A model generated the notes under the pieces. The model did no database searches and was not told the origin of the DNA. It was given only the letters and a program-made list of their open reading frames with translations. The position numbers and the translations under genes were made by a program. Below are positions 1 to 64,000 of a stretch of DNA of 64,000 bases, one piece after another (position 1 is the first letter of the stretch; each line of letters starts with the position of its first letter). The stretch comes from Terriglobus albidus (GTDB taxonomy: Bacteria; Acidobacteriota; Terriglobia; Terriglobales; Acidobacteriaceae), in contig NZ_CP042806.1 in the NCBI RefSeq assembly GCF_008000815.1, positions 5,580,001 to 5,644,000 of the forward strand. The letters are read 5' to 3'.

Positions 1-26
1 ATCCCGCACCTAATGCACAGCCGTCT

Positions 27-3000
27 TCAACCGGCCGTGCGTCGCTCATTCAACCATCGATACAACGCCGGCAGGACCAGCAACGTCAGGAAGGTTGATG
101 TGACAAGCCCTCCAATCACCACGGTTGCAAGTGGCCTTTGCACCTCCGCTCCGGCGCCTGTAGAAATTGCCATCGGGATGAATCCGAGACTGGCTACAAG
201 CGCAGTGGTAGCTACAGGCCGGAGACGAGTCTCCGAGCCTTCGATCACCGCATCTGCCACCGATCGGCCCTTCGACGTCAACTCACGGATATAGCTAAGC
301 AGAACGATGCCGTTGAGTACCGCAATACCGAACAGAGCGATGAACCCGACTCCCGCTGAAATGCTGAACGGCATCCCGCGCAAAAGCAGCGCAACGATTC
401 CACCGGTAGCCGCCAACGGGATATTGAGGAAGATCAGTAAAGCGGGCATGACAGTCCCGAAGTTCATGAAGAGCAATACAAAGATAAGAATCAGCGCGCA
501 TGGCACCACAATCATCAGGCGTTTGCTGGCGCTGGTCAGTTGCTCGAATTGGCCGCCCCACTGTAGTTCATAGCCGCTTGGAATCCTGACCCGGTCCGCT
601 ACGGCTCTCTGCGCCTCGGAAACGAACCCTGCGAGATCACGGCCGCGGACATTGACCTCCACGCTGATGCGCCGCTGGCCGCCCTCACGGCTGACCTGGG
701 CCGGCCCCTCCTCATCGGCGATGTCAGCCAGTTGGGCAAGCGGGATGAAGTGGCCATCCTTGTCGCCGACCCGGAGATTGGCGATCGCATCGTTGCTATT
801 GCGCTGAGCTTCAGGAAAGCGCACCTGGATCGCGAAGCGGCTGTTGCCTTCCAGTACTTCTCCAACCGGTTTGCCCCCAACCGCCTGAATGGTATCCAGA
901 ACATCGGAGGCATCAAGGCCGTGCCGCGCAAGGTCTTCCCTGCGGAGCTTGATGCGGAGATATGGCAGCCCGGCGATGCGTTCGGGACGGACATCGCCTG
1001 CTCCCTTCACCTTGCTGACGACCTTCGCAATCTCGTCAGCCTTGGTCTTCAGCACGTTCAGATCGTCACCAAAGATCTTGATGGCCAGGTCGCTGCGTGA
1101 ACCGCCTTCCATCAGTTCCTGCACGCGCATCTGGATAGGCTGAGAGAAGCTGTAGCCCGAACCCGGCGCCTCTGCCTCCAGCCTCTCCTTCATCGCAGCG
1201 ATCAGTTCGTTCTTGGTGCGCTTCTTCGGCCATTCGTCCATTGGCTTAAGCGAAATGTAGACATCGCTCACGTCGATGGACATAGGATCAGTGGCTACTT
1301 CAGGACTGCCTGTCCGTGTGACCACGCGATCGACTTCGGGAAACTCCCGCAGGACGCTTTCGATGATCTGATTGCCGTGCAGAGACTCATCGATGGAGAT
1401 GCCTGGAACGCGGAACATCTCAATCAGGATGGAGCCTTCATCCAGCGATGGAATGAACTCAGCGCCGAGAAACGGAATCGCCGTGAGTGACAGAAGAAAC
1501 AGGCCCAGGGCAATACCTCCGGTGATCTTTGGATGTGCAACGGCGCGAAGCAGCATCGGACGGTAGGCGCGATCCAGTTTGCGCATCACCCATGTCGGCA
1601 TCTCTTCTTTTTCTTTCCGCAGCAGATACCAGCTCAGCACGGGCATCAGCAGAAGGGCCAGCAATAGCGATGCGAACAATGCGAAAAGCACTGTCGCCGC
1701 CATCGGCTTGAACATCTTGCCCTCAACCCCGCTGAGCGCCAGGATCGGAACATAGACAAGAAAGATAATCGCAACACCGAAGAAGATCGGCTTTGCCACT
1801 TCCATTCCGGCAAGCCGTATGGTGTCTTCTACCGGCTCTTCCGGATCGCGGTAGTGGAGGCGACGCAGTACGTTCTCGATCATCACGACGGAGCCATCCA
1901 CGATAAGCCCGAAGTCAATAGCGCCGAGGCTCATCAGGTTGCCGGAGATCTTTGCCTGCACCATACCCGTAACCGCGATGAGCATCGAGATCGGAATCGC
2001 AACCGAAACCGCGATTCCCGCCCGGAAGCTACCCAACAACAGAAACAGGACCGCGATGACCAGCAGACCGCCTTCGATCAGGTTGCGTGTAACCGTATGG
2101 ATGGTGCGGCCCACCAGCTCTTCGCGATCCAGCAATGGCGTGATCTTCACGCCCGCGGGTAGAGTCTGCTGCAGCGCCTCCAGCTTGGTCTTGACGTTCG
2201 CCGCGACGTCGCGCGAGTTCTCGCCGAGCAGCATCATCGCGATGCCGACCACAATCTCACCCTTGCCGTCCTGCGTCGCGAAGCCGCGCCGCACCATAGG
2301 GGCAAAATGCACCGTAGCGATGTTACGGATAAGAATCGGTGTGCCTGTCGGAGAGGCAGAGACAACGATGTTCTCGATATCCGTGAGGCTGGTGATCAGA
2401 CCTTCGCCCCGAATCAGCGATTGCTGTTCATAGTGTTCAAGGTATGCCCCGCCGGCATTCGCATTGTTCTTTGACAACGCCTCAATCACGCGTCCGAGGG
2501 TGACGTGATAGCTGGCCAGTTTGTCGTTATCTACCTCAACCTCATATGTCTTCAACTCGCCGCCGTGGCTGTTCACCTCGACGATACCCGGCACCAGCCG
2601 GAGTTTTGGAGCGATCTGCCAATCGAGGATGGAACGAAGCTCCATGGCGGAACGCCCGCCGCCGCTGACTTTGAACTGATAGATCTCACCCAGTCCGGTT
2701 GAGATGGGGCCCATCTCAGGCACGCCGACCGTGGCTGGAATCAGCTCTTTGGCTTGCGTAAGGCGTTCGTTAACAAGCTGACGGCAAAAGTACGGATCCG
2801 CACCATCATCGAAGTACACGGCGACGTATGACAAACCGTACTTCGAGGTTGACTGCACCCGCTTCAGGCCCGGCAAGCCGCTCATGGCCGTTTCAACGGG
2901 AAACGAGATCAGCTTCTCCACTTCCAATGGAGAAAGGCTAGGGGCGCGGGTAAGAATCAACACCTGGTTGGGTGTGATGTCCGGTTCCACATCAATGGGG

Positions 3001-3098
3001 AGCTCGCGCAACGAGATCATGCCAATCCCGATGGCAAACAACGTTCCCAGGATGACCAGGATTCGATACCGCAGAGCAATGGCGATGAGCTTTTCCAT
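27..3098 (-). CDS. czcA: CzcA-type heavy-metal efflux RND pump
   Basis: Inner-membrane proton-driven pump of a tripartite metal efflux complex, 1023 residues, the usual length for the HME-RND family. TM1 lies near residues 10-30. The TM4 motif DFGLIVDGSVVMIEN at residues 395-409 matches the divalent-cation (Co/Zn/Cd, Ni) class and not the Cu/Ag class, which carries a DAA motif. The gene is third in an operon: its ATG overlaps the TAA of the adaptor gene by one base (TAATG), which points to translational coupling. Known from the family: it exports divalent metals from periplasm or cytoplasm. The exact metal cannot be told from sequence. Confidence 0.93.
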   Translation of the reverse strand: MEKLIAIALRYRILVILGTLFAIGIGMISLRELPIDVEPDITPNQVLILTRAPSLSPLEVEKLISFPVETAMSGLPGLKRVQSTSKYGLSYVAVYFDDGADPYFCRQLVNERLTQAKELIPATVGVPEMGPISTGLGEIYQFKVSGGGRSAMELRSILDWQIAPKLRLVPGIVEVNSHGGELKTYEVEVDNDKLASYHVTLGRVIEALSKNNANAGGAYLEHYEQQSLIRGEGLITSLTDIENIVVSASPTGTPILIRNIATVHFAPMVRRGFATQDGKGEIVVGIAMMLLGENSRDVAANVKTKLEALQQTLPAGVKITPLLDREELVGRTIHTVTRNLIEGGLLVIAVLFLLLGSFRAGIAVSVAIPISMLIAVTGMVQAKISGNLMSLGAIDFGLIVDGSVVMIENVLRRLHYRDPEEPVEDTIRLAGMEVAKPIFFGVAIIFLVYVPILALSGVEGKMFKPMAATVLFALFASLLLALLLMPVLSWYLLRKEKEEMPTWVMRKLDRAYRPMLLRAVAHPKITGGIALGLFLLSLTAIPFLGAEFIPSLDEGSILIEMFRVPGISIDESLHGNQIIESVLREFPEVDRVVTRTGSPEVATDPMSIDVSDVYISLKPMDEWPKKRTKNELIAAMKERLEAEAPGSGYSFSQPIQMRVQELMEGGSRSDLAIKIFGDDLNVLKTKADEIAKVVSKVKGAGDVRPERIAGLPYLRIKLRREDLARHGLDASDVLDTIQAVGGKPVGEVLEGNSRFAIQVRFPEAQRNSNDAIANLRVGDKDGHFIPLAQLADIADEEGPAQVSREGGQRRISVEVNVRGRDLAGFVSEAQRAVADRVRIPSGYELQWGGQFEQLTSASKRLMIVVPCALILIFVLLFMNFGTVMPALLIFLNIPLAATGGIVALLLRGMPFSISAGVGFIALFGIAVLNGIVLLSYIRELTSKGRSVADAVIEGSETRLRPVATTALVASLGFIPMAISTGAGAEVQRPLATVVIGGLVTSTFLTLLVLPALYRWLNERRTAG

Positions 3099-4276
3099 TA
3101 GTCCTCATCTCCCAGTTCTCCGCCGGCCACGATGGACTTCAGGTGGAATGCTCCCTGCGTGACAACCTGCTCACCATCCTTCAGGCCGCTCACAATCTCA
3201 ACACGGTCTTTGACGGTAACGCCCTTCTCCACCCGCCGGATGGCGAACTTCGTCGGAGCGATACGAACAAAGACAACATCCTTTCCTTCGACCTCCTGCA
3301 AGGCGCTGCTGGAGACGGTAAGCGCATGCTTACTGAATGTCGTCGGAAGCTCGATGCTGGCGTACATGTCAGCCTTCAGACGCATATCGGCATTCGCAAC
3401 CTCGCATCGGACACGGGCTGTGCGGGTCTGCGGGTCAAGCACATCACTGATGTACGTGACTCGTCCCGGAAATGCGGTATCGGGGTAAGTCTCCACACGG
3501 ATCGAAGCATCCTGCCCCAGACGAATGCGGCCCAGGTCTTTCTCGTACACCTCGGCCTGTACCCACACATGTGAGAGGTCGGCCACCTGAAGCGCAGCGC
3601 GGCCGGGCTCCAGAACATCGCCGGCGGACATCTGCACCTTGATGACGGCGCCGGAGAAGGGGGCTCTCAGAACGGTCATGCCGGCAGGGCCTGATGCACC
3701 GAAGCGTTGAAGCCGCTGCTGCAGCCCGCGAACAACAGCCTCCTGCGACTGGATATTGGCGCGGATGCCTTGCTCTTCGGCCTTATTGAACTCATAGTCT
3801 TTTTCGGCCACCGCGCCAATATCGGCGAGATGCCGGGAACGTTCCGTCTGCCGCGCCGCCGGTACAAGCTGCGCCTGCAGCTTACTCAGCTCCGCCTTCG
3901 CGGACTGCTCCTGCGCACTTAGATCGACCGCATCCAGATTGTCGAAGGTAGCCAGAACCTGCCCAGCCTTTACGCGGTCACCGACCTTGACCTTAACCTC
4001 TGCGACTCGCCCGCGAGCGAGTGTAGAAACCTCGCCCACACGGCTGTCGATCGGCTGAACCGTGCCCGTCGCACGGAAGAACTCATTCATCTGTTCCAGC
4101 GTCGCGGCTTCGGTCTGCAGCCCCACGTGCTGCTGTGCGGGAAGCTGCATCTCCACTTCATTGCGTTTGGTTTCCTGCTCTGACGCGATCTTGTCACTCT
4201 CCGCGGTGGAGGTCTTGTTTTTGCAGCCGGTCGTAAGAACAGCAGTGAATAGAACAACAATCCAGATCTTCTTCAT
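3098..4276 (-). CDS. czcB: RND periplasmic adaptor (membrane fusion protein), lipoprotein
   Basis: 392-residue adaptor joining the RND pump to the outer-membrane channel. An N-terminal lipoprotein signal ends in a lipobox-like TTGC, so Cys18 is probably lipidated. Next come a barrel-sandwich hybrid (about residues 80-110), an alpha-hairpin (about 110-190), its second half with 'VLRAPFSGAVIKV', and a beta-barrel with 'VQAEVYEKDLGRIRLGQ'. The start codon overlaps the stop of the upstream channel gene by 4 bases (ATGA). Function is inferred from family and operon position; the short N-terminus lacks the metal-binding His-rich extension of some CzcB proteins. Confidence 0.92.
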   Translation of the reverse strand: MKKIWIVVLFTAVLTTGCKNKTSTAESDKIASEQETKRNEVEMQLPAQQHVGLQTEAATLEQMNEFFRATGTVQPIDSRVGEVSTLARGRVAEVKVKVGDRVKAGQVLATFDNLDAVDLSAQEQSAKAELSKLQAQLVPAARQTERSRHLADIGAVAEKDYEFNKAEEQGIRANIQSQEAVVRGLQQRLQRFGASGPAGMTVLRAPFSGAVIKVQMSAGDVLEPGRAALQVADLSHVWVQAEVYEKDLGRIRLGQDASIRVETYPDTAFPGRVTYISDVLDPQTRTARVRCEVANADMRLKADMYASIELPTTFSKHALTVSSSALQEVEGKDVVFVRIAPTKFAIRRVEKGVTVKDRVEIVSGLKDGEQVVTQGAFHLKSIVAGGELGDED

Positions 4277-5556
4277 GGGAGATTTCCTCCAATCGCACGC
4301 TCCAGTTCCGCCCAGGCGCGCTGTACTTCCGCTTGCGCATCGATATAGGCGACCCGGTTATCCACTACCTGCCGCTGCTCATTGATCACGTCCAGCAACC
4401 GAAGTTGTCCCAGCCTGTAGGCTTCGCGAATCACTTCAAGGTTCTTTTCGGAGCCGGGAACAACATCGGTGTCGAGCGTCTTCAGCGAGGCTTGCGCCGC
4501 CTCCAACCTGCGGAAGGCTGCCTCTACTTCGGTTGGAATGCTTTTCTCCAGATACTCGCGATGCAGTCTTGCGGCATTGTTGCGGGCGGTCGCCGCCTCA
4601 ACCTCGCCGCGTCCGCTACGGTTGCTCTTCAGCGGGACCGAGATTGAAAAGCTGAGAATGTCGTCACGATCGCGCAGCGGAGCGATTGCCCCGGTTGGAG
4701 TAAAGCCGAAGAGATCGTCAAACTGCGAGGTCTGCCGGATGTACCCGGCCCCAAGACTGACGTTCGGTTTTGCATTCGCCCGGGAGAGATCAATCGAGGT
4801 CTTCGATTGCGCTTCGTTCAGCCGCGCGGTCCGCAGATCGGCACGCCCCTCGTTGGCTCTTACGATGAAGGCCTGAAGCGAGTCAGTCGCGGGCGACGCC
4901 GGCTTGAGATCCGGTAAGGCCTCACCGGGAGCAAGCTGCGCCAGCCGCCGGAGCGTTGCTTCCGCGGTCGACAGACGTCCTCGGGCACTATTGATCTGCA
5001 CGGTAGCCTTGGCCAGTTCTACCTTCAGCAGATTGGCCTCAAGCGCGGGAGCATCGCCTTCGCCTACGCGTGCTTCGGTTAATCCCAGTGCCTGCCGGTT
5101 CGCATCACTGAGTTGCCGCAGCATCGCAAGCCTGTCCGCCTCAGCCGATCGATCAGCCGCGGCGACCCTGATCTCGTAGGCGAGCTCAGCTGACCTGGCC
5201 GCCAACTCGGCCTCAGCCTTGTCGACATCGAAGCCTGCGACCGCGATACGCTTGCCGCGTTTTCCGAAGGTCTCGACTTCCTGGGAGAAGTCAGCGCCAT
5301 AGGTGTCTTCACCAATGGTGCCGATCGGTCTTCCTGTCGCCCCTTTCAACGTAAGGCCCGGCGCCGGCCGTACTCCAGCCTGCCGCTTCAGGCCGCGCGC
5401 TTCGGCGATTCCCTCACGAGCCGCGGCAAGATCTTGATTGCGCTCAATTCCTATGCGTACAAGTTCCTCAACCGTAGATGGCGAGGTCTGCTGCGCCGGC
5501 GCGTAAGCCGATGCAGACAGCAGTACGCAAAGGACGAGCAATCGTCCTTTGAACAT
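4273..5556 (-). CDS. czcC: TolC-family outer-membrane channel of metal efflux system
   Basis: 427-residue outer-membrane efflux protein with a Sec signal peptide (about residues 1-22, ending AYAPAQQ) and two TolC repeats rich in long coiled-coil helices (for example around residues 100-200 and 310-420). The start is supported by an AAGGAGA ribosome-binding site about 7 bases upstream on the minus strand. It is the first structural gene of the czcCBA-like operon and overlaps the adaptor gene by 4 bases. It forms the exit duct of the complex; specificity lies in the pump, not here. Confidence 0.9.
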   Translation of the reverse strand: MFKGRLLVLCVLLSASAYAPAQQTSPSTVEELVRIGIERNQDLAAAREGIAEARGLKRQAGVRPAPGLTLKGATGRPIGTIGEDTYGADFSQEVETFGKRGKRIAVAGFDVDKAEAELAARSAELAYEIRVAAADRSAEADRLAMLRQLSDANRQALGLTEARVGEGDAPALEANLLKVELAKATVQINSARGRLSTAEATLRRLAQLAPGEALPDLKPASPATDSLQAFIVRANEGRADLRTARLNEAQSKTSIDLSRANAKPNVSLGAGYIRQTSQFDDLFGFTPTGAIAPLRDRDDILSFSISVPLKSNRSGRGEVEAATARNNAARLHREYLEKSIPTEVEAAFRRLEAAQASLKTLDTDVVPGSEKNLEVIREAYRLGQLRLLDVINEQRQVVDNRVAYIDAQAEVQRAWAELERAIGGNLP

Positions 5557-5599
5557 GGGTATCTCCTTGTGTCGTTAGCTCAAAACAACGAAGCGACGA

Positions 5600-5923
5600 T
5601 CAGGAGAGTTGAGGAGGGTGTTCGATCTCGGAGGGTCTTGTGTGGGGCTTCTGGAGCGGTTCTGCAATATACGCAGAGACACTGATTCGGTCCAGCGTGA
5701 CAAAGGCAAACAGTTCTACCGGCGCGGGATGGGCACAGCAGCAGATACAGTTATCGCCGCTATCTGTCGAGACCAGATCCTTATGCTGACGCTGTGACGC
5801 TAAAGCAGAGCAATCTGATCCTGGAACATCGCACGTTATAACCTGCACGCCCACATAGAGGACGAGCAGCAGTGCGACTGCGCGGAAGATGCGCGACCAG
5901 ACAGCCATGGGCTTATCAGCCAT
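5600..5923 (-). CDS. small membrane protein with CICCCAH cysteine cluster, leader gene of metal efflux operon
   Basis: About 107 residues from the internal ATG at 5923 (MADKPMAVW); an upstream in-frame ATG at 5968 would add 15 residues. One N-terminal hydrophobic segment (AVALLLVLYVGVQVITC) is followed by a soluble tail containing CICCCAHP and other Cys residues. It sits 43 bp upstream of the TolC gene on the same strand, so it is probably the first gene of the efflux operon. The thiol cluster suggests metal binding or sensing outside the cytoplasm; that is inference. No named family was recognised. Confidence 0.7.
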   Translation of the reverse strand: MADKPMAVWSRIFRAVALLLVLYVGVQVITCDVPGSDCSALASQRQHKDLVSTDSGDNCICCCAHPAPVELFAFVTLDRISVSAYIAEPLQKPHTRPSEIEHPPQLS

Positions 5924-5986
5924 AGGCTCATCATACCGCGTTGATCGGAAGCGGCTTCGCATCGACATCGCGACAGGCGTAAGTAG

Positions 5987-6016
5987 TTGAATTCACAGGG
6001 GTAAATGTGATATAAT
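5987..6016 (+). promoter_or_regulatory. candidate promoter with inverted repeat between -35 and -10
   Basis: TTGAAT (5987-5992) and TATAAT (6011-6016) are 18 bases apart, with TGA directly before TATAAT giving an extended -10. The arms TCACA (5993-5997) and TGTGA (6006-6010) form an inverted repeat with an 8-base spacer lying exactly in the promoter spacer, a classic operator position. It would drive the gene starting at 6057 and may also serve the divergent efflux operon. The promoter elements are seen directly; the operator role is inference. Confidence 0.6.
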
Positions 6017-6056
6017 ACTAAAGGTAATTTCATCCTGAAACTCACTATGAGGTGTC

Positions 6057-6491
6057 ATGACAATCTCACGCGACGCTGTTGCATCGTTCTTCCGGAAGTT
6101 TGCGGCCAGCAGTAATTCCAAAGACACACCAGCCGAGATCTCTCACTTTGCCGACGTATTCGTTGCGGCGGGTCCGTCTGGCAACGCTATCGTCAAGGTC
6201 GAAGATTTCGCAAAAGTATTGCCGAAGAGACGCCAGCTCCTGGAAGCATCCGGCCTTGTTCATACCTCACTCAAGTCCTTCGATGTAACGGCCTCAACAG
6301 ACCGCCACGTCGTCGTCAACAACACGTGGGAGATGAGCTTCAAGACCCAGACACACGGCGAGGTCACAATACCGGTCTCAGCCACCTTCACCATTGATAT
6401 GGGCGGTGAAAGTCCCAAGGTGCTTGTCTACCTTGCACATCAGGACATCCTGCAAATTCTGCGGGATCGCGGGATGCTGGCCGCCAACTAG
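6057..6491 (+). CDS. NTF2/SnoaL-like small protein
   Basis: 144 residues, soluble, no signal peptide. The pattern of an N-terminal helix (DAVASFFRKFAAS), an exclusion of cofactors, and alternating beta strands ending in VSATFTIDMGG is compatible with a SnoaL/NTF2-like cone fold, but similarity is weak and the function is unknown. It is transcribed divergently from the metal efflux operon with an 88-133 bp shared upstream region, so it could be co-regulated with metal resistance. It ends 20 bp from the convergent peptidase gene. Confidence 0.75.
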   Translation: MTISRDAVASFFRKFAASSNSKDTPAEISHFADVFVAAGPSGNAIVKVEDFAKVLPKRRQLLEASGLVHTSLKSFDVTASTDRHVVVNNTWEMSFKTQTHGEVTIPVSATFTIDMGGESPKVLVYLAHQDILQILRDRGMLAAN

Positions 6492-6511
6492 GCCAGGATA
6501 GACCGCCAAAC

Positions 6512-8434
6512 CTACTTCACTAATGGAGCTAGTAAGTCGCTGAGCAGATCGGGCATGTTCACGGTGCGCTCCAGGCGAGGAAATCGCTCACCATCGTGAT
6601 ACATGATCGGCACATCTCGTAACGCATTGCCAAGTTGCACAGTGATGAAGATGGGCTTGGATGCATCTACGTCGGTGGACTCCGGCTTTCTCTCCATCAG
6701 TGCTTTGTGCAAAGCAGATCGGGAGAAAGCTCGGCCATCGATCGTAATGATCTTCTCGCCCGGAGAGAGTTTGGCCTCGAAGGCGGGCGAGAAGAACCGG
6801 ACATCTCCTATGGTTCCATCCTCCCTTACGAGCAGGCCCAGCGAAAAGTATGCGTCGATGGTTTTGCCCATCTCCCCTTTCTCGTAATCGCTCGCCTCGT
6901 CAGAGTACGCGAGCGTCCAGCCGCTTTGCGTGATGCCATCGAGATCAGCGTGAGGCGAGAGAGAGGTGATCTTTTCCCGCAGGAAGTTCGCCCAATCATA
7001 GGGGGCAACCTGGTTCAGGTCGGCAACCAGTTCGTCAAAGTTATAAGGCACCGTGACGGGTGCAGTGTTGCCACCCTTCGCAAAAAAGACCAGGCAGAAG
7101 TCGTGCAGCGATTTCTGCCCGTTCGTCAGCTCGCGAATGAGCATGTCGGTATGCAGCCACAGGAGCTCGCCCTCAGCGTAGTAGTCAAAGCTGCGCCGCC
7201 AGTTGTTGTAAGCCATATTGCCTCCCTGGATGGGAGCCGATATCGCTGAATCTTCCACGTTGCGCCAAACACGGCCTGGCTTTTGATCCAGCGAGGCTGC
7301 TGAGTATGCGAGCGCCTCTCGGAACTGCTCCGGTGTCTCGAATCCAGACCGCACCGCCAGAACATCTCCCAGAAGTCTTGTCAGCCCTTCGTAGACCCAG
7401 AGCAATTCGCCTTTCATCGGTGTTGCGAAATCGGGTGTGTCGAGTCCTACCGGACGGCGGTATTTGCCATTCCATGAGTGGGTAAACTCGTGCGGCAGCA
7501 GCTCCCCATTCGATACTGCCTGGACTGGATCACTGTACGCATTATGAGAGCCGCCATTGTTGCTCGATTCCTGGTGCTCCTGACCATGACGTCCGGCGAA
7601 ATCACTCAGGGTAAGCAGGAAGTGATACGAGTCGTAATGGTGAGATCCGTACATCGCCCACGCTTCCGGCACCAGCTTGTTGAGCGCGGCAAGAAAGGCC
7701 GGGGTCAGGTTCTGATCGAGGTCCTGGGGCGAGTCGGCGGCGACATCCAGAAAATGCTGCGGCGCAATGCCCGGCGCCAAAGGAATCTCTTTGAAGTAAC
7801 GGCCGGTGAGAATCGGCGAGTCCTCAAGATGGCGAATCGTCGTTTGCGCAAAGGTGGTAGTGTTTCCAGTGGATTTAGCCGGTATCAGCGCAGTACCCAG
7901 ATGCCAGCCCTCCGGCACAATCACACTCGGCACAACAACGATCTGGCTAACGGGCACGCCCGCGGGATAGAACATCAGCCGTTCCCATTCAAGCTCAGCC
8001 AGATTGGGCGCCACGTCGATGCCTTGAGAAACAGCAAGAAAATCGTCGTGAATGTGCAGGCGCGTTACTCCGTTGGGAACGACAACGTGGAATGCGTACA
8101 AATCAATGTCGTCACGCCGCCAGGGAATGGCCTGCCCGTTACCAGTGACGACAATGCCGGCGAACTCGCCGATTGGTCCTGTTGGACTGTGACTGCCCGG
8201 AATCCATTTGGCCGCGGTAAACGTAAAAGGTCCGGGTTTGACGGGGATTTCGATTTCGGCATGTAACAACTTCCGAGGCGCATCGGTCAGGTTCGCGGTA
8301 ATGGTCATCGGATTCGCCGCAGCCGTTTGATTGTTAGTTTGCGCAAGGGGAGCAGCATGAATCCGTAAAGAAGCGAATACACAAGCGAACAGGGTGATAC
8401 CCGTGAGACAACGAGCGGACAGCCGGAAGGGCAT
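6512..8434 (-). CDS. M61-family metallopeptidase with C-terminal PDZ domain
   Basis: About 640 residues from the ATG at 8434, chosen because AGAGGAG precedes it at proper spacing and it begins a clean Sec signal peptide (MPFRLSARCLTG to HAAP). A longer in-frame start at 8491 lacks this. The zinc site HEFTHSW (about residues 315-321) and the downstream Glu in VYEGLT (about 349) match glycyl-aminopeptidase-type M61 enzymes. A PDZ-like segment with LSPGEKIITIDG lies near residues 540-590. Likely a secreted or periplasmic aminopeptidase; the substrate is unknown. Transcribed divergently from the MOSC fusion gene. Confidence 0.92.
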   Translation of the reverse strand: MPFRLSARCLTGITLFACVFASLRIHAAPLAQTNNQTAAANPMTITANLTDAPRKLLHAEIEIPVKPGPFTFTAAKWIPGSHSPTGPIGEFAGIVVTGNGQAIPWRRDDIDLYAFHVVVPNGVTRLHIHDDFLAVSQGIDVAPNLAELEWERLMFYPAGVPVSQIVVVPSVIVPEGWHLGTALIPAKSTGNTTTFAQTTIRHLEDSPILTGRYFKEIPLAPGIAPQHFLDVAADSPQDLDQNLTPAFLAALNKLVPEAWAMYGSHHYDSYHFLLTLSDFAGRHGQEHQESSNNGGSHNAYSDPVQAVSNGELLPHEFTHSWNGKYRRPVGLDTPDFATPMKGELLWVYEGLTRLLGDVLAVRSGFETPEQFREALAYSAASLDQKPGRVWRNVEDSAISAPIQGGNMAYNNWRRSFDYYAEGELLWLHTDMLIRELTNGQKSLHDFCLVFFAKGGNTAPVTVPYNFDELVADLNQVAPYDWANFLREKITSLSPHADLDGITQSGWTLAYSDEASDYEKGEMGKTIDAYFSLGLLVREDGTIGDVRFFSPAFEAKLSPGEKIITIDGRAFSRSALHKALMERKPESTDVDASKPIFITVQLGNALRDVPIMYHDGERFPRLERTVNMPDLLSDLLAPLVK

Positions 8435-8579
8435 GCGCGGGCTCCTCTTTCCGGAGATACGGTGCCAGATAACGTTTGGTTCCCGAATCAAAAAGCCAGG
8501 TACCAGCCTGTCCGTTTCATCGCGCGAGGTAGATGATTGTTAACGCCAAGTAAGGCAACGTACCGCAAATGGAGGGAGC

Positions 8580-10343
8580 ATGGCGAAACTGCTCTCAGTC
8601 AATGTCGGCCTTCCACGTGAGATCGAATGGCAAGGCAAGCTGGTCCGTACCGGAATCTGGAAGCTCCCTGTCTCGGGCCGTGTCTTTGCCCGGCGATTGA
8701 ACCTGAACGGCGATGGCCAGGGAGACCTTGCAGGTCACGGTGGCGAACACCGTGCCGTCATGGTCTATCAGATCGATGCCTATCGCTACTGGGAGAAGGT
8801 ACTCAACCGCAACGATTTTGAACACGGGCAGTTCGGAGAGAACTTCACCGTCGAAGGTCTTGCGGATGATGAGGTCTGTATCGGCGATCGATACAGCATC
8901 GGCAACGCGGTCTTTGAGGTGACGCAGCCTCGCGTGACCTGCTACCGGCTTGGCATCCGCATGAACAATCCGCAGATGGCCGCATTGCTTGTCTCGCACC
9001 GAAGGCCGGGATTCTACTTCCGCGTGATTACAGAAGGCGAGGTTGGCGCAGGAGATGAGATTCAGAAGATCGCCGATGGTCCCGGACGAATTACCGTCGC
9101 CGAAGTGGACGGCTTGTTGTATCTGCCGAATCACGATGCCAAACGCATTGCGATAGCGGTCGATATTCCTGCACTGAGCGGTGGATGGAAGGGCTCGCTT
9201 GAAGAGTTACTGAAAGCAGATGAGCAGGGAGTGCATAGCGGAAACGCCGGTCTTACATCTTCTATCGCATCTCCACCCTTGTGGAATGGCTTTCGCACGC
9301 TACGGGTTGGCGCAGTCCACCAGGAGACCAATGAAGTAAAGTCCATAGTGCTGGAGTCCGCGGATGGCGTGTCTCTCCCGGCCGCACTGCCGGGCCAGTA
9401 CCTTGTCCTGCGGCTATACCCGGACAAAGGTTCGCGCCCAGTGGTGCGCAGCTATTCCATCTCAGGCGCTTGCGATGCGGGAACATACCGCATCAGCGTG
9501 AAGCGAGATACCGGCCCAGGCAGCCAATACATTGCGGACGTAACCCAGGCAGGCGACATGCTTGAAGTAAGCGCGCCGCGTGGCGAGTTTGTACTGCGTT
9601 CCGGGATACGTCCGGTCGTTCTGCTGAGCGCCGGGATCGGTGCGACTCCAGTCTTATCGATGCTGCATGCTCTTGCCTCCAATAGCGCAGCATCTCATCG
9701 CGAGGTGTGGTGGATTCACGGAACGCGCAGTGGCGGAACACATGGCTTTGTCGAAGAGACGCGCGGGCTGCTGAAAGCCGCTCCCGGAAGCCATTCGGTG
9801 ATCGTCTATAGCAAAGCCGAACCGACAGATCGGCTGGGAAAGGACTTCGATCTCGCAGGGCGTCTGGATCTTGATGGCCTGCGGAAACTCGGCATGCCTC
9901 TCGATGCCGATTTCTACCTGTGCGGCCCTGCAGGCTTTCAAAACGACATCACCCGAGCCCTGGCCTCTTTGTCGGTTCCAGCGAACACGATTCACCAGGA
10001 GATATTCGGCTCAGTGGGTTCTATCACCCCCGGCGTCGTGAAGGCCGAGGTTAAACTTCCGCATCCACCCACTGCATCCACGGGAAACGGACCGCTTGTC
10101 TCGTTCACGCGCAGCAATCTAACGGTACCGTGGGACAACAGATTTCGAAGCCTGCTGGAGTTTGCCGAGGCCTGCGGCGTTCCCGTCCGATGGTCTTGCC
10201 GCACCGGCGTCTGTCACATGTGTGAATGTGGGCTGCTGAGTGGCAACGTGCATTATTCTCCTGATCCTCTGGATCAGCCGGCCGGCGGGAATGCGTTGAT
10301 CTGCTGTTCGACGCCGGAATCACAGGTTGATCTGGATTTGTAA
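8580..10343 (+). CDS. MOSC domain - ferredoxin reductase - [2Fe-2S] ferredoxin fusion
   Basis: 587 residues with a GGAGG ribosome-binding site. Residues 1-230 form a MOSC domain of the YiiM type (RLNLNGDGQGDLAGHGGEHRAV; the conserved Cys is in RVTCYRLG near 122). Residues about 240-480 are a ferredoxin-NADP reductase module with RSYSISGACD (FAD) and a C-terminal LCGPAGFQ motif. Residues about 500-587 are a plant-type [2Fe-2S] ferredoxin with Cys540, Cys545, Cys548 and a final Cys near 578. Family knowledge: MOSC proteins pass sulfur or reduce N-hydroxylated bases with a molybdenum cofactor. A self-contained electron chain for such a reductase is a reasonable inference. Confidence 0.9.
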   Translation: MAKLLSVNVGLPREIEWQGKLVRTGIWKLPVSGRVFARRLNLNGDGQGDLAGHGGEHRAVMVYQIDAYRYWEKVLNRNDFEHGQFGENFTVEGLADDEVCIGDRYSIGNAVFEVTQPRVTCYRLGIRMNNPQMAALLVSHRRPGFYFRVITEGEVGAGDEIQKIADGPGRITVAEVDGLLYLPNHDAKRIAIAVDIPALSGGWKGSLEELLKADEQGVHSGNAGLTSSIASPPLWNGFRTLRVGAVHQETNEVKSIVLESADGVSLPAALPGQYLVLRLYPDKGSRPVVRSYSISGACDAGTYRISVKRDTGPGSQYIADVTQAGDMLEVSAPRGEFVLRSGIRPVVLLSAGIGATPVLSMLHALASNSAASHREVWWIHGTRSGGTHGFVEETRGLLKAAPGSHSVIVYSKAEPTDRLGKDFDLAGRLDLDGLRKLGMPLDADFYLCGPAGFQNDITRALASLSVPANTIHQEIFGSVGSITPGVVKAEVKLPHPPTASTGNGPLVSFTRSNLTVPWDNRFRSLLEFAEACGVPVRWSCRTGVCHMCECGLLSGNVHYSPDPLDQPAGGNALICCSTPESQVDLDL

Positions 10344-10402
10344 CCACCCGAGACCTGTGCCGCAGGATGCATCGACGCTTGCTTTGGGCCTTGTTAGAAG
10401 TT

Positions 10403-10594
10403 GTGGGCATTCCCCACCCACCCTAGCGTTGCGAGGGCGGGGCACCCCGGGCAAGGAAAACAAGAGAAACGACAAGCAAAGGTGCCAGGCTCTAAGCGCT
10501 GAAGGCGCGCTCTATACCAGCCTGGGGCGTTGCCCGGGCAACGCCCCAGGTTTCATTGCCAAAGATGTTCAAGGGCTGAAGGCCCGCTCTATAG
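10403..10594. repeat. composite dispersed repeat with 30-bp perfect palindrome (copy 1)
   Basis: The intergenic space after the MOSC fusion holds a composite repeat. Positions 10403-10460 carry a CCCACCCT...GAGGGCGGGGCACCCC module. Positions 10496-10594 carry a module that begins GCGCTGAAGGCGCGC and ends GGCCCGCTCTATAG. At 10521-10550 lies a perfect 30-bp palindrome whose left half is CCTGGGGCGTTGCCC. A second copy of both modules lies at 15569-15819, and the second module recurs near 45.5 and 47.5 kb. No gene was seen in 10344-10708. Confidence 0.85.
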
Positions 10595-10708
10595 TTCTCC
10601 CGTTCAGGCGATTGAGCAGGCCCAACGACTCACTAATATTCGGTAGAACAAACATCTCTCCAAACTCACCGCAAGACGCGCGCCCACACTTCGTGAATAA
10701 TTCTCCTT

Positions 10709-12403
10709 GTGAAAAAGACATCCCTCGCGCTGTTGAGTCGCCGTGACCTCATCCTGGGAGCAACCGCCTCGGCTTCGCTCGCCGCCACACCGCTTCGCGC
10801 ACAGAGCGTCAAGCCATCGCTCCCCTTTGCCGATCTTCGTGAGACACCTGCACAGATAACGGCATTTGCTGGACTGGACAATGCACGCCCGTTGACTCGT
10901 TCCGGCAGCGAATGGCGGGCGGGCGACCTGGTGGTTACGCTCGACAACTCGCGAACAGGAACCGTCGTATCGCTCGCGGCTCCGTCGGTGGCTGTGACGC
11001 ACCTGCGTCTTCGCTGGAGCCTCCGGTATCCCGAAGATATCGTCGTGCTGGGCGATGCGTGGGAGCGCTCGTACGGTGACCTCGGCTGGCGCAATGTCGT
11101 CGCCGAGCGTCCATTGCCCTGGTACTGCGCTGTTCACCAGAACGGCACCACACACTGTTACGGAGTCGAGACCGGTGCTGCGAGCCTTGGGATGTGGCAG
11201 GTCGACACGGCAGGAATCACGCTCTGGCTCGACGTGCGCAACGGCGGCGAGGGCGTCCTCCTCGGATCACGCGTGCTCAAGGCAGCCACGCTGGTCGCGC
11301 GTCGCGGAGATCGCGGCGAGTCCATTCATAGCGCTTTGTCTGCCTTCTGCCGCACCATGTGTCCCTCGCCACGCCTGCCGAAGACTACCGTCTACGGATC
11401 GAATGACTGGTACTACGCTTACGGCAAGAACACTGCCGAAGGCATCCTCCGTGATGCGGAGCTGGTCGCAGCGCTTGCACCCTCCAACGGGCCGAAGCCG
11501 TTCGCCATCGTCGACGACGGCTGGCAGAACCAACAAACCTTTCCCGACATGGCGGCACTGACAGCACAGATCCGCTCCAAAGGCGCACGTCCGGGCTTGT
11601 GGATTCGCCCGCTGCAAGCGCATGCAGGCACCGATCCCAAACTTCTCCTTCCCGACGTACGCTTCGGACGCCGGCGAGAGCGTTTCAACGACCTTGCCTA
11701 CGACCCCACCATTCCAGAGGCTCGCGAAGCCGCACTCAACACCATGCGTGAGGCGGTGCGCTGGGGCAATGATCTGGTCAAGCATGACTTCTCGACCTAC
11801 GAGCTGTTCGGCGGCTGGGGCAGTGAGATGGGAGCATCAATGACGACGGGCGGTTGGCATTTTAACGATCGCTCACTCACCAATGCCGAGATCGTACTCA
11901 ACCTGTATCGTGGCCTGCGCGAAGCTGCAGGTGAGCAGACGGTCGTCATCGGCTGCAACACCATCGGACATCTCGCCGCCGGGCTGTTTGAAGCCAATCG
12001 CACGGGAGACGATGTCAGCGGACGAGCCTGGGAGCGGACACGCCGCATGGGCGTCAACACGCTCGCCTTCCGGCTGCCGCAGAACCGCGCTCTCTTCATC
12101 GTGGACGCGGATTGTGTTCCGCTCACCAAAGCCATCGCGTGGGAGAAGACACGCATTTGGCTCGACGTGGTGGCGCGCAGCGGCACCACGCTGATCGTCT
12201 CTCCCGAACCCGGCGCGATTGGAGCAGAACAGAAGGCAGCCCTGCGTGAGGCCTTCGCCATCGCAGCGACAACTCCTGCCGCTACCGCGGACGATATGCT
12301 GCAAAGCAATGCTCCCGAGCGCTGGACGTTTCAGCAGAACGGTGGAATAAAGAAAGCGAACTATAGCTGGGATGAAGACGGCGCATCGCCGTTCTCGATT
12401 TAG
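10709..12403 (+). CDS. Tat-exported alpha-galactosidase-like glycoside hydrolase
   Basis: 564 residues. The N-terminus has a twin-arginine signal (SRRDLILGA, then a hydrophobic run ending PLRAQS), so it is exported folded. The central (beta/alpha)8 region resembles the GH36 / melibiase group: VYGSNDWYYAYG, FAIVDDGWQ, and LVKHDFSTYELFG, in which Asp360 sits where the catalytic nucleophile is expected. Start is GTG at 10709. It lies upstream of a Gfo/Idh/MocA oxidoreductase, consistent with plant or microbial polysaccharide use. The exact linkage cut is not certain. Confidence 0.85.
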   Translation: MKKTSLALLSRRDLILGATASASLAATPLRAQSVKPSLPFADLRETPAQITAFAGLDNARPLTRSGSEWRAGDLVVTLDNSRTGTVVSLAAPSVAVTHLRLRWSLRYPEDIVVLGDAWERSYGDLGWRNVVAERPLPWYCAVHQNGTTHCYGVETGAASLGMWQVDTAGITLWLDVRNGGEGVLLGSRVLKAATLVARRGDRGESIHSALSAFCRTMCPSPRLPKTTVYGSNDWYYAYGKNTAEGILRDAELVAALAPSNGPKPFAIVDDGWQNQQTFPDMAALTAQIRSKGARPGLWIRPLQAHAGTDPKLLLPDVRFGRRRERFNDLAYDPTIPEAREAALNTMREAVRWGNDLVKHDFSTYELFGGWGSEMGASMTTGGWHFNDRSLTNAEIVLNLYRGLREAAGEQTVVIGCNTIGHLAAGLFEANRTGDDVSGRAWERTRRMGVNTLAFRLPQNRALFIVDADCVPLTKAIAWEKTRIWLDVVARSGTTLIVSPEPGAIGAEQKAALREAFAIAATTPAATADDMLQSNAPERWTFQQNGGIKKANYSWDEDGASPFSI

Positions 12404-12410
12404 CAACCGG

Positions 12411-12584
12411 GTGGGAGCCGTGGGCTTCAGCCCACGGTTTATTGGCCACAAAAGAGGTCGGGCTTTAGCCCTGGGCCTTTTCCTGATAGACAGAGAATGC
12501 CCAGGGCTAAAGCCCGACGTTTTGATGCTTGCTAATCAGCGGGCTGAAGCCCGCTGCTCCCACCGGTTCGAGCTACGCTCGAAT
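12411..12584. repeat. three-hairpin GGGCTTTAGCCC repeat (copy A)
   Basis: Three palindromes in a row: CCGTGGGCTTCAGCCCACGG (12418-12437); a 20-bp perfect stem with arms 12457-12476 (GTCGGGCTTTAGCCCTGGGC) and 12499-12518 and a 22-base loop; and CAGCGGGCTGAAGCCCGCTG (12537-12556). It is flanked by the outer pair GTGGGAGC / GCTCCCAC and followed by a TTCGAGCT-type palindrome. It fills the gap between two plus-strand genes. The same modules occur at 18605-18820 and 24091-24294. Confidence 0.9.
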
Positions 12585-12641
12585 CACCCCACTCAATGCG
12601 CCGCTGGGCTCCTTTGAACTAACCCCGACACATAGTGCACG

Positions 12642-13739
12642 ATGGTAGTGATGAGTGAGTTTGTGAACGTTGGTCTTATCGGTTATGGATACGCGGGTCG
12701 TGTCCTTCATGCTCCTTTAATTCAGGCAATCCCTGGCCTGCGTCTCACCACGGTCGCGTCTTCCAAGGGAGACCAGATCCGCGCGGCCTTGGGAGACGTC
12801 CGTGTCTGCACGCCGCAGGAACTGATTGCGGACGAACACATTGACCTGGTTGTCATCGCCACGCCGAACACCGAACACTTCCCGCTCGCGATGGCGGCGC
12901 TTGAGGCCGGCAAGCATGTCGTGGTTGACAAGCCGTTCACGCTCGATCTGGCCGAAGCAGAAAAGCTGCGCGCTGCTGCCCTTCGTAAAGACCGTATGCT
13001 CACCATCTTCCATAACCGCCGCTGGGAGAGCGAAGTTCTTGCCATCGACGAAGTGCTGCAACGTGGAGTGCTCGGGCGCGTGGTGCAGTTTGACTGCCAC
13101 ATGAACCGCTATCGCCCAGTCGTCCGCAAGCGCTGGAGAGAGGATGCCGGACCGGGCGCAGGACTGTGGTTCGATCTCGGTCCACACATGATCGACATGG
13201 CACTGCACTTCTTCGGCCTGCCCCAGCAGATCACCGCTTCGTTCGCAATCCTGCGTGACGGTGGACAGACCGATGACTGGGCCCACGTCATCCTCAGCTA
13301 TCCGGACAAGCGCATCGTCCTCGAAGCCATGAATCTTGCCTCCGGCTCACTGCCTCGCTCCATACTCCATGGCACGCAGGGCACCTGGGTGAAGTATGGG
13401 CTCGATACGCAGGAGGCGCAGTTGCAGGCAGGCATGTCTCCGCTTGATCCGGCCTTCGGTATCGACCCTGTGCCCGCGGTCTTCTATGCCGGCACGGGTG
13501 AGACAGTGGAATACCCCACGCCTCGCGGCAATCAACTGCCGTTCTATGAAGGCGTGCGCGATGCCATCCTGCACCACAAGCCTGCACCTGTCTCCTCGCG
13601 AGACGCTCTTGCCGTCATGGCGGTTCTTGAAACCACCTTCCGCTCCGGCGAACAGCAGCGCACGCTTCCTCTCGAATTCAAGCTGCCGCAGGAGCAGGAG
13701 TGGGGCGAATCAGAACGGTCCGCAGGCGAGAAGCAGTGA
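12642..13739 (+). CDS. Gfo/Idh/MocA-family oxidoreductase
   Basis: 365 residues, cytoplasmic. The Rossmann fold begins GLIGYGYAGRVLHAP, and VVVDKPFTLDLAEAEKL gives the EKP-type motif (here DKP) near residues 103-115. The central region has GPGAGLWFDLGPHMIDMALHFFG, with the catalytic-type His of the family. An NAD(P)-dependent sugar or polyol dehydrogenase is likely. ATG at 12651 (MSEFVNVG) is an alternative start. The 3' end overlaps the convergent DUF998 gene by 62 bp. It follows the alpha-galactosidase-like gene, so a role in sugar breakdown is plausible. Confidence 0.9.
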   Translation: MVVMSEFVNVGLIGYGYAGRVLHAPLIQAIPGLRLTTVASSKGDQIRAALGDVRVCTPQELIADEHIDLVVIATPNTEHFPLAMAALEAGKHVVVDKPFTLDLAEAEKLRAAALRKDRMLTIFHNRRWESEVLAIDEVLQRGVLGRVVQFDCHMNRYRPVVRKRWREDAGPGAGLWFDLGPHMIDMALHFFGLPQQITASFAILRDGGQTDDWAHVILSYPDKRIVLEAMNLASGSLPRSILHGTQGTWVKYGLDTQEAQLQAGMSPLDPAFGIDPVPAVFYAGTGETVEYPTPRGNQLPFYEGVRDAILHHKPAPVSSRDALAVMAVLETTFRSGEQQRTLPLEFKLPQEQEWGESERSAGEKQ

Positions 13740-14343
13740 CAAGCATCCATGAGAAAAGGACCAGGACAAATGCGCGATTGGTAATGCCGTAGGGAGCGCC
13801 TCGATGCAGCGTACGGAACTGGATAGCAAAGGCGATAAGGATAAGCACTGCCCAAAGTACTGACTCCAGGCGAAACGATCGCCAGCCAGGATGTTTCCAG
13901 TACGCCATAGGTAAAAGTAGCGCAACGAGTATGCTGCCGCCCACATTAATGAGGAAGCTGACGGTATGGATATTGCCGGTGCGAGTACTTACGGTAGACT
14001 CCTCCAGATCTGTGGGGAAGATCGCGGAGACGATCAAGCCAATGGAGACCACCACAAGCAGCGATATCGCAAGACGGGCGACCAGCGAACGTAGGCCGCT
14101 CCGGTTGAGTCCGAGTGCCAATGAGAGATAGCCAAGGCTCATCGCCACGAAGACAGACTGCATCAACCAGCCGAAATGCCCGACCGCGTAATCACTGATC
14201 ATGTGAGAGCGCGGGGTATAGTCTGGCCGCAGAAAATGCAATAAAGCCAGGGCGGCGAATGCATACAAGATGAAGAAGGCAACCAGGTTCGGCCAGATGC
14301 TGCTTTGAGTCCGAGCGGGCGGGACAGAAATCTCCTGAGTCAT
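13678..14343 (-). CDS. DUF998-family multi-pass membrane protein
   Basis: About 221 residues if the ATG at 14343 (MTQEISVPP) is used. The longer in-frame start at 14562 would add an N-terminus unlike the family and run into the divergent DUF1080 gene. Six or so TM segments are visible. The loop RPDYTPRSHMISDYAVGHFG is the hallmark of DUF998 proteins, whose function is unknown. Its 3' end lies under the last 62 bp of the Gfo/Idh/MocA gene on the other strand. Confidence 0.82.
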   Translation of the reverse strand: MTQEISVPPARTQSSIWPNLVAFFILYAFAALALLHFLRPDYTPRSHMISDYAVGHFGWLMQSVFVAMSLGYLSLALGLNRSGLRSLVARLAISLLVVVSIGLIVSAIFPTDLEESTVSTRTGNIHTVSFLINVGGSILVALLLPMAYWKHPGWRSFRLESVLWAVLILIAFAIQFRTLHRGAPYGITNRAFVLVLFSWMLVTASRLRTVLIRPTPAPAAA

Positions 14344-14537
14344 AAAGGCATTCCAGATTGCATCGAGTTTTAGAGTGACGGGAGAAAGGCGGAATTCTCT
14401 CGCAAGTAGCTTACTTCGGGCCCGGTTGTTTGTCCTCAGAAGCTCCGTGCGCCAACTGAAAGCTAACGTAATTCCTGCAAATACGGCGCGAAAAACCGAT
14501 AAAACCTCACGAGCGGCAGTAGCGTTACACTCATAGG

Positions 14538-15485
14538 GTGAAAACGAAGATGTTGTTTGCACCTTTCATGGCGATCGCGCTCGCCTCGACCGTCGCCGCG
14601 CAAAACACCAAAGCGTTTCTCGGCCGTTGGGACATGACCGTTACGCCCGCCACCGGCAAGCCATATCCGCAGTGGATCGAGCTGACGGAGAACGGCGGCA
14701 AGATTGAAGGCCGCGTTCAGCCGCGCGGCGGCGGGTGGCATCCGATCTCGGACGCACACATCGAATCAAGCAAATTGATCGTGGCCGTGGGAGAAGCGAC
14801 CAATTGGGAGCTCACCTCTCCCAGCGCAGGCAAGCTGACTGGCATCGAGAAGCACGGCAACACCGATGGCCCAGCACTCGCCGGCGTGAAGGCGCCTTCG
14901 CTGGATCGGCCCATGCCGAAGAAGTGGACCAAGCCCCGGCCTATTTTCGACGGTAAGGATCTGAAAGGCTGGGAGCCGATCGGCAATGTCGACAACAGCA
15001 AATGGGTGGCTCGCAATGGCGAGCTGGTGAATGACAACCCTGAAGTTCCCGGTCAAAGGACCCACGGCGCTGCCAACATCATGACCACCGAGAAGTTCCA
15101 GGACTTCAAGCTGCATATTGAAGTGAACTGCCCTGAAGGCGGTAATAGCGGAATCTACCTGCGCGGCCGCTACGAGGTACAGGTCGGCACCGAAGGCGGC
15201 AAGCTGCCATCGCACGAGATGGGCGCGATCTACAGCCACTATCCACCGCCGGCGGGTTCAGAGCTCGGTCTCGGAAAATGGACGACCTTCGACATCACTC
15301 TGGTCGGCAGGCATGTAACAGTTCTGCGCGATGGCAAGGTGTACCACGACAATGTCGAGATCCCCGGCCCGACCGGCGGCGCTCTTGATAGCAACGAGGC
15401 CGAGCCGGGACCGTTCTATCTGCAGGGCGATCACCACGGCGTCATCGAATACCGCAACATCACCATCTCCGTTCCGGCAAAGTAA
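14538..15485 (+). CDS. secreted DUF1080 (3-keto-disaccharide hydrolase-like) protein
   Basis: 315 residues, GTG start at 14538 (ATG 14550 is possible), with a Sec signal ending ASTVAAQ. Residues about 135-315 form the DUF1080 concanavalin-like jelly roll: PIFDGKDLKGWEPIG, NSGIYLRGRYEVQV, GDHHGVIEYRNI. A separate N-terminal beta domain (about 25-125: FLGRWDMTVTP...) resembles a lipocalin-like module. DUF1080 proteins are glycan-binding or hydrolysing; some cleave 3-keto-glycosides produced by Gfo/Idh/MocA enzymes, which fits the neighbour at 12642. Confidence 0.9.
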   Translation: MKTKMLFAPFMAIALASTVAAQNTKAFLGRWDMTVTPATGKPYPQWIELTENGGKIEGRVQPRGGGWHPISDAHIESSKLIVAVGEATNWELTSPSAGKLTGIEKHGNTDGPALAGVKAPSLDRPMPKKWTKPRPIFDGKDLKGWEPIGNVDNSKWVARNGELVNDNPEVPGQRTHGAANIMTTEKFQDFKLHIEVNCPEGGNSGIYLRGRYEVQVGTEGGKLPSHEMGAIYSHYPPPAGSELGLGKWTTFDITLVGRHVTVLRDGKVYHDNVEIPGPTGGALDSNEAEPGPFYLQGDHHGVIEYRNITISVPAK

Positions 15486-15568
15486 GACCTTCTCTGAACC
15501 GCGCGTCTGCGGACTCGGTAGGCGGACGCGCGGTTCGATAAATTCGGTTTGAATTTTGATAGGAATTT

Positions 15569-15819
15569 TGGGTATTCCGAACCCACCCTCACGTTGTGAG
15601 GGTGGGGCGCCCCGGTTGGGGACAACGTATCAAAAGCAGATTTCTCCGCTACGCTTCACCCCAGCCAGCAAAGCTGGTTGTGGACCCCGAACGCTCCGAA
15701 ATGACAAAGCAAAAAGATCTCACGATTCTTAGCGCTGAAGGCGCGTTCTATACCAGCCTGGGGCAACGCCCCAGGTTTCATTGCCAAAGATGTTCAAGGG
15801 CTGAAGGCCCGCTCTATAG
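15569..15819. repeat. composite dispersed repeat (copy 2, palindrome contracted)
   Basis: Carries the CCCACCCT...GAGGGTGGGG module (15569-15620); then a segment CTCCGCTACGCTT...CCGAAATGACAAAG with an inserted CCAGCCAGCAAAGCTGG palindrome (about 15654-15685); then the GCGCTGAAGGCGCG...CGCTCTATAG module (15732-15819). In this copy the 30-bp palindrome of copy 1 is shortened to CCTGGGGCAACGCCCCAGG. It separates the DUF1080 gene from the next coding start. Confidence 0.85.
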
Positions 15820-15862
15820 TTTCAGTGTTCAGAGTCGACGATTTCAGCGTAAAGTTCTGGCT

Positions 15863-16822
15863 GTGAAATGCGCGATCACAGCAACGCTGCTCTCCGTAAT
15901 GTTCGCTCTCTCGGCGCCCGCCGAGACTTCGCCTCATCCCGTCCCTCCGGGACATCCCTTGGCAGATTTACTGAAACAGGAAGTTCCCAAGGCCCCCGCT
16001 CCGCCCGTCGCACTACAGACACCCATCAGCGACTACGACACCCTGAACGACGCTTCGTATTTCGTCCTTGGCTTCTATACCTTCCATCCGGAGTCAAAAA
16101 CTATTCAGCCTCCATTGCAGATTCTGCTTTTGGACAAGCCGAGTAACTCGTGGAGCTACCTCGAAATCCAGGGTAAGTCTGACGCTGATGACGATCCCAG
16201 GAATGGGTGCCTCGGCAGCGTTGTTCGGATCAGATCCATTGAAGAGAAGTTCTTCCTCGAGACTCACCAGACACCTTCAGCTTCCTGCCAGTTTGTTCTT
16301 TCGCGTCATCTCAAACTGGAACACATTCTCTATGGCTGGCCGTGGGAGAGCCGCCCTTCTCGCCGTGTCCTCATCGAGGGCAACACGGTTCATTTTGCCA
16401 GGACCCACCCTCTACGCCTGAGCCTGTATGATCCTGCAACCGCAGTCGAAACCTCATTGCTGCCAGTCGCCAATGATCGTTCGATGAAATGGCTTGACGA
16501 CGACCTGAGCGACCTCATCGATGATTCGTGGTGCCGGGAAAACAACTCGCCTTGCGAGGCTTCAGGGCTCGCTGGCTCAGCAAAAGCTTTCTTCGTGAAC
16601 GACAAGTCGAACGCGGTGGCGATTGACGTCGAATACATCGGGGAAGGAATGGGGCCGAGAGCCGAAACCTTCAAAGCCGAGGTGATCTATATCTTCGACT
16701 TGCGCGGCAAGGCGTTGCGGCACGTGGAATTCAAGCCCGATTCGTTGCAGAAAATGATTGGCGACTACAACATGGAAGAGCTAACCCAGCCCTCAGCTTT
16801 GCGCCAATTGCTTTCGCACTAG
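15863..16822 (+). CDS. secreted protein of unknown function
   Basis: About 319 residues from GTG 15863, where a Sec signal begins (VKCAITATLLSVMFALSAPAET). The reading frame stays open upstream to 15596, but that part is repeat DNA and is not counted as coding. The mature part starts proline-rich (PHPVPPGHPLADLL) and continues as a mixed alpha/beta protein with a likely disulfide pair. No known family was recognised. There are no enzymatic motifs. Confidence 0.72.
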   Translation: MKCAITATLLSVMFALSAPAETSPHPVPPGHPLADLLKQEVPKAPAPPVALQTPISDYDTLNDASYFVLGFYTFHPESKTIQPPLQILLLDKPSNSWSYLEIQGKSDADDDPRNGCLGSVVRIRSIEEKFFLETHQTPSASCQFVLSRHLKLEHILYGWPWESRPSRRVLIEGNTVHFARTHPLRLSLYDPATAVETSLLPVANDRSMKWLDDDLSDLIDDSWCRENNSPCEASGLAGSAKAFFVNDKSNAVAIDVEYIGEGMGPRAETFKAEVIYIFDLRGKALRHVEFKPDSLQKMIGDYNMEELTQPSALRQLLSH

Positions 16823-16897
16823 TCGACAACCTGACTACACTCAGGAATGAGCGTGCGGTGAAATGCATCCACATTCACAACCTGAGGAGCATCATGA

Positions 16898-17455
16898 ATG
16901 TCGAATGACGACGGTACCAGGATTATTCCCAGGCGCACGCCGGAGTCGGCGGCCATGGTGGCCAGCGTCAAGCGTGCCATGGCAATCACTCCGGCTCTCA
17001 ACCGTCTGACCTTCGACGATGCAGACGAGATTCGAGCCGTGTTCAGCGATCTCATCGGCCGCAAGGTAGACGAGAGCTTTTCGCTGATCCCCCCGTTCTA
17101 CACCACCGGTGGCGAGAATATCCGCATTGGGCGCAATGTCTTCATCAACCAGAACTGCACCATGTACGATCTCGGCGGCATCGACATTGCTGACGATGTG
17201 ATGATCGGGCCGAACGTAAGCCTCATCACATCAAGCCATCCGGTCGAGCCTTCGCAACGGCGCGCCTTCGTCATCGCAAAGCCCATTGTGATCGAAAGAA
17301 ACGTGTGGATTGCTGCCGGAGCGACCATTCTCGGCGGAGTCACCGTCGGTGAGAACTCAGTCGTAGCCGCAGGCGCGGTCGTCACCAAAGACGTTCTCCC
17401 GAATACCCTTGCCGGCGGAAATCCTGCGAGAGTAATTCGTTCGATTGGCGATTGA
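16898..17455 (+). CDS. sugar O-acetyltransferase, hexapeptide-repeat (LacA/Maa type)
   Basis: 185 residues, cytoplasmic. An N-terminal helical Mac domain (RRTPESAAMVASVKRAMAIT) precedes a left-handed beta-helix with hexapeptide repeats (IRIGRNVFINQNCTMYDLG, IGPNVSLITSSHPV, VWIAAGATILGGVTVG, SVVAAGAVVTKDV) and the closing GGNPARVIR typical of maltose/galactoside acetyltransferases. His in TSSHPV is the likely catalytic base. It transfers acetyl from acetyl-CoA to a sugar; which sugar is not known. Confidence 0.92.
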   Translation: MSNDDGTRIIPRRTPESAAMVASVKRAMAITPALNRLTFDDADEIRAVFSDLIGRKVDESFSLIPPFYTTGGENIRIGRNVFINQNCTMYDLGGIDIADDVMIGPNVSLITSSHPVEPSQRRAFVIAKPIVIERNVWIAAGATILGGVTVGENSVVAAGAVVTKDVLPNTLAGGNPARVIRSIGD

Positions 17456-17504
17456 TCCCGAATAGCCCCGGTAGACGTCCAACACTGGAGAGCACTCAAG
17501 GGGA

Positions 17505-17984
17505 TTGACCGCCATGCGGACCTGGGCTGTAGCCTCATTCTTTGCGCTTCTTTCATGCGCTGAAGCTTTCGCGCAGGTCTCTGCAACCTTCTACCTGGAT
17601 AAAGACGTCATCCAGTCAGGACAGAGAGCTATTCTTCACTTCAAAGTGACAAATCTGGGATCGTCTCCCTACATGCTGAACACCACGGGGCTGCCCAATC
17701 AGCCGTTTTGCTCTGGTTATTCCTTCAAGGTCTTGCGTCAGCCCAGTTCCGCCTCCAATCAAAATGGGGCGCTGGCTAATACCTGTGTCATCAATGGACA
17801 ATTCCACCATGTGTCCATTGCTCCCGGCGCCACCTACGTTCAGGACATCGACCTCAGTCTGTATCTCGATCTCCAAGTGCGGGGAGAATACGTCATAGAG
17901 GTATCCCACCGCCCCATACCGTGGTCCGGAGGCGCTCATGATCCAGCGAATGCCAAAGCGGACTTGAGCTTGCGTGTTGAATGA
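17505..17984 (+). CDS. secreted Ig-like-fold protein of unknown function
   Basis: 159 residues (or 156 from the ATG at 17514, MRTWAV) with a Sec signal ending AEAFAQ. The mature part is all beta: FYLDKDVIQSGQRAILHFKVTNLG, then strands ending RGEYVIEVSHRPIPW, which resembles the single Ig-like domain of BsuPI-type or copper-chaperone-like extracellular proteins. Two Cys residues may form a disulfide. It stands 49 bp after the acetyltransferase gene. Function is not assigned. Confidence 0.75.
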   Translation: MTAMRTWAVASFFALLSCAEAFAQVSATFYLDKDVIQSGQRAILHFKVTNLGSSPYMLNTTGLPNQPFCSGYSFKVLRQPSSASNQNGALANTCVINGQFHHVSIAPGATYVQDIDLSLYLDLQVRGEYVIEVSHRPIPWSGGAHDPANAKADLSLRVE

Positions 17985-18144
17985 GATGTGTCGTTGCTTT
18001 AGGCCTGTTAGCAGCAAGAACGGGTCTCCAGCGAACGATACGAGTGCTCAGTAAAATAAAGGCCGGGCCCATGTCCCTAAGGGGACATGGGCCACCCGGT
18101 GCATGGGCAATCTCAAAGATGTCGATCCGCCCGAGCTGGCGGCA

Positions 18145-18510
18145 TCAGTCATTTGCGATGGGCTGCCAAAGCTCGATGCGATTTCCTTCCGGGTCGGTGA
18201 CCCAGCCAAACTTTCCGAAGTCGTAGCTTTCGCGCTTTGGATCGACCGTGACACCTTCGGCGATCAGACGGTCCAGCAATCCATCCAGGTCATCCACCTG
18301 AAGATTGATCATCGCCTTCTGTTCCGGAGGAAAATACGCGCTGTCTTGCTTGAAGAAAGAGAAGACAACCCGCGGGTGTTGCGTCGGAGCTGGAAATCCA
18401 AACGCTCCGTCAGCTTTCACCAGGCCGAGATGCTGCTCGTACCACTGATAGAGAGCCTTCGGATCATTTGCCCGCAAGAATGCTCCGCCAAAGCCGGTAA
18501 TGGAAGCCAT
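18145..18510 (-). CDS. VOC-family (glyoxalase-like) protein
   Basis: 121 residues. Start ATG at 18510 is supported by AGGAGA upstream. It has the paired beta-alpha-beta-beta-beta units of the vicinal oxygen chelate fold: FLRANDPKALYQWYEQHLGL at the N-terminus and DFGKFGWVTDPEGNRIELWQP at the C-terminus, where Glu (IELW) is the usual metal ligand. Substrate is unknown; it may be a dioxygenase, lyase or resistance protein. Isolated gene. Confidence 0.88.
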   Translation of the reverse strand: MASITGFGGAFLRANDPKALYQWYEQHLGLVKADGAFGFPAPTQHPRVVFSFFKQDSAYFPPEQKAMINLQVDDLDGLLDRLIAEGVTVDPKRESYDFGKFGWVTDPEGNRIELWQPIAND

Positions 18511-18604
18511 GTAGTTCTCCTATGAGGAACGCTTGTCCAGAGCTTAAGCCTGGAGGATCACAGTGTATCGGAGAGTTCGAAGGGGTGACTAACAATGGAG
18601 GGGA

Positions 18605-18820
18605 GATTCGAGCGAAGCTCGAACCTGGTGGGAGCAGCGGGGTCCCCGGCCAGCTTTGCTGGCTGGGGTGTTCAGCGGGCTTCAGCCCGCTGACAAGCGA
18701 TAACAGATAGGTTGGGCTTTAGCCCTGGGCCTTCTCTATCTATAAGAAAAAGGCCCAGGGCTAAAGCCCATTTCTTTCTTGGGTCGATGGACCGTGGCCT
18801 GAAGGCCACGGCTCCCACAC
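18605..18820. repeat. three-hairpin GGGCTTTAGCCC repeat (copy B, inverted order)
   Basis: Holds TTCGAGCGAAGCTCGAA, a CCAGCTTTGCTGG palindrome, CAGCGGGCTTCAGCCCGCTG, then a 21-bp perfect stem with arms 18713-18733 and 18750-18770 (TGGGCTTTAGCCCTGGGCC...), then CCGTGGCCTGAAGGCCACGG with closing GCTCCCAC. The order of modules is the reverse of copy A, so this copy is in the opposite orientation. Confidence 0.9.
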
Positions 18821-18838
18821 AGTCCGAGCAAGCCACCG

Positions 18839-19093
18839 TTACGCAATCTCCTCCGCAGGCGTCACTTTAGCAAGATCCTGCTTCAGCAGATAGAACGACA
18901 CGGCCAGCGGCACTACATCCTTCATCAGAAAAGCCACGTTGCCAACCATCGCGGGAAAGCCGCCTGCAGATGGGGCCCAGCCATCGGGCATGAACGGGAT
19001 GATCGTCACCGTCGCGATGAAGGTGAACATCGATCCCAGGGCTTCCAGAATTCCCGCCTTACGGTTCCAGAAGCCGGTGAGCAACAACCCGGA
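18839..19093 (-). pseudogene. C-terminal remnant of a DUF417 (YkgB/RclC-like) membrane protein gene
   Basis: The minus-strand frame encodes GLLLTGFWNRKAGILEALGSMFTFIATVTIIPFMPD...GNVAFLMKDVVPLAVSFYLLK, about 84 residues that look like the last part of a DUF417 inner-membrane protein. Upstream of about 19093 the frame continues only as antisense of the glycosyltransferase gene, so the N-terminal half is missing. A truncated relic, perhaps cut when the neighbouring gene arrived. Confidence 0.6.
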
Positions 19094-19166
19094 TACACAA
19101 CAATTAAAATCAGGCTCTCGCCGAGTCGTCCGGGCTGAGCGACAATGGCTTCGAAAGGGTTTTGTT

Positions 19167-20393
19167 ATGAGCGCACCCACGATCGAACTTTCGATGATCG
19201 TGAAAAACGGCGGAAGCAGTCTGGCGCGGTGTTTACAGAGCGCGCGCTCCATTGTGGATCGCATCATCATCGGCGACACCGGATCTACCGACGACACCGC
19301 TGAGATTGCGAAGAGGTTTGGGGCGACCTGGATGCCCATCCCCTGGAACGAGGACTTCGCCGAGGCCAGGAACCTTGTGCTGCAGCAGGCAACCTGCGAC
19401 TGGATTCTTGTCCTCGACGCCGACGAGATGATGGACCCGGAGGGCGCTGAGCTTCTGAAGAAGCTGGTCGCAAAAACGGAGATGGACGCCTTCGATGTCG
19501 TGCGATGGAACTACGTACGGCAGGCCAACAGTCGGAGCGGCGCGGAAGGAGCATTGGCGAACCCACGTATCCTTCCGGAGTCAGCCCCCTTCCCTGCGTA
19601 TGTCACGACCATCAATACCCGGCTGTTCCGCCGAAATCCTGAGGTCCGTTTCGAACGGCCGGTGCACGAGACCGTTGTCTATCGCGTGCAGGAGCTCGGT
19701 CTCCCAATCGGCCAGGCAACGTTCGTGATTCATCACTTCGGGCTGGTCGACGATGACGAAAGCGTTCGCGATGCCAAGAACGCACTTTATCTGGAGATCA
19801 ACAGACGGCATTTTGAAGCCTATCCAGAGGACAGTAGAACGGCCTATGAACTGGGCTGGGCCTTGCTGGAATTCTCCAAGGACCCGCAGGCAGCCCTGGA
19901 CATGTTGATCCGCGCCGTCCAGCTGGATGAATCCAACATGGATGCCGTCATCCTGGGCGGGGTCTGCCTGCTGCGCATGCAGCGTTATGACGACGCGATC
20001 CAACTACTCTCGCATGCCACAGCGAGGAACGTGACCAGCATCGTCCTGTATGAGACCATCGGAGACGCTCGCCTGCACCTGCAGCAGTACGAGGAAGCCG
20101 CTCACGCCTACAGCACGGCTCGCAGACAGGGTGGAGCAACCGCGCTGATCCTCGCGAAATACGGTGTATGCCTGATTCATCTGGGCAAGACGCAGGAAGG
20201 AATAGAGATTCTGCGTGAGGCTTGCTCGATGGAGCCCAAATATCCAGAGCTACTGGATATCGTGATTGCCGGCGCAGTAACGATGAACGAACTGGCCTTT
20301 GCCGCCGAGATCGCGAAGCAACGCCTGGAGCTCCCAGGAGCGACCGACCTGCATCGCTCGATTGCGGAGTATTTAGAAGTGGAGCAGAAATAG
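19167..20393 (+). CDS. family 2 glycosyltransferase with C-terminal TPR repeats
   Basis: About 408 residues from the ATG at 19167 (MSAPTIELSMIVKNGG). An in-frame upstream ATG at 18939 lies in the DUF417 relic and is not used. GT2 signatures: SMIVKNGGSSLARCLQSAR, IIIGDTGSTDDT, and the DAD motif at 84-86 for metal and nucleotide-sugar binding. Residues about 230-400 are TPR repeats (TAYELGWALLEFSKDPQAALDMLIRA and following). Such SunS/YhdJ-like cytoplasmic transferases glycosylate peptides or envelope glycans; the acceptor is unknown. Confidence 0.9.
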   Translation: MSAPTIELSMIVKNGGSSLARCLQSARSIVDRIIIGDTGSTDDTAEIAKRFGATWMPIPWNEDFAEARNLVLQQATCDWILVLDADEMMDPEGAELLKKLVAKTEMDAFDVVRWNYVRQANSRSGAEGALANPRILPESAPFPAYVTTINTRLFRRNPEVRFERPVHETVVYRVQELGLPIGQATFVIHHFGLVDDDESVRDAKNALYLEINRRHFEAYPEDSRTAYELGWALLEFSKDPQAALDMLIRAVQLDESNMDAVILGGVCLLRMQRYDDAIQLLSHATARNVTSIVLYETIGDARLHLQQYEEAAHAYSTARRQGGATALILAKYGVCLIHLGKTQEGIEILREACSMEPKYPELLDIVIAGAVTMNELAFAAEIAKQRLELPGATDLHRSIAEYLEVEQK

Positions 20394-20394
20394 T

Positions 20395-20790
20395 TCAGCG
20401 TTTTCTCCGGAAGGAGGCGTGCCCCAACGGGATCTCCTTCCCGCTCATGGTTAGCCACATCGACAACTGCAACATGCCAGCTGCTGACAGGCCGACAATC
20501 TCGCGTAAGACGACAACACCCTGCTTACGTCCAATGGCATGGATCGATTGCCCATCAAGGCGATACGAAATCTCATCGACCAGCGGCGATCCTTTGACGG
20601 GATAGAACTCTCCGTCCAGGACAGCATCCACCTCCACAATAAGATCACCGGTTTCGCGCGAAATCTCTTCGCGAATGTGAATTCGCTTGCCCTGAATATC
20701 GATGATTTGCTTCCAGTGCGAAGGTGAGGACGTCAGTTCAGACGCACTTGGGTCAAAGTCCCACGTCCCGGCGAAGAGCTCGATTGACAT
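20395..20790 (-). CDS. small lipocalin-like protein of unknown function
   Basis: 131 residues, no signal peptide. The beginning FAGTWDFDPSASELT and the run of beta strands (IHIREEISRETGDLIVEVDAVLDGEFYPVKGSPLVDEISYRLDG) look like a small lipocalin or DUF-type beta barrel common in acidobacteria. It is convergent with the glycosyltransferase gene, one base apart. The ribosome-binding site is weak (AGGGG). Function not assigned. Confidence 0.7.
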   Translation of the reverse strand: MSIELFAGTWDFDPSASELTSSPSHWKQIIDIQGKRIHIREEISRETGDLIVEVDAVLDGEFYPVKGSPLVDEISYRLDGQSIHAIGRKQGVVVLREIVGLSAAGMLQLSMWLTMSGKEIPLGHASFRRKR

Positions 20791-20956
20791 ACGTTTGCCT
20801 TACCCCTGATCCACTTCAGGTTTTGGGGAAATCCTAAATGGGAGCCTCGCTCTCCACAAACTGCTCTCTTCCGTCTTACCTGCCCGCCTGAGACGCATGG
20901 GCAGCATATCTCACTCTGTCCGCATCTGAAGTTCTACAGAACGGAGGAGGATTGAG

Positions 20957-21202
20957 ATGACCACAGCAGACCGCATCAAGCATGCAATAGCCATTACATT
21001 GATCGGCGACGGAGTGGCTGCTGCCTTGCACCCCACGCACGGTGCACAGTTCTGGAAGAAAGGCCCTGCTGGCTGGCGGCGCAGCATGCGCTGGTGTCAG
21101 CGCCATCCTCACGCGACCCGCATGTTCGCCATCGCGCAGGCGGGTCTGGCAACAATGTGGGTGCTGCATCACGAGCGCGGAGCCAGAAGTCTCTTCGGCT
21201 GA
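20957..21202 (+). CDS. small conserved-looking protein of unknown function
   Basis: 81 residues preceded by a very strong GGAGGAGG ribosome-binding site, which supports it as a real gene. An amphipathic N-terminus (HAIAITLIGDGVAAALHP) is followed by a basic centre (KGPAGWRRSMRWCQRHPHATR) and a short hydrophobic segment (FAIAQAGLATMWVLH). Possibly membrane-associated. No family recognised. Confidence 0.7.
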   Translation: MTTADRIKHAIAITLIGDGVAAALHPTHGAQFWKKGPAGWRRSMRWCQRHPHATRMFAIAQAGLATMWVLHHERGARSLFG

Positions 21203-21206
21203 CTCG

Positions 21207-21758
21207 TTATTGTTCGTATGACAGTGCTTCTATGAGATCCTCCGCTGAAGCTGCCCAAAGTCCGCACAGATCCGCGAAAAGAAAACTGGCTGCGGCCGTG
21301 ATTCCTGCGAGCGGCCACAGCTCGTAGCGTACCTGGATGAAAAGCAGGTCAGGAACCAGATGTGCGAGCAGCAGACGGATGGCATACACCAATCCGATCC
21401 CGCCGATTGTCCCGGCCACCGTAACCAGAATCACTTCCTCCAGCAGCAAAGTATAGATAAGGGTCCAGGACGCGCCCAGGGTCTTCAGAATCGCGAACTG
21501 CTGCGTCCTTTCGCCCACCTGCGAGTACCTGTTGATCGTCATCAGGACCATGCCCACGAGCAGGCCAAGCCACAGCATGGAGGCAAAGGTCACTTTGAGG
21601 ATCTTGTTGATGAGCAGCATCCCTGCCTGATGGGTTTCTCTGAACGTCGCTCCCGCCAAAATCAACATGATCATCACGACAAGCGCGATGCCGAGCGCGT
21701 TCAGGAGCGCCTGCTGGGCATGGCCACGAAGATGTCCCACTACGACTCGATGAATCAT
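21207..21758 (-). CDS. short FtsX/MacB-type permease lacking the periplasmic domain
   Basis: 183 residues. It begins with a single TM (ALGIALVVMIMLILAGATF) like the first TM of a MacB-type permease, then goes directly into the three C-terminal FtsX TMs (MLWLGLLVGMVLMTINRYSQVGERTQQFAILKTLGAS...), ending EDLIEALSYEQ. Typical family members have about 200 more residues between these parts, the periplasmic core. The frame is intact, so it may be a reduced permease or an in-frame deletion relic. No ATPase gene lies nearby. Confidence 0.65.
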   Translation of the reverse strand: MIHRVVVGHLRGHAQQALLNALGIALVVMIMLILAGATFRETHQAGMLLINKILKVTFASMLWLGLLVGMVLMTINRYSQVGERTQQFAILKTLGASWTLIYTLLLEEVILVTVAGTIGGIGLVYAIRLLLAHLVPDLLFIQVRYELWPLAGITAAASFLFADLCGLWAASAEDLIEALSYEQ

Positions 21759-21998
21759 CAGGGGTGCTGGCCCATATGTTCATTCAAATAACAGAACGGC
21801 CGGTTTTTGGGAAGCATTTGTGGTCAATGAGTACGCGCCGATTTGACGTGAATCCAAAAGGACACCTGGATGCAGAGGCGGTTTCCGGTACTCACCACAT
21901 ACTATGGTTAGAACGTGACTGATGGTCCCGAGCAATCCGCCGGCGGACGGCCTGAACGCGGTTTCTCAAGATTCTGTCCTACCCATGGAGAAGTACAA

Positions 21999-23999
21999 AT
22001 GAGACGCGCGCTGTTCTCTTTGCTGCTGGTGTCGCTCTTACTCTGCCTAACCCCTGGTCTCCATGCCCAGACCTTCAACCTGCAAACCGGACGCGAACCC
22101 GTTGCTTCCCTCGATGGCCTCTGGCGTTTTCACACCGGCGACAATCCCGGATGGGCCGACCCTGGTTTCGACGATTCGCAATGGCCTCTGCTCCGCTCCG
22201 ATGAAGAGTGGGGCCAACAGGGTTATAAGAACTATGGCGGATTCGCGTGGTATCGCTTCACCGTCGCGGTGCCCGATGGCAGCAGGAACTGGTCCATCTA
22301 TTTAGGACCGATGGAAACCGGCTATCAGCTTTTCGTTGACGGACGTCTCGCCGGTTCTTTCGGCCCGATCCAAAGTTCCCGAAACTACGCCATCTCAAGC
22401 CGCGTCTTCGACCTATCCCCCGCCGCCGCCTCCGGCCCGCGTACATTTCACATTGCCATCCGCGCCTGGCACGCTCCTAATTGGGCGGGGTTTGCACGGG
22501 GAGGGTTTTACGGCGGCAATTATTTCGGAGACTCCCGATTCATCGCGCAACGTGCGGCGACGGACCGATCGCTTCAGTGGAACGGGTTCGGCAATGAATA
22601 TACCTATGCCGTGCTCAGCACGCTCGTCGGCCTCGTCGTGCTCGTCCTGTTTTTCATCCGTCGCCAGGAACGGGAATATCTGTGGTTCGCGCTGCTTCTA
22701 CTGGCGAACGCGATCGACATTGGATTAGGCATTGGCCGGCTGCTTGCTCTGATCCCATTGCCGGTCTTCGATTTGGTCGATGGCCTCGTGCAAGCGGCTG
22801 CTCTCTTTGCCGCCCTGGCATTTTTCTCCGTCGTGCTGCACGCCTCGCGTTCCAGATCCTGGTGGCTCATCGTTGCCCTGTTGTTCATCAGCCCGCCAAC
22901 GGTCGTCTTTCTTTACGTCTTCAATATCACCCCCGTGGCAATCGCCGGGCTGCTTGGCACGCTGGCGTTGCTCCCTGCCATCGTATGGATTCTCGTAACC
23001 CTGGTTAAGCGTTCACTCCAACGCGATCGCGACGCGCTCATCCTGCTTGCTCCTACCCTTCTCTGGCAGGGATTTCCCTTAATCGACAACATCCTCCTGG
23101 TCACGTGGCAACTGGGCTGGCAGCGTTGGACGGCGCACTGGGTTTTCCCATTGCTCACCAAACCGTTCGTGCTGATGCCTGGTCCGGCCGTCGGCACAAT
23201 CTATATCTTTGCCCTGCTTCTATTCCTGATTCGGCGCTTCTCCCTCGCCCGGCAGGAGGAAACGCGCCTTGCAAGTGAACTCGAGTCTGCCCACAGCATT
23301 CAGCGCACGCTCGTGCCACCCATCTCTGCCTCATGCAGCGGCTATGACCTGAATGGCCTCTCGCTGCCCAGCGAAGAAGTGGGCGGCGATCTGGTGGACG
23401 TCGTCGTGCTCCCCAATCAATCCATCCTTGCCTACGTCGCTGATGTTTCCGGCCACGGGCTCCCGGCCAGCATCCTGATGGGCATGATCAAGACCGCGGT
23501 CCGCACCATCCTGCTCGAATCCTGGGATGACTCCGCCTTCCTCCTCGCCGGTCTCTGCGACCGTCTCAACCGCGCACTTCCTGCGGTGAAGGCGCCGCAC
23601 ATGTACGCGACCCTCTCCGCGATCTATCTTGCACCCGATGGCCGCGTCCGGTACACGCTCGCGGGACACCCATCGATCCTCCACTACCGGGCATCCAGCC
23701 GGACCGTGCAAGAGATCACCTGCCATCAGCTCCCCGTCGGCCTGCTTCCGGTGGACGCATATATCTCCCACTCCCTGCAAATGGAAGAAGGCGATCTTCT
23801 CGCCATTGCCACCGACGGCATTCTTGAAGCGGCCAACACTCAGCAAGAAGAGTTCGGAAGCGACCGCATCGCGGCGCTCCTCACAGAGATGCCCGGTCAG
23901 AACCTCGCAGGCATTCGCGACAGCATCGTCTCCGCCGCAAAGGCCTTTGGCAAACAAGCCGACGATCAGACGATCCTGCTCATCCGCCGCGTTGAATAA
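21999..23999 (+). CDS. membrane-bound SpoIIE-type PP2C phosphatase with jelly-roll and 7TM sensor
   Basis: About 666 residues from the ATG at 21999, chosen for its GGAG site and Sec signal (MRRALFSLLLVSLLLCLTPGLHAQ); the frame is open upstream to 21915. Residues about 30-190 are a galactose-binding-like jelly roll (SLDGLWRFHTGDNPGWADPGFDDSQW). About 200-410 are seven TM helices, as in 7TM-DISM sensors. A linker (ARQEETRLASELESAHSIQRTLVP) leads to the phosphatase with metal-binding Asp in GGDLVDV and ADVSGHGLPAS. It probably dephosphorylates an anti-anti-sigma protein in response to an outside ligand. Confidence 0.9.
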   Translation: MRRALFSLLLVSLLLCLTPGLHAQTFNLQTGREPVASLDGLWRFHTGDNPGWADPGFDDSQWPLLRSDEEWGQQGYKNYGGFAWYRFTVAVPDGSRNWSIYLGPMETGYQLFVDGRLAGSFGPIQSSRNYAISSRVFDLSPAAASGPRTFHIAIRAWHAPNWAGFARGGFYGGNYFGDSRFIAQRAATDRSLQWNGFGNEYTYAVLSTLVGLVVLVLFFIRRQEREYLWFALLLLANAIDIGLGIGRLLALIPLPVFDLVDGLVQAAALFAALAFFSVVLHASRSRSWWLIVALLFISPPTVVFLYVFNITPVAIAGLLGTLALLPAIVWILVTLVKRSLQRDRDALILLAPTLLWQGFPLIDNILLVTWQLGWQRWTAHWVFPLLTKPFVLMPGPAVGTIYIFALLLFLIRRFSLARQEETRLASELESAHSIQRTLVPPISASCSGYDLNGLSLPSEEVGGDLVDVVVLPNQSILAYVADVSGHGLPASILMGMIKTAVRTILLESWDDSAFLLAGLCDRLNRALPAVKAPHMYATLSAIYLAPDGRVRYTLAGHPSILHYRASSRTVQEITCHQLPVGLLPVDAYISHSLQMEEGDLLAIATDGILEAANTQQEEFGSDRIAALLTEMPGQNLAGIRDSIVSAAKAFGKQADDQTILLIRRVE

Positions 24000-24090
24000 A
24001 CTCGCAGCCACGGCTTCGGACAACCTCGGCATCCATCTCACCGGCCATCTGGCTATTGCAACGCAATGGGCGGGATGTTCGGGGTGAGCT

Positions 24091-24294
24091 ATTCGAGCGG
24101 AGCTCGAAACCAGTGGGAGCCGTGGGCTTCAGCCCACGGTCTATCGGTTCAATATAAAAATGGGCTTTAGCCCTGGGCCTTCTCTGCCCGTCAGGAGAAA
24201 ACCCAGGGCTAAAGCCCATTTACTTTTATATGCTGTTATCAGCGGGCTGGAGCCCGCTGAACACCCCAGCCAGCAAAGCTGGCCGGGGACCCAT
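24091..24294. repeat. three-hairpin GGGCTTTAGCCC repeat (copy C)
   Basis: Same orientation as copy A: TTCGAGCGGAGCTCGAA, GTGGGAGC, CCGTGGGCTTCAGCCCACGG, then an 18-bp perfect stem with arms 24160-24177 and 24202-24219 (ATGGGCTTTAGCCCTGGG) that extends through flanking A/T pairs, then CAGCGGGCTGGAGCCCGCTG and CCAGCCAGCAAAGCTGGCCGG. The rest of 24000-24463 holds nothing recognisable. Confidence 0.9.
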
Positions 24295-24463
24295 GGGATT
24301 ATCAATGCACCTCACCGCGGTTGGCACGGCGGAACGCCAATCGATCGTGATTATCCTGCATCAGTCATCACAGATCCCGACCACATGGTCCATGAGTGGA
24401 CACCAAAGGGTCTTTGCCAAGCACGCAAGTAAGCGAAGACAAGTCTCGAGTAGCGCCAAAAAC

Positions 24464-25048
24464 TCATTCGGCTTGGAGCGTCGTGATTGGATCAAGGCGA
24501 AGGCGGCGCATTCGCTGAACGTGCAGCTTTTGGCGGCGAAGATGGTGCTCGCAGGTGGAGTCAATCCTCTGGAGATGCCTAGCCTGATCCAAAGCTAACG
24601 GTTATCATGATGATCCACCATGATCTACCGTCGTATCTTCTTTGTCTCTCTTGCGGCCTTTATCGTAACCACCGTTGGCTGCTTGGGATTCGTGTATATC
24701 TCGTTCAGGTACTTCACCTATCAGGGCAACGGGATGGATTGGATTTATACCGCTGGAGGTTTTGCAGTCTTAATTTGGATGGCAAGTGCATTTTGCACTG
24801 TTCTGGCAGCCGTCATGATGGCGACACGCCGTAGAGCAGACCGGGACATGAGGTGAGAGACGATGAGCGCGCCAACTACACCCAGTCCAGTACCGGCGGC
24901 AGTCAGGCCGGCGCCCCGGCGCAAGACAATCCTGAGGATGTTGCCTCTTTGAACTCCCCATGCGAGGCGAATGGCGATCTCTCGTCTCTGTTCATTCACG
25001 ACATACGAAATCGTCCCGTAGAAGCCCTGCGAGCAGCAAGCAGAGGCA
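24464..25048 (-). pseudogene. decayed ADOP-type ABC permease, C-terminal pieces
   Basis: Two pieces match the end of the intact permease at 41947-44670. Positions 24464-24500 encode RLDPITTLQAE and stop, the canonical C-terminus. Positions about 24822-25048 encode FYGTISYVVNEQRREIAIRLAWGVQRGNILRIVLRRGAGLTAAGTGLGVVGALIVSHLMS. Between them are about 320 bp where the intact gene has only about 85 bp, so foreign or rearranged DNA has been inserted. The first 800 or so codons are missing. Confidence 0.75.
24620..24856 (+). CDS. small two-TM protein inside the permease relic (doubtful)
   Basis: 78 codons: MIYRRIFFVSLAAFIVTTVGCLGFVYI, then a second hydrophobic segment GGFAVLIWMASAFCTVLAAVMMATRRR. 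The membrane-protein pattern is convincing, but the last 10 or so codons are antisense permease relic and the ribosome-binding site is poor. It occupies most of the extra DNA that interrupts the ADOP relic. Either a small transferred membrane-protein gene or chance. Confidence 0.4.
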   Translation: MIYRRIFFVSLAAFIVTTVGCLGFVYISFRYFTYQGNGMDWIYTAGGFAVLIWMASAFCTVLAAVMMATRRRADRDMR

Positions 25049-25085
25049 TCCAAAATCAGGACACCTCCGCTTAGCATGCCAGGGT

Positions 25086-28000
25086 TCAGAACAGGTACTT
25101 GATTGCCAGCTGTAGCTCGCGGTTGTTCAAACGGGTTGAGGTGATCTGGCCGAACGTACCATCTCCCAGGTTGGAATCCGGTGTCGACCACTGCGGAGTG
25201 TTGAAGGCGTTGAATGCTTCGAAGCGGATCTGAAGTTGATGGGCCTCGTTGAAAGGCATTGCAACGTTCTTCATCACGGCGAGGTTTACTACGTCGGTTG
25301 CAGGCGACACAAGAGGATTCCGCGTCGACGTCCCATAGTGCAGCGTGCTGAGCGTAAACGCATCCGTATTGAACCAGTTGTCAATGGAGCGATGTGCCAC
25401 CGACAAAGTCGAACCAGGAACCCTGTCGGGACGTTGCCACTGGTTATCCGTATTCTGTCCGTCACTGCTCTGCAGGACATCGTAAGGATTTCCGCTCGCA
25501 AGCTGTACCAGTCCGTTCAATGCCCAGCCGTCGGCCAACAACTTTGCGGCCATCGCATCGCTCTTGTTGAAAGCAGGAAGCTTCCACACGTAGCCCATGG
25601 ATAGGTTGTGCCTTTGGTCAGTCGTTCCGCTTGCCCACTCATGCGGGTTGCGAGGGTTCTGACACCCGCAGCCGCCGCCATTCGTATCAAAGGCCTGGTT
25701 ATCCAGCTCATGAGACAACGTGTACGCAGCCGTAAAGCTCAGCCCTTTGGTGAACCGATGCTCGAAGTGCATCTGCAAACCGTTGTAGTTCGATGCTCCA
25801 TCGAAATCCTGATAGCGGATCCGAGCGAAGGTATTGTAGGGCCGTCGCCCCTGGACCGGATTGACCAGGTCGCCCGGCGCAGGCGAGTTGAAATTCTTGA
25901 TACTGCTGTCGATATGGCTGCCATTCACACCGACGTAGCTTACGTCCAGCACATTGGATCCGAACTGTTTTGAAACAGTCAGATTGTAGGTTTGCAGATA
26001 GAGGTCCGGGCGCCTACGATCCGCAGGAAGAGTTACGGCATTGAAATAAGGATTCGCGGGATAGAGCGAGGCCGGCACGGGGTTCTGAATCGTCGCAACC
26101 GGATTGCTGCTGGGATTGGTTATGGTGAGACTGCCTGCCGTTGGAGGATTCAGCTGCAGGATGTTGATATTGTCGAACTGTCCGCCATAGTAGAAGATTC
26201 CGTATCCACCGCGAACCACCATCGTAGGTGTCACACTGTAGGCAAAGCCCAATCGCGGCCCGAAGTCTTTATGGGTGATCGACCAGATGTTGTTCAACCG
26301 TTGGCCCGGAGCCGGCGTGAATACCGGCACAGCGCCACTGAAGTCGAGCGTACGGCTGACGTTGTTCACATCAACCGGCGGAGCGAACAGGTCATAACGA
26401 ATGCCAAGATTGACCGTCAGTTTTGAGTTCACACGCCAGTTGTCCTGCACGTAGTAAGCCGAGCGCCATTGCCGGGCCTTTGTGATCGGAACACCTTCAG
26501 GAGTAAGGCTGGTGCGTGGGAAACCGAGCATGAAGTCCGCAGCGGGATCCCCGGTGATATCTCCGGTGAAGTCCATCTCTCCAAAGGGCGTGTTGTTCGT
26601 CGTCGCGTCGTCGAGCACATAGCGGATGTCGGTGCCGAAGATCAGTGTGTGTTTGCCATGGGTCCACGTCAGATTGTCGGCAAGCTGATAGGTCCGGCTG
26701 TAATCAAGATTCGATGCTGCGAGGTCGTCACCCATGCCCAGATATCCAGCGATATTGAGGATGGGGAAGCCTTCTTCATTGGGATTCAGAGGCCGGCCAT
26801 TCGGACCGCCGACTTTGAACCCATTGATCCCTAGAGATTCAACTGTAAAACCCGTGCCAGTCCGCGTACTCGACTGCTTCACGTGTTCGAGGTTCGTGCC
26901 GGCGCGAAGCTCGTTGAGCAGCTTCGGCGAGAAGATATGGAGATATTGCAGCGCAACGTTGTGGATTGGATATGTACCGGTGAAGTGAAAGTTAGGATTC
27001 ACATCAGTCACCGGAAAGTCGCGGATGGCATAGATGTAATGGAGGAATACCTGGTCGCGGTCGCTGAACTTGTGATCGAGCCGAACGATACCCTGGTTTA
27101 CACTCAACCGGCCAGAGTTGACCCCAGCATAGTTCGTACTGCCACTGCTGTTTGGCAGGGGCATATACGTATTGATGATGTTCTGGGCTACGGCATTCAC
27201 TGGAATCTGGTTGTTTGGGTATGGGTTACCGGTAAACGGGTTAATGATGGGAGTCGATGAGGCGGAAAAATCGCCTTTGCGCTGCGCCGGCGTCAGAACA
27301 TTCGCCGTCGATGGAAACTCCTCAATGGAGCGAAGGCTTTCATAACTGAGAAAGAAAAAGGTATTGTCCTTGATGATCGGACCACCAACTGTTGCTCCAA
27401 ATTGATTCTGCTTCAATACATTTTTCGAAAGCGGAGCGGGGCGGAAGTAGTTACGCGCATCGACTGCATCATTACGAATGAATTCGAATGCGCTGCCGTG
27501 GAATTTATTCGTTCCCGACTTCAACTGGATATTTACATTCGAGCCGGCACTTCCACCGTACTCCGCGGAGTAGTTGCCGGTTTGCACGGTGAACTCTTCG
27601 ATTGCGTCGATGGAAGGATAGAGATTCACATACGCATGCCGATTGTTCACCATCGTGATGCCATCGACGTTGATCTGCCCCCAGGTCGAGCGGCCGCCAT
27701 TGGAAGATATGGCGGAACCGTCGGTGCTCGATGAATGAAGATCGGGATTGTAGACACTGACACCCGGGGTCAACACGGCGAGATCATCGAACTTCCTTCC
27801 ATTCAACGGAAGATTCTGGGTTCGTTCTGTATCGATCACTGCGCCCAGCGAGGCATTCTCGCTCTGCAATAAAGGCTGACTGGCTTCGACCTGCACAGTC
27901 TGGTCCGATGCACCGGCACTTAACGTAAAGTCGATCTTTTCCTGTTGATTGAGAGTCAGGACGATCCCAGTCTTTTTCTGCCTTGCGAATCCCTGGGCTT

Positions 28001-28244
28001 CAATCGCAACATCATAGGTTCCCGGAGCAAGATAGCGGACAGCGTACTGGCCTTCGCTGCCCGTGACGATGGCCTTTCGGGTGCCTGTCGCAGGAGACGT
28101 GATCGTGATTGTCGCGCCAGGCAAGACTGCACCTGAACTATCCGTGGCCGTTCCCAGAATGCCGGTGTCAAAGGATTGACACCAAAGCGGACAGGCCATT
28201 GCAAAACACAGTATTGTCGCCAGAAAAGCGAGACGGGTACACAT
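25086..28244 (-). CDS. Oar-like TonB-dependent outer-membrane receptor
   Basis: 1052 residues. A Sec signal (ends PLWCQS) is followed by a carboxypeptidase-like regulatory Ig domain (about residues 25-115: GTATDSSGAVLPGATITITSPATGTRK), the plug (about 120-250: NLPLNGRKFDDLAVLTPGVS, GQINVDGITMVNNR) and a large beta barrel ending in the aromatic LQLAIKYLF needed for BAM insertion. AGGAGG lies about 10 bases before the ATG. Acidobacteria have many such receptors, thought to import oligosaccharides or other polymers. Next upstream are a dehydratase and an SDR gene, suggesting sugar-acid or glycan uptake. Confidence 0.93.
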   Translation of the reverse strand: MCTRLAFLATILCFAMACPLWCQSFDTGILGTATDSSGAVLPGATITITSPATGTRKAIVTGSEGQYAVRYLAPGTYDVAIEAQGFARQKKTGIVLTLNQQEKIDFTLSAGASDQTVQVEASQPLLQSENASLGAVIDTERTQNLPLNGRKFDDLAVLTPGVSVYNPDLHSSSTDGSAISSNGGRSTWGQINVDGITMVNNRHAYVNLYPSIDAIEEFTVQTGNYSAEYGGSAGSNVNIQLKSGTNKFHGSAFEFIRNDAVDARNYFRPAPLSKNVLKQNQFGATVGGPIIKDNTFFFLSYESLRSIEEFPSTANVLTPAQRKGDFSASSTPIINPFTGNPYPNNQIPVNAVAQNIINTYMPLPNSSGSTNYAGVNSGRLSVNQGIVRLDHKFSDRDQVFLHYIYAIRDFPVTDVNPNFHFTGTYPIHNVALQYLHIFSPKLLNELRAGTNLEHVKQSSTRTGTGFTVESLGINGFKVGGPNGRPLNPNEEGFPILNIAGYLGMGDDLAASNLDYSRTYQLADNLTWTHGKHTLIFGTDIRYVLDDATTNNTPFGEMDFTGDITGDPAADFMLGFPRTSLTPEGVPITKARQWRSAYYVQDNWRVNSKLTVNLGIRYDLFAPPVDVNNVSRTLDFSGAVPVFTPAPGQRLNNIWSITHKDFGPRLGFAYSVTPTMVVRGGYGIFYYGGQFDNINILQLNPPTAGSLTITNPSSNPVATIQNPVPASLYPANPYFNAVTLPADRRRPDLYLQTYNLTVSKQFGSNVLDVSYVGVNGSHIDSSIKNFNSPAPGDLVNPVQGRRPYNTFARIRYQDFDGASNYNGLQMHFEHRFTKGLSFTAAYTLSHELDNQAFDTNGGGCGCQNPRNPHEWASGTTDQRHNLSMGYVWKLPAFNKSDAMAAKLLADGWALNGLVQLASGNPYDVLQSSDGQNTDNQWQRPDRVPGSTLSVAHRSIDNWFNTDAFTLSTLHYGTSTRNPLVSPATDVVNLAVMKNVAMPFNEAHQLQIRFEAFNAFNTPQWSTPDSNLGDGTFGQITSTRLNNRELQLAIKYLF

Positions 28245-28357
28245 CGGGGGAGACCCTCCTGAGCATTGAGTTTGCGTTCAGAGATGGGGAAGCAACGCTT
28301 TAGCGCGGTACGATGTCTACGATTTCAACTATTAAGGACTTGTTACGACGATGGGCG

Positions 28358-28363
28358 ATTATA
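28358..28363 (-). promoter_or_regulatory. candidate -10 box for the TonB-dependent receptor gene
   Basis: A perfect TATAAT on the minus strand about 115 bases before the receptor start. No good -35 is visible at 16-18 bases, so an activator may be needed. The rest of the 374-bp gap 28245-28618 has an A/T-rich stretch (about 28425-28450) but no gene. Confidence 0.35.
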
Positions 28364-28618
28364 GTCATGCCATGGTCGTCCGAGGACAGGGGCAAATGAC
28401 CTAGTAAACGCTAGGAAATTCCTGCTTATAAATTTTATTGATCAATAGGTGAAAGTAATTTTTTGCCGGTAACACGGCAGATCCGCGGCCCAATACACGT
28501 ACCGACAAACGTACTCGAGGTCTGCTTCTGTATACCCATCCCATTTCGAATGATGACAACAGTGCTTACCACTCATTGAATCGGAGTTGCGATGCTGATG
28601 TATGGAACATCACAAATC

Positions 28619-29920
28619 TCAATGGTCGCGTACGGAGCCGTCTGTCGCATCCCACATCTCCGGGAACTTCCATTCCGGGATGCCGCGCTCATTGTCGATG
28701 AGGTTGTCATCCAGCTCGATGCCGAGCCCTGGCCCGTCCAGATTGCCCTTCAGGACAATATTGCCCTCGGTCATCACGAATGGCTTTTTGATGTAGCTCT
28801 TCCCCATCGGGCTGCGCTGCACATTGGGCGGCCCTCCCTTCACCGCCTGCAGCGACGGCACCTCATGTGCGAGGAAGTTCGGGATCGACGCCGCCACATG
28901 CATTGAGGCGGCAAAGCCCACCACACCTTCCTTCGAGTGCGGCAGCATATCGGCATAAAAGGCCTCCGCGAGCGTGGCAACCGCCTTCAGCTCGGTGATG
29001 CCGCCCACATGCGTAACGTCCGGCTGCAGCAGTTGCGCCGCGCCGGCCGTCAGCAGGTCACGGAACTGCCACTTCGTCACCATGCGCTCGCCCGTGGCGA
29101 AGGGGAACACTGTCTTCTTCGCCATCTCCGCCATCAAAGGCAGGTTCTGGAACTGGATCGGCTCCTCATAGAACCAGGGGCGGAAGGGCTCGAGCGCCTT
29201 GATGATCTCCATCGCGGCGGGCGGCTCATGCTCGCCATGCATCTCGATGCCCAGGTCGAAGTCGGGACCGACGAGCTCGCGGATCGCCTTTACCTTTTCG
29301 ACAAAGCCGTCGATGTAGTACGGGCTCTCAGACGAGCGTGACAGCCGGCCTCGTGTGGACGAGACGCTGGTCTTCATCGACCGGTAGCCCTGGGCGAGCA
29401 CGTGGGTTCGGGTTTCTTCGACACTCTCGGCCTGGCCGTAGCATTTGATGCGATCCCGCGTGGGGCCACCCAGAAGGTCATAGATTGGAACTCCCAGAGC
29501 CTTGCCCTTGATGTCCCACATCGCGATATCGACCGCGCCCAGCGCGGAGGTGAGGACAATATCGCCGCGATAGAACGCGTGCCGGTAGATCGCCTGCCAG
29601 TGGTGTGCCGGCCGGCGTGCGTCCTTGCCGATGAGGTAGGGCTCGATCTCCTTGATGGCGGCGACCACCGTGGGGATGCGTCCCTCCACAGTGCCCTCGC
29701 CGATACCGGTGATACCGGCATCGGTGTGCATCTTGATAAAGATGCTGCGCAGCGAGTTGACCGGGATGATCTCGAGTCCGGTTATCTTGATCTCGTCGCG
29801 CGGGTCGGCCAAAGCGGAGGCGTGGTTCACCGGCTGCGCGGCAAGGTTGCGCTCGCTCGCGAGCAGGCCGCCCAAGCCCATGGCGGCGGTTTTCATCCAG
29901 GTGCGGCGTGACTGGGCCAT
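28619..29920 (-). CDS. Tat-exported enolase-superfamily (mandelate racemase / sugar-acid dehydratase) protein
   Basis: About 433 residues from the ATG at 29920 (MAQSRRTWMKT), with a GAGGG site. The frame is open to 30073, but that part is the MITE-like repeat. A twin-arginine signal (SRRTWMKTAAMGLGG) precedes the enolase N-domain. Metal ligands by position: Glu in GIEMHGEHEP (usually Asp in DxH), Glu in WFYEEPI, Glu in ATGERM; the acid/base His is in LPHSKEG. This fits galactonate- or gluconate-type dehydratases. Export of such an enzyme is unusual outside this phylum. Clustered with an SDR and a TonB receptor. Confidence 0.88.
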   Translation of the reverse strand: MAQSRRTWMKTAAMGLGGLLASERNLAAQPVNHASALADPRDEIKITGLEIIPVNSLRSIFIKMHTDAGITGIGEGTVEGRIPTVVAAIKEIEPYLIGKDARRPAHHWQAIYRHAFYRGDIVLTSALGAVDIAMWDIKGKALGVPIYDLLGGPTRDRIKCYGQAESVEETRTHVLAQGYRSMKTSVSSTRGRLSRSSESPYYIDGFVEKVKAIRELVGPDFDLGIEMHGEHEPPAAMEIIKALEPFRPWFYEEPIQFQNLPLMAEMAKKTVFPFATGERMVTKWQFRDLLTAGAAQLLQPDVTHVGGITELKAVATLAEAFYADMLPHSKEGVVGFAASMHVAASIPNFLAHEVPSLQAVKGGPPNVQRSPMGKSYIKKPFVMTEGNIVLKGNLDGPGLGIELDDNLIDNERGIPEWKFPEMWDATDGSVRDH

Positions 29921-29955
29921 CGGCGATTCCCTCGGTGTGATTCCAGGAAACGCTG

Positions 29956-30067
29956 GAGCATTTTTCCTGTAAGTGTAGTGTAGGGTTTCCGCATCTATGG
30001 GCGTTTTCCGCAATGAAAACGCCACTGTACTCCCCTCCCGGGATACCCAGCAACAGGAAAAGTGCTC
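29956..30067 (-). mobile_element. MITE-like element, copy 1
   Basis: 112 bp with terminal inverted repeats GAGCATTTTTCCTGT (left, 29956-29970) and its near-complement ending GTGCTC (right). The inside matches, in opposite orientation, the element at 35976-36086. TA follows the right end, TG precedes the left. It lies just upstream of the enolase-superfamily gene and supplies the false N-terminal extension of its reading frame. Confidence 0.75.
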
Positions 30068-30276
30068 TATCACCTGCGCCGTGAGAACGTCATCATGCAG
30101 CGTACCGGCTCGTGGTAAAGGCTGTAGGAATTTTCCTGTGGCGCTTGTCAGTAGTTACCTGATCATTTCCGGTAAGACGGCTTCGCGGAACTCATGCGGA
30201 TCAACGAGTGCATTCGCTATTTGGCACCAACCCGGAAGTATCTCTGACGAGGAGAGCGTTTATCGGAACTTTGAGA

Positions 30277-31047
30277 TCAGCGGATCGAGTAGCCACCATC
30301 GACGACCACCGTGGTCCCCGTGACGAAATCGGATGCTCGCGACGCTAAGAACACCGCAGCCCCAGCAAGCTCTTCCGCCTGCCCCCACCGCCCCGCGGGA
30401 GTCCGCAGCATGATTTCATTATGCATCGCGGGCATCGTTTTCACCGGAGCAGTCATCTCCGTCTCGAACCATCCCGGTGCGATCGCGTTCACTTGAACGT
30501 TCCCCGGAGCAAACTCGATCGCCATCGACTTCGTGAGTTGGATAATCGCTCCCTTCGCGGCGCTATATGAAGGGATAAGCCCCGACCCGAAAAACGAGTA
30601 CATGCTTCCGATATTGATGATCTTGCCCGCCCTGCGACTGAGCATCCCCCTGGCAGCGATCTTGGATAGAAGAAACGTTGCATGCAGATGAGTTGCGATT
30701 ACGTTGTCCCAGTCGGCATCTGCTTCGTTCATGATGCCGCCGCTCAGAGAGACATTCCCGGCGTTGTTGACGAGAATGTCGACAGCCCCCAGTTTCGCTT
30801 CCACGGCTTCGAAGGCTGGGGCAAGATCGTCCCGCCGGGTAAGATCGAGTGCCACGGCCGTACAAGGAACGCCAGCTTCTCGAAGCTCTTGCAGCACGGC
30901 GTTGTTCTTGGCTTCGGTTCTGCCCAGCACTGCAACAGCGGCACCCGCCCTGGCTAGTCCCAAAGCGATTCCGCGACCGAGACCACCGTTACCGCCGGTA
31001 ACGACAGCGACTTTGCCCTTTAAATCAAACAGCTCGCCATTCGACAT
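30277..31047 (-). CDS. SDR-family dehydrogenase (KduD / gluconate dehydrogenase-like)
   Basis: About 256 residues from the ATG at 31047 (MSNGELFDLKG), which has GGAGG at 8 bases; 31059 is an alternative. Classical SDR features: TGGNGGLGRG for NAD(P), NNAG, the Ser in IGSMYS, and YSAAK with catalytic Tyr and Lys. The ending FVTGTTVVVDGGYSIR is typical. Closest in pattern to 2-deoxy-D-gluconate or gluconate 5-dehydrogenases, which suits the sugar-acid dehydratase next to it. A 204-bp gap separates the two. Confidence 0.9.
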   Translation of the reverse strand: MSNGELFDLKGKVAVVTGGNGGLGRGIALGLARAGAAVAVLGRTEAKNNAVLQELREAGVPCTAVALDLTRRDDLAPAFEAVEAKLGAVDILVNNAGNVSLSGGIMNEADADWDNVIATHLHATFLLSKIAARGMLSRRAGKIINIGSMYSFFGSGLIPSYSAAKGAIIQLTKSMAIEFAPGNVQVNAIAPGWFETEMTAPVKTMPAMHNEIMLRTPAGRWGQAEELAGAAVFLASRASDFVTGTTVVVDGGYSIR

Positions 31048-31351
31048 CACAACCTCCATTGCGAGTCCGGAAGATCAGTTCCGCCTCATAACGATGTGTG
31101 AACAGACTGATCCTACTACGAGCCGCCGACCTCAAAGCCTCAACCAAAGGACTGGAAAAATCTGGCCGCATTAAGTACCGGGAAGCCGGCTTACCGGAAG
31201 TGACCGGTTTGTGACGGGAAAAGCCTTTATCAGGATTGAATTTATGTTCAGCTGCCTTCTGGCCAGAAGACCTCGGTAATCGCAGATCGGTTGTGCTCAA
31301 GAATCCAGTTGACTTCGGACCGGTCCCGCGAACGGCAGACATAGGCGTTCG

Positions 31352-32101
31352 CTACGGTTGTGCTCGGCGCGTTGCCTTTCGCCGTACGGCGGATTTTGCT
31401 ATCTGCTTCCCGCACGAGGGCGGGACGTTGGCCATCTGCTTTGCGAAGACATGGTAGCTTTGTGTGCCCGGTTGCAGCGTGGACCAGTAACTGCTGCGGG
31501 AGAGCAGAGGCTTATCATGGTCGATGATTTGGGTCTTCAGTATCCGCATTCCGCAGGCAAGATTGCGCTCAGGCTGAAGGATCGTGCGGGCTGGGTCTTT
31601 GAGACCGAGCCGGCTGTCGGCCTGCCAATCGAAGTTACAGCCGTAGGTTTCTCCGTCCTGATAAGAAAGTTGCAACAGGCCTTCCTGCCGCATGGGACGG
31701 CGCGTGATCTTATCCGTCTTCGCAACGGCGGGCTGCGTGTGTTGGGCGGTTGCCTCGGGTTTCAGGCCTGCTTCAGCGGCCGCCATGGCCTGTATCGTGT
31801 ACGCCCAGAACGCCCGCTTGTCGGCTTCTGACGCGGCGGAGAAGGCCGGGCAGTACGACTCTACAGCCTTTGCAGCCTTGGCAGACAACATTTCAGGCGG
31901 GAGATTCTTCTCAATGAAGGTATCCCAGACTTGTGTCCACGCGTTCTCGGTACCCAGCTCGTCCTTCTTTTCAGAGAGCGGAGTAGCGGGTGCAGGCTTG
32001 ACCGCGGGCTGAATGGGCGCGGGCGGTGGGGTCTGAGACTGCTTGCAGCCAGTAACGGATAAAACAATCGTGAGTAAGACAGAGCCGGCGCGGTATAGCA
32101 T
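31352..32101 (-). CDS. lipoprotein with lysozyme / lytic-transglycosylase-like domain
   Basis: 249 residues. A lipoprotein signal with lipobox SVTGC gives a lipidated Cys near residue 19. A Pro-rich linker (PPPAPIQPAVKPAPATP) is followed by a helical domain with AEAGLKPEA, QEGLLQLSYQD and RNLACGMRILKTQI, the usual order of SLT-type motifs with the catalytic Glu expected in the first. The tail is very basic (AVRRKATRRAQP). It probably acts on peptidoglycan; similarity is partial, so the enzymatic role is uncertain. Confidence 0.72.
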   Translation of the reverse strand: MLYRAGSVLLTIVLSVTGCKQSQTPPPAPIQPAVKPAPATPLSEKKDELGTENAWTQVWDTFIEKNLPPEMLSAKAAKAVESYCPAFSAASEADKRAFWAYTIQAMAAAEAGLKPEATAQHTQPAVAKTDKITRRPMRQEGLLQLSYQDGETYGCNFDWQADSRLGLKDPARTILQPERNLACGMRILKTQIIDHDKPLLSRSSYWSTLQPGTQSYHVFAKQMANVPPSCGKQIAKSAVRRKATRRAQP

Positions 32102-32126
32102 AGTCGGTGAATTCCAGGCGAAACAG

Positions 32127-32894
32127 CTACTCGACCTTGCTTGCTTTATTCAGCAGCACCACGTGAGAGAAGACTCCCGTGTCGGGCGTGGTTGGGAGAT
32201 GCGAACAGAAACCAATGCCCACATAAAACGGTGCGTCGAAGTGCATTGTCAGCGGAGGCCCAAGCGGGTGCATCGGTTCACCCTTAATCGACGCGTAAAT
32301 CGTGATCTCATCACCCTTCTTCCTGATCCCGATCCGCTGAGCAATCACTCCGTTGAGGGTGCCGCCAAAACGATATTCCATGTCGCTCATCTGCGCGCCT
32401 TTTTCCGGACGATCGGCTAAGTGAATCATGCCAGTGCCGTGCATACCGACCATGGCTTCCTTCGAGTCGTCCTCAAGTGTCTGCCGGACTACCAGCACGA
32501 CCTTGCGATCGCCGTAACCGCCAGTCTTCGGAAAACTGGTATTCGCCGCAAGAGAGACATCGCCGGACATCCTCTTGAAGAGAAAATGGAACTCGTCCCG
32601 CTGGTACCAAATGTTGTATCCGGCCGAGGTCACCGTATATTGCCCGATGGACTTGTCGTATCTGCCGCTGCCTTCCACAAGCGCGCCACCCACGTCCGCC
32701 TGCCCATCGAAGATGCCGATGGGCATATTGTCGATCCGGCTGGATCGGTGGAAATCGGAAGGTGGAGGCACCTGCTTATGCGTCGGCGAGCCGGGCAGCG
32801 CCCAGTCCGGCGCCTGCGGTTGCTGTGCTGTCGACAGAAGGCTGAGTGGTCCTATGAGTAATGCAAATGCAGCGCAATAAGCATGCTTTCTCAT
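32127..32894 (-). CDS. secreted concanavalin-like (DUF1349-type) beta protein
   Basis: 255 residues with a Sec signal ending LSTAQQ. The mature part has IGIFDGQADVGGALVEGSGRYDKSIGQYTVTSAGYNIWYQRDEFHFLFKRMSGDVSLAANTSF, a jelly-roll pattern seen in acidobacterial proteins often found with TolB/biopolymer-transport annotations. Likely a periplasmic carbohydrate-binding or accessory domain. The gene is 25 bp from the lipoprotein gene and in the same direction, so the two may be cotranscribed. The following 350 bp (32895-33245) holds no gene I can support. Confidence 0.72.
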   Translation of the reverse strand: MRKHAYCAAFALLIGPLSLLSTAQQPQAPDWALPGSPTHKQVPPPSDFHRSSRIDNMPIGIFDGQADVGGALVEGSGRYDKSIGQYTVTSAGYNIWYQRDEFHFLFKRMSGDVSLAANTSFPKTGGYGDRKVVLVVRQTLEDDSKEAMVGMHGTGMIHLADRPEKGAQMSDMEYRFGGTLNGVIAQRIGIRKKGDEITIYASIKGEPMHPLGPPLTMHFDAPFYVGIGFCSHLPTTPDTGVFSHVVLLNKASKVE

Positions 32895-33245
32895 CGCCTC
32901 AGCACTCTAGCAGATGGTGGTGAGAAGTTGCCACGAACTTACAAACACTATGGATAGACGGTCAGACCATTTCCTCCGCCTGCCCAACCCGAAGGGACGC
33001 GAGTTAGTTTATGCGTAAACGAGGATCAAGCTGTGATCGAGTGGTCTTGGATACCGCAGTCCGCACTGCGAAAGCTCATGGTTCAATAACCTTCCAAAAT
33101 CGCGCGCATGATCCATGCTCGACAGATGTAATAAGCCCTCATAATGTCGGCTTGTGGTCACCAACGCCTCAACTGACGAGAAGAGCGTTTAGCGGGACCA
33201 ATCCTCCGCACCATTCCAGCCCCCACTCACCTATGTCATCGGTAA

Positions 33246-34259
33246 TCAGAACCGGTAATCCGGCTTAAGTTCACAGCGGTAGACCGCAGTCTTCTCTTTC
33301 TCCGGTCCGGTCCGAACATTACAGACGGCCCAACTCAAGTTCAGGTGCGGACCCAGCGGGAATACCATGGGAGAGCCATCGATCTCACCCTGAAGGCTCA
33401 CGCCTTCCTGAGTAGGTGGCAGGGTAAAGTTGAGCGTCCGACCGAAGATGACAGGGTACAGTTCACGGACGTTGGAACTGATTGTCGTGCGATAGACCTC
33501 AGCCTCCATCAGGAAGGTGGCTGTGTCCGACCAGTTCAGAGCTGCAACCCGGATGTTGCGGCCGCCATGAATAAATCCACTTGTGTCGATCCGGGTAAAC
33601 GGGCACGGCCCTGCAATGCAGGAGGCTCTGACATTCTCGAACGTATTGTCCGCTCCAGCATCCAGCGACGCAGATCCCCAGGATGCCTTCCACTTCCCGT
33701 CCGGGGAACAAGGAGACTGATTTTCGCAGGGGACATTTCCTTTATTGATGACCTGAAAGGTCTTGACCGCGCTACCCACATTCGTCTCGGTCCTGGAGTT
33801 CGTCGTATATCTCACCCGGATGTTGGAAACCACCTTTTCCGGGCGTCTGGGCCCGGCTGCGATCTTCGCAGGAACCGGGATCATTGACGCAATGTATAGC
33901 TCGTTCTGGGTCTCCAATCTTCCAGTTTGCACATTTAAGTCAAGCGGTTCATAGGATGCATGCCGGAAACTGACCGTGACAGGCTTTCCGGACAGCACTC
34001 CTTTTTGCAGGACAATCTTGAAATATCCCGAAGCTTCGGACTGAGTCGTGGCACTCTTCACGCCATCCGATGCGGTGATCGCAACACCTGCGATTGGCAG
34101 TTCCTTCTCCGTGTCAGCATCGCGCTGGATTACTGCGCCTTCAATTGTGATCGATCGATGCACTGAGATTGATCTTAGCCAGTGCGCGCGCAGCAACAGC
34201 GCAATGACCACGGCTGCCAGAACTACGATCGTCGCCCAGATAATCTTCTTTCCCGTCAT
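33246..34259 (-). CDS. membrane-anchored protein with carboxypeptidase-like regulatory domain
   Basis: 337 residues. One N-terminal TM (IIWATIVVLAAVVIALLLRAHWL) anchors it. Residues about 35-115 are a CarboxypepD_reg-like Ig domain (ITIEGAVIQRDADTEKELPIAGVAITASDG...GYFKIVLQKG). The rest is beta-rich with paired Cys (VPCENQSPCSPDG, SCIAGPCPFTR). No catalytic motif. Function unknown; it may bind a ligand at the cell surface or in the periplasm. It is divergent from the glucoamylase-family gene. Confidence 0.75.
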   Translation of the reverse strand: MTGKKIIWATIVVLAAVVIALLLRAHWLRSISVHRSITIEGAVIQRDADTEKELPIAGVAITASDGVKSATTQSEASGYFKIVLQKGVLSGKPVTVSFRHASYEPLDLNVQTGRLETQNELYIASMIPVPAKIAAGPRRPEKVVSNIRVRYTTNSRTETNVGSAVKTFQVINKGNVPCENQSPCSPDGKWKASWGSASLDAGADNTFENVRASCIAGPCPFTRIDTSGFIHGGRNIRVAALNWSDTATFLMEAEVYRTTISSNVRELYPVIFGRTLNFTLPPTQEGVSLQGEIDGSPMVFPLGPHLNLSWAVCNVRTGPEKEKTAVYRCELKPDYRF

Positions 34260-34406
34260 GCAACACCAGCAAACAAAGAGTTGGACTGCAACTCAGAGTA
34301 CATGCTACCCAAGGCCCAGGGGCTGCTCTGATACAACGCACTCGTGCATCTATTATTCAATACAAAGCGTTGCTCGGAATCAGTTGGGCAATTACGGGTG
34401 GCCTGA

Positions 34407-35849
34407 ATGAGCATAGATGAAAGCGAAGACGGAATCGACGGGAACAACGAGGCGCAAATTCGCAAAGTAACCGACCAGAGTGAGAATCGCACTTCCCGCC
34501 GCCAACTGCTGCGCCAGATTGCCGGCATCTCCCTTGGTCTGCCGCTCACCCAATTGGAAGCCCTTCCTGTGTGGGCGCCGGTCTCCGCGCAGCGACAGGC
34601 TGACAGAGAGCGCAGAGAGCCAACACCTGTGCCAGCGCAGACCGCCTTTTCACAAGAAGATGAGCAATTTCTGGACGATCTTGAGCATCAGACTTTCCTC
34701 TACTTCTGGGAGCAAGCCAACCCGCAGACCGGACTGATTAAAGATCGCTGCAACGTGCGCGCAGCGGACACAAGTATTGTCGCAAGCGTTGCGTCCACCG
34801 GCTTCGGACTGACTGCAATCTGCATTGCAGAAAAACGCGGCTTCATCTCCCACCAGGACGCACGCCTGCGCGTTATTACGACACTCGATTTTCTTTGGAA
34901 GAAACTGCCGACGCATCGCGGGTTCTTCTATCACTTTGCCAATATGAATACGGGCGAGAGAATATGGGACTCGGAAGTCTCTTCTGTCGATACGGCAATC
35001 TTGCTCTGCGGCATTCTTACCTGCCGCCAGTATTTTCGAGATCGCGACATCGTTCAACTTGCTCGTGCAATTTTTGACCGGGTTGACTGGACCTGGTTAT
35101 CGGAAGACATCACATTGCTGCCTATGGGATGGACGCCCGAGTTCGGCTTCCTGCCTTCCAAGTGGGATTACTACAGCGAATTGATGATGATCTATCTGCT
35201 CGGAATGGGTTCTTCTACGCATCCCCTGCGTCCTGAGGCGTGGCTGGCGTGGAAGCGCACAACGTTCGAGTATGACGGATTGCGCTACATCGGCTCATTT
35301 GCTCCGCTCTTTGTACATCAGTACTCTCAGGCCTGGTTCGACTTCCGGCACAAACGCGACAAATACGCAGATTATTTTCAGAACTCAGCCATCGCCACGG
35401 AGGTACACCGCCGCTTCTGCGTGGAACTGGGCAGGACCTTTCCCGACTACAGCGATGATCTCTGGGGCATTACTGCCTCGGACTCCGACAAAGGCTACGT
35501 GATCTGGGGTGGCCCTCCGGCTATGGGTCCCATTGATGGAACCGTAGTCCCCGCTGCCACTGGAGGCTCATTGCCCTTTCTGTCTGACGCTACGATACGC
35601 GTCCTCAAAAACATCAAGAATCGGTTCCCGCAGACCTGGAGCCGCTACGGCTTCATCGATGCCTTCAATCCATTGAAAAAGTGGTACGACACTGACATCG
35701 TCGGCATCGACGCCGGGATCACAATGCTCATGGCGGAAAATGCACGTACCGGCTTCGTATGGGAAGTCTTCATGAAGAACCCGGAAGCACAACGTGGAAT
35801 GGCGATTGCAGGTTTTAAAAGCTACAGCTCAGCTAGCCCATCCAGTTAA
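34407..35849 (+). CDS. exported glucoamylase-family (GH144-type) protein
   Basis: 480 residues. An N-terminal RTSRRQLLRQIAGISLGLPL is a twin-arginine-like signal. The catalytic part is an (alpha/alpha)6 barrel: FLDDLEHQTFLYFWEQANPQTGLIKDRC, GRFW-type aromatic patches, WTPEFGFLPSKWDYYSE and WGITASDSDKGY, ending with GIDAGITMLMAENARTGFVWEVFMKNP. This is the Glycoamylase domain found in endo-beta-1,2-glucanases and related proteins. Likely hydrolyses a beta-glucan outside the cytoplasm. Only 147 bp separates it from the divergent gene at 34259. Confidence 0.9.
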   Translation: MSIDESEDGIDGNNEAQIRKVTDQSENRTSRRQLLRQIAGISLGLPLTQLEALPVWAPVSAQRQADRERREPTPVPAQTAFSQEDEQFLDDLEHQTFLYFWEQANPQTGLIKDRCNVRAADTSIVASVASTGFGLTAICIAEKRGFISHQDARLRVITTLDFLWKKLPTHRGFFYHFANMNTGERIWDSEVSSVDTAILLCGILTCRQYFRDRDIVQLARAIFDRVDWTWLSEDITLLPMGWTPEFGFLPSKWDYYSELMMIYLLGMGSSTHPLRPEAWLAWKRTTFEYDGLRYIGSFAPLFVHQYSQAWFDFRHKRDKYADYFQNSAIATEVHRRFCVELGRTFPDYSDDLWGITASDSDKGYVIWGGPPAMGPIDGTVVPAATGGSLPFLSDATIRVLKNIKNRFPQTWSRYGFIDAFNPLKKWYDTDIVGIDAGITMLMAENARTGFVWEVFMKNPEAQRGMAIAGFKSYSSASPSS

Positions 35850-35975
35850 CAGGATGGCGCTTGTGGAGCAATATGCTAGCTGACGAGAACGGCGTTTGTC
35901 CTACATCGCCCGCGACCACCTCCAGCGCGCCACCCAGTCGTTCCCAAGACGGAGCTGTTGCAGCTCATCGCCTTA

Positions 35976-36086
35976 GAGCATTTTCCCTGTTGCTGGGTAT
36001 CCCGGAAGGGCGTGCAGTGGCGTTTTCTTTGCGGAAAACGCCCATAGATGCGGATGCTCTGGACTACACCTACAGGGAAAATGCTC
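35976..36086 (+). mobile_element. MITE-like element, copy 2, with TA on both sides
   Basis: 111 bp with 15-bp perfect terminal inverted repeats, GAGCATTTTCCCTGT (35976-35990) and its complement (36072-36086). TA dinucleotides flank both ends (35974-35975 and 36087-36088), as left by IS630/mariner-type transposition. There is no coding capacity. The other DNA in 35850-36420 has no gene; 36390-36420 is a fragment of the palindromic repeat family. Confidence 0.8.
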
Positions 36087-36420
36087 TATCCGCAGCGGTT
36101 GCAGATGCCTGCAGTTCACGTCCGCAGGTATATTGGTCGCCCGGGAGTGAATGATGATTAATCCTTTCATGATGGGCCAGCCGACGTCCACGCTGAACGT
36201 GTATCTCGACTGTGCTGCCACCAATCCCTAGCGGCACCGGGCCGGACAGCCTAAACAATGCAGGCACATAAAAGGCGTACAGGGTTACCTGCCGCGCCGC
36301 TCCCTGCTTGAACGACGAAGCAGGCTAGGTGCCGAGTCTAAAGTTCGTGACATAAATCATGAAAACTTTAGTGCTTTATCGAGCGCTCTTCGCACCGCAA
36401 GTGCGAATGTCTTGCTTAAG

Positions 36421-37711
36421 GGGACGGCTTCACAGTTTGCGGAAAAACGCGTCTTTTCGCCTGCGGGTCAGTCTGTTGTGAGGGATCGGTGAGTTGTTTT
36501 GGTTCTCTATGGCACGTTGTTATGCGGTTTGGGTGGGTTTAGAGGGTGTTTAGACACACTACGGCCGTGTCATGACTGTGCTGGGATGGGAGGTATCAGC
36601 TTCACCAGCCGCAGGAGATTATGGGCTGCGGCCATGAGCTGTACCATCCAGTCCACCTTGCGTAGCCCACGCAGCTTGGTCTGTCGCATCGAACGGTCCA
36701 GCTTCATCCAACCGAAGACCTTCTCAACCAGTTTGCGTTTCCTCTGACTGATCGCATATCCCGGCTCGCTGCGTTCCTTGCTGTTGAGCCAGTTGGGCCA
36801 TTTGGGGTTCGGCTCATACTCGGCCACGTGCGGCCTGACCTTGCGACGGCGCAGGGCCTTGATGAACTTCTCGTACTGATAGCCCTTGTCGGCTCCCAGC
36901 GTGATCCGCTTTTTACGCTTGATCCGCTTCAACATCTTCAGAGCCGCTGCACGTTCCTCTGTCGTCCCGGCCTGTGTGGCCATGGCCGCCACCACCAGAC
37001 CGTTGCGGTTCTCGGTGATCACATGGCCCAGATAGCTGGGAACCGATGCTCCGCTGGAGCTCTTGCGATACAGCCGCGCTTCCGGATCGGTAGAGGACTC
37101 ATGAGTATCACGCAGTAGCTTCTTACCACCCGCTCCCGTCCCACGGTCCGGAGGATCGGCCTTCTCATGGAAGCTGCGCCGGTTGGCCCATGCCTGGATC
37201 AGCGTGCCGTCCACCGTGAAGTGTTCTTCGCTGAGCAGCTTGTGCTGGCTAGCTTCCTCCAGCACCGCCAGCAGAAGCTTCTGGCTGGCTTCGCCGGCGA
37301 TCAGACGCTCCCGGTTCTTGGTAAATACCGTCACGTCCCACACCGGATCGTCAATCTCCATGCCCACGAACCAGCGGAACAACAGGTTATAGTTCAGCTG
37401 CTCCATCAACTGCCGTTCCGAGCGAATCGAGTACAGCACCATCAGCAACTGCGCACGCAGCAGACGTTCCGGCGCGATCGATGGTCGCCCTGTCGCCGCG
37501 TAAAGCTGCGACAACTCACCATCCATCCGCTTCAGTGCCGCATCCACCATAGTCCGGATCCTCCGCACCGGATGATCCGATGCGATCCGCTGCTCCATCG
37601 TTACGTAACTGAACATCCCGCTCTGCTTCGCTTCTTCTCCCCGCATACCTCTCTCTTACGACAATCCCCGAAAAACGAAAAGAGTTTTTCCGCAAACTGT
37701 AAAGCCGTCCC
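36421..37711 (-). mobile_element. IS5-family insertion sequence
   Basis: 1291 bp bounded by 28-bp terminal inverted repeats with one mismatch, beginning GGGACGGCTT (36421-36448 and 37684-37711). It encodes one transposase. No clear target duplication is visible. Both flanks are pieces of the palindromic repeat family (GCACCGCAAGTGCGAA...CTTAAG on the left, the GCGGCTTTAGCCGC hairpin on the right), so it sits inside a repeat cluster. Confidence 0.88.
36570..37646 (-). CDS. IS5-family transposase
   Basis: 358 residues, apparently intact. An N-terminal DUF772-like helical domain (GRPSIAPERLLRAQLLMVLYSIRSERQLMEQL...LLFRWFVG) precedes the DDE core: Asp146 in HFTVDGTLI, Asp253 in LGADKGYQ, Glu309 in KLVEKVFGWMK. 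The basic linker region is complete, so the element may still be active. An alternative start at residue 11 (MFSYVTMEQ) fits many relatives and is plausible. Confidence 0.93.
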   Translation of the reverse strand: MRGEEAKQSGMFSYVTMEQRIASDHPVRRIRTMVDAALKRMDGELSQLYAATGRPSIAPERLLRAQLLMVLYSIRSERQLMEQLNYNLLFRWFVGMEIDDPVWDVTVFTKNRERLIAGEASQKLLLAVLEEASQHKLLSEEHFTVDGTLIQAWANRRSFHEKADPPDRGTGAGGKKLLRDTHESSTDPEARLYRKSSSGASVPSYLGHVITENRNGLVVAAMATQAGTTEERAAALKMLKRIKRKKRITLGADKGYQYEKFIKALRRRKVRPHVAEYEPNPKWPNWLNSKERSEPGYAISQRKRKLVEKVFGWMKLDRSMRQTKLRGLRKVDWMVQLMAAAHNLLRLVKLIPPIPAQS

Positions 37712-37731
37712 GTCCCCGCACTGAAATACAT

Positions 37732-37865
37732 GCGGCTTTAGCCGCTGAGGTACCGAGACTATGCCCCTCAGCGGCTAAAGCCGCGTCTCAGTGGAGATCA
37801 ATACGGCACGGCTAAAAGCCGTGCCCTTAAGCAAAACAAAGCGCCTTTGGCGCTTCGGGTCAAGA
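37732..37865. repeat. GCGGCTTTAGCCGC palindromic repeat cluster (copy D)
   Basis: A 19-bp perfect stem, GCGGCTTTAGCCGCTGAGG (37732-37750) with its complement at 37766-37784, followed by GGCACGGCTAAAAGCCGTGCC and then CTTAAGC and GCGCCTTTGGCGC. It is related to copies A-C by the TTTAGCC core. Together with the fragment left of the IS5 element it forms a repeat cluster interrupted by the IS. Confidence 0.82.
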
Positions 37866-38008
37866 CAAGAACGCGCTGAAGGCCGCGTTCGCTGGGTGGG
37901 GAGCAAAGTTCACGTACCGGCGTGTAGTGAACGCACATGGGATGAGTTCGGTATTGATCGTGCTGCTCGTTGCTGCCACGTTTGGCATCAACTGATAAGG
38001 TTGATGCC

Positions 38009-38878
38009 ATGGAAGTGCACCTGATCGATGGGACCTATGAGCTCTTTAGGCATTTTTATGCTCTCCCCTCGGCCAAAGACAGCGAAGGTCGCGAGGTTGC
38101 CGCTGTGCGCGGTGTTCTCGGTTCACTTCTGGGCATGATGCGCGCAGGTACGACGTACATCGGTGTGGCTACCGACCATGTGATTGAGTCCTTCCGGAAT
38201 CAGATGTGGCCTGAATATAAGACCGGAGAGGGTGTGGACCCCCAGTTACTATCGCAGTTTCCGTTGTTGGAGGAGGCGCTCCGTGCGCTCGGAGTCGCAG
38301 TGTGGGCGATGGAGGAATATGAGGCAGACGATGCGCTGGCATCGGCGGCTTCTCTCGCACAGGACGATCTTCGGGTTGAGCGCGTGATCATCAGCACCCC
38401 GGACAAGGATCTTGCTCAGTGCGTTGTCGGCACACGCGTTGTGCAACTCGACCGGCGCAGGCGCCTCGAACGCGATGAACAGGGAGTTATCCAGAAGTTC
38501 GGAGTCAAACCAGGCTCCATTCCGGATTATCTCGCCTTGGTCGGTGACGCGTCCGATGGCTATCCGGGACTGCCAGGGTGGGGCGCCAAGTCTGCTTCTG
38601 CCGTTCTCTCTCGCTTCGGCAAACTGGAAGCGATCCCGTCCGACCCACGGGATTGGCAGGTGAACGTTTCCAATCCGAAAGGCCTCTCCGAGGTTCTCAA
38701 TAGTAAACGGGATCTGGCATTTCTATTCCGGGACCTTGCTACCCTTCGAACGGATCTTCCGCTCTTCGCAACCGTTGACGATCTACTTTGGAAGGGTCCT
38801 ACGACCACCTTTCCTCCCATAGCAGATCGCTTGGACAAGGCAAGCTTTTCGAAAGAGCGCGTTCCACGTTCCTCTTGA
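38009..38878 (+). CDS. orphan 5'-3' exonuclease (FEN / PolA N-domain type)
   Basis: 289 residues from the ATG at 38009. It is a stand-alone flap-nuclease fold: HLIDGTYELFR (first metal Asp), VATDH, EYEADDALAS, STPDKDLAQCV, and the helix-3-turn-helix-like GDASDGYPGLPGWGAKSASAVL. All acidic positions of the two metal site are present. It would remove 5' flaps or RNA primers. It lies between the IS5 and IS110 elements. Stand-alone copies occur beside full PolA in many bacteria, so its role may be redundant or specialised. Confidence 0.9.
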   Translation: MEVHLIDGTYELFRHFYALPSAKDSEGREVAAVRGVLGSLLGMMRAGTTYIGVATDHVIESFRNQMWPEYKTGEGVDPQLLSQFPLLEEALRALGVAVWAMEEYEADDALASAASLAQDDLRVERVIISTPDKDLAQCVVGTRVVQLDRRRRLERDEQGVIQKFGVKPGSIPDYLALVGDASDGYPGLPGWGAKSASAVLSRFGKLEAIPSDPRDWQVNVSNPKGLSEVLNSKRDLAFLFRDLATLRTDLPLFATVDDLLWKGPTTTFPPIADRLDKASFSKERVPRSS

Positions 38879-38911
38879 GACGGGAAGATTCGGAATGGGA
38901 ACGTCCCGTCT
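38878..38911 (+). terminator. hairpin after exonuclease gene
   Basis: AGACGGGA (38878-38885) pairs with TCCCGTCT (38904-38911), starting at the last base of the stop codon and followed by GTTTGG. The T-run is poor, so a terminator role is only moderately likely. Confidence 0.4.
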
Positions 38912-38956
38912 GTTTGGATGTATAGGCGGTGAGGGGGCGTGGGCGGAAATGCAACA

Positions 38957-39032
38957 GGGTTCTCCTGGAGATTACGCTGCTGAGACTGGCTGTATCGAGC
39001 AGCCGGCTCAGAAATCCCAAACAGGAGAACCC
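38957..39032 (+). ncRNA. structured leader of IS110 transposase (possible bridge-type RNA region)
   Basis: A perfect 11-bp stem GGGTTCTCCTG (38957-38967) with CAGGAGAACCC (39022-39032) closes over an inner stem formed by CTGAGACTGGCTG and CAGCCGGCTCAG. The right arm contains the AGGAG ribosome-binding site and ends one base before the ATG. IS110-family elements are known to make bridge RNAs from their non-coding ends. Whether this segment is that RNA or a translation-blocking leader is inference. Confidence 0.5.
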
Positions 39033-39033
39033 C

Positions 39034-40116
39034 ATGGATGTCCTTCACTATATCGGATTAGATGTGCACAAGAGGAGCATCAGCTACTGCATCAAGACGG
39101 TAGCTGGGCAGATCGTGCAAGAAGGCAAGCTACAGGCAAGCCGGCAGGAGCTGCGACGTTGGGCAGAGGAACTCCAGAGATGGAGCGGAGCGATGGAAGC
39201 GACGCTGTTCAGTGCCTGGATCTACGATACGTTGAAGCCGTACGCGGAGCGGCTGGTGATGGGACATCCTGCGAAAATGCGAGCCGTCACTGCTGGCAAG
39301 AAGAAGAGCGATACGATCGATGCGCGAACGATCGCCGATCTGTTGCGATGCGATCTGTTACCGGAGTGCTATGTGATGCCGCCGCAGATGCGCGATCTGA
39401 GACGGCTGCTGCGTTATCGCAGCATGGTGGTCCAGCAATCGGTGCGGATGCAGAACAAGATGGCTGGGCTGCTGATGGAAAGCGGGACTGTCTTCCACAA
39501 GGAAAAGCTGCACGGCAAGAAATACTTCTCCGCTCTGATCGAGACACTGGAAGAAGTGCCGGAGTCAGTGAAGGATCTGCTGCGGATGAGCCGCAGTTCG
39601 ATGGAGCTGTTCCAGTCGGCACAGAAGCAGATCGCCCAGAGGCTGTTATCGGAGCCGGCCTTAGAGCAGCGGATCGAGCGTCTGATGAGCATCCCCGGAG
39701 TGGGTCCGATCACGGCGTTGACCTGGGCCTTGGAGGTTGGCGATCCGTATCGCTTCTCCTCCATCGGGGACGCGGTGAGTTACTGCGGTCTGACGGCTGC
39801 GTTCCGGTCCTCTGCCGGCAAGCAGCAACGAGGACCCATTTCCAAACAGCGCAATGCGTGGCTGCAGACGGTGCTGATCGAAGCAGCCAAACTGGCGCCA
39901 CGCTGGAACCCGCAACTGGCGGCGCTGCATGCCAAACAACTGGAGCTCGGACATCGCAATCGGGCCACGCTGCAACTAGCACGCAAGCTGGTGGCTTATC
40001 TGCTGGCGGTGGACAAGAGCGGCCAGCCCTTCCGGATCGTGACTTCGCCACCGGAAACAAAAGACGCCATGAAGACAAAAACGAAAAAGCAGCCTCTGCT
40101 CACTCAAGCTGCCTAA
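39034..40116 (+). CDS. IS110-family transposase (DEDD / serine recombinase)
   Basis: 360 residues from the ATG at 39034, preceded by ACAGGAG. An N-terminal RuvC-like DEDD domain (YIGLDVHKRS with Asp10, GAMEATLFS, KKSDTIDARTIADLL) is joined by coiled-coil to a C-terminal domain with a helix-hairpin-helix (LMSIPGVGPITALTW) and the catalytic Ser in RGPISKQRNAWLQ. Appears intact. The upstream open frame from 38929 is the leader hairpin and not coding. The ends of the element cannot be fixed, because IS110 elements lack long terminal repeats. Confidence 0.94.
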   Translation: MDVLHYIGLDVHKRSISYCIKTVAGQIVQEGKLQASRQELRRWAEELQRWSGAMEATLFSAWIYDTLKPYAERLVMGHPAKMRAVTAGKKKSDTIDARTIADLLRCDLLPECYVMPPQMRDLRRLLRYRSMVVQQSVRMQNKMAGLLMESGTVFHKEKLHGKKYFSALIETLEEVPESVKDLLRMSRSSMELFQSAQKQIAQRLLSEPALEQRIERLMSIPGVGPITALTWALEVGDPYRFSSIGDAVSYCGLTAAFRSSAGKQQRGPISKQRNAWLQTVLIEAAKLAPRWNPQLAALHAKQLELGHRNRATLQLARKLVAYLLAVDKSGQPFRIVTSPPETKDAMKTKTKKQPLLTQAA

Positions 40117-40420
40117 TACCAGTTCGACCTGTCAGCGATCCACCGGCCGGTCCTTGCTCGCTTGGGGACTGTGCAACGGAGCAGCAGCTCCGGATACACT
40201 TTACCGTCTGTTTCGAGGCCGGCCGGTCAACTCTCACTCAATCTTCGCCGACGCCGTTCCACCAATGGTGTTCCCGCAAATGGATGTCTGGCCACGCTGC
40301 CTATGCGTTGGTCTTATCTAAGGATCGAGAACAGTTCGACTTCACTCATAACCAAGCGCCGGGAGAATACCTTCCGCCTCGCCATGGGAAATCTCCGTTT
40401 TCCCTTGACTCTTACCTATC

Positions 40421-40642
40421 ATGGATGTCCCCAGGTTTCTCAATGATGATTTGTCCCTCGATCCTCAGTTGCAGCGCCTCGTTGAGGGCGCGTCCAGGAC
40501 ATGTCGCGTTTGCGCGCCCAGTCGGATCAAGCCGCCCGATCTCAGCGCTCAGATGCGTCCTGTAGGCTACACCGACCTATTCTTGTTGTTACTTCGCTAT
40601 CTGTGTGAGACCCTTCGTATGAAAGAAATGGGAGACTCGTGA
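40421..40642 (+). CDS. possible small protein coupled to the secreted unknown
   Basis: 73 codons, soluble, with no recognisable domain; two Cys (RTCRVCAPS). Its TGA overlaps the GTG start of the next gene by 4 bases (GTGA), the usual sign of translational coupling, but its own ribosome-binding site is weak. Positions 40117-40420, which include the right end of the IS110 element, hold a repeated CCGGCCGGTC word (near 40143 and 40214) and no gene I can support. Confidence 0.4.
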   Translation: MDVPRFLNDDLSLDPQLQRLVEGASRTCRVCAPSRIKPPDLSAQMRPVGYTDLFLLLLRYLCETLRMKEMGDS

Positions 40643-41730
40643 ACTATCGGCTTTCCACCAAGCTAGGGGTAGTATCGGTCGTCCTTGCGTCGCTTCTCGC
40701 AAGTGCCGCCGCGCCTGCCCAGGCGCCGGTCGCGCGAGTGACCGAAACCTCTCTGGAAGCGTTGCTGACTGCGGCTCACTGGTCCGAGCGCGCCGATGAT
40801 GACTTTCACGGAGAGCAACTGTCAACCTCGTCGGTCTCACTGTTAGCGACTGGCGCAGGGGCGAGCAGACCTACCTCCGATCAACTTGGCGGCCTTGGCG
40901 TGCTCGTGTTGGCCCTTTCGGTTGCGGAGTGGGGTGTCAAAGCAGACGACACGCAACAGGTCACGCAACAGGATCCCGCCAAGCATAGTTGGAGCGGCCC
41001 CAAAATGTTGGGGGGTAAGCACATCATGAGCTATACCGCGGGCGGCATCGGCATTCCCCATCTCGACGTCGGAGACGCGATGCCATTTTTCGACGAGCTT
41101 GCTCGCTTGCTACCCGCAGCAGGACCCGTAGCGACCGAATTACGCCATGCCGGACAGGACGGCTCTGTATTTCATTACGATGTGGTTCGGGCTCAGGGCG
41201 GAATTTGCTCAACCGCTAAGCCAAAGCCGACCAAGCTCATAGACTTGGACGGTGAGGCTTTCTCCGACGTAGCGGAGTCCTACGCAGGACCCAAATACTG
41301 TCAGAGATTTAACAGCTCTTCGCGCCTTGATCCCGAACGGTGGCAGCGTCTCCGGCATTGGAGTCGAGTCGGTCTGCGTCGTAGGGATATTCAGGCGTGG
41401 ATTGTTAGGGATTGGGTCGCCCACCGCTGGATGCCGGCCTATCTAGAAGTCTCCAGCCGTCCGGAAGGTACGCTCGCAGAAGCCTTCATTATCGCGCGTA
41501 TCCGAAATTCATCGCCCGCACTCGCGCAAGCGGCGCTGAAAGCAGCAGGGAGTGCGACTGATCCTACAAGGCGAATTATGGCCGAGCTCGCCAGGTACGC
41601 ACGGGGCAGCGAAACAAACCGATGTCGGGCAGGGGTTATGCAGCGACCTGCGGCGATGCTGGGACTCACTGTCGTGTCCACTGACAAGGACGGATGTCTC
41701 CCTAGGTCCATGGTCTCGGATCAACGCTGA
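40639..41730 (+). CDS. secreted protein of unknown function
   Basis: 363 residues, GTG start with GGGAG upstream. A Sec signal (YRLSTKLGVVSVVLASLLASAAAPAQA) precedes a mature part without TM. Motifs that stand out are YTAGGIGIPHLDVGDAMPFFDELARLL and RIRNSSPALAQAALKAAG. It does not match a family I know. Base use looks slightly different from the neighbouring genes and it lies directly behind an IS110 element, so acquired DNA is possible. Confidence 0.6.
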   Translation: MNYRLSTKLGVVSVVLASLLASAAAPAQAPVARVTETSLEALLTAAHWSERADDDFHGEQLSTSSVSLLATGAGASRPTSDQLGGLGVLVLALSVAEWGVKADDTQQVTQQDPAKHSWSGPKMLGGKHIMSYTAGGIGIPHLDVGDAMPFFDELARLLPAAGPVATELRHAGQDGSVFHYDVVRAQGGICSTAKPKPTKLIDLDGEAFSDVAESYAGPKYCQRFNSSSRLDPERWQRLRHWSRVGLRRRDIQAWIVRDWVAHRWMPAYLEVSSRPEGTLAEAFIIARIRNSSPALAQAALKAAGSATDPTRRIMAELARYARGSETNRCRAGVMQRPAAMLGLTVVSTDKDGCLPRSMVSDQR

Positions 41731-41946
41731 CAAGGGATGAAGGAAACGTGCTTCTCGTCTGCAATGAAACTGCAGTTATGCAAAGTCGCCGATGCGCTTA
41801 TCGAGAATGATAAGTAACCATATGTCGGCTTATGTTGACTGATCACAACGAAACTGGCGAGAACAGGGCTGACCGCTCATTGAATCAGAGTTGCGAGGTT
41901 TCGATGATTGCCATGAGAAACGCGCTCATCAGCAGCGACAAAGCAC

Positions 41947-44670
41947 TCATTCGGAGTGGAGCGTCGTGATTGGATCGAGGCGCATGGCTCGTAGCGCCGG
42001 GATATAGCTGGCTGCAAGCGCGACGGCGGTAAGGACAACGGTGAATCCTGCGAAGGTGGGCAGATCCGTAGGTGACACGCCGTAGAGCAGACCGGACATC
42101 AGGTGAGAGACGACGAGCGCACCGGCTATACCCAGTCCAGTGCCGGCGGCAGCCAGACTGACTCCCCGGCGTAAGACCATCTTGAGGATGGTGGCTTTTT
42201 GGGCTCCCAGGGCGAGGCGGATGGCGATCTCACGTCTTTGCTCATTCACGACATATGAAATCGTTCCGTAGATTCCAAGCCCGGCGAGCAGTAACGCAGT
42301 GGCCGCAAAAAATCCCACCATCTCCATCGAGAATCGCCTGACGGAGAGCGACGTGGAGAGCACGTCATCCAGAGTCTCGCCATGGAAGACCGGGAGCTCC
42401 GGATCGATGGATTGGATCTGCGTGCGCATCTGCGAGGAGATGGCGCCGGGATCGAGTTGTCCGCGAAGAAAGATGGCCAGGTCTTTGGCGGGGCGCTGGT
42501 AGATGCTGCGGTAGATCTGCGGAATGGCCGCGTCGGCCAGCGATTCCGTACGTGCATCCGCAATGACGCCAATGATCGTTGTCCAGGGTGGCGTAGCCCC
42601 CGTCCGCCGGTCGCGACTATCCAGACGCAAGCGGACGCGTTTGCCCAACGGATCCTGATTTGGCCAATAGGTAAGAGCGGCGGCCTGATTGATGACCGCA
42701 ACCTGCGGCGTGTCTTCAAGGTCCTGATCGTTGAAAAGGCGTCCGCGTAACAGCGGCACGCTCAACAGGTGGAAGTATTCGGGCGAGACGATGGGGCTGT
42801 TGATCACGGGCGCCTCATTGTCCTTCATCTCGATGCCTTCGCGGAGCAATGGCAGCCGGCCGGGCTGGCTGTGGCCCAGGGGAAGCGCGGCTTCGTCACC
42901 GGCGGCCGCTTCTTCGACACCCGGCAGGGTTCGACTGCGGCGAAGAATCTCGCGTACCAGGACCGCTTCCTGCGTGGCCGATCGGTAGATATCAGCACTG
43001 GGATCGTTTGGCCCGGGCAGCCAGGATTGAATGGCCATAACGCGGTTGGGATTGAAACCGGGCTGCACCTTGAACAGATCCCAGAAGCTGCGCAACAGCA
43101 GACCCGCGGCGATGAGGAGCACCAGCGAGAGCGCCAACTCACTGATGACCAGTATCTGGCGAGCACGCGCACGTTCCCGTGATCCGCTGGAGCCGCGTCC
43201 TTCCTGGCGAAGCGTACCAATCAGATCGAAGCGGCTCATCAGCCACGCCGGAGCAAGCCCGAAGACGGTTCCGGTTACGACGGAGACAGCCACCGCAAAC
43301 ACCAGCACGCCCCAGTTGATCGAGATGTTGTTCAGATGCGGAAGGCTCTCCGGAATGAGCCTCAGCAGGAAATGCTGGGCGCTGAAGAGAATGGCAACAC
43401 CGGCGAGTCCGCCAAGCACGAAGAGCAGCAGGCTCTCGGCGAGGAACTGGCGGATGAGCCGCGTCCTCTGCGCCCCAAGAGCCTGACGAAGCGCGATCTC
43501 ACGGCCTCGCCCGCTCGCCCTTGCGAGCAGCAGATTGGCGACGTTGACGCAACTGATCAGCAGAACCAGGCCTACCGCGCCGAACAGCAGAATGAGAGAG
43601 GAACGAATGCTGCCGACGACGGTTTCGGTCAGTGGAATCAGACGCACGGTCCATGCGGTCTGTGCCGGATACTCCGCCGGATATTGCTTTTTCAGCGAGT
43701 CAACCAGTGCATCGAGATGTCCCTGCGCAGCCGCAATCGACAGACCGGGCTTCAGGCGCGCAATAACAGCGCGACTCGCCAAACGCAGATCGCGCTGCGG
43801 AGGCCGGAACGGCAGACCGGAAAAGCCTGCGCCCAACCACAAGTCAACATTCTGCTCGTCGCTGGTCGAGCCCTGATCGCGAAAGCCGCGCGGCATCACA
43901 CCCACAACACGATAGGCATCGTTGTCCAGGCGCAGAACCCTGCCAACAATCTGAGGGTCGGCGCCGAACTCCTTCCTCCAGAGCCCGTCGCTGATCACGA
44001 CTTCCAGGTTGTAGCCGGGAGTGGTGTCGCTGGGATCGAAGGTGCGGCCCAACTGCGCGTCCGCGCCGAGGACCGCGAAGTAATTCGGCGTGACCTGCTT
44101 GAAGCTGAGACGCAGGGGCTGCTCACTGCCCGTGAGGTTCACGTTTGCGCCGGTGCCGGTAAGCGCCACGGACTGGAAGATTCCGGAGCTCTGCAGGTCT
44201 CTCCACTCAGGGATGGAGATGCCGACGCCGTGCGCGCCTACACCGGGAAGGTCGTCCTGAACGCGCACCAACTCAGTGGGATTTGGATATGGCAATGGGT
44301 GCAGCAACGTGGCATCGATCACGCTATAGATGGCAGTGGTGGCTCCGATGCCCAGCGCCATGGTGCCGATCGCAATGGCAGAGAATCCAGGAGACTTCAA
44401 AACCATGCGGCTCGCATAGCGCAGATCGAAGAGCAGGTTCTCGAAGAAAGGAAGGCTCTGCTCAGCGTGATGACGCTCGCGGATAGCTTCGACCGGTCCA
44501 AGTTTGAGTGCGGCCTGTCTCCGCGCCTCGGCAGGCGGCATGCCGGCGCGCACGTTCTCCTCCGCCTGAAACGCAAGATGCTCGGCGAGCTCTTCCTGCA
44601 GCCGTTGGTCAGTACTCCGCCGAGTTACGAAGTTGGAAAGCCGAATTCTGAACCGCCGCAGGAATCTCAC
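41947..44670 (-). CDS. ADOP-family ABC transporter permease
   Basis: About 907 residues from GTG 44670 (VRFLRRFRIRLSNF), coupled to the PadR gene by a 4-base GTGA overlap; the open frame to 44817 is PadR antisense-shifted sequence. N-terminal soluble helices (STDQRLQEELAEHLAFQAEENVRAGMPPAEARRQAALKLG) precede a duplicated MacB-type unit: TM at about 85-105, periplasmic core, three FtsX TMs, a second core, and three final TMs ending LRAMRLDPITTLHSE. This layout defines the acidobacterial duplicated orphan permeases, which lack an ATPase gene beside them. Substrate is unknown. Confidence 0.92.
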   Translation of the reverse strand: MRFLRRFRIRLSNFVTRRSTDQRLQEELAEHLAFQAEENVRAGMPPAEARRQAALKLGPVEAIRERHHAEQSLPFFENLLFDLRYASRMVLKSPGFSAIAIGTMALGIGATTAIYSVIDATLLHPLPYPNPTELVRVQDDLPGVGAHGVGISIPEWRDLQSSGIFQSVALTGTGANVNLTGSEQPLRLSFKQVTPNYFAVLGADAQLGRTFDPSDTTPGYNLEVVISDGLWRKEFGADPQIVGRVLRLDNDAYRVVGVMPRGFRDQGSTSDEQNVDLWLGAGFSGLPFRPPQRDLRLASRAVIARLKPGLSIAAAQGHLDALVDSLKKQYPAEYPAQTAWTVRLIPLTETVVGSIRSSLILLFGAVGLVLLISCVNVANLLLARASGRGREIALRQALGAQRTRLIRQFLAESLLLFVLGGLAGVAILFSAQHFLLRLIPESLPHLNNISINWGVLVFAVAVSVVTGTVFGLAPAWLMSRFDLIGTLRQEGRGSSGSRERARARQILVISELALSLVLLIAAGLLLRSFWDLFKVQPGFNPNRVMAIQSWLPGPNDPSADIYRSATQEAVLVREILRRSRTLPGVEEAAAGDEAALPLGHSQPGRLPLLREGIEMKDNEAPVINSPIVSPEYFHLLSVPLLRGRLFNDQDLEDTPQVAVINQAAALTYWPNQDPLGKRVRLRLDSRDRRTGATPPWTTIIGVIADARTESLADAAIPQIYRSIYQRPAKDLAIFLRGQLDPGAISSQMRTQIQSIDPELPVFHGETLDDVLSTSLSVRRFSMEMVGFFAATALLLAGLGIYGTISYVVNEQRREIAIRLALGAQKATILKMVLRRGVSLAAAGTGLGIAGALVVSHLMSGLLYGVSPTDLPTFAGFTVVLTAVALAASYIPALRAMRLDPITTLHSE

Positions 44671-45029
44671 GGTAAATCCTCCGCCTTGACTTTGAAAAAG
44701 CGAGCGATGATGGCCGCGGTCTGCTCCCACTCGCGGGTCTCTGCCTGAAGTTGCTTGCGGCCGGCCGCGGTAAGCCGATAGAAGCGCGCTCGGCGCTTGT
44801 TCTCCGACACGCCCCACTCGGATGCGATCGAGCCTTCATGCTCCAGCCGGAGCAGGAGCGGATAGAGCGTGCCCTGATTGACAGCCAGAAGGTCTCCGCT
44901 GATCTGCTCGATGCGACGGGCAATCCCCCAACCATGCTGCGGCCCAAGGACATCGAGTGTCTTGAGGACCATCAGCGCGAGCGTACCTTGCAAAACGTCT
45001 GGCTTTTCTTTCACGGGGCTTTCCTTCAT
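44667..45029 (-). CDS. PadR-family transcriptional regulator
   Basis: 120 residues from the ATG at 45029 (MKESPVKEKPDVLQGTLALMVLKTLDVLGPQHGWGIARRIEQIS). The frame is open to 45461 but the upstream part is promoter and repeat DNA. Winged-helix with recognition region VNQGTLYPLLLRLEHEGSIASEWG and C-terminal coiled segment (AAGRKQLQAETREWEQTAAII) for dimerisation. It precedes and overlaps the ADOP permease gene, so it very likely represses it. TGTCA words at 45141-45145 and in GTGTCAT (45154-45160), and ATGACAC (45063-45069), are candidate operators. Confidence 0.92.
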   Translation of the reverse strand: MKESPVKEKPDVLQGTLALMVLKTLDVLGPQHGWGIARRIEQISGDLLAVNQGTLYPLLLRLEHEGSIASEWGVSENKRRARFYRLTAAGRKQLQAETREWEQTAAIIARFFKVKAEDLP

Positions 45030-45233
45030 GGCAAATGAACCTTTAGGTTTCCAACAGGAATAATGACACGCTTCTTTTGGGAAAACAACAGGAGATTTAA
45101 AAACTTCCTTTGACGGCAGATCCAGAAGAGTTCTCAGGAATGTCAAAAAAAGAGTGTCATGGTTCCGTGGATGGATAGAGACAGCCACGGAGCGTTGGGC
45201 TGTATCGGACAAACTCCGGGCGGAACTGAACTT

Positions 45234-45352
45234 GGCCTCAGCGGCTAAAGCCGCCGTATTTTGTGGCTTGTTATCGCACGGCTGAAGCCGTGCGCTTAAG
45301 CAAGGCATTCGCACCTCCGGTGCGAAATAGTTGCGCCAAGCGCAACTATCAT
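45234..45352. repeat. palindromic TTTAGCC-type repeat (copy E)
   Basis: CCTCAGCGGCTAAAGCCGC is followed by CGCACGGCTGAAGCCGTGCG, CTTAAGCAAGGC, TTCGCACCTCCGGTGCGAA and TTGCGCCAAGCGCAA. The CTTAAGCAAG...GCAC...GTGCGAA section matches the fragment left of the IS5 element (36390-36420), and the first hairpin matches copy D. Confidence 0.8.
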
Positions 45353-45397
45353 CGAGCCGTGTTCCAACAACTGATACGGAGGACGTCGAAGAAGTTC

Positions 45398-45590
45398 TTG
45401 TCATAAATGTTGTCATCCTGAGCAACGCGAAGGACCTGCTTTTCAACGCTTCGGATGGCAAGGATCTTCATGATTGATCTCGGGGACTTCAGGGACAGGA
45501 CACCAGGGCGTATCCATACAACAGCCCGAACAAGAGAACTATAGAGCGGGCTTTCAGCCGTTTATTCTTTCCTGGGCCTGGGACTTGAAG
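45398..45590. repeat. composite dispersed repeat (copy 3)
   Basis: Contains TTGTCATCCTGAGCAACGCG followed by AAGGACCTGCTTTTC (45410-45444), a widespread intergenic repeat type, then AGGACACCAGGGCGTATCC...ACAGCCCGAAC (from 45497) and ACTATAGAGCGGGCTTTCAGCC (in parts), matching 47448-47541. Thus 45030-45648 is the PadR promoter plus two repeat units, with no further gene. Confidence 0.8.
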
Positions 45591-45648
45591 CGAGCTATGA
45601 TGAGCCTACCCATGCTGTAGACTTCAACCGGACCCTAAAAAATCAACT

Positions 45649-46170
45649 ATGCGATTCTCTGGCAAGCTTTTCGCAGTAGTCCTTTTCGCCTCCATTTCTG
45701 TCCTGGCTGAAAGCAAGAACCCGGCAGACTATCCGCTCCGTGTCCATGTCTATCCCCATCAAAAGGTTCACTTCTACAAAGGCACCACCGAGGAAGAATC
45801 CAAGGGCGAGGGTATCGCTAACCTCTATGAAAACGGCGTGCCGCACGGCGTCGAATTCACCTTTGACTGCTCGCAGAACGTTAAAGGAAACCCTGGGTTT
45901 GAAACTTACCCCGCGAAGTGGAAGAAGCCCAACCAGGAACTCGTCGTACTCGTACCCGTGTTCGCTAAGACGAATGCCTACTTCACCTGCAACTTCAAAA
46001 CCAGCGTCAAGGACGAGGTCTACGCGGTGAACAAGGGCAAGCTAATCAAGGTGCCGGGCGTTCAATACAAGGACTGGATGACAAAACACAACTACGATCC
46101 TGAACATGGCCTGAACACTCCTACCAATATCCAGCAGGAGAAGGAAGACAGCGACTCACCGACGAAATAA
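45649..46170 (+). CDS. secreted protein of unknown function
   Basis: 173 residues with a Sec signal (MRFSGKLFAVVLFASISVLAES). The mature part is beta-rich: PLRVHVYPHQKVHFYKG, EGIANLYENGVPHGVEFTFDCSQN, and two Cys likely joined by a disulfide. The tail is acidic and disordered (NIQQEKEDSDSPTK). The pattern is seen in acidobacterial secreted proteins, but no function is known. Confidence 0.75.
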   Translation: MRFSGKLFAVVLFASISVLAESKNPADYPLRVHVYPHQKVHFYKGTTEEESKGEGIANLYENGVPHGVEFTFDCSQNVKGNPGFETYPAKWKKPNQELVVLVPVFAKTNAYFTCNFKTSVKDEVYAVNKGKLIKVPGVQYKDWMTKHNYDPEHGLNTPTNIQQEKEDSDSPTK

Positions 46171-46318
46171 CGCCCGTCGAATCACCTCATCGGAGACAGG
46201 CCACCACTCTTAGCCACATGACGCTCTTATCGGAAGCCAGCAACCCCGCACCACCGGGATGCTGGCTTCCCGGTATGTAGGCCGTATTGATTCTTCCGCC
46301 GGACGGTTCTTCTATAGA

Positions 46319-47425
46319 ATGGCTGCAATTATGCGCAGTATTGCCCTTTTGGTTCTGGTGATGCAGATTGCTTCAGCTTACGGCCAGACAACAGCTCGTC
46401 TATACGGCAACGTTGTCCCCCAAGCAACTTGGCAGGAGGCGAAGCCTGAAGCTGCAGGGTATTCCGGCGAAAAGCTGGAGGCATTGCGCGGCTGGCTGAA
46501 GGTGCAAGATACCGAGTCGATGATGGTGATCGTGCAGGGACGGGTCATCTTCTCCTACGGCGACGTTGCGCACGTCAGCAAGATTGCCTCGGTTCGTAAG
46601 AGTATCGTCGGGATGCTTTACGGAAACTACGTCGTTGCGAACAAGATCGATCTCTACAAGACCGTCACAGAGGTGGGTCTGCAGGAGTCCACGCCATTTC
46701 TCCCTATTGAATCCCACGCGACTCTTGAGCAATTGCTCGAGGGACGTTCCGGCATCTATACAGATCCCGACGATACTCTGCCGAGACGCGGCTCAGAGTA
46801 TCCGGGAACGTATTTCGTTTATCAAAATTGGGACTTCAACGCCGCCGGCACAGCCTTTGAAAAATTGGCGGGAAAAGGAATCTACGAAACGCTAGGGTCG
46901 GACTTGGCCACGCCGTTAGGCATGCAGGATTTCGATCTCAAGAAGCAGCACAAGTTTCCGTCCACCGGAAGCGTTCATCCGGAGTATGCGATGTACCTGT
47001 CCACTCGGGACATGGCGCGCTTAGGACTATTGATGCTCGATTTCGGCGTTTGGAATGGTAAGAACATAATTCCCTCAGACTGGGTCCGTTACATGACCTC
47101 GCTAACGACCTCTTTCAAGGATATGCACCCGGACGTGTTTCAGAACGCAGGTGAGCCTGAGCGATGGGGCTTCGGCGCTACATGGTGGGTATGGGACCAG
47201 CCAGCGTTTCCCGGCTCTGTTTACTCTGGGTTTATGCAGGGTGCGTACTCAGCCATGGGTACAGGAGGGACGTTCATCACAGTGTTGCCCGCCAAGAATA
47301 TGGTCGTCGTGCACAAAGTCGATATCGACCGAAGCGAACACGCCACCGTATCCCCCTCAAGCTATATCGCGATGCTCACGATGATTGCCAATAGCTATTG
47401 TGGAGATTCGTGTTCCGGCAACTGA
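46319..47425 (+). CDS. secreted serine hydrolase, class C beta-lactamase fold
   Basis: About 368 residues from the ATG at 46319 (46331 is equally possible). A signal peptide (SIALLVLVMQIASAYGQ) precedes the fold. The nucleophile motif SxxK is seen as ASVRKSIVG, and the YxN motif as VYQNWDF. The sequence LEQLLEGRSGIY...WDFNAAGTAFEKLAGKGIYE is like 6-aminohexanoate-dimer hydrolases and esterases of this family. Probably a periplasmic esterase, amidase or D-Ala peptidase; a beta-lactam role is not indicated. Confidence 0.88.
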   Translation: MAAIMRSIALLVLVMQIASAYGQTTARLYGNVVPQATWQEAKPEAAGYSGEKLEALRGWLKVQDTESMMVIVQGRVIFSYGDVAHVSKIASVRKSIVGMLYGNYVVANKIDLYKTVTEVGLQESTPFLPIESHATLEQLLEGRSGIYTDPDDTLPRRGSEYPGTYFVYQNWDFNAAGTAFEKLAGKGIYETLGSDLATPLGMQDFDLKKQHKFPSTGSVHPEYAMYLSTRDMARLGLLMLDFGVWNGKNIIPSDWVRYMTSLTTSFKDMHPDVFQNAGEPERWGFGATWWVWDQPAFPGSVYSGFMQGAYSAMGTGGTFITVLPAKNMVVVHKVDIDRSEHATVSPSSYIAMLTMIANSYCGDSCSGN

Positions 47426-47447
47426 TGTGAAGTACCTCGAAGAAGAT

Positions 47448-47610
47448 AGGACACCGGGGTGTATCAATACAACAGCCCGAACAGGAGAACTATAGAGCGG
47501 GCCTTCAGCCCTCTAATTCTTTACTGGGCCTGGCACCTGGGGCGTTGCCCCAGGCTGGTATAGAACGCGCCTTCAGCGCTCAAAGCTGTCGCCCTTTTGT
47601 CATCTTGAGC
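47448..47610. repeat. composite dispersed repeat (copy 4)
   Basis: Opposite orientation to copies 1 and 2: ACTATAGAGCGGGCCTTCAG, CCTGGGGCGTTGCCCCAGG (a third palindrome length), CTGGTATAGAACGCGCCTTC and AGCGCT, ending with TTTGTCATCTTGAGC. It opens the reading frame of the next gene upstream of its likely start. Confidence 0.82.
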
Positions 47611-47733
47611 ATGGGACGGACAGACCCTGCAGTGGAATGGAACGATGCGAGCGTTCAATGGTTCGACGAGAGCATACTACGGACAGAACGGTTCGCTACT
47701 GCAATCCATGGTGGCGAAGCCTTAGTGACATCG

Positions 47734-48579
47734 ATGCCACAAGACCCTAATTCACTTACCGGCGAAGAGATTGATGCCCTCTGGAGCATCCGTGATCCGG
47801 TGAATGGCGAGATCAAACTGAAGAAGGCCTTGACCGAGTACCCCGCATCCGCAGATGAACTGCACACCCAGATTGCAAGATCCCAGGGGCTTCAGGGCAG
47901 ATTCCACGAAGCATGGGAAGAGATCGCGAAGGTCTCAACAACTCCCCATGAAGTTGTCCAGATCAGGGTCCAGTTAGAGTCCGGACGACTGAAAAACACC
48001 TCGGGCGACACAAAAGAATCGCAAGCCCATTTTCTGAAGGCCTTTGCCTTGGCCAAACAGGGGCATTTCGATTTCTATGCGGTCGATGCCGCCCATATGC
48101 TCGGCATCGTCTCAGAAGGACAGGAATCGATCCAATGGAACGAAAAGGCACTCAAACTTGCGGCAAACTCAAAGAACGAAAGAGCGCGGAAATGGAGGGG
48201 CAGCCTACTCAACAACCTGGGATGGTCGTATTTCAACATGGGCGACTTCAATACGGCACTGGTCACGTTTGAGTCTGCTCTTGAGTTTCAGCAAACGACT
48301 GGCAATCCCGTACGTATTCGTATCCCAAGGTGGGCTGTGGCCCGGTGCCTCCGCGCTTTGAAAAGATACGATGAGGCGTTTGCCATCCAAAATGACCTGA
48401 TTCAATATCCAGAGCAGGGTTATGTCTCAGAAGAACTCGGAGAACTTCTTCTTGTTATGGGGCGTCCCGATGAGGCCAAGCCTCGATTCAGAAGGGCATA
48501 CGAGCTTTTGAGCCCGAGTTTGAGTTCCGACCCGAATGAAAGAACACGTCTTGCTCCGCTCAAGGAACTGAGCCAATAA
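47734..48579 (+). CDS. TPR-repeat protein, cytoplasmic
   Basis: About 281 residues from the ATG at 47734 (MPQDPNSLTGEEIDALW). Earlier in-frame starts at 47611 and 47545 are possible, but the latter is repeat DNA. At least four TPR-like helical pairs are visible (QIARSQGLQGRFHEAWEEIAK; SLLNNLGWSYFNMGDFNTALVTFESAL; AVARCLRALKRYDEAFAI; ELLLVMGRPDEAKPRFRRAYELL). No signal peptide. Probably a protein-protein scaffold; partner unknown. Confidence 0.75.
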   Translation: MPQDPNSLTGEEIDALWSIRDPVNGEIKLKKALTEYPASADELHTQIARSQGLQGRFHEAWEEIAKVSTTPHEVVQIRVQLESGRLKNTSGDTKESQAHFLKAFALAKQGHFDFYAVDAAHMLGIVSEGQESIQWNEKALKLAANSKNERARKWRGSLLNNLGWSYFNMGDFNTALVTFESALEFQQTTGNPVRIRIPRWAVARCLRALKRYDEAFAIQNDLIQYPEQGYVSEELGELLLVMGRPDEAKPRFRRAYELLSPSLSSDPNERTRLAPLKELSQ

Positions 48580-48742
48580 AAAGGCAGGCAGTCAATGGCG
48601 GATTCGATGCCCATAAACGCGCTTAGCGCAAGCTGCAGATTGACGTTACCGGGGAGCCGGCTTCTCGAAGAGCGATTCTCAGATTTTTCTTCCTCTCGCG
48701 AACAATTCGCCTCGTCGGGGTGTCTAATCTCATCGAACGCCA

Positions 48743-51241
48743 ATGAAAGCTCCGAACGTCTTAGCCTTCTTCGTCCTCATCTCCATTGCCTCCACGTCAA
48801 CCTGTCTTGCACAGGAGCGTGCGACGTATTCTGGGAATGACCTTCCTACGAATAAAGGTAAGGCAGTGCCTTGCGATACAGGTTCGAGTTTCCGTGAGGA
48901 CACGAAGGCGGCATCCTCAGGCGATAGAAAAGCCATGTATACACTCGGGTGCCGGTACGAACGTGGTGACGGAACCCAAAAAGCCCCTGCCAAAGCAATT
49001 GTCTGGTACCGAAAGGCAGCAAGTGCCGGGTCGACTCAAGGAATGAACCGTCTGGGCGAGATCTATCGAGACGGAGACGACGGTGCTAAAGATTATGGCA
49101 AAGCGCAGTCATGGTTTAAAAAGGCCGCCGCAGGCGGTAGTTCCGATGCGATGAACAACCTGGGGTTACTTTATTCCTACCAGCGTAATTTTCCCCCGGA
49201 CTATAAGGCAGCTCTCGATTGGTTCCAGCGCTCGGCCAAGCTCGGCAACTCCGAAGCAATAAACAACCTCGGCATGATGTACCTGGAAGCGCGAGGCGTT
49301 ACCCGGAGCTATGTCACGGCGCGCGAGTGGTTTGAACGCGCTGCTGCTCTGAATAACAATTCAGGCCGAATCGACCTCGGTTATCTCTACCAGCTTGGTC
49401 TCGGTGTCACCAAGGACATGCCGAAGGCTATCCAGCTTTATGAAACCGCTGCAGCGGAGGAACATCCCCAGGCAATCGAGATGCTCGGTCAGCTTTACAG
49501 GGATGGCACAGGAGTCCCCAAGGACCTGGAGAAGGCGCGTCAGTACTTTGAAAAAGCTGCAGCGCTGAATGACACAGGAGCAATGTACTCGCTTGGCGAG
49601 ATGTACGACGGATCGCGGGGCTTTCCGCGCGATCCCGCTAAGGCAAAGTATTGGTACGAGCGCGCCGCGTCGAGAGCCGATCAATCCCTGGCCAATCAGT
49701 GGGTAAGTGAATGGGCGATGGAGCGGCTTGGCGACAGCTACCAGTCAGGCATTTTCACTGAGCGTAACTATCAAACATCCCTGGATTGGTTCAGGAAAGC
49801 GGCTCAGGTCTTCAATTCACCAAATGCGATGGATCGGATTGCAGGCTTCTATGAGTACGGGTACGGCGTTCCGAAGGATGCGGTGGAGGCTCAGAAATGG
49901 CACGCGAGAGCAACTGCCTTGCGCCCCCCACCTCCGCCCGTTACGCCTCAATGTGCAGAGTATGATCTCGAAACCAAACTCCGCGTTTTCGATCAACTGG
50001 GCCGCCATGCGATAGCGATTGAGAAGCGCAATCTCACAAAGGCTGCATGCAAACTGGGAAACTATACGCTTGCGCCGAACCAAGTGGCACACGCCTGGCG
50101 CATGTGGAGAACAAGAGCGGACGACGGTTCTACCGCCGGATGCCACGACCTTTCCGACAACCATTCCCTGAATGGCGTCAGCATCGCTTCACCCACACTG
50201 TTGCCTCCGGTTTGTTCCGGCCTGGAAGTCCACGACTTTGCCGACGGACCCTTTGTACCGTACTGGACGGCCTACAACACAGATCCAATGCCTCCTCCGC
50301 CGAATTTGACTCTCAGCATCCCAAAGACTGAATACCTGGAAGGCGAGCATGTGCGCCTGCGCCTGAACGTAGACGGTATCGATGCCGTGACGCCAAAGAC
50401 GGACCAGGGCTGTCCGGTATTTCTCCGCACCGTCATCTCTTCCGCGGGCCTTATTCGCATTGACGAAATGACGCCGGTAACTCCTGATATAAGTGGCAGC
50501 TTTTTCCTGGCCATCAACTGCCACGAGACCGCATTTCATGGACCGCAGAACCATGAGTTCGAATTTAATGAGAACCAATACTTCGAGCAGAAGGTGTCCT
50601 ATAAGGTGCATTTCTTCACACTGGCCGGAAGGTCGCCGCAGGGGGAGATCCGTCTGGTGGAATCGAACTCCACCGCGATCGTGTTTAAAGATCCGGCGGA
50701 GATACCGCGGCAATGGGGGCCTACAGAACAGGGAGTGCGCGTCGACCTGACTCTGGATAAAACAAGATTTCAGGTGGGTGAAGACATTTCAGCGCACATT
50801 GCAGTACAGGTGGTCGACTCGAAAGAGCCAGTGTTCGGAGAACCGTTTGTTCGCCGTGAAGCATTTTTTCCCAACTTTGACGGCGGCTTCCATCTTTCGA
50901 TCCTCGATGCAAACGCCTCGCCGGAATACAACGATCACAGCGCCAATCTGTACGCACTTCCATCAGGGAGCAGCGGCCCCATCGTCTGCCCTCCTGCGCT
51001 GAAGGTAGGCAAAGTGATTCCGCTGGAACGTTCCCTTCGCGATTTCAAATTGCTGCCCACAAGACCAGGTACCTATCAGCTTTCTGTCACGTGGAGCCCG
51101 TACCATTCACGTTTCTCAGAGTGTCCCGATCAGCGTCCCACGCCACCTGAACAACCGTTTGTCACGGCAAGGTCAAAAACAGTCACGATTACTATCGTCG
51201 ACAAGTCACCCGCCGCAGCCCTGCCGCCATCTCCAGAGTGA
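48743..51241 (+). CDS. secreted Sel1-repeat protein with large C-terminal beta domain
   Basis: 832 residues. A Sec signal (VLAFFVLISIASTSTCLAQ) is followed by about nine Sel1-like repeats (residues 60-410; for example AMYTLGCRYERGDGTQKAPAKAIVWYRKAA, IEMLGQLYRDGTGVPKDLEKARQYFEKAA) and a Pro-rich linker (ALRPPPPPVTP). Residues about 430-830 are beta-rich, Ig-like (LTLSIPKTEYLEGEHVRLRLNVDG, LDKTRFQVGEDISAHIAVQV), with a C-terminal Pro tail. The combination suggests a periplasmic or surface adaptor. Function unknown. Confidence 0.85.
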   Translation: MKAPNVLAFFVLISIASTSTCLAQERATYSGNDLPTNKGKAVPCDTGSSFREDTKAASSGDRKAMYTLGCRYERGDGTQKAPAKAIVWYRKAASAGSTQGMNRLGEIYRDGDDGAKDYGKAQSWFKKAAAGGSSDAMNNLGLLYSYQRNFPPDYKAALDWFQRSAKLGNSEAINNLGMMYLEARGVTRSYVTAREWFERAAALNNNSGRIDLGYLYQLGLGVTKDMPKAIQLYETAAAEEHPQAIEMLGQLYRDGTGVPKDLEKARQYFEKAAALNDTGAMYSLGEMYDGSRGFPRDPAKAKYWYERAASRADQSLANQWVSEWAMERLGDSYQSGIFTERNYQTSLDWFRKAAQVFNSPNAMDRIAGFYEYGYGVPKDAVEAQKWHARATALRPPPPPVTPQCAEYDLETKLRVFDQLGRHAIAIEKRNLTKAACKLGNYTLAPNQVAHAWRMWRTRADDGSTAGCHDLSDNHSLNGVSIASPTLLPPVCSGLEVHDFADGPFVPYWTAYNTDPMPPPPNLTLSIPKTEYLEGEHVRLRLNVDGIDAVTPKTDQGCPVFLRTVISSAGLIRIDEMTPVTPDISGSFFLAINCHETAFHGPQNHEFEFNENQYFEQKVSYKVHFFTLAGRSPQGEIRLVESNSTAIVFKDPAEIPRQWGPTEQGVRVDLTLDKTRFQVGEDISAHIAVQVVDSKEPVFGEPFVRREAFFPNFDGGFHLSILDANASPEYNDHSANLYALPSGSSGPIVCPPALKVGKVIPLERSLRDFKLLPTRPGTYQLSVTWSPYHSRFSECPDQRPTPPEQPFVTARSKTVTITIVDKSPAAALPPSPE

Positions 51242-51434
51242 TCCCGGCTAGCGTACATACGTCAAGGTCAAAGTAACGCTCCCTGGATGCACATCCCTGC
51301 TTTCGCCATGCGATGTTTCACTCCGCGCGCGGACGACCGTAGGCGTGACCCCAGCCATTCTGTCATGCCGGTTGGGGTCGAGTCAGTAGCGACAAACGCG
51401 CTTCACGGAAGGTCTGCCGTACGGCGAAAGTGCT

Positions 51435-52205
51435 CTAACGCTTGCGCATGCGGAGGCTTTGCCAGCTTCCATCGGCGGTCCAGCCGCCATCGACAGCGAG
51501 GGCCTGGCCGTTGATGAAGCCGCTCTGGGCTGGGTCGGCGAGGAAGAGGATGGCGCGGGCGATATCATCGGGACTCGCGAAGCGGGCCATGGGAACACGG
51601 CCGGTGATGTCGTCGTCGGTGTAGCCTCCGCCGGCCTGGTCGGCAACATCCATCTCTGTTTTGACCCAGCCGGGGCAGACGGCATTGACGCGAACCCCGC
51701 GTCCGCCCCACTCTCCGGCAAGGGTGCGGGTCAGTCCGATGAGGCCGTGCTTGGATGCGTTATACGCGGTACGGTCACTCACACCGACGAGACCGGCGAT
51801 CGACGCAACATTGACGATACTGCCCTCTCGCTGCGCGAGCATAATGGAGCCGAAGGCCCGGGAGAGAACGAAGGGCGCGACGAGGTTCACCTCAAGCACG
51901 CGGCGGAAGGCGGAGGCTTCTACGGTCTCGGCAGGAGCGATGAAGCTGATGCCTGCATTGTTGACGAGCACATCGACACGCCCCCAACGTTCCGCGACCA
52001 GAGATACGGCCTGCGCGATAAAAGCCTCGTCAGTGATATCACCGGTGAGCGCTTCTGCTTCAGCGCCCGTCGCACGCACCGCCGAGAGCGTAGCTTCACA
52101 AGACTGCATATCGAGCAGTAGAAGGGTATAACCCGCCTCACCGAGGACTTCGGCAGTTCTGCGCCCGATGCCCTGCGCCGCTCCCGTTACGATGGCAACT
52201 CGCAT
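51435..52205 (-). CDS. SDR-family oxidoreductase
   Basis: 256 residues, classical SDR: TGAAQGIGRR, NNAGISFIAPAE, NVASIAGL with catalytic Ser, YNASKHG with Tyr and Lys, PGWVKTEM, and a C-terminal GQALAVDGGWTAD. An NAD(P)-dependent dehydrogenase of an alcohol, sugar or hydroxyacid; the substrate is not deducible. Isolated on the minus strand after the ADOP gene with 102 bp between. Confidence 0.9.
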   Translation of the reverse strand: MRVAIVTGAAQGIGRRTAEVLGEAGYTLLLLDMQSCEATLSAVRATGAEAEALTGDITDEAFIAQAVSLVAERWGRVDVLVNNAGISFIAPAETVEASAFRRVLEVNLVAPFVLSRAFGSIMLAQREGSIVNVASIAGLVGVSDRTAYNASKHGLIGLTRTLAGEWGGRGVRVNAVCPGWVKTEMDVADQAGGGYTDDDITGRVPMARFASPDDIARAILFLADPAQSGFINGQALAVDGGWTADGSWQSLRMRKR

Positions 52206-52307
52206 CTCTCCACTCTACTTGAGCGTCCGTCCAGTCCGCATCTGCCGCGCTGTTCCCTTCTTATAAGCGGGCTTATCGGTACGAATCATGCTTCGCGGTG
52301 CCCTGTC

Positions 52308-54944
52308 CTATTCGGTTCGGAGCGCTTTCATTGGGTCTAACCGCGAAGCACGCCATGCGGGAGCCAGACAGGCCAGAGCCGCAACCGTCAGCAGCGTCGC
52401 AATCACTCCGGAGAGCACCACAGGATCGAGAGGCTTCGTTCCGAAAAGCATCGACTGGAAGATGCGTGTCGCCGCGAAGCTCATCACCAAACCAAGCCCC
52501 AGTCCGAACAGCGCCGGCCGCAGGCCATCCATCAGCATCAACTGCAACAGCTGATCTCGTTGCGCGCCGAGCGCCATGCGGATTCCCAGTTCCGAGGTCC
52601 GCTGCGTGGTGAGGTACGAGAGCACGCCGTACAATCCCACCGAAGCAAGAATCAGCGACAAAACAGCAAACGCCAGAACAAGAGTTGCACTCAGGCTCGC
52701 ATTCACCAGGGACGCGCCAATGATCTGGTTCATGGTGAGCACATCTGAGACCGGAAGTTCAGGATCGAGCGACGCGATCTGTTTTTGCACCGGCACCGAG
52801 AATTGCAACGGATCCGTTGCCGTGTGAACCGCGAGCGTCGCTTCGCTACGGCCCTCAAAGATGGGGAGATACGCTGTCGCTTTCGGCTCCTTGCCGACCT
52901 GGTACAGGATATCGCCGACGACACCCACAATCTCCCAGTCCACCAGGTTTGGCGCTCCATCGTGGGCGCGCCCGGGAAGGCGCAGATGCTTGCCGATAGG
53001 ATCTTCGCCTGCGAAATATTGCTGAACAAACTGATGGCTCACCATCACCTTGTACGAGCGCTCACCCCGTTCGTCGCTGGTAAAGAACCGTCCGCTCACA
53101 AGCGGAATTCCCAGAGCACTGAAATAGCCTGGATCGACCCAGCGCGTCAGCGCGTCGGGTAAGTGTTCGCCCGTCTTGAGCGGAGGATGCTCCTTCACCG
53201 TGAATTCGTCGGTGCCCCAGTATCCTGTTCCCGCGACCGTGGTTCCCAATGCAGCGCCCCGAACTCCGGGCATAGCTCTCACTCGCGCCAGCAGCGCTTC
53301 GTTGAATGCGTTTCGTTTCTCCGGCGTGTCGTACTTCTTGCCGGGCAGGTTGTATTGCAAAGTGAGCGTGTTGTCTACGACGCACCCGACATTGGCGGCG
53401 CGCAATTGCATAAAGCTTTTGAGCAGCAGCCCGGCGGCCACCAGCAGCACCACTGTGATTCCAATCTCCGCCGTGAGCAGCGACTTTCTGAGCGCGGTGC
53501 GAGAAACGCTGCTCGAGCCGGTCCGGACCGAGGTTTGCAGAGCCTTCAACATCGACTCACCTGTTGTGGAAAGCGCGGGCAGCAAGCCTGCAATCAGCGC
53601 CGCAGCGAACATGAGCGCGCAGGCAAACGCAATCACCGCGCCATCCATATGAATGCTCTGCGCGGTGGGCAGGTCCTTCCAGGTTTTTGCCAGCCACTCA
53701 GTGGCGCCCAATGACAGCAGAATCCCGCCCACACCGCCGGCTGCGCAAATCAGAACACTCTCGGCCATCTGCTCGCGAATCAGCGTGGCTCGCTGAGCAC
53801 CGAGGGCGCTTCGTATCGCCACCTCCTTCTGCCGTGCCGCGCCCCGCGCCACCAGCAGGTTGGCGACATTGAGGCAGCCGATAAGCAGCATGCAGCCGAC
53901 TGCGGAAAGCATCAACGTCAGCGGCTTCTTCACATCTCCGGCGAGATCCTCGTTCAGTGAGCGCGAAACAACCTCTTCAGCCACCGGATCGTGCGGGTAC
54001 TGCAGATGATTCTGGTACTGTATGGCGCCGACCTGCGCGATTGCGCCGGCCAGGCTTACATCAGGGCGAAGCCTGGCCACCACCTGGCTCCCATGCCAGT
54101 CGTGATGCTGCAGCATCTCAGCACTGGCATCGGCCTTGTAAGGAACCCACAGCTGAATTCCGGCATCGGGATACGTGAACCACGAGGGCAGCACGCCGGC
54201 CACTGTGTAGGGTCTGCCGTCAAGGTGAATCTGGCCTCCCACAATCTTCGCGTCGCCTGCGAACCGCCTCTCAAAGACGCTCCAGGTCAACATCACAACG
54301 GCGCTGCCGCGCAGATCGTCCGCCTCCGTAAAGTCCCGGCCCAGTACCGGCTTCACTCCCAGCAGGGAAAACAGGTTCGAGGAAGCTGCCGCTGCGCGGA
54401 CCGACTCCGGCAATTCGTTACGCACACCGGTGAGGTTGTACCCGGCCCAGCGCATGATTGCCATGTCTTCAAAGCCGTGGGTCTTCGAGCGCCAGTCGTA
54501 GAAGTCGGCCGGCGCAACCGGGTGGTAGCTCAATTCCCCTCCCCGGAAGTGTTCGTACACCATTACCAGCCGGGCGGGGTCGCGAAAAGGCAGCGGCCGC
54601 AGCAGCACCGAACGCACAACGGTGAAAAGAGAGGTGGCCGCGCCGATGCAAAGAGCCATCACCGCGATCGCGATGATGGTGAATCCGGGTGTTCGGCTCA
54701 ACGTTCGAAAGGCGTATTTTACGTCGCGAGCGACACCGGCCAAACGTTGGGGAGTGTTTTGCATCCACAGCGATTCGCGCACCTTCTGGGGGTTGCCAAA
54801 TTTCAGCCGGGCCTGTCGCCGGGCTTCGTCAGGCGACATCCCCCGCGCTACGTTATCCGCGGTTTCTTCGCTAAGAAAGGCCTCAATCTCGTTCTGCAAC
54901 TCGGTGTCGGAGCGCTTGCGGTGCAGGAATCGCATCCAGCTCAT
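52308..54944 (-). CDS. ADOP-family ABC transporter permease (second copy)
   Basis: 878 residues. N-terminal helical part (DTELQNEIEAFLSEETADNVARGMSPDEARRQARLKFGNPQ), then duplicated MacB/FtsX units as in the copy at 41947, ending WRASRLDPMKALRTE. The two copies differ widely along their length, so they are paralogs and not a recent duplication. The start overlaps (ATGA) the stop of a tiny PadR remnant, so the operon once had an intact regulator. Substrate unknown. Confidence 0.92.
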   Translation of the reverse strand: MSWMRFLHRKRSDTELQNEIEAFLSEETADNVARGMSPDEARRQARLKFGNPQKVRESLWMQNTPQRLAGVARDVKYAFRTLSRTPGFTIIAIAVMALCIGAATSLFTVVRSVLLRPLPFRDPARLVMVYEHFRGGELSYHPVAPADFYDWRSKTHGFEDMAIMRWAGYNLTGVRNELPESVRAAAASSNLFSLLGVKPVLGRDFTEADDLRGSAVVMLTWSVFERRFAGDAKIVGGQIHLDGRPYTVAGVLPSWFTYPDAGIQLWVPYKADASAEMLQHHDWHGSQVVARLRPDVSLAGAIAQVGAIQYQNHLQYPHDPVAEEVVSRSLNEDLAGDVKKPLTLMLSAVGCMLLIGCLNVANLLVARGAARQKEVAIRSALGAQRATLIREQMAESVLICAAGGVGGILLSLGATEWLAKTWKDLPTAQSIHMDGAVIAFACALMFAAALIAGLLPALSTTGESMLKALQTSVRTGSSSVSRTALRKSLLTAEIGITVVLLVAAGLLLKSFMQLRAANVGCVVDNTLTLQYNLPGKKYDTPEKRNAFNEALLARVRAMPGVRGAALGTTVAGTGYWGTDEFTVKEHPPLKTGEHLPDALTRWVDPGYFSALGIPLVSGRFFTSDERGERSYKVMVSHQFVQQYFAGEDPIGKHLRLPGRAHDGAPNLVDWEIVGVVGDILYQVGKEPKATAYLPIFEGRSEATLAVHTATDPLQFSVPVQKQIASLDPELPVSDVLTMNQIIGASLVNASLSATLVLAFAVLSLILASVGLYGVLSYLTTQRTSELGIRMALGAQRDQLLQLMLMDGLRPALFGLGLGLVMSFAATRIFQSMLFGTKPLDPVVLSGVIATLLTVAALACLAPAWRASRLDPMKALRTE

Positions 54945-55066
54945 TGCGGACCGCCTTCCTCACCCATCCCCAGACCAATGGCGCGGGTCATTTGCCGCCG
55001 GCGGCTGGTTTCGCGAACCAACTGCTTACGGCCTTCTGCATTCTGTGGCTCGCTGCTTTTCCGCAT
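54941..55066 (-). pseudogene. 41-codon C-terminal remnant of a PadR regulator
   Basis: The minus strand encodes AEGRKQLVRETSRRRQMTRAI followed by a glycine-rich end and TGA at 54943-54941, which aligns with the end of the intact PadR at 44667 (TAAGRKQLQAETREWEQTAAI). The DNA-binding half is gone. The stop overlaps the permease ATG by 4 bases, exactly as in intact padR-ADOP pairs. Below the size usually annotated. Confidence 0.7.
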
Positions 55067-55074
55067 CGATCTCT

Positions 55075-55127
55075 CCACTCGAACTTCTATGGGAAAGAAT
55101 CGTACGCCACTCGAAGTTCTATGGGAA
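55075..55127. repeat. paired 21-bp direct repeats upstream of the second ADOP gene
   Basis: CCACTCGAAC...ATGGGAA at 55075-55095 and CCACTCGAAG...ATGGGAA at 55107-55127, identical except for one base, with a 32-bp period that places both on the same DNA face. They lie just upstream of the PadR remnant, where a promoter and operator would be expected. Confidence 0.7.
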
Positions 55128-55395
55128 GATCAAAAATTGAGCAGAGCCTCTGTTCCGCTTTCATGGATTCGTCCGCAGTTTCGGTATCGCAAACAAAATT
55201 GCCAAGTCAGTAACCAAGAAGTTGAAAAAGCCTGCAGCGCATAAGAAACCTGCGTGAGATTTCCATCTGGTCAACTCCGACACCGGCCTCCCAGCCATGG
55301 GACAAGGTAAGAAATATCAATGCCGCCTTTTCAGGAAAGTGACAAAATTCTGACGCAATTGATGGGTCGGTAGAATCATCATTTTGACAGACGCT

Positions 55396-55746
55396 TCATT
55401 GCAAGCCTAAGGCCGTAGGATGCTTAGGCTGATAAAGGCCGACCTCGCCACCTCCGGGAAGTCTGATCTTCGTAATGGAACCCCATCGTGCTTCCTGGAC
55501 TTGAGAGCACTTAACGTCTTTCTTTGCGAGAGATGCCATCTCGGATTTCAAGTCGTCGCACATGAAGTAGAGATCCTGGGTGCCAATCTCGCTGGATGGG
55601 TGTACTGCAGCTTCTCCGGGCGGCAGGGCGAAGATCAGCCAGCCTTGACCGGCATCAACGGATTTGAAACCGAGGATATCGCGGAAAAATGCGCGATCCT
55701 CCTCGGCGCTTTTACTGTAGAGAATTACGTGCGCCCCAAAAATCAT
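55396..55746 (-). CDS. VOC-family (glyoxalase-like) protein
   Basis: 116 residues, start supported by AGGAGG four bases before the ATG. Pattern VILYSKSAEEDRAFFRDILGFKSVDAG at the N-terminus and WGSITKIRLPGGGEVGLYQPKHP at the C-terminus fits a single VOC unit pair, with the metal-ligand Glu and His partly replaced. Substrate unknown. Not clearly in an operon. Confidence 0.85.
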   Translation of the reverse strand: MIFGAHVILYSKSAEEDRAFFRDILGFKSVDAGQGWLIFALPPGEAAVHPSSEIGTQDLYFMCDDLKSEMASLAKKDVKCSQVQEARWGSITKIRLPGGGEVGLYQPKHPTALGLQ

Positions 55747-55882
55747 TGTTCCTCCTATGCGGATATGTGTGCAGTGTCGTTAGTCGCTCTACCAAACAAA
55801 GGGGAGCCCATCGATCCTTGACATAGAACGGCGGTAAATCTGGCAGCTTGCGTCGCCGCACACATCGACAAGGTGAAGTCCT

Positions 55883-57085
55883 TTAAAAATCGCCACTAGC
55901 TCCTCCACCTCCCGATTCTCCTCCGCCAAACCGAAAATCCGGATTGGTTGGTTGCGGGGTTGGCGTTATCGATTGCGGTGTTATCAGACCGAGTACGGCA
56001 GAGCCGACGCTCATCGTGTGTTTGTCCTTCCCCGACAAACGCGCGGCCGTGAAGCCGTGGCGAACTCCGTCCGGACCAAGAGCGAGCCAGCGTCGAAGGA
56101 ACAATGAAACGGCAGTCAGTGTTATACCGAGAAGCATCGGGTCCCAGGTATGCCGCTGCCATCCGAGGTACGGTTTATTGGTGATAAGGGTGAGGACGGC
56201 AGTAATCGCGCCGGCCGCGATGATGAGGCGATCCTTCTGGCGAACACCGCGTGTGAGTATGAGAGGCGGCAGGCACCATATGAGCACCCACGTCATCCAG
56301 TAGAACGGGGAGGCGGATCCCGAGGTGAAGCGCGTGGGGCTCCCCAAACGTGAAAGCAAGCTGAAATCTGAGATTTTGAGGTTGAAGATCAGATATATGC
56401 CGAGCCATAGAAACGCCTCAGAGAGCGAGTACGCGTCCTCAAGGTAATCGAAACGGTGGCGGGAGCGAATGGAGGCTATACAGACCAGTCCGGCTGCATA
56501 CAACACCGAGATAGAGACATGTTGCACCGGGTGAGATGGGGTCCAGTAAGCGGGCAGGAAGATGACGAAGATCATTGCTGCGGGAAATGCGTACCAGAGA
56601 TTGAAGCGGTACCAGATCCAGAGCGAAGCAATGGCTCCAACGGCAGGAATCACAGACTGAATTTCGCGCGAGGGGTAGAGGGCGCCGCTGAAAAAAGCGT
56701 AATCCAGTCCTCCGCACAGAAAAGCAACTGAACAGACGGCGAGTGCTTCCTCAATCCCGTAGCGATACAGGCGGGCCTGGGTTACGGCGACCTCGGCGGC
56801 CGTGTAGGAGACAGCAGCGAAGATCAATAAGAAGATTCCTGTGGCTTGTTGCGACGGCCGCGAAAGAAAGATCGTGAAGAAGAGCCCGATCGCGCCTGCT
56901 ACGCCGATCATGGTGAAGAAGAAAAGTACCAGCCTCAAAAAGATGTTGGTGGTGCGCAGGTCGGAGACCGTGTCTTGTTCAAGGCGCTGGTACTGATCGT
57001 CGCTGAGGTAGCCGTCTCCGATCCACTGCCTCAGGAATTTGCGGGCACGCAGAGTCTCTTCGCTCGATTCCGTGTAAATTCTCAT
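55883..57085 (-). CDS. polytopic membrane protein with Gly-rich tail (DUF2157-associated)
   Basis: 400 residues. A soluble N-terminal helix bundle (SEETLRARKFLRQWIGDGYLSDDQYQRLEQ) resembles the DUF2157 start, followed by about ten TM segments. The C-terminus is glycine- and serine-rich (FRFGGGESGGGGASGDF), like the tails of some surface-exposed membrane proteins. It overlaps the DUF2157 gene by 4 bases (ATGA), so the two are coupled and probably form one complex. Function unknown. Confidence 0.82.
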   Translation of the reverse strand: MRIYTESSEETLRARKFLRQWIGDGYLSDDQYQRLEQDTVSDLRTTNIFLRLVLFFFTMIGVAGAIGLFFTIFLSRPSQQATGIFLLIFAAVSYTAAEVAVTQARLYRYGIEEALAVCSVAFLCGGLDYAFFSGALYPSREIQSVIPAVGAIASLWIWYRFNLWYAFPAAMIFVIFLPAYWTPSHPVQHVSISVLYAAGLVCIASIRSRHRFDYLEDAYSLSEAFLWLGIYLIFNLKISDFSLLSRLGSPTRFTSGSASPFYWMTWVLIWCLPPLILTRGVRQKDRLIIAAGAITAVLTLITNKPYLGWQRHTWDPMLLGITLTAVSLFLRRWLALGPDGVRHGFTAARLSGKDKHTMSVGSAVLGLITPQSITPTPQPTNPDFRFGGGESGGGGASGDF

Positions 57086-58026
57086 TCCGGCCTCCCAAAG
57101 CGACGCGCGACCTGGACAAGCATCGCGATCATTGCGATTGCGGTGAACACGAAGTAGGCCAGGACAAAGGTGCTGTCCGACGTGTTGCGGATGAGCATCC
57201 AGCTAACACCCACGTAGCCGTAGACGGCGGCGTAGGCGACGAAGACAAACTGCCGGCGCTTCAGGCCCCAGGCGAGAGACGCGGCGCATGCGACCAGCAG
57301 ACCGACAAGCCATAGGCCACGGTCGTGCGAATCGAAGACCCCGGAAAGGATTGCCCAGAATAGAACGTTGGCAACGATATTCAGATACGTAGTGAAAAAA
57401 TGCACCTTCCATTTGAGGCGCTCAAAAACCGCTCCAGCTGCACCGACCACCAAACAGTAAACCAAGGCATAGAGTCGGTATGCCGTGTCCTGATGAGACG
57501 GCCAATGCGAGATAGTGAGTCCGAACCATCCGGCAAGCGAGGACAAAGCGAGAGACAGCACGAAGCGATTGTCGAAACGATAGGCAAGGAAGAGAAAGAG
57601 GAGGGCCGTGGCCAGGAGATAAAGATCCCATTGACCGGAAAGGACGTGGAAACGGTGTTCCAGGTAGGCGAGTTCTACGCACCAGACAAGGCAGCCGAGG
57701 TAGAGGACATAGTCGAAGATCGCAGTCGGCGGAGCCGTCTCCGCAGCCGACCAGGCGGGCGCACGGGAAAAGCAATACCAAAAAGAGGCGGTGAGGATGA
57801 TGGAGAGAATGGTCAGGACGAGTACATCACCGAGTTGCTGCGACCAGGTGGAGATAGTCCAGCCAAGTCCGGCAACGAACGCCAAGATACCTGCATAGAG
57901 CAGAAGGTTGAGCTCAAGCGAGAGGGAGAAAGGTTGTCCGCGAGAGAGGCTCGCTAAATGAGCCTGCTGCTCAGTCGATATCGCACCTTGCTCCTTCCAG
58001 AGCTCCAAGCGAGCGAGGATAGTCAT
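57082..58026 (-). CDS. DUF2157-like polytopic membrane protein
   Basis: 314 residues. A short N-terminal domain (LARLELWKEQGAISTEQQAHLASLSRGQ) of the DUF2157 kind precedes about nine TM segments (SLELNLLLYAGILAFVAGLGWTI and following). The family is of unknown function and often appears in pairs. It is the first gene of the two-gene unit with the gene at 55883. Confidence 0.85.
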   Translation of the reverse strand: MTILARLELWKEQGAISTEQQAHLASLSRGQPFSLSLELNLLLYAGILAFVAGLGWTISTWSQQLGDVLVLTILSIILTASFWYCFSRAPAWSAAETAPPTAIFDYVLYLGCLVWCVELAYLEHRFHVLSGQWDLYLLATALLFLFLAYRFDNRFVLSLALSSLAGWFGLTISHWPSHQDTAYRLYALVYCLVVGAAGAVFERLKWKVHFFTTYLNIVANVLFWAILSGVFDSHDRGLWLVGLLVACAASLAWGLKRRQFVFVAYAAVYGYVGVSWMLIRNTSDSTFVLAYFVFTAIAMIAMLVQVARRFGRPE

Positions 58027-58324
58027 AGCGCTTTCATTCTCCGGACGTGAAGCAGCATGTCTGTGCTAACTTATTCGATTCCGATATTACATCTCGGCTC
58101 GCGAGGGGCCTAGTAGTTACTCGAAAGTCGCGTTTTCGTGATCTAGCTCTCAGGCCACCTCTATTGATCTGATTCTCCCAACCCTCTGCCGGGTCCCTTC
58201 CTCAATGAACTGCGCTCTGTGCCGCGTTGTCAGCGACGCCGGCAAGCAGGCCATCGAGTGCCTTCCGATCAAGTAACTACCTGGAATTGCCGGCCCATGC
58301 CAGGATCTGGGCTAGAATTCCCGC

Positions 58325-59170
58325 ATGAAGCGTACGTTCGTTTCAGTCCTCGCACTTCTCAGCTTTTCTCTCGCGCTCGTATGTGCGTCCGATGCGGAAG
58401 TACCCGCCGCAAAAGCCGGTCTGCTGCCAACGCAAGCTCTGGCACGACAAGTGCGAGACCTCCAGCGTGTACCGGACAGCGATGCGGACGTTCCTAGACG
58501 AGTCCTCCTGGGAAAGGCAGTAAGAGATCACGTTGGCGAGTTCATCGTTCGCCAACTTGAGTCATCACCTTCGATATCGGGCGACCAGTTGCAACATCAA
58601 CTTCAGAACATCGTTTGCCCTCAAGAGGGCACACACTCATGCGAGGAGGACCATGCAACGCCAAAGGTCTTCACTGAAGGTTGGGGCTCAAAGACCGAAC
58701 GCCGCCAGGTTGTCGTGGCTTACCAGCTATATCTCGGATTTATGGGAGCGCGCGGGAGCCTTGTGATAGTCGAGAGCTACGTGTGGGAGAGGCAGAACCA
58801 AAAAGCCAGAATGACATCCCGCGGTGGAAGCGAATTCGACGGCCGTCATGTCGAGTTTCAGCAATTGGCGTGGTACCCGTCTGACGGCCAGTATTGGATC
58901 CTCGTCTCCGGACCACCACTCGGGTGGAGCGGCAGAGCATACGCCGGGAAAGCTACGCTGTACTCCGTTGGAATCGACGATGTGCACGCAATCTGGACCA
59001 GCGGCACACAGCCAAACCTGCGAGTCCAGAAGAATGAACTGGGTTGGGAGGCGAGCTACGCGGATCAGGATCGCTTCTACAACAACCTCCCCAAGCCATA
59101 CGTCTTCGACGTTTACAAATTCGACTACGACTCGCGCAATTTTCAGCGAGTGATCCACTATTCCTACTAA
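58325..59170 (+). CDS. secreted protein of unknown function
   Basis: 281 residues with a signal peptide (MKRTFVSVLALLSFSLALVCASDAE). An N-terminal helical part (LARQVRDLQRVPDSDADVPRRVLLGKAVRDHVGEFIVRQLES) and a Cys pair (IVCPQEGTHSCEED) are followed by a beta-rich C-terminal domain (GRAYAGKATLYSVGIDDVHAIWTSGTQ). No family was recognised. The 298 bp before it and the 403 bp after it (59171-59573) contain no gene I can support. Confidence 0.75.
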   Translation: MKRTFVSVLALLSFSLALVCASDAEVPAAKAGLLPTQALARQVRDLQRVPDSDADVPRRVLLGKAVRDHVGEFIVRQLESSPSISGDQLQHQLQNIVCPQEGTHSCEEDHATPKVFTEGWGSKTERRQVVVAYQLYLGFMGARGSLVIVESYVWERQNQKARMTSRGGSEFDGRHVEFQQLAWYPSDGQYWILVSGPPLGWSGRAYAGKATLYSVGIDDVHAIWTSGTQPNLRVQKNELGWEASYADQDRFYNNLPKPYVFDVYKFDYDSRNFQRVIHYSY

Positions 59171-59573
59171 CCCATCCCGGCCAACCACAGCGAATGCGGA
59201 TAGGTCGCGCGGAAACGCGCATCGCGGCAGGGATCTAAGCTCTCGGGCTGTTCCCTTCCTATAAGCCGACATATCGTTACTAATGCAGACTCGACGAGTG
59301 ACTGAGCGATTTTGCACTAATTGGCACGGGGCCAAAAGAGCGGGAAACAACTCCTCGTAGTCTACGGTGACCTATTTTACGAGAATGTCGATCCTCTTTA
59401 TCCGCGGCTTCGAGCGAAGCGGAGGCGAATGCTCTTTACCGCCCATGCTGACCCTCTCTCGATCGCTACCGCGTTGCACAGGTTTTCTCCAGCTAATTGC
59501 GGCTCGACGCGAAATCTTTCAGGGGCAGGACAAGGATTCACTCGATAGCTAGAGAGACTTATACTCCTGAGAC

Positions 59574-60491
59574 ATGGGCAAGCGTCTTCGGAAACCTTTA
59601 CATGCCAATTCAGATGTCCTCCGCTCAAACAACACTAGAGTTCGCTCTTCGGGACATGCGAGCGCAGCGGAAGCCCCAGTGCGCCGCGAGAAGCAGCCTG
59701 GAGAGACAACTGTCTCAAACGAAAAACTCTGGATCGTACTTCGTCGCGCCCATCAAGCCATTGATGAATGTCTTGTGTACAACGTCACCACTCGAGGAAT
59801 TGCAGTAACCGACTTCATGGTTCTTGAGGTTCTTCTGCATAGCGCGCCACTAGCCGCGGCAGCTATCGCAGAGAAAACCCGGCTAGCCATCGCCTCGGTC
59901 GAGATAACCATCTCTCGTCTTCGACAGCAGCAGTTGATCAGCGCTAAGGCCCATCGCGCGGGTGAGCAGGAACAGTTCTTGCTGACCGAAGAGGGACGAA
60001 ATGTGATTGAGTGGATGTTCGCGGAACATCTGAAGGATATTGAGAGTATCTTCAACGTCCTTTCGAGCGACAAACTATTCGATCTATATCAGATACTGCG
60101 CAAAGTTGGGCGCAACGCAGAGAGCCGCCGTACGGCGCCTGCGATAGACGCCGGGGGCGGTCTCACCCCTTGGCAGTTGCGCCGCGCAACAGAATTCATG
60201 CGCCAGCGGATGGCCCATCCGATCACCACAAAGGAGATCGCCGCTTCTATTGAACTTTCCGACTCCTACTTCCGGAGAGCATTCAAGAGCGTGACTGGCG
60301 TGACCCCGCACAAGTGGCTTCTCAGCGCGCGGATCAATCACGCCCAGAAGCTTCTGAAAGAGGGCGCCGTACCCATGTCCGAAATTGCGTCCGTGACCGG
60401 ATTCGGAGACCAAAGCCACTTCTCCCGCACTTTCCAACGCACTACAGGTGTCTCGCCACGTATATGGCAGAGAGACCACAATCTTCGGTAA
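59574..60491 (+). CDS. MarR-like / AraC-family hybrid transcriptional regulator
   Basis: 305 residues. Residues about 48-165 are a MarR-type winged helix (KLWIVLRRAHQAIDECLVYNV, ITISRLRQQQLISAKAHRAGEQEQFLLTEEGRNVIE). Residues about 200-303 are an AraC HTH pair (LRRATEFMRQRMAHPITTKEIAASIELSDSYFRRAFKSVTGVTPHKWLL..., EIASVTGFGDQSHFSRTFQRTTGVSPRIWQR). GTG 59709 is a possible later start. It stands 252 bp before the NTF2/isochorismatase/amidohydrolase genes and may control them. Confidence 0.85.
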   Translation: MGKRLRKPLHANSDVLRSNNTRVRSSGHASAAEAPVRREKQPGETTVSNEKLWIVLRRAHQAIDECLVYNVTTRGIAVTDFMVLEVLLHSAPLAAAAIAEKTRLAIASVEITISRLRQQQLISAKAHRAGEQEQFLLTEEGRNVIEWMFAEHLKDIESIFNVLSSDKLFDLYQILRKVGRNAESRRTAPAIDAGGGLTPWQLRRATEFMRQRMAHPITTKEIAASIELSDSYFRRAFKSVTGVTPHKWLLSARINHAQKLLKEGAVPMSEIASVTGFGDQSHFSRTFQRTTGVSPRIWQRDHNLR

Positions 60492-60743
60492 GTGGCTCCT
60501 CACAGCTGATCGCGCAGCGATATCGCCTACCTGACGCGTAGGCAAGCAGCACAAGGATCGTGTGCTTGCCGATCTCGTGCTTCCGCTTAACACCCTTCAT
60601 CCCATTGCGATACACCCTTCTATTTAAGAGAAGCGGATTAGACAACGGACGGCCGTTATCTGCAAGACACAGAGCAGACCGCGAGGCGATGCTTGCCTTG
60701 ACGGGATAACGCCGTCGGAAGCGAACGCAAGGAAGGAGGAATC

Positions 60744-61133
60744 ATGACCATCGGCCATCAGGAGTCGCTCGACTACGATCGCCTGATGCGTGAGCATCTT
60801 ACCCGCGTATTCAACGAGCGTGATTCGAATGCCAGGCTCAAAGCAATTGAAGAGATTTACGCCGACGACGCCACGCTGTATGAATCTGCGGACTCTTCAG
60901 TACAGGGTCATCTTGCTATCAACCAAGCCGTGGATGCACTTTTATCGAGTCTGCCTCCTGCATTCACTTTTACCCCAATCGGTCCCGCAGTAGGTCATCA
61001 CGGTGTCGGACGGCTTCGTTGGAAGTCAGGATCGCCAGATGGCCCGGTGGGCGTGACCGGAATGGATGTGATCCATTTCGTGAATGGCCGCATCCACTCC
61101 ATCTACGTCTTTCTTGATCCACCTGCCGCTTAG
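60744..61133 (+). CDS. NTF2/SnoaL-like protein
   Basis: 129 residues with a strong GGAGG site. The cone-fold pattern is clear: RLMREHLTRVFNERDSNARLKAIEEIYADDATLYES, then VDALLSSLPPAFTFTPIGPAVGHHGVGRLRWKSG, ending FVNGRIHSIYVFLDPP. Members are small-molecule isomerases, hydrolases or ligand binders. First gene of a three-gene unit (47-bp gap to the next). Confidence 0.88.
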   Translation: MTIGHQESLDYDRLMREHLTRVFNERDSNARLKAIEEIYADDATLYESADSSVQGHLAINQAVDALLSSLPPAFTFTPIGPAVGHHGVGRLRWKSGSPDGPVGVTGMDVIHFVNGRIHSIYVFLDPPAA

Positions 61134-61180
61134 GCGTTGGCTCATCCCGAGCTGTTACCCCAACAAACAAAGGAGTTTCC

Positions 61181-61825
61181 ATGCCCAAGATTGGCCTCGA
61201 AGGCCTACTACGCCCTGAAGACAGCATCCTTGTGCTGATCGATCATCAGCCTTACCAGTTCACTAACCTGAACAGTCACGACCCGCAGGCGGTCATCAAT
61301 AACGTCGTCGGTCTCGCAAAGGCCGCAAAGGTGTTCAACGTACCGACGATTCTCACCACAGTGATTGAAGAGCGTGGTGGATATTTGATCAAGGCACTTC
61401 AGGATGTCTTTCCGGATCAGAAGCCAATCGACCGAACTTTTATCAACACCTGGGAAGACCCCAAAGTTACGGACATCGTGAAGAAGAGCGGACGCAAGCA
61501 ACTCATCCTGGCAGCCCTCTGGACCGAGATTTGCCTTGCGATGCCGGCGATTCAGGCACTTGGCGAAGGGTACGAAGTCTTTATCGTTACCGATGCTTCG
61601 GGCGGAGTCTCCGCAGAAAGCCACGACATGGCTGTACGTCGTTTGGTGCAGGCTGGTGCGGTACCGATCACTTGGGTTGCGGTTATGTCGGAGTGGCAGC
61701 GGGACTGGGCGCGTGATACGGCCGATGCTCTAACCGGTATCGTCACCGAGCATGGTGGTGCCAGTGGTGTTGCCTATGCGTGGGAGCAGCAACTGCTTGC
61801 CACCAGCAAGAAGGCCAGTGCATAG
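61181..61825 (+). CDS. isochorismatase-family hydrolase (YcaC-like)
   Basis: 214 residues, AGGAG site. Catalytic residues by position: Asp21 in VLIDHQP, a basic residue near 85 in IDRTFINTWED (Arg instead of the usual Lys could be the aligned position), and nucleophile Cys118 in LWTEICLAMPA. The cis-peptide and lid features of the family are present. It hydrolyses amides or imides; the substrate is not known. Second gene of the operon. Confidence 0.9.
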   Translation: MPKIGLEGLLRPEDSILVLIDHQPYQFTNLNSHDPQAVINNVVGLAKAAKVFNVPTILTTVIEERGGYLIKALQDVFPDQKPIDRTFINTWEDPKVTDIVKKSGRKQLILAALWTEICLAMPAIQALGEGYEVFIVTDASGGVSAESHDMAVRRLVQAGAVPITWVAVMSEWQRDWARDTADALTGIVTEHGGASGVAYAWEQQLLATSKKASA

Positions 61826-61917
61826 ACAGCCCTCTCGACGACGGCGATTGGTCTTGCGGATTTGCTAGCTTCTTCTCGGCCGCACTTCCTAAATAATCTA
61901 GCCAAACAAGGACAAGA

Positions 61918-63723
61918 ATGATCAGGAAAATACTCATCGCGTTTGTGACGGTTTATTCGTTCTGCGCGGGTCAGGCACAAACGACGCAGGACGATCCCGG
62001 GGCTGATCTGATCGTCATCAACGCAAAGATCTTCACTGGCAACCGTGCGCAGCCCGAGGCTTCGGCTTTGGCCGTCAAGAAAGGCCGCATCTATTTCGTC
62101 GGCTCTAATGAAGACATTCTTGGCCTGAAAAATTCCAAGACCAAGGTAATTGATGCGCGCAGCCGCAGGCTCATCCCGGGCATTATCGATGCCCATATCC
62201 ACGTCCTGAACGACTTGGCCTATAACTACAATGTGCGCTGGGATGGCGTGCCGACGCTGACTCGGGCGTTGACGATGCTCCACGAGCAGGCGGAACGCAC
62301 GCCGGATGGCCAATGGGTTAAGGTGATCGGAGGCTGGTCGCCGTATCAATTCAAGGAAAACCGCTTCCCCACGCTGGACGAACTACGCCAGGCCGTGCCC
62401 AATCGACCCATGATCGTGCAGTATGCCTATAACGAAGCCTTCTTGAACAAGCAGGCGATGGAAGCACTTGGCGTGGGCACCGATCGGTTCCCGAAGTTGC
62501 CGGACGTCGAATTCGAGAAGGACAGCCACAACATCCCCACCGGTGTGGTCCACGGCTACACCTGGTTGTTTCTTGCCCTCGAGACCATGGTGCCTCAGCC
62601 CACCTTCGACGAACAAGTGAGTTCGGTCATCGATAGCGTCCACGGACTGAACCGGTTCGGCGTGACCTCAATCATCGATAACGGCGGCAGGTGGGCATAC
62701 CCTAAGGGCCAAGCGGTGGTCGACGTGCTTGCACGAGACAACCGTCTCAACGTGCGCATGCCCTTCGTGGATTTACAGCTTGGCAACGGCGGGCAAGTGA
62801 ACATGGTGGATCTGGAACTCGAGGCGATCACAAAGACAGCACCACTAAGTCCGGGACAAAACCTGTACCCCGCCCTGTTACATGGCCTCGAATATCGAGG
62901 GGCTGGCGAGGTCCTGAACGGTGATGTGCACGATCATGAGAACTTCGACCGCCCGGCGGTCATCATCGCCCCGGAGAAGATGCGGCGATTCGTCGAAGAG
63001 GATGTGAGGAAGCTGATCCAGCGGCGCATCCCATTCCGCATGCACATCAGCTATAACGAGAACATCTCCCCCTTTCTCGACGCTCTGGAGAAGGTGAACG
63101 AAACGGTTCCGCTCGATGGCTTGCGATGGGGTCTCGAACACGCTGAGACCATCACTCCGGAGAACATCGCTCGGGTGAAGAAGCTTGGCGGCGGTATCGC
63201 CTTGGACGGCAAGATGGCACTGCACGCCGATGGTTTCATCAAGACATATGGTCGCGAGAAGGCATTGGAGACACCGCGCCTGCGCATGCTGGTGGATAGC
63301 GGCATTCCCTTGGCCTTGACCACTGACGCCTTCCGAGCAGCGACGTACAATCCGTGGGTCGCCATAAGTTGGACGGTATCTGGAAGGTCCGTGTCCGGAT
63401 CCGAGGTGCTCGCCAAGGACAACCGGCTTACCCGAGCCGAGGCGCTGAAACTGTTCACCAAGGGCGCGGCGTGGTTCACAAATGCGGAATCCGAAATGGG
63501 CGCTATCGCCCCAGGGAACCTGGCGGATTTCGCAGTGCTCGACAGGGACTATTTCACCGTACCTGAGGATCAGATCAAGTCCATTTCATCTGTGCTGACG
63601 ATCATGGACGGCAAGGTAGTGTTCGGTTCGCAGGACTACAGCGATCTTTCGCCGAAGTTGCCCGCGCCCCTTCCTGTCTGGTCGCCCGTTCAATACTTCG
63701 GCACCTACTACGGAGAGAAGTGA
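61918..63723 (+). CDS. secreted amidohydrolase (YtcJ-like metal-dependent hydrolase)
   Basis: 601 residues with a signal peptide (MIRKILIAFVTVYSFCAGQAQ). A composite beta domain begins ADLIVINAKIFTGN, then the barrel starts with GIIDAHIHV (metal ligands His93 and His95). Later metal-site His and Asp motifs are visible as RMHISYNE, LRWGLEHAETI and LALTTDAFRA. The closing APGNLADFAVLDRDYFTVP is typical of YtcJ-type enzymes. It likely hydrolyses an N-acyl or amide compound in the periplasm. Last gene before a strong hairpin. Confidence 0.9.
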   Translation: MIRKILIAFVTVYSFCAGQAQTTQDDPGADLIVINAKIFTGNRAQPEASALAVKKGRIYFVGSNEDILGLKNSKTKVIDARSRRLIPGIIDAHIHVLNDLAYNYNVRWDGVPTLTRALTMLHEQAERTPDGQWVKVIGGWSPYQFKENRFPTLDELRQAVPNRPMIVQYAYNEAFLNKQAMEALGVGTDRFPKLPDVEFEKDSHNIPTGVVHGYTWLFLALETMVPQPTFDEQVSSVIDSVHGLNRFGVTSIIDNGGRWAYPKGQAVVDVLARDNRLNVRMPFVDLQLGNGGQVNMVDLELEAITKTAPLSPGQNLYPALLHGLEYRGAGEVLNGDVHDHENFDRPAVIIAPEKMRRFVEEDVRKLIQRRIPFRMHISYNENISPFLDALEKVNETVPLDGLRWGLEHAETITPENIARVKKLGGGIALDGKMALHADGFIKTYGREKALETPRLRMLVDSGIPLALTTDAFRAATYNPWVAISWTVSGRSVSGSEVLAKDNRLTRAEALKLFTKGAAWFTNAESEMGAIAPGNLADFAVLDRDYFTVPEDQIKSISSVLTIMDGKVVFGSQDYSDLSPKLPAPLPVWSPVQYFGTYYGEK

Positions 63724-63730
63724 CCGAGCG

Positions 63731-63759
63731 TCGGCAGCTAATCACGGATTAGCTGCCGA
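63731..63759 (+). terminator. hairpin terminator after amidohydrolase gene
   Basis: A perfect 13-bp stem, TCGGCAGCTAATC (63731-63743) and its complement (63747-63759), with a 3-base loop, begins 8 bases after the stop codon. There is no long T-run, so it may be a processing or Rho-independent-like stop. The remaining 240 bases hold no gene I can support. Confidence 0.6.
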
Positions 63760-64000
63760 CCGGTTCGCGTCTCACAACGGTCGCTTTCAGGATCGCCCGC
63801 TGGTCAGTTGAATGAATTAGGGACCAAAGCGAGACGACATCGCATCCGACCGACGATCATTTCTACCTCGAAGTCCTGGCGGCGGCGAGCCCACACCGCG
63901 CGACCTGCGACTTGCACCGAGAACCAGCCACCCTCTTCCTCTCCCTTGCAGAAGAGGAAGAAGGACGTTCTTTGGTTCTGAAAGCAGGCGTTCCCATGAG

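What the first reader, a model, noticed from the sequence alone, without database searches (positions are those of the whole stretch)
38957..39034. IS110 transposase start buried in a long stem-loop; candidate bridge-RNA region
A perfect 11-bp stem closes on the AGGAG site and ends one base before the ATG, with a second inner stem. This would block translation unless the RNA is remodelled, giving self-limitation. IS110 elements are known to use structured bridge RNAs from their non-coding ends to choose targets, so the same segment could be part of such an RNA.
Basis: partly seen in the sequence, partly recalled or inferred. Interest (0 to 1): 0.6.

Follow-up and report, generated by a model that had tools for sequence, protein, structure and literature searches.

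The report
Conserved hairpin guarding transposase start codon
A jumping gene in a soil-type bacterium starts its transposase message with a long RNA hairpin that pairs up the ribosome landing site. Relatives keep the hairpin by matched mutations, so it is a real built-in feature and probably a brake, but the element's targeting guide RNA lies at its other end, not here.

Summary
The hairpin is real: an exact 11-bp stem (38957-38967/39022-39032) covers AGGAG and ends one base before the transposase ATG at 39034 (fold z -5.9). Three identical copies in the genome, and a repeated insertion site matching CCGTCT-GT-CCCCAGGTTTC, place the element at 38914-40428 (1515 bp), so the hairpin is inside it. 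Relatives sharing 46-71% of the transposase sequence keep a hairpin with this architecture in front of tnp. In one subgroup 15 of 25 pairs show compensatory change (0 of 500 shuffles reach this). One relative lacks it.

The bridge-RNA idea fails for this segment. The guide RNA is in the non-coding region after tnp (40138-40307). Its two target guides covary with the insertion-site flanks across relatives (p about 1e-5 and 4e-5), in the order and at the end described for IS1111-type seekRNAs. The leader has no above-chance match to target or donor.

Best reading: an IS1111-type element whose 5' leader limits transposase translation, as shown experimentally for ISPpu9. In the window the Shine-Dalgarno is fully paired. 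In a sister subgroup it lies in an internal loop, while an inner CUGAR/YUCAG bulged stem stays nearly fixed, hinting at a bound ligand. Function is inferred, not tested.

The parts
38906..38913 (+). left half of the target site (CCGTCT) plus core GT (38912-38913)
   Evidence: flank comparison of the 3 genomic copies and sites of the dispersed repeat
38914..38919 (+). LE end; TTGGAT (TTGAAT in most relatives) = candidate -10 box of the circle-junction promoter
   Evidence: TTGAC lies exactly 22 nt before the core in 8 of 8 elements, giving TTGACN-18-TTGAAT on the circle; consensus inference. The scan of the integrated region found no promoter
38922..38926 (+). left subterminal inverted repeat ATAGG (partner 40415-40419)
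   Evidence: varies together with the right copy among relatives, read
38957..39032 (+). leader hairpin: outer stem 38957-38967/39022-39032, internal loop, inner bulged stem 38980-39011
39023..39027 (+). Shine-Dalgarno AGGAG, paired in the outer stem
   Evidence: unpaired probability 0.01 versus 0.42 with shuffled upstream sequence
39034..40116 (+). tnp: IS110-family DEDD transposase, 360 aa
   Evidence: the leader of most relatives carries in-frame stops, which supports this start
40138..40307 (+). guide RNA (seekRNA/bridge RNA) candidate in the right non-coding end
   Evidence: alignment A8 and consensus fold with 23 pairs, 14 with compensatory change
40162..40169 (+). right target guide UUGGGGAC, pairs the top strand of GTCCCCA
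   Evidence: guide-flank permutation test, p about 4e-5
40204..40213 (+). [quoted passage not shown]
   Evidence: guide-flank permutation test, p about 1e-5
40280..40288 (+). conserved AUGGAUGUC matching the RE end: candidate left donor guide
   Evidence: same sequence at 40421-40429; conserved in A8
40405..40410 (+). TTGACT, candidate -35 box in the right end
   Evidence: TTGAC at -22 from the core in 8 of 8 elements
40415..40419 (+). right subterminal inverted repeat CCTAT
40427..40439 (+). core GT (40427-40428) and right half of the target CCCCAGGTTTC

Best explanation
The segment is the 5' untranslated leader of the transposase mRNA of an IS1111-type element (1515 bp, 38914-40428). As RNA it folds into a two-part hairpin whose outer stem pairs the Shine-Dalgarno and ends one base before the ATG. 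This keeps translation, and so transposition, low. On the excised circle, a -35 box in the right end and a -10-like box in the left end would form a promoter whose transcript starts near 38926. The hairpin (from 38957) would then be in that mRNA as well as in any read-through mRNA: a constant brake, not a filter against outside transcription. Target choice is made by a separate guide RNA encoded after tnp, which reads CCGTCT-GT-CCCCA of a dispersed genomic repeat. Shown by computation: structure, its covariation, its place in the element, and guide-target covariation. Inferred: the effect on translation, the promoter and transcript start, and any ligand that opens or clamps the hairpin.
For: Fold z -5.9. 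Three identical copies. Covariation. G-U exceeds A-C among imperfect pairs (31 versus 9 cells), as expected if the sense-strand RNA is the selected form; cells, not independent events. CM hits in 299 genomes of the class lie, wherever I inspected the flanks, behind the left end and before an IS110 start or its remnant. SD pairing in the window, L013, L032, L038, L089 and ISMno22, p 0.016 each, the floor of 60 shuffles. ISPpu9 precedent: weakening the leader structure raised a translational fusion 26-fold (PMC8450116). Guides in the right end.
Against: No expression data. In the sister subgroup (L037, L039, L041, L044) the SD sits in an internal loop and is no less accessible than with shuffled upstream sequence, so RBS burial is not the only conserved property. 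L034 (57% identity, tnp apparently frame-shifted) lacks the hairpin. Among other IS110 elements of the phylum only 3 of 20 show significant SD pairing. No significant pairing was found between leader and guide RNA, so no opening agent is known.
Confidence: 0.7

Rival explanations
1. The leader hairpin is a binding site for the element's own transposase (or a host RNA-binding protein): its stem-internal loop-stem shape resembles the guide RNA's target loop, so excess transposase or RNP clamps the hairpin and shuts off its own synthesis.
For: The inner stem CUGAR/YUCAG with a one-nt bulge is nearly invariant while the outer stem changes freely. The architecture stays even where the SD is not paired. 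The transposase family binds an RNA of similar architecture (PMC11187229, PMC11208160).
Against: No sequence motif shared between leader and guide RNA was identified; no binding data; the L038 and L089 inner stems differ from the motif.
Confidence: 0.2
2. The leader hairpin is itself part of the bridge/seek RNA that picks target or donor.
For: IS110-group elements encode the guide in the left end (PMC11208160, PMC11187229), and the hairpin has an internal loop like a guide loop.
Against: Longest leader matches to target or donor are at the shuffled expectation. The guides are in the right end and covary with the flanks. The order, top-strand match before bottom-strand match, is the IS1111 order.
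Confidence: 0.04
3. The inverted repeat acts as DNA (a cruciform or protein-binding palindrome at the left end) rather than as RNA.
For: It lies about 40 bp from the element end.
Against: G-U exceeds A-C among imperfect pairs (31 versus 9); the hairpin is tied to the start codon and holds the SD; the true ends carry separate short subterminal repeats.
Confidence: 0.05
4. Translational attenuation by a short upstream ORF that runs into the 5' arm.
For: Several leaders have an ATG in TTTGAATG and an open frame into the stem (read).
Against: The frame is not kept: L039, L047, L036, L053 and L072 shift or stop early (my reading of the sequences).
Confidence: 0.03

Closest known systems
ISPpu9 tnp leader of Pseudomonas putida (IS110 family; PMC8450116)
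   Same: IS110-family element in a dispersed repeat; tnp 5' UTR folds and buries the RBS; a non-coding RNA downstream of tnp on the same strand
   Different: ISPpu9 has a 244-nt 5' UTR and an antisense RNA (Asr9); no antisense promoter match was found here and expression is untested.
IS1111-type seekRNA elements (ISEc11, ISPa11, ISKpn4; PMC11187229)
   Same: DEDD transposase, longer non-coding region after tnp, subterminal inverted repeats, guide order top-match then bottom-match, repeat target as for ISPa11
   Different: short subterminal repeats (5 bp in the window); the structured leader is not mentioned in the passages of that paper that I searched
IS621 / IS110-group bridge RNA (PMC11208160, PMC11208158)
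   Same: guide loops with left and right target guides and a donor guide, dinucleotide core (GT here, CT there), circle-junction promoter
   Different: IS621 encodes the RNA in the left end before tnp; here it is in the right end with reversed guide order
IS10, IS50 and IS200 control of transposase translation
   Same: translation start of transposase limited by RNA structure or RNA (general knowledge; cited in PMC8450116)
   Different: In IS10 and IS50 the block acts on read-through transcripts (recalled, not tested); here the hairpin would be in every transcript

Membership tests
IS110 family (IS1111 plus IS110) | DEDD_Tnp_IS110 plus Transposase_20 domains | tested here: met
IS1111 group | longer non-coding region downstream of tnp | tested here: met
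   312 nt after tnp versus 120 nt before it, from ends set
IS1111 group | subterminal inverted repeats, 7-17 bp per PMC11208160 | tested here: inconclusive
   present and varying together, but 5-7 bp (window ATAGG/CCTAT, L047 TAAGTC/GACTTA)
IS1111 group | guide RNA after tnp with top-strand match 5' of bottom-strand match | tested here: met
   RTG 40162-40169 before LTG 40204-40213; covariation; order rule
IS1111 group | guide RNA co-purifies with transposase and directs transposition; circular intermediate | not testable with these tools
   needs experiment
   leader matches not above shuffles
RBS-burying transposase leader (ISPpu9 type) | 5' UTR structure pairs the SD of tnp | tested here: met
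   window SD unpaired probability 0.01 versus 0.42 shuffled; not met in subgroup 2
RBS-burying transposase leader (ISPpu9 type) | weakening the structure raises translation | not testable with these tools
   shown for ISPpu9 only
RBS-burying transposase leader (ISPpu9 type) | antisense RNA opens the leader | tested here: inconclusive
   no sigma-70-like promoter found on either strand, but promoter types of this phylum may not be covered
any Rfam family | match to a catalogued RNA family | tested here: not met
   no Rfam 15 match at E up to 1 in 38000-41500

The most novel reading that the evidence does not exclude
The leader is an uncatalogued, clade-wide structured RNA whose conserved bulged inner stem and internal loop form an operator for the transposase or its guide-RNA complex, so that an RNA-guided recombinase represses its own translation by binding a hairpin shaped like its guide RNA.
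Probability: 0.18. Interest if true: 0.65.

Novelty: new variant of a known kind. Interest (0 to 1): 0.42.

Why it matters
Bridge/seek-RNA elements are being developed as programmable recombinases, and how they hold their own recombinase in check is known experimentally, as far as I found, for one case, ISPpu9. A covarying leader RNA across a clade of IS1111-type elements, absent from Rfam, gives a ready test of translational self-limitation and of possible autoregulation by an RNA-guided recombinase. The element is also a new natural example of guide-target covariation: its guide matches a dispersed genomic repeat at a GT core.

Tried and rejected
Leader as guide RNA: matches to target and donor at shuffled expectation. 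Leader pairing with the guide RNA (an Ssr9-like interaction): duplex energies within shuffles. Upstream ORF attenuation: frame not conserved. Alternative tnp start at GTG 38929: leaders of most relatives have in-frame stops. Rfam: nothing. Sigma-70 promoters in the integrated element: none. First idea that the 13-nt repeat CCGTCTGTTTGGA/CCGTCTGTTTCGA was a donor guide: corrected, it is the left target plus core. First idea that GGAATGGGAACGTCCCGTCTGTTT was another IS's terminal repeat: dropped, it belongs to a dispersed repeat. Generality over all IS110: only partial. 5 of 17 distant annotated IS110/IS1111 genes have a stem at the start codon with p <= 0.02, against 3 of 48 control genes with p <= 0.05. 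Covariation on the window's subgroup alone (6 sequences) was not significant. A single alignment of both subgroups failed for the outer stem.

Full report
OBSERVATION. The sequence at 38957-39034 is as described. The outer stem is 11 of 11 Watson-Crick pairs, encloses AGGAG, and ends one base before ATG 39034. The inner stem has a single bulged A. The 91-nt stretch folds at -42.3 kcal/mol versus -24.2 +/- 3.1 for shuffles, z -5.9. The SD is unpaired with probability 0.01, versus 0.42 when the upstream sequence is shuffled.

GENE AND ELEMENT. The ORF 39034-40116 has both IS110-family domains and passes the NCBIfam IS110 model. The same genome (one 6.4-Mb contig) holds two further copies identical from 38906 to 40439. 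A related contig in genome contigs is labelled Terriglobia. A dispersed repeat close to CCGTCTGTCCCCAGGTTTC is present at 10 sites with up to 3 mismatches, none for the reversed control pattern. All three element copies are flanked by its two halves, so the insertion point is at GT. That gives element 38914-40428, 1515 bp, including one core copy. The hairpin is therefore inside the mobile unit. TTGAC lies exactly 22 nt before the core in all 8 elements with both ends. The short subterminal inverted repeats change together (ATAGG/CCTAT, ATAAGT/ACTTAT, TAAGTC/GACTTA).

THE GUIDE RNA IS AT THE OTHER END. The region after tnp is conserved across 13 aligned sequences (the window and 12 relatives), and a consensus fold of the first part has 23 pairs, 14 with compensatory change. 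On the two sides of its internal loop lie segments matching the two flanks of each element's own insertion site. For the left guide, 6.1 of 8 positions match on average against 3.5 for other elements' flanks (p about 1e-5; 4e-5 without two near-duplicates of the window's target). For the right guide it is 6.5 of 8 against 4.0 (p about 4e-5). Flanks and guides were read by hand, and the relatives are not fully independent. In the window: UUGGGGAC 40162-40169 and CCGUCUGUUU 40204-40213. A conserved AUGGAUGUC (40280-40288) repeats the RE end and is a candidate donor guide; a right donor guide was not identified. The order, top-strand match before bottom-strand match, and the place after tnp are those of IS1111-type seekRNAs (PMC11187229). 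The leader shows no above-chance match to target or donor.

THE LEADER IS A CONSERVED RNA. Relatives with 46-71% identical transposase have a hairpin with this architecture before tnp. Group 1 (window, L013, L048, L031, L042, L032) has the SD paired or largely paired in the outer stem. Group 2 (L036, L037, L039, L041, L044, L047 and more) has a split outer stem with GGAG in an internal loop. Further variants are L066/L075 (GGAGCCTCC/GGAGGCTCC) and the Desulfocapsa plasmid copy L089 (AAGAGACCTCCT/AGGAGGTCTCTT). The inner CUGAR/YUCAG stem with a one-nt bulge is shared by groups 1 and 2; L038 and L089 differ there. Covariance models found 29 and 8 hits in 299 genomes of the class. Those I inspected follow the left-end motif TTTGAATG (with variants) and precede an IS110 start or a remnant; some hits at contig ends cannot be judged. 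On the model-fitted alignment of 26 distinct leaders, 15 of 25 pairs have compensatory double changes versus 3.1 in shuffles and 1-7 in slid controls. That alignment leans towards the structure, and related sequences inflate shuffle tests. A separate arm-swap test agrees: mean own duplex -19.7, foreign -12.0 kcal/mol, p about 5e-6, and 5e-5 with 8 representatives. G-U outnumbers A-C 31 to 9 among imperfect pairs. The leader is not coding. No Rfam family matches.

LIMITS. L034 (57% identity) has a short left end with no hairpin; its tnp appears frame-shifted. In group 2 the SD is not more paired than with shuffled upstream sequence. Among other IS110 elements of the phylum 3 of 20 show significant SD pairing. 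Among 17 distant annotated IS110/IS1111 genes, 5 have a stem at the start codon with p <= 0.02, against 3 of 48 control genes with p <= 0.05. The feature is therefore clade-wide here and scattered elsewhere, including ISMno22 and a Mesorhizobium element with 9-10-bp stems ending at the start codon. It is not a rule of the whole family.

MECHANISM. Most likely the leader limits translation of transposase. The direct precedent is ISPpu9, where the tnp 5' UTR buries the RBS and weakening it raised a translational fusion 26-fold (PMC8450116). The predicted junction promoter would start transcription near 38926, upstream of the hairpin, so the brake would be present in circle-derived and read-through mRNA alike (inference). 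The fixed inner motif, kept where the SD is not paired, suggests an additional ligand, perhaps the transposase, which binds RNA of similar architecture. This is unproved.

VERDICT. The self-limitation idea is supported by conservation and precedent but untested. The bridge-RNA idea is wrong for this segment and right for the opposite end. Novelty: new variant of a known kind.

Noticed in passing
window 40391-40410: An inverted repeat GGGAAATCTCCGTTTTCCC sits directly before the TTGACT box; relatives keep a similar repeat at the same place. Possible guide-RNA 3' end or terminator.
   Followed up: no
own genome 5172308, 5173108, 5170960, 3220128 and others; L012, L017, L026: A small dispersed repeat containing CCGTCTGTCCCCAGGTTTC occurs at about 10 sites; it is the target of this element. 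Its own nature (REP-like or other) was not worked out.
   Followed up: partly
L018 (own genome 2278200-2279523): A different IS110-type transposase, one of a set of about a dozen similar copies, lies about 350 bp from a copy of the same kind of repeat; it may share the target.
   Followed up: no
L053 and L071: Elements with most of tnp deleted that keep the leader hairpin and the right-end guide RNA (L053 is 911 bp end to end): possible non-autonomous derivatives.
   Followed up: partly
window 36570-37646 (-): A 358-aa ORF that looks like another insertion-sequence transposase, close to the 5'-3' exonuclease-like gene (37970-38878). Judged by eye only.
   Followed up: no
L136 (IS4321), L149 (IS5075), L139, L140, L138, L145: Several distant IS110/IS1111 elements also have a stem ending 0-2 nt before the tnp start; IS4321 and IS5075 differ by G-U versus G-C at one pair of that stem.
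   Followed up: partly
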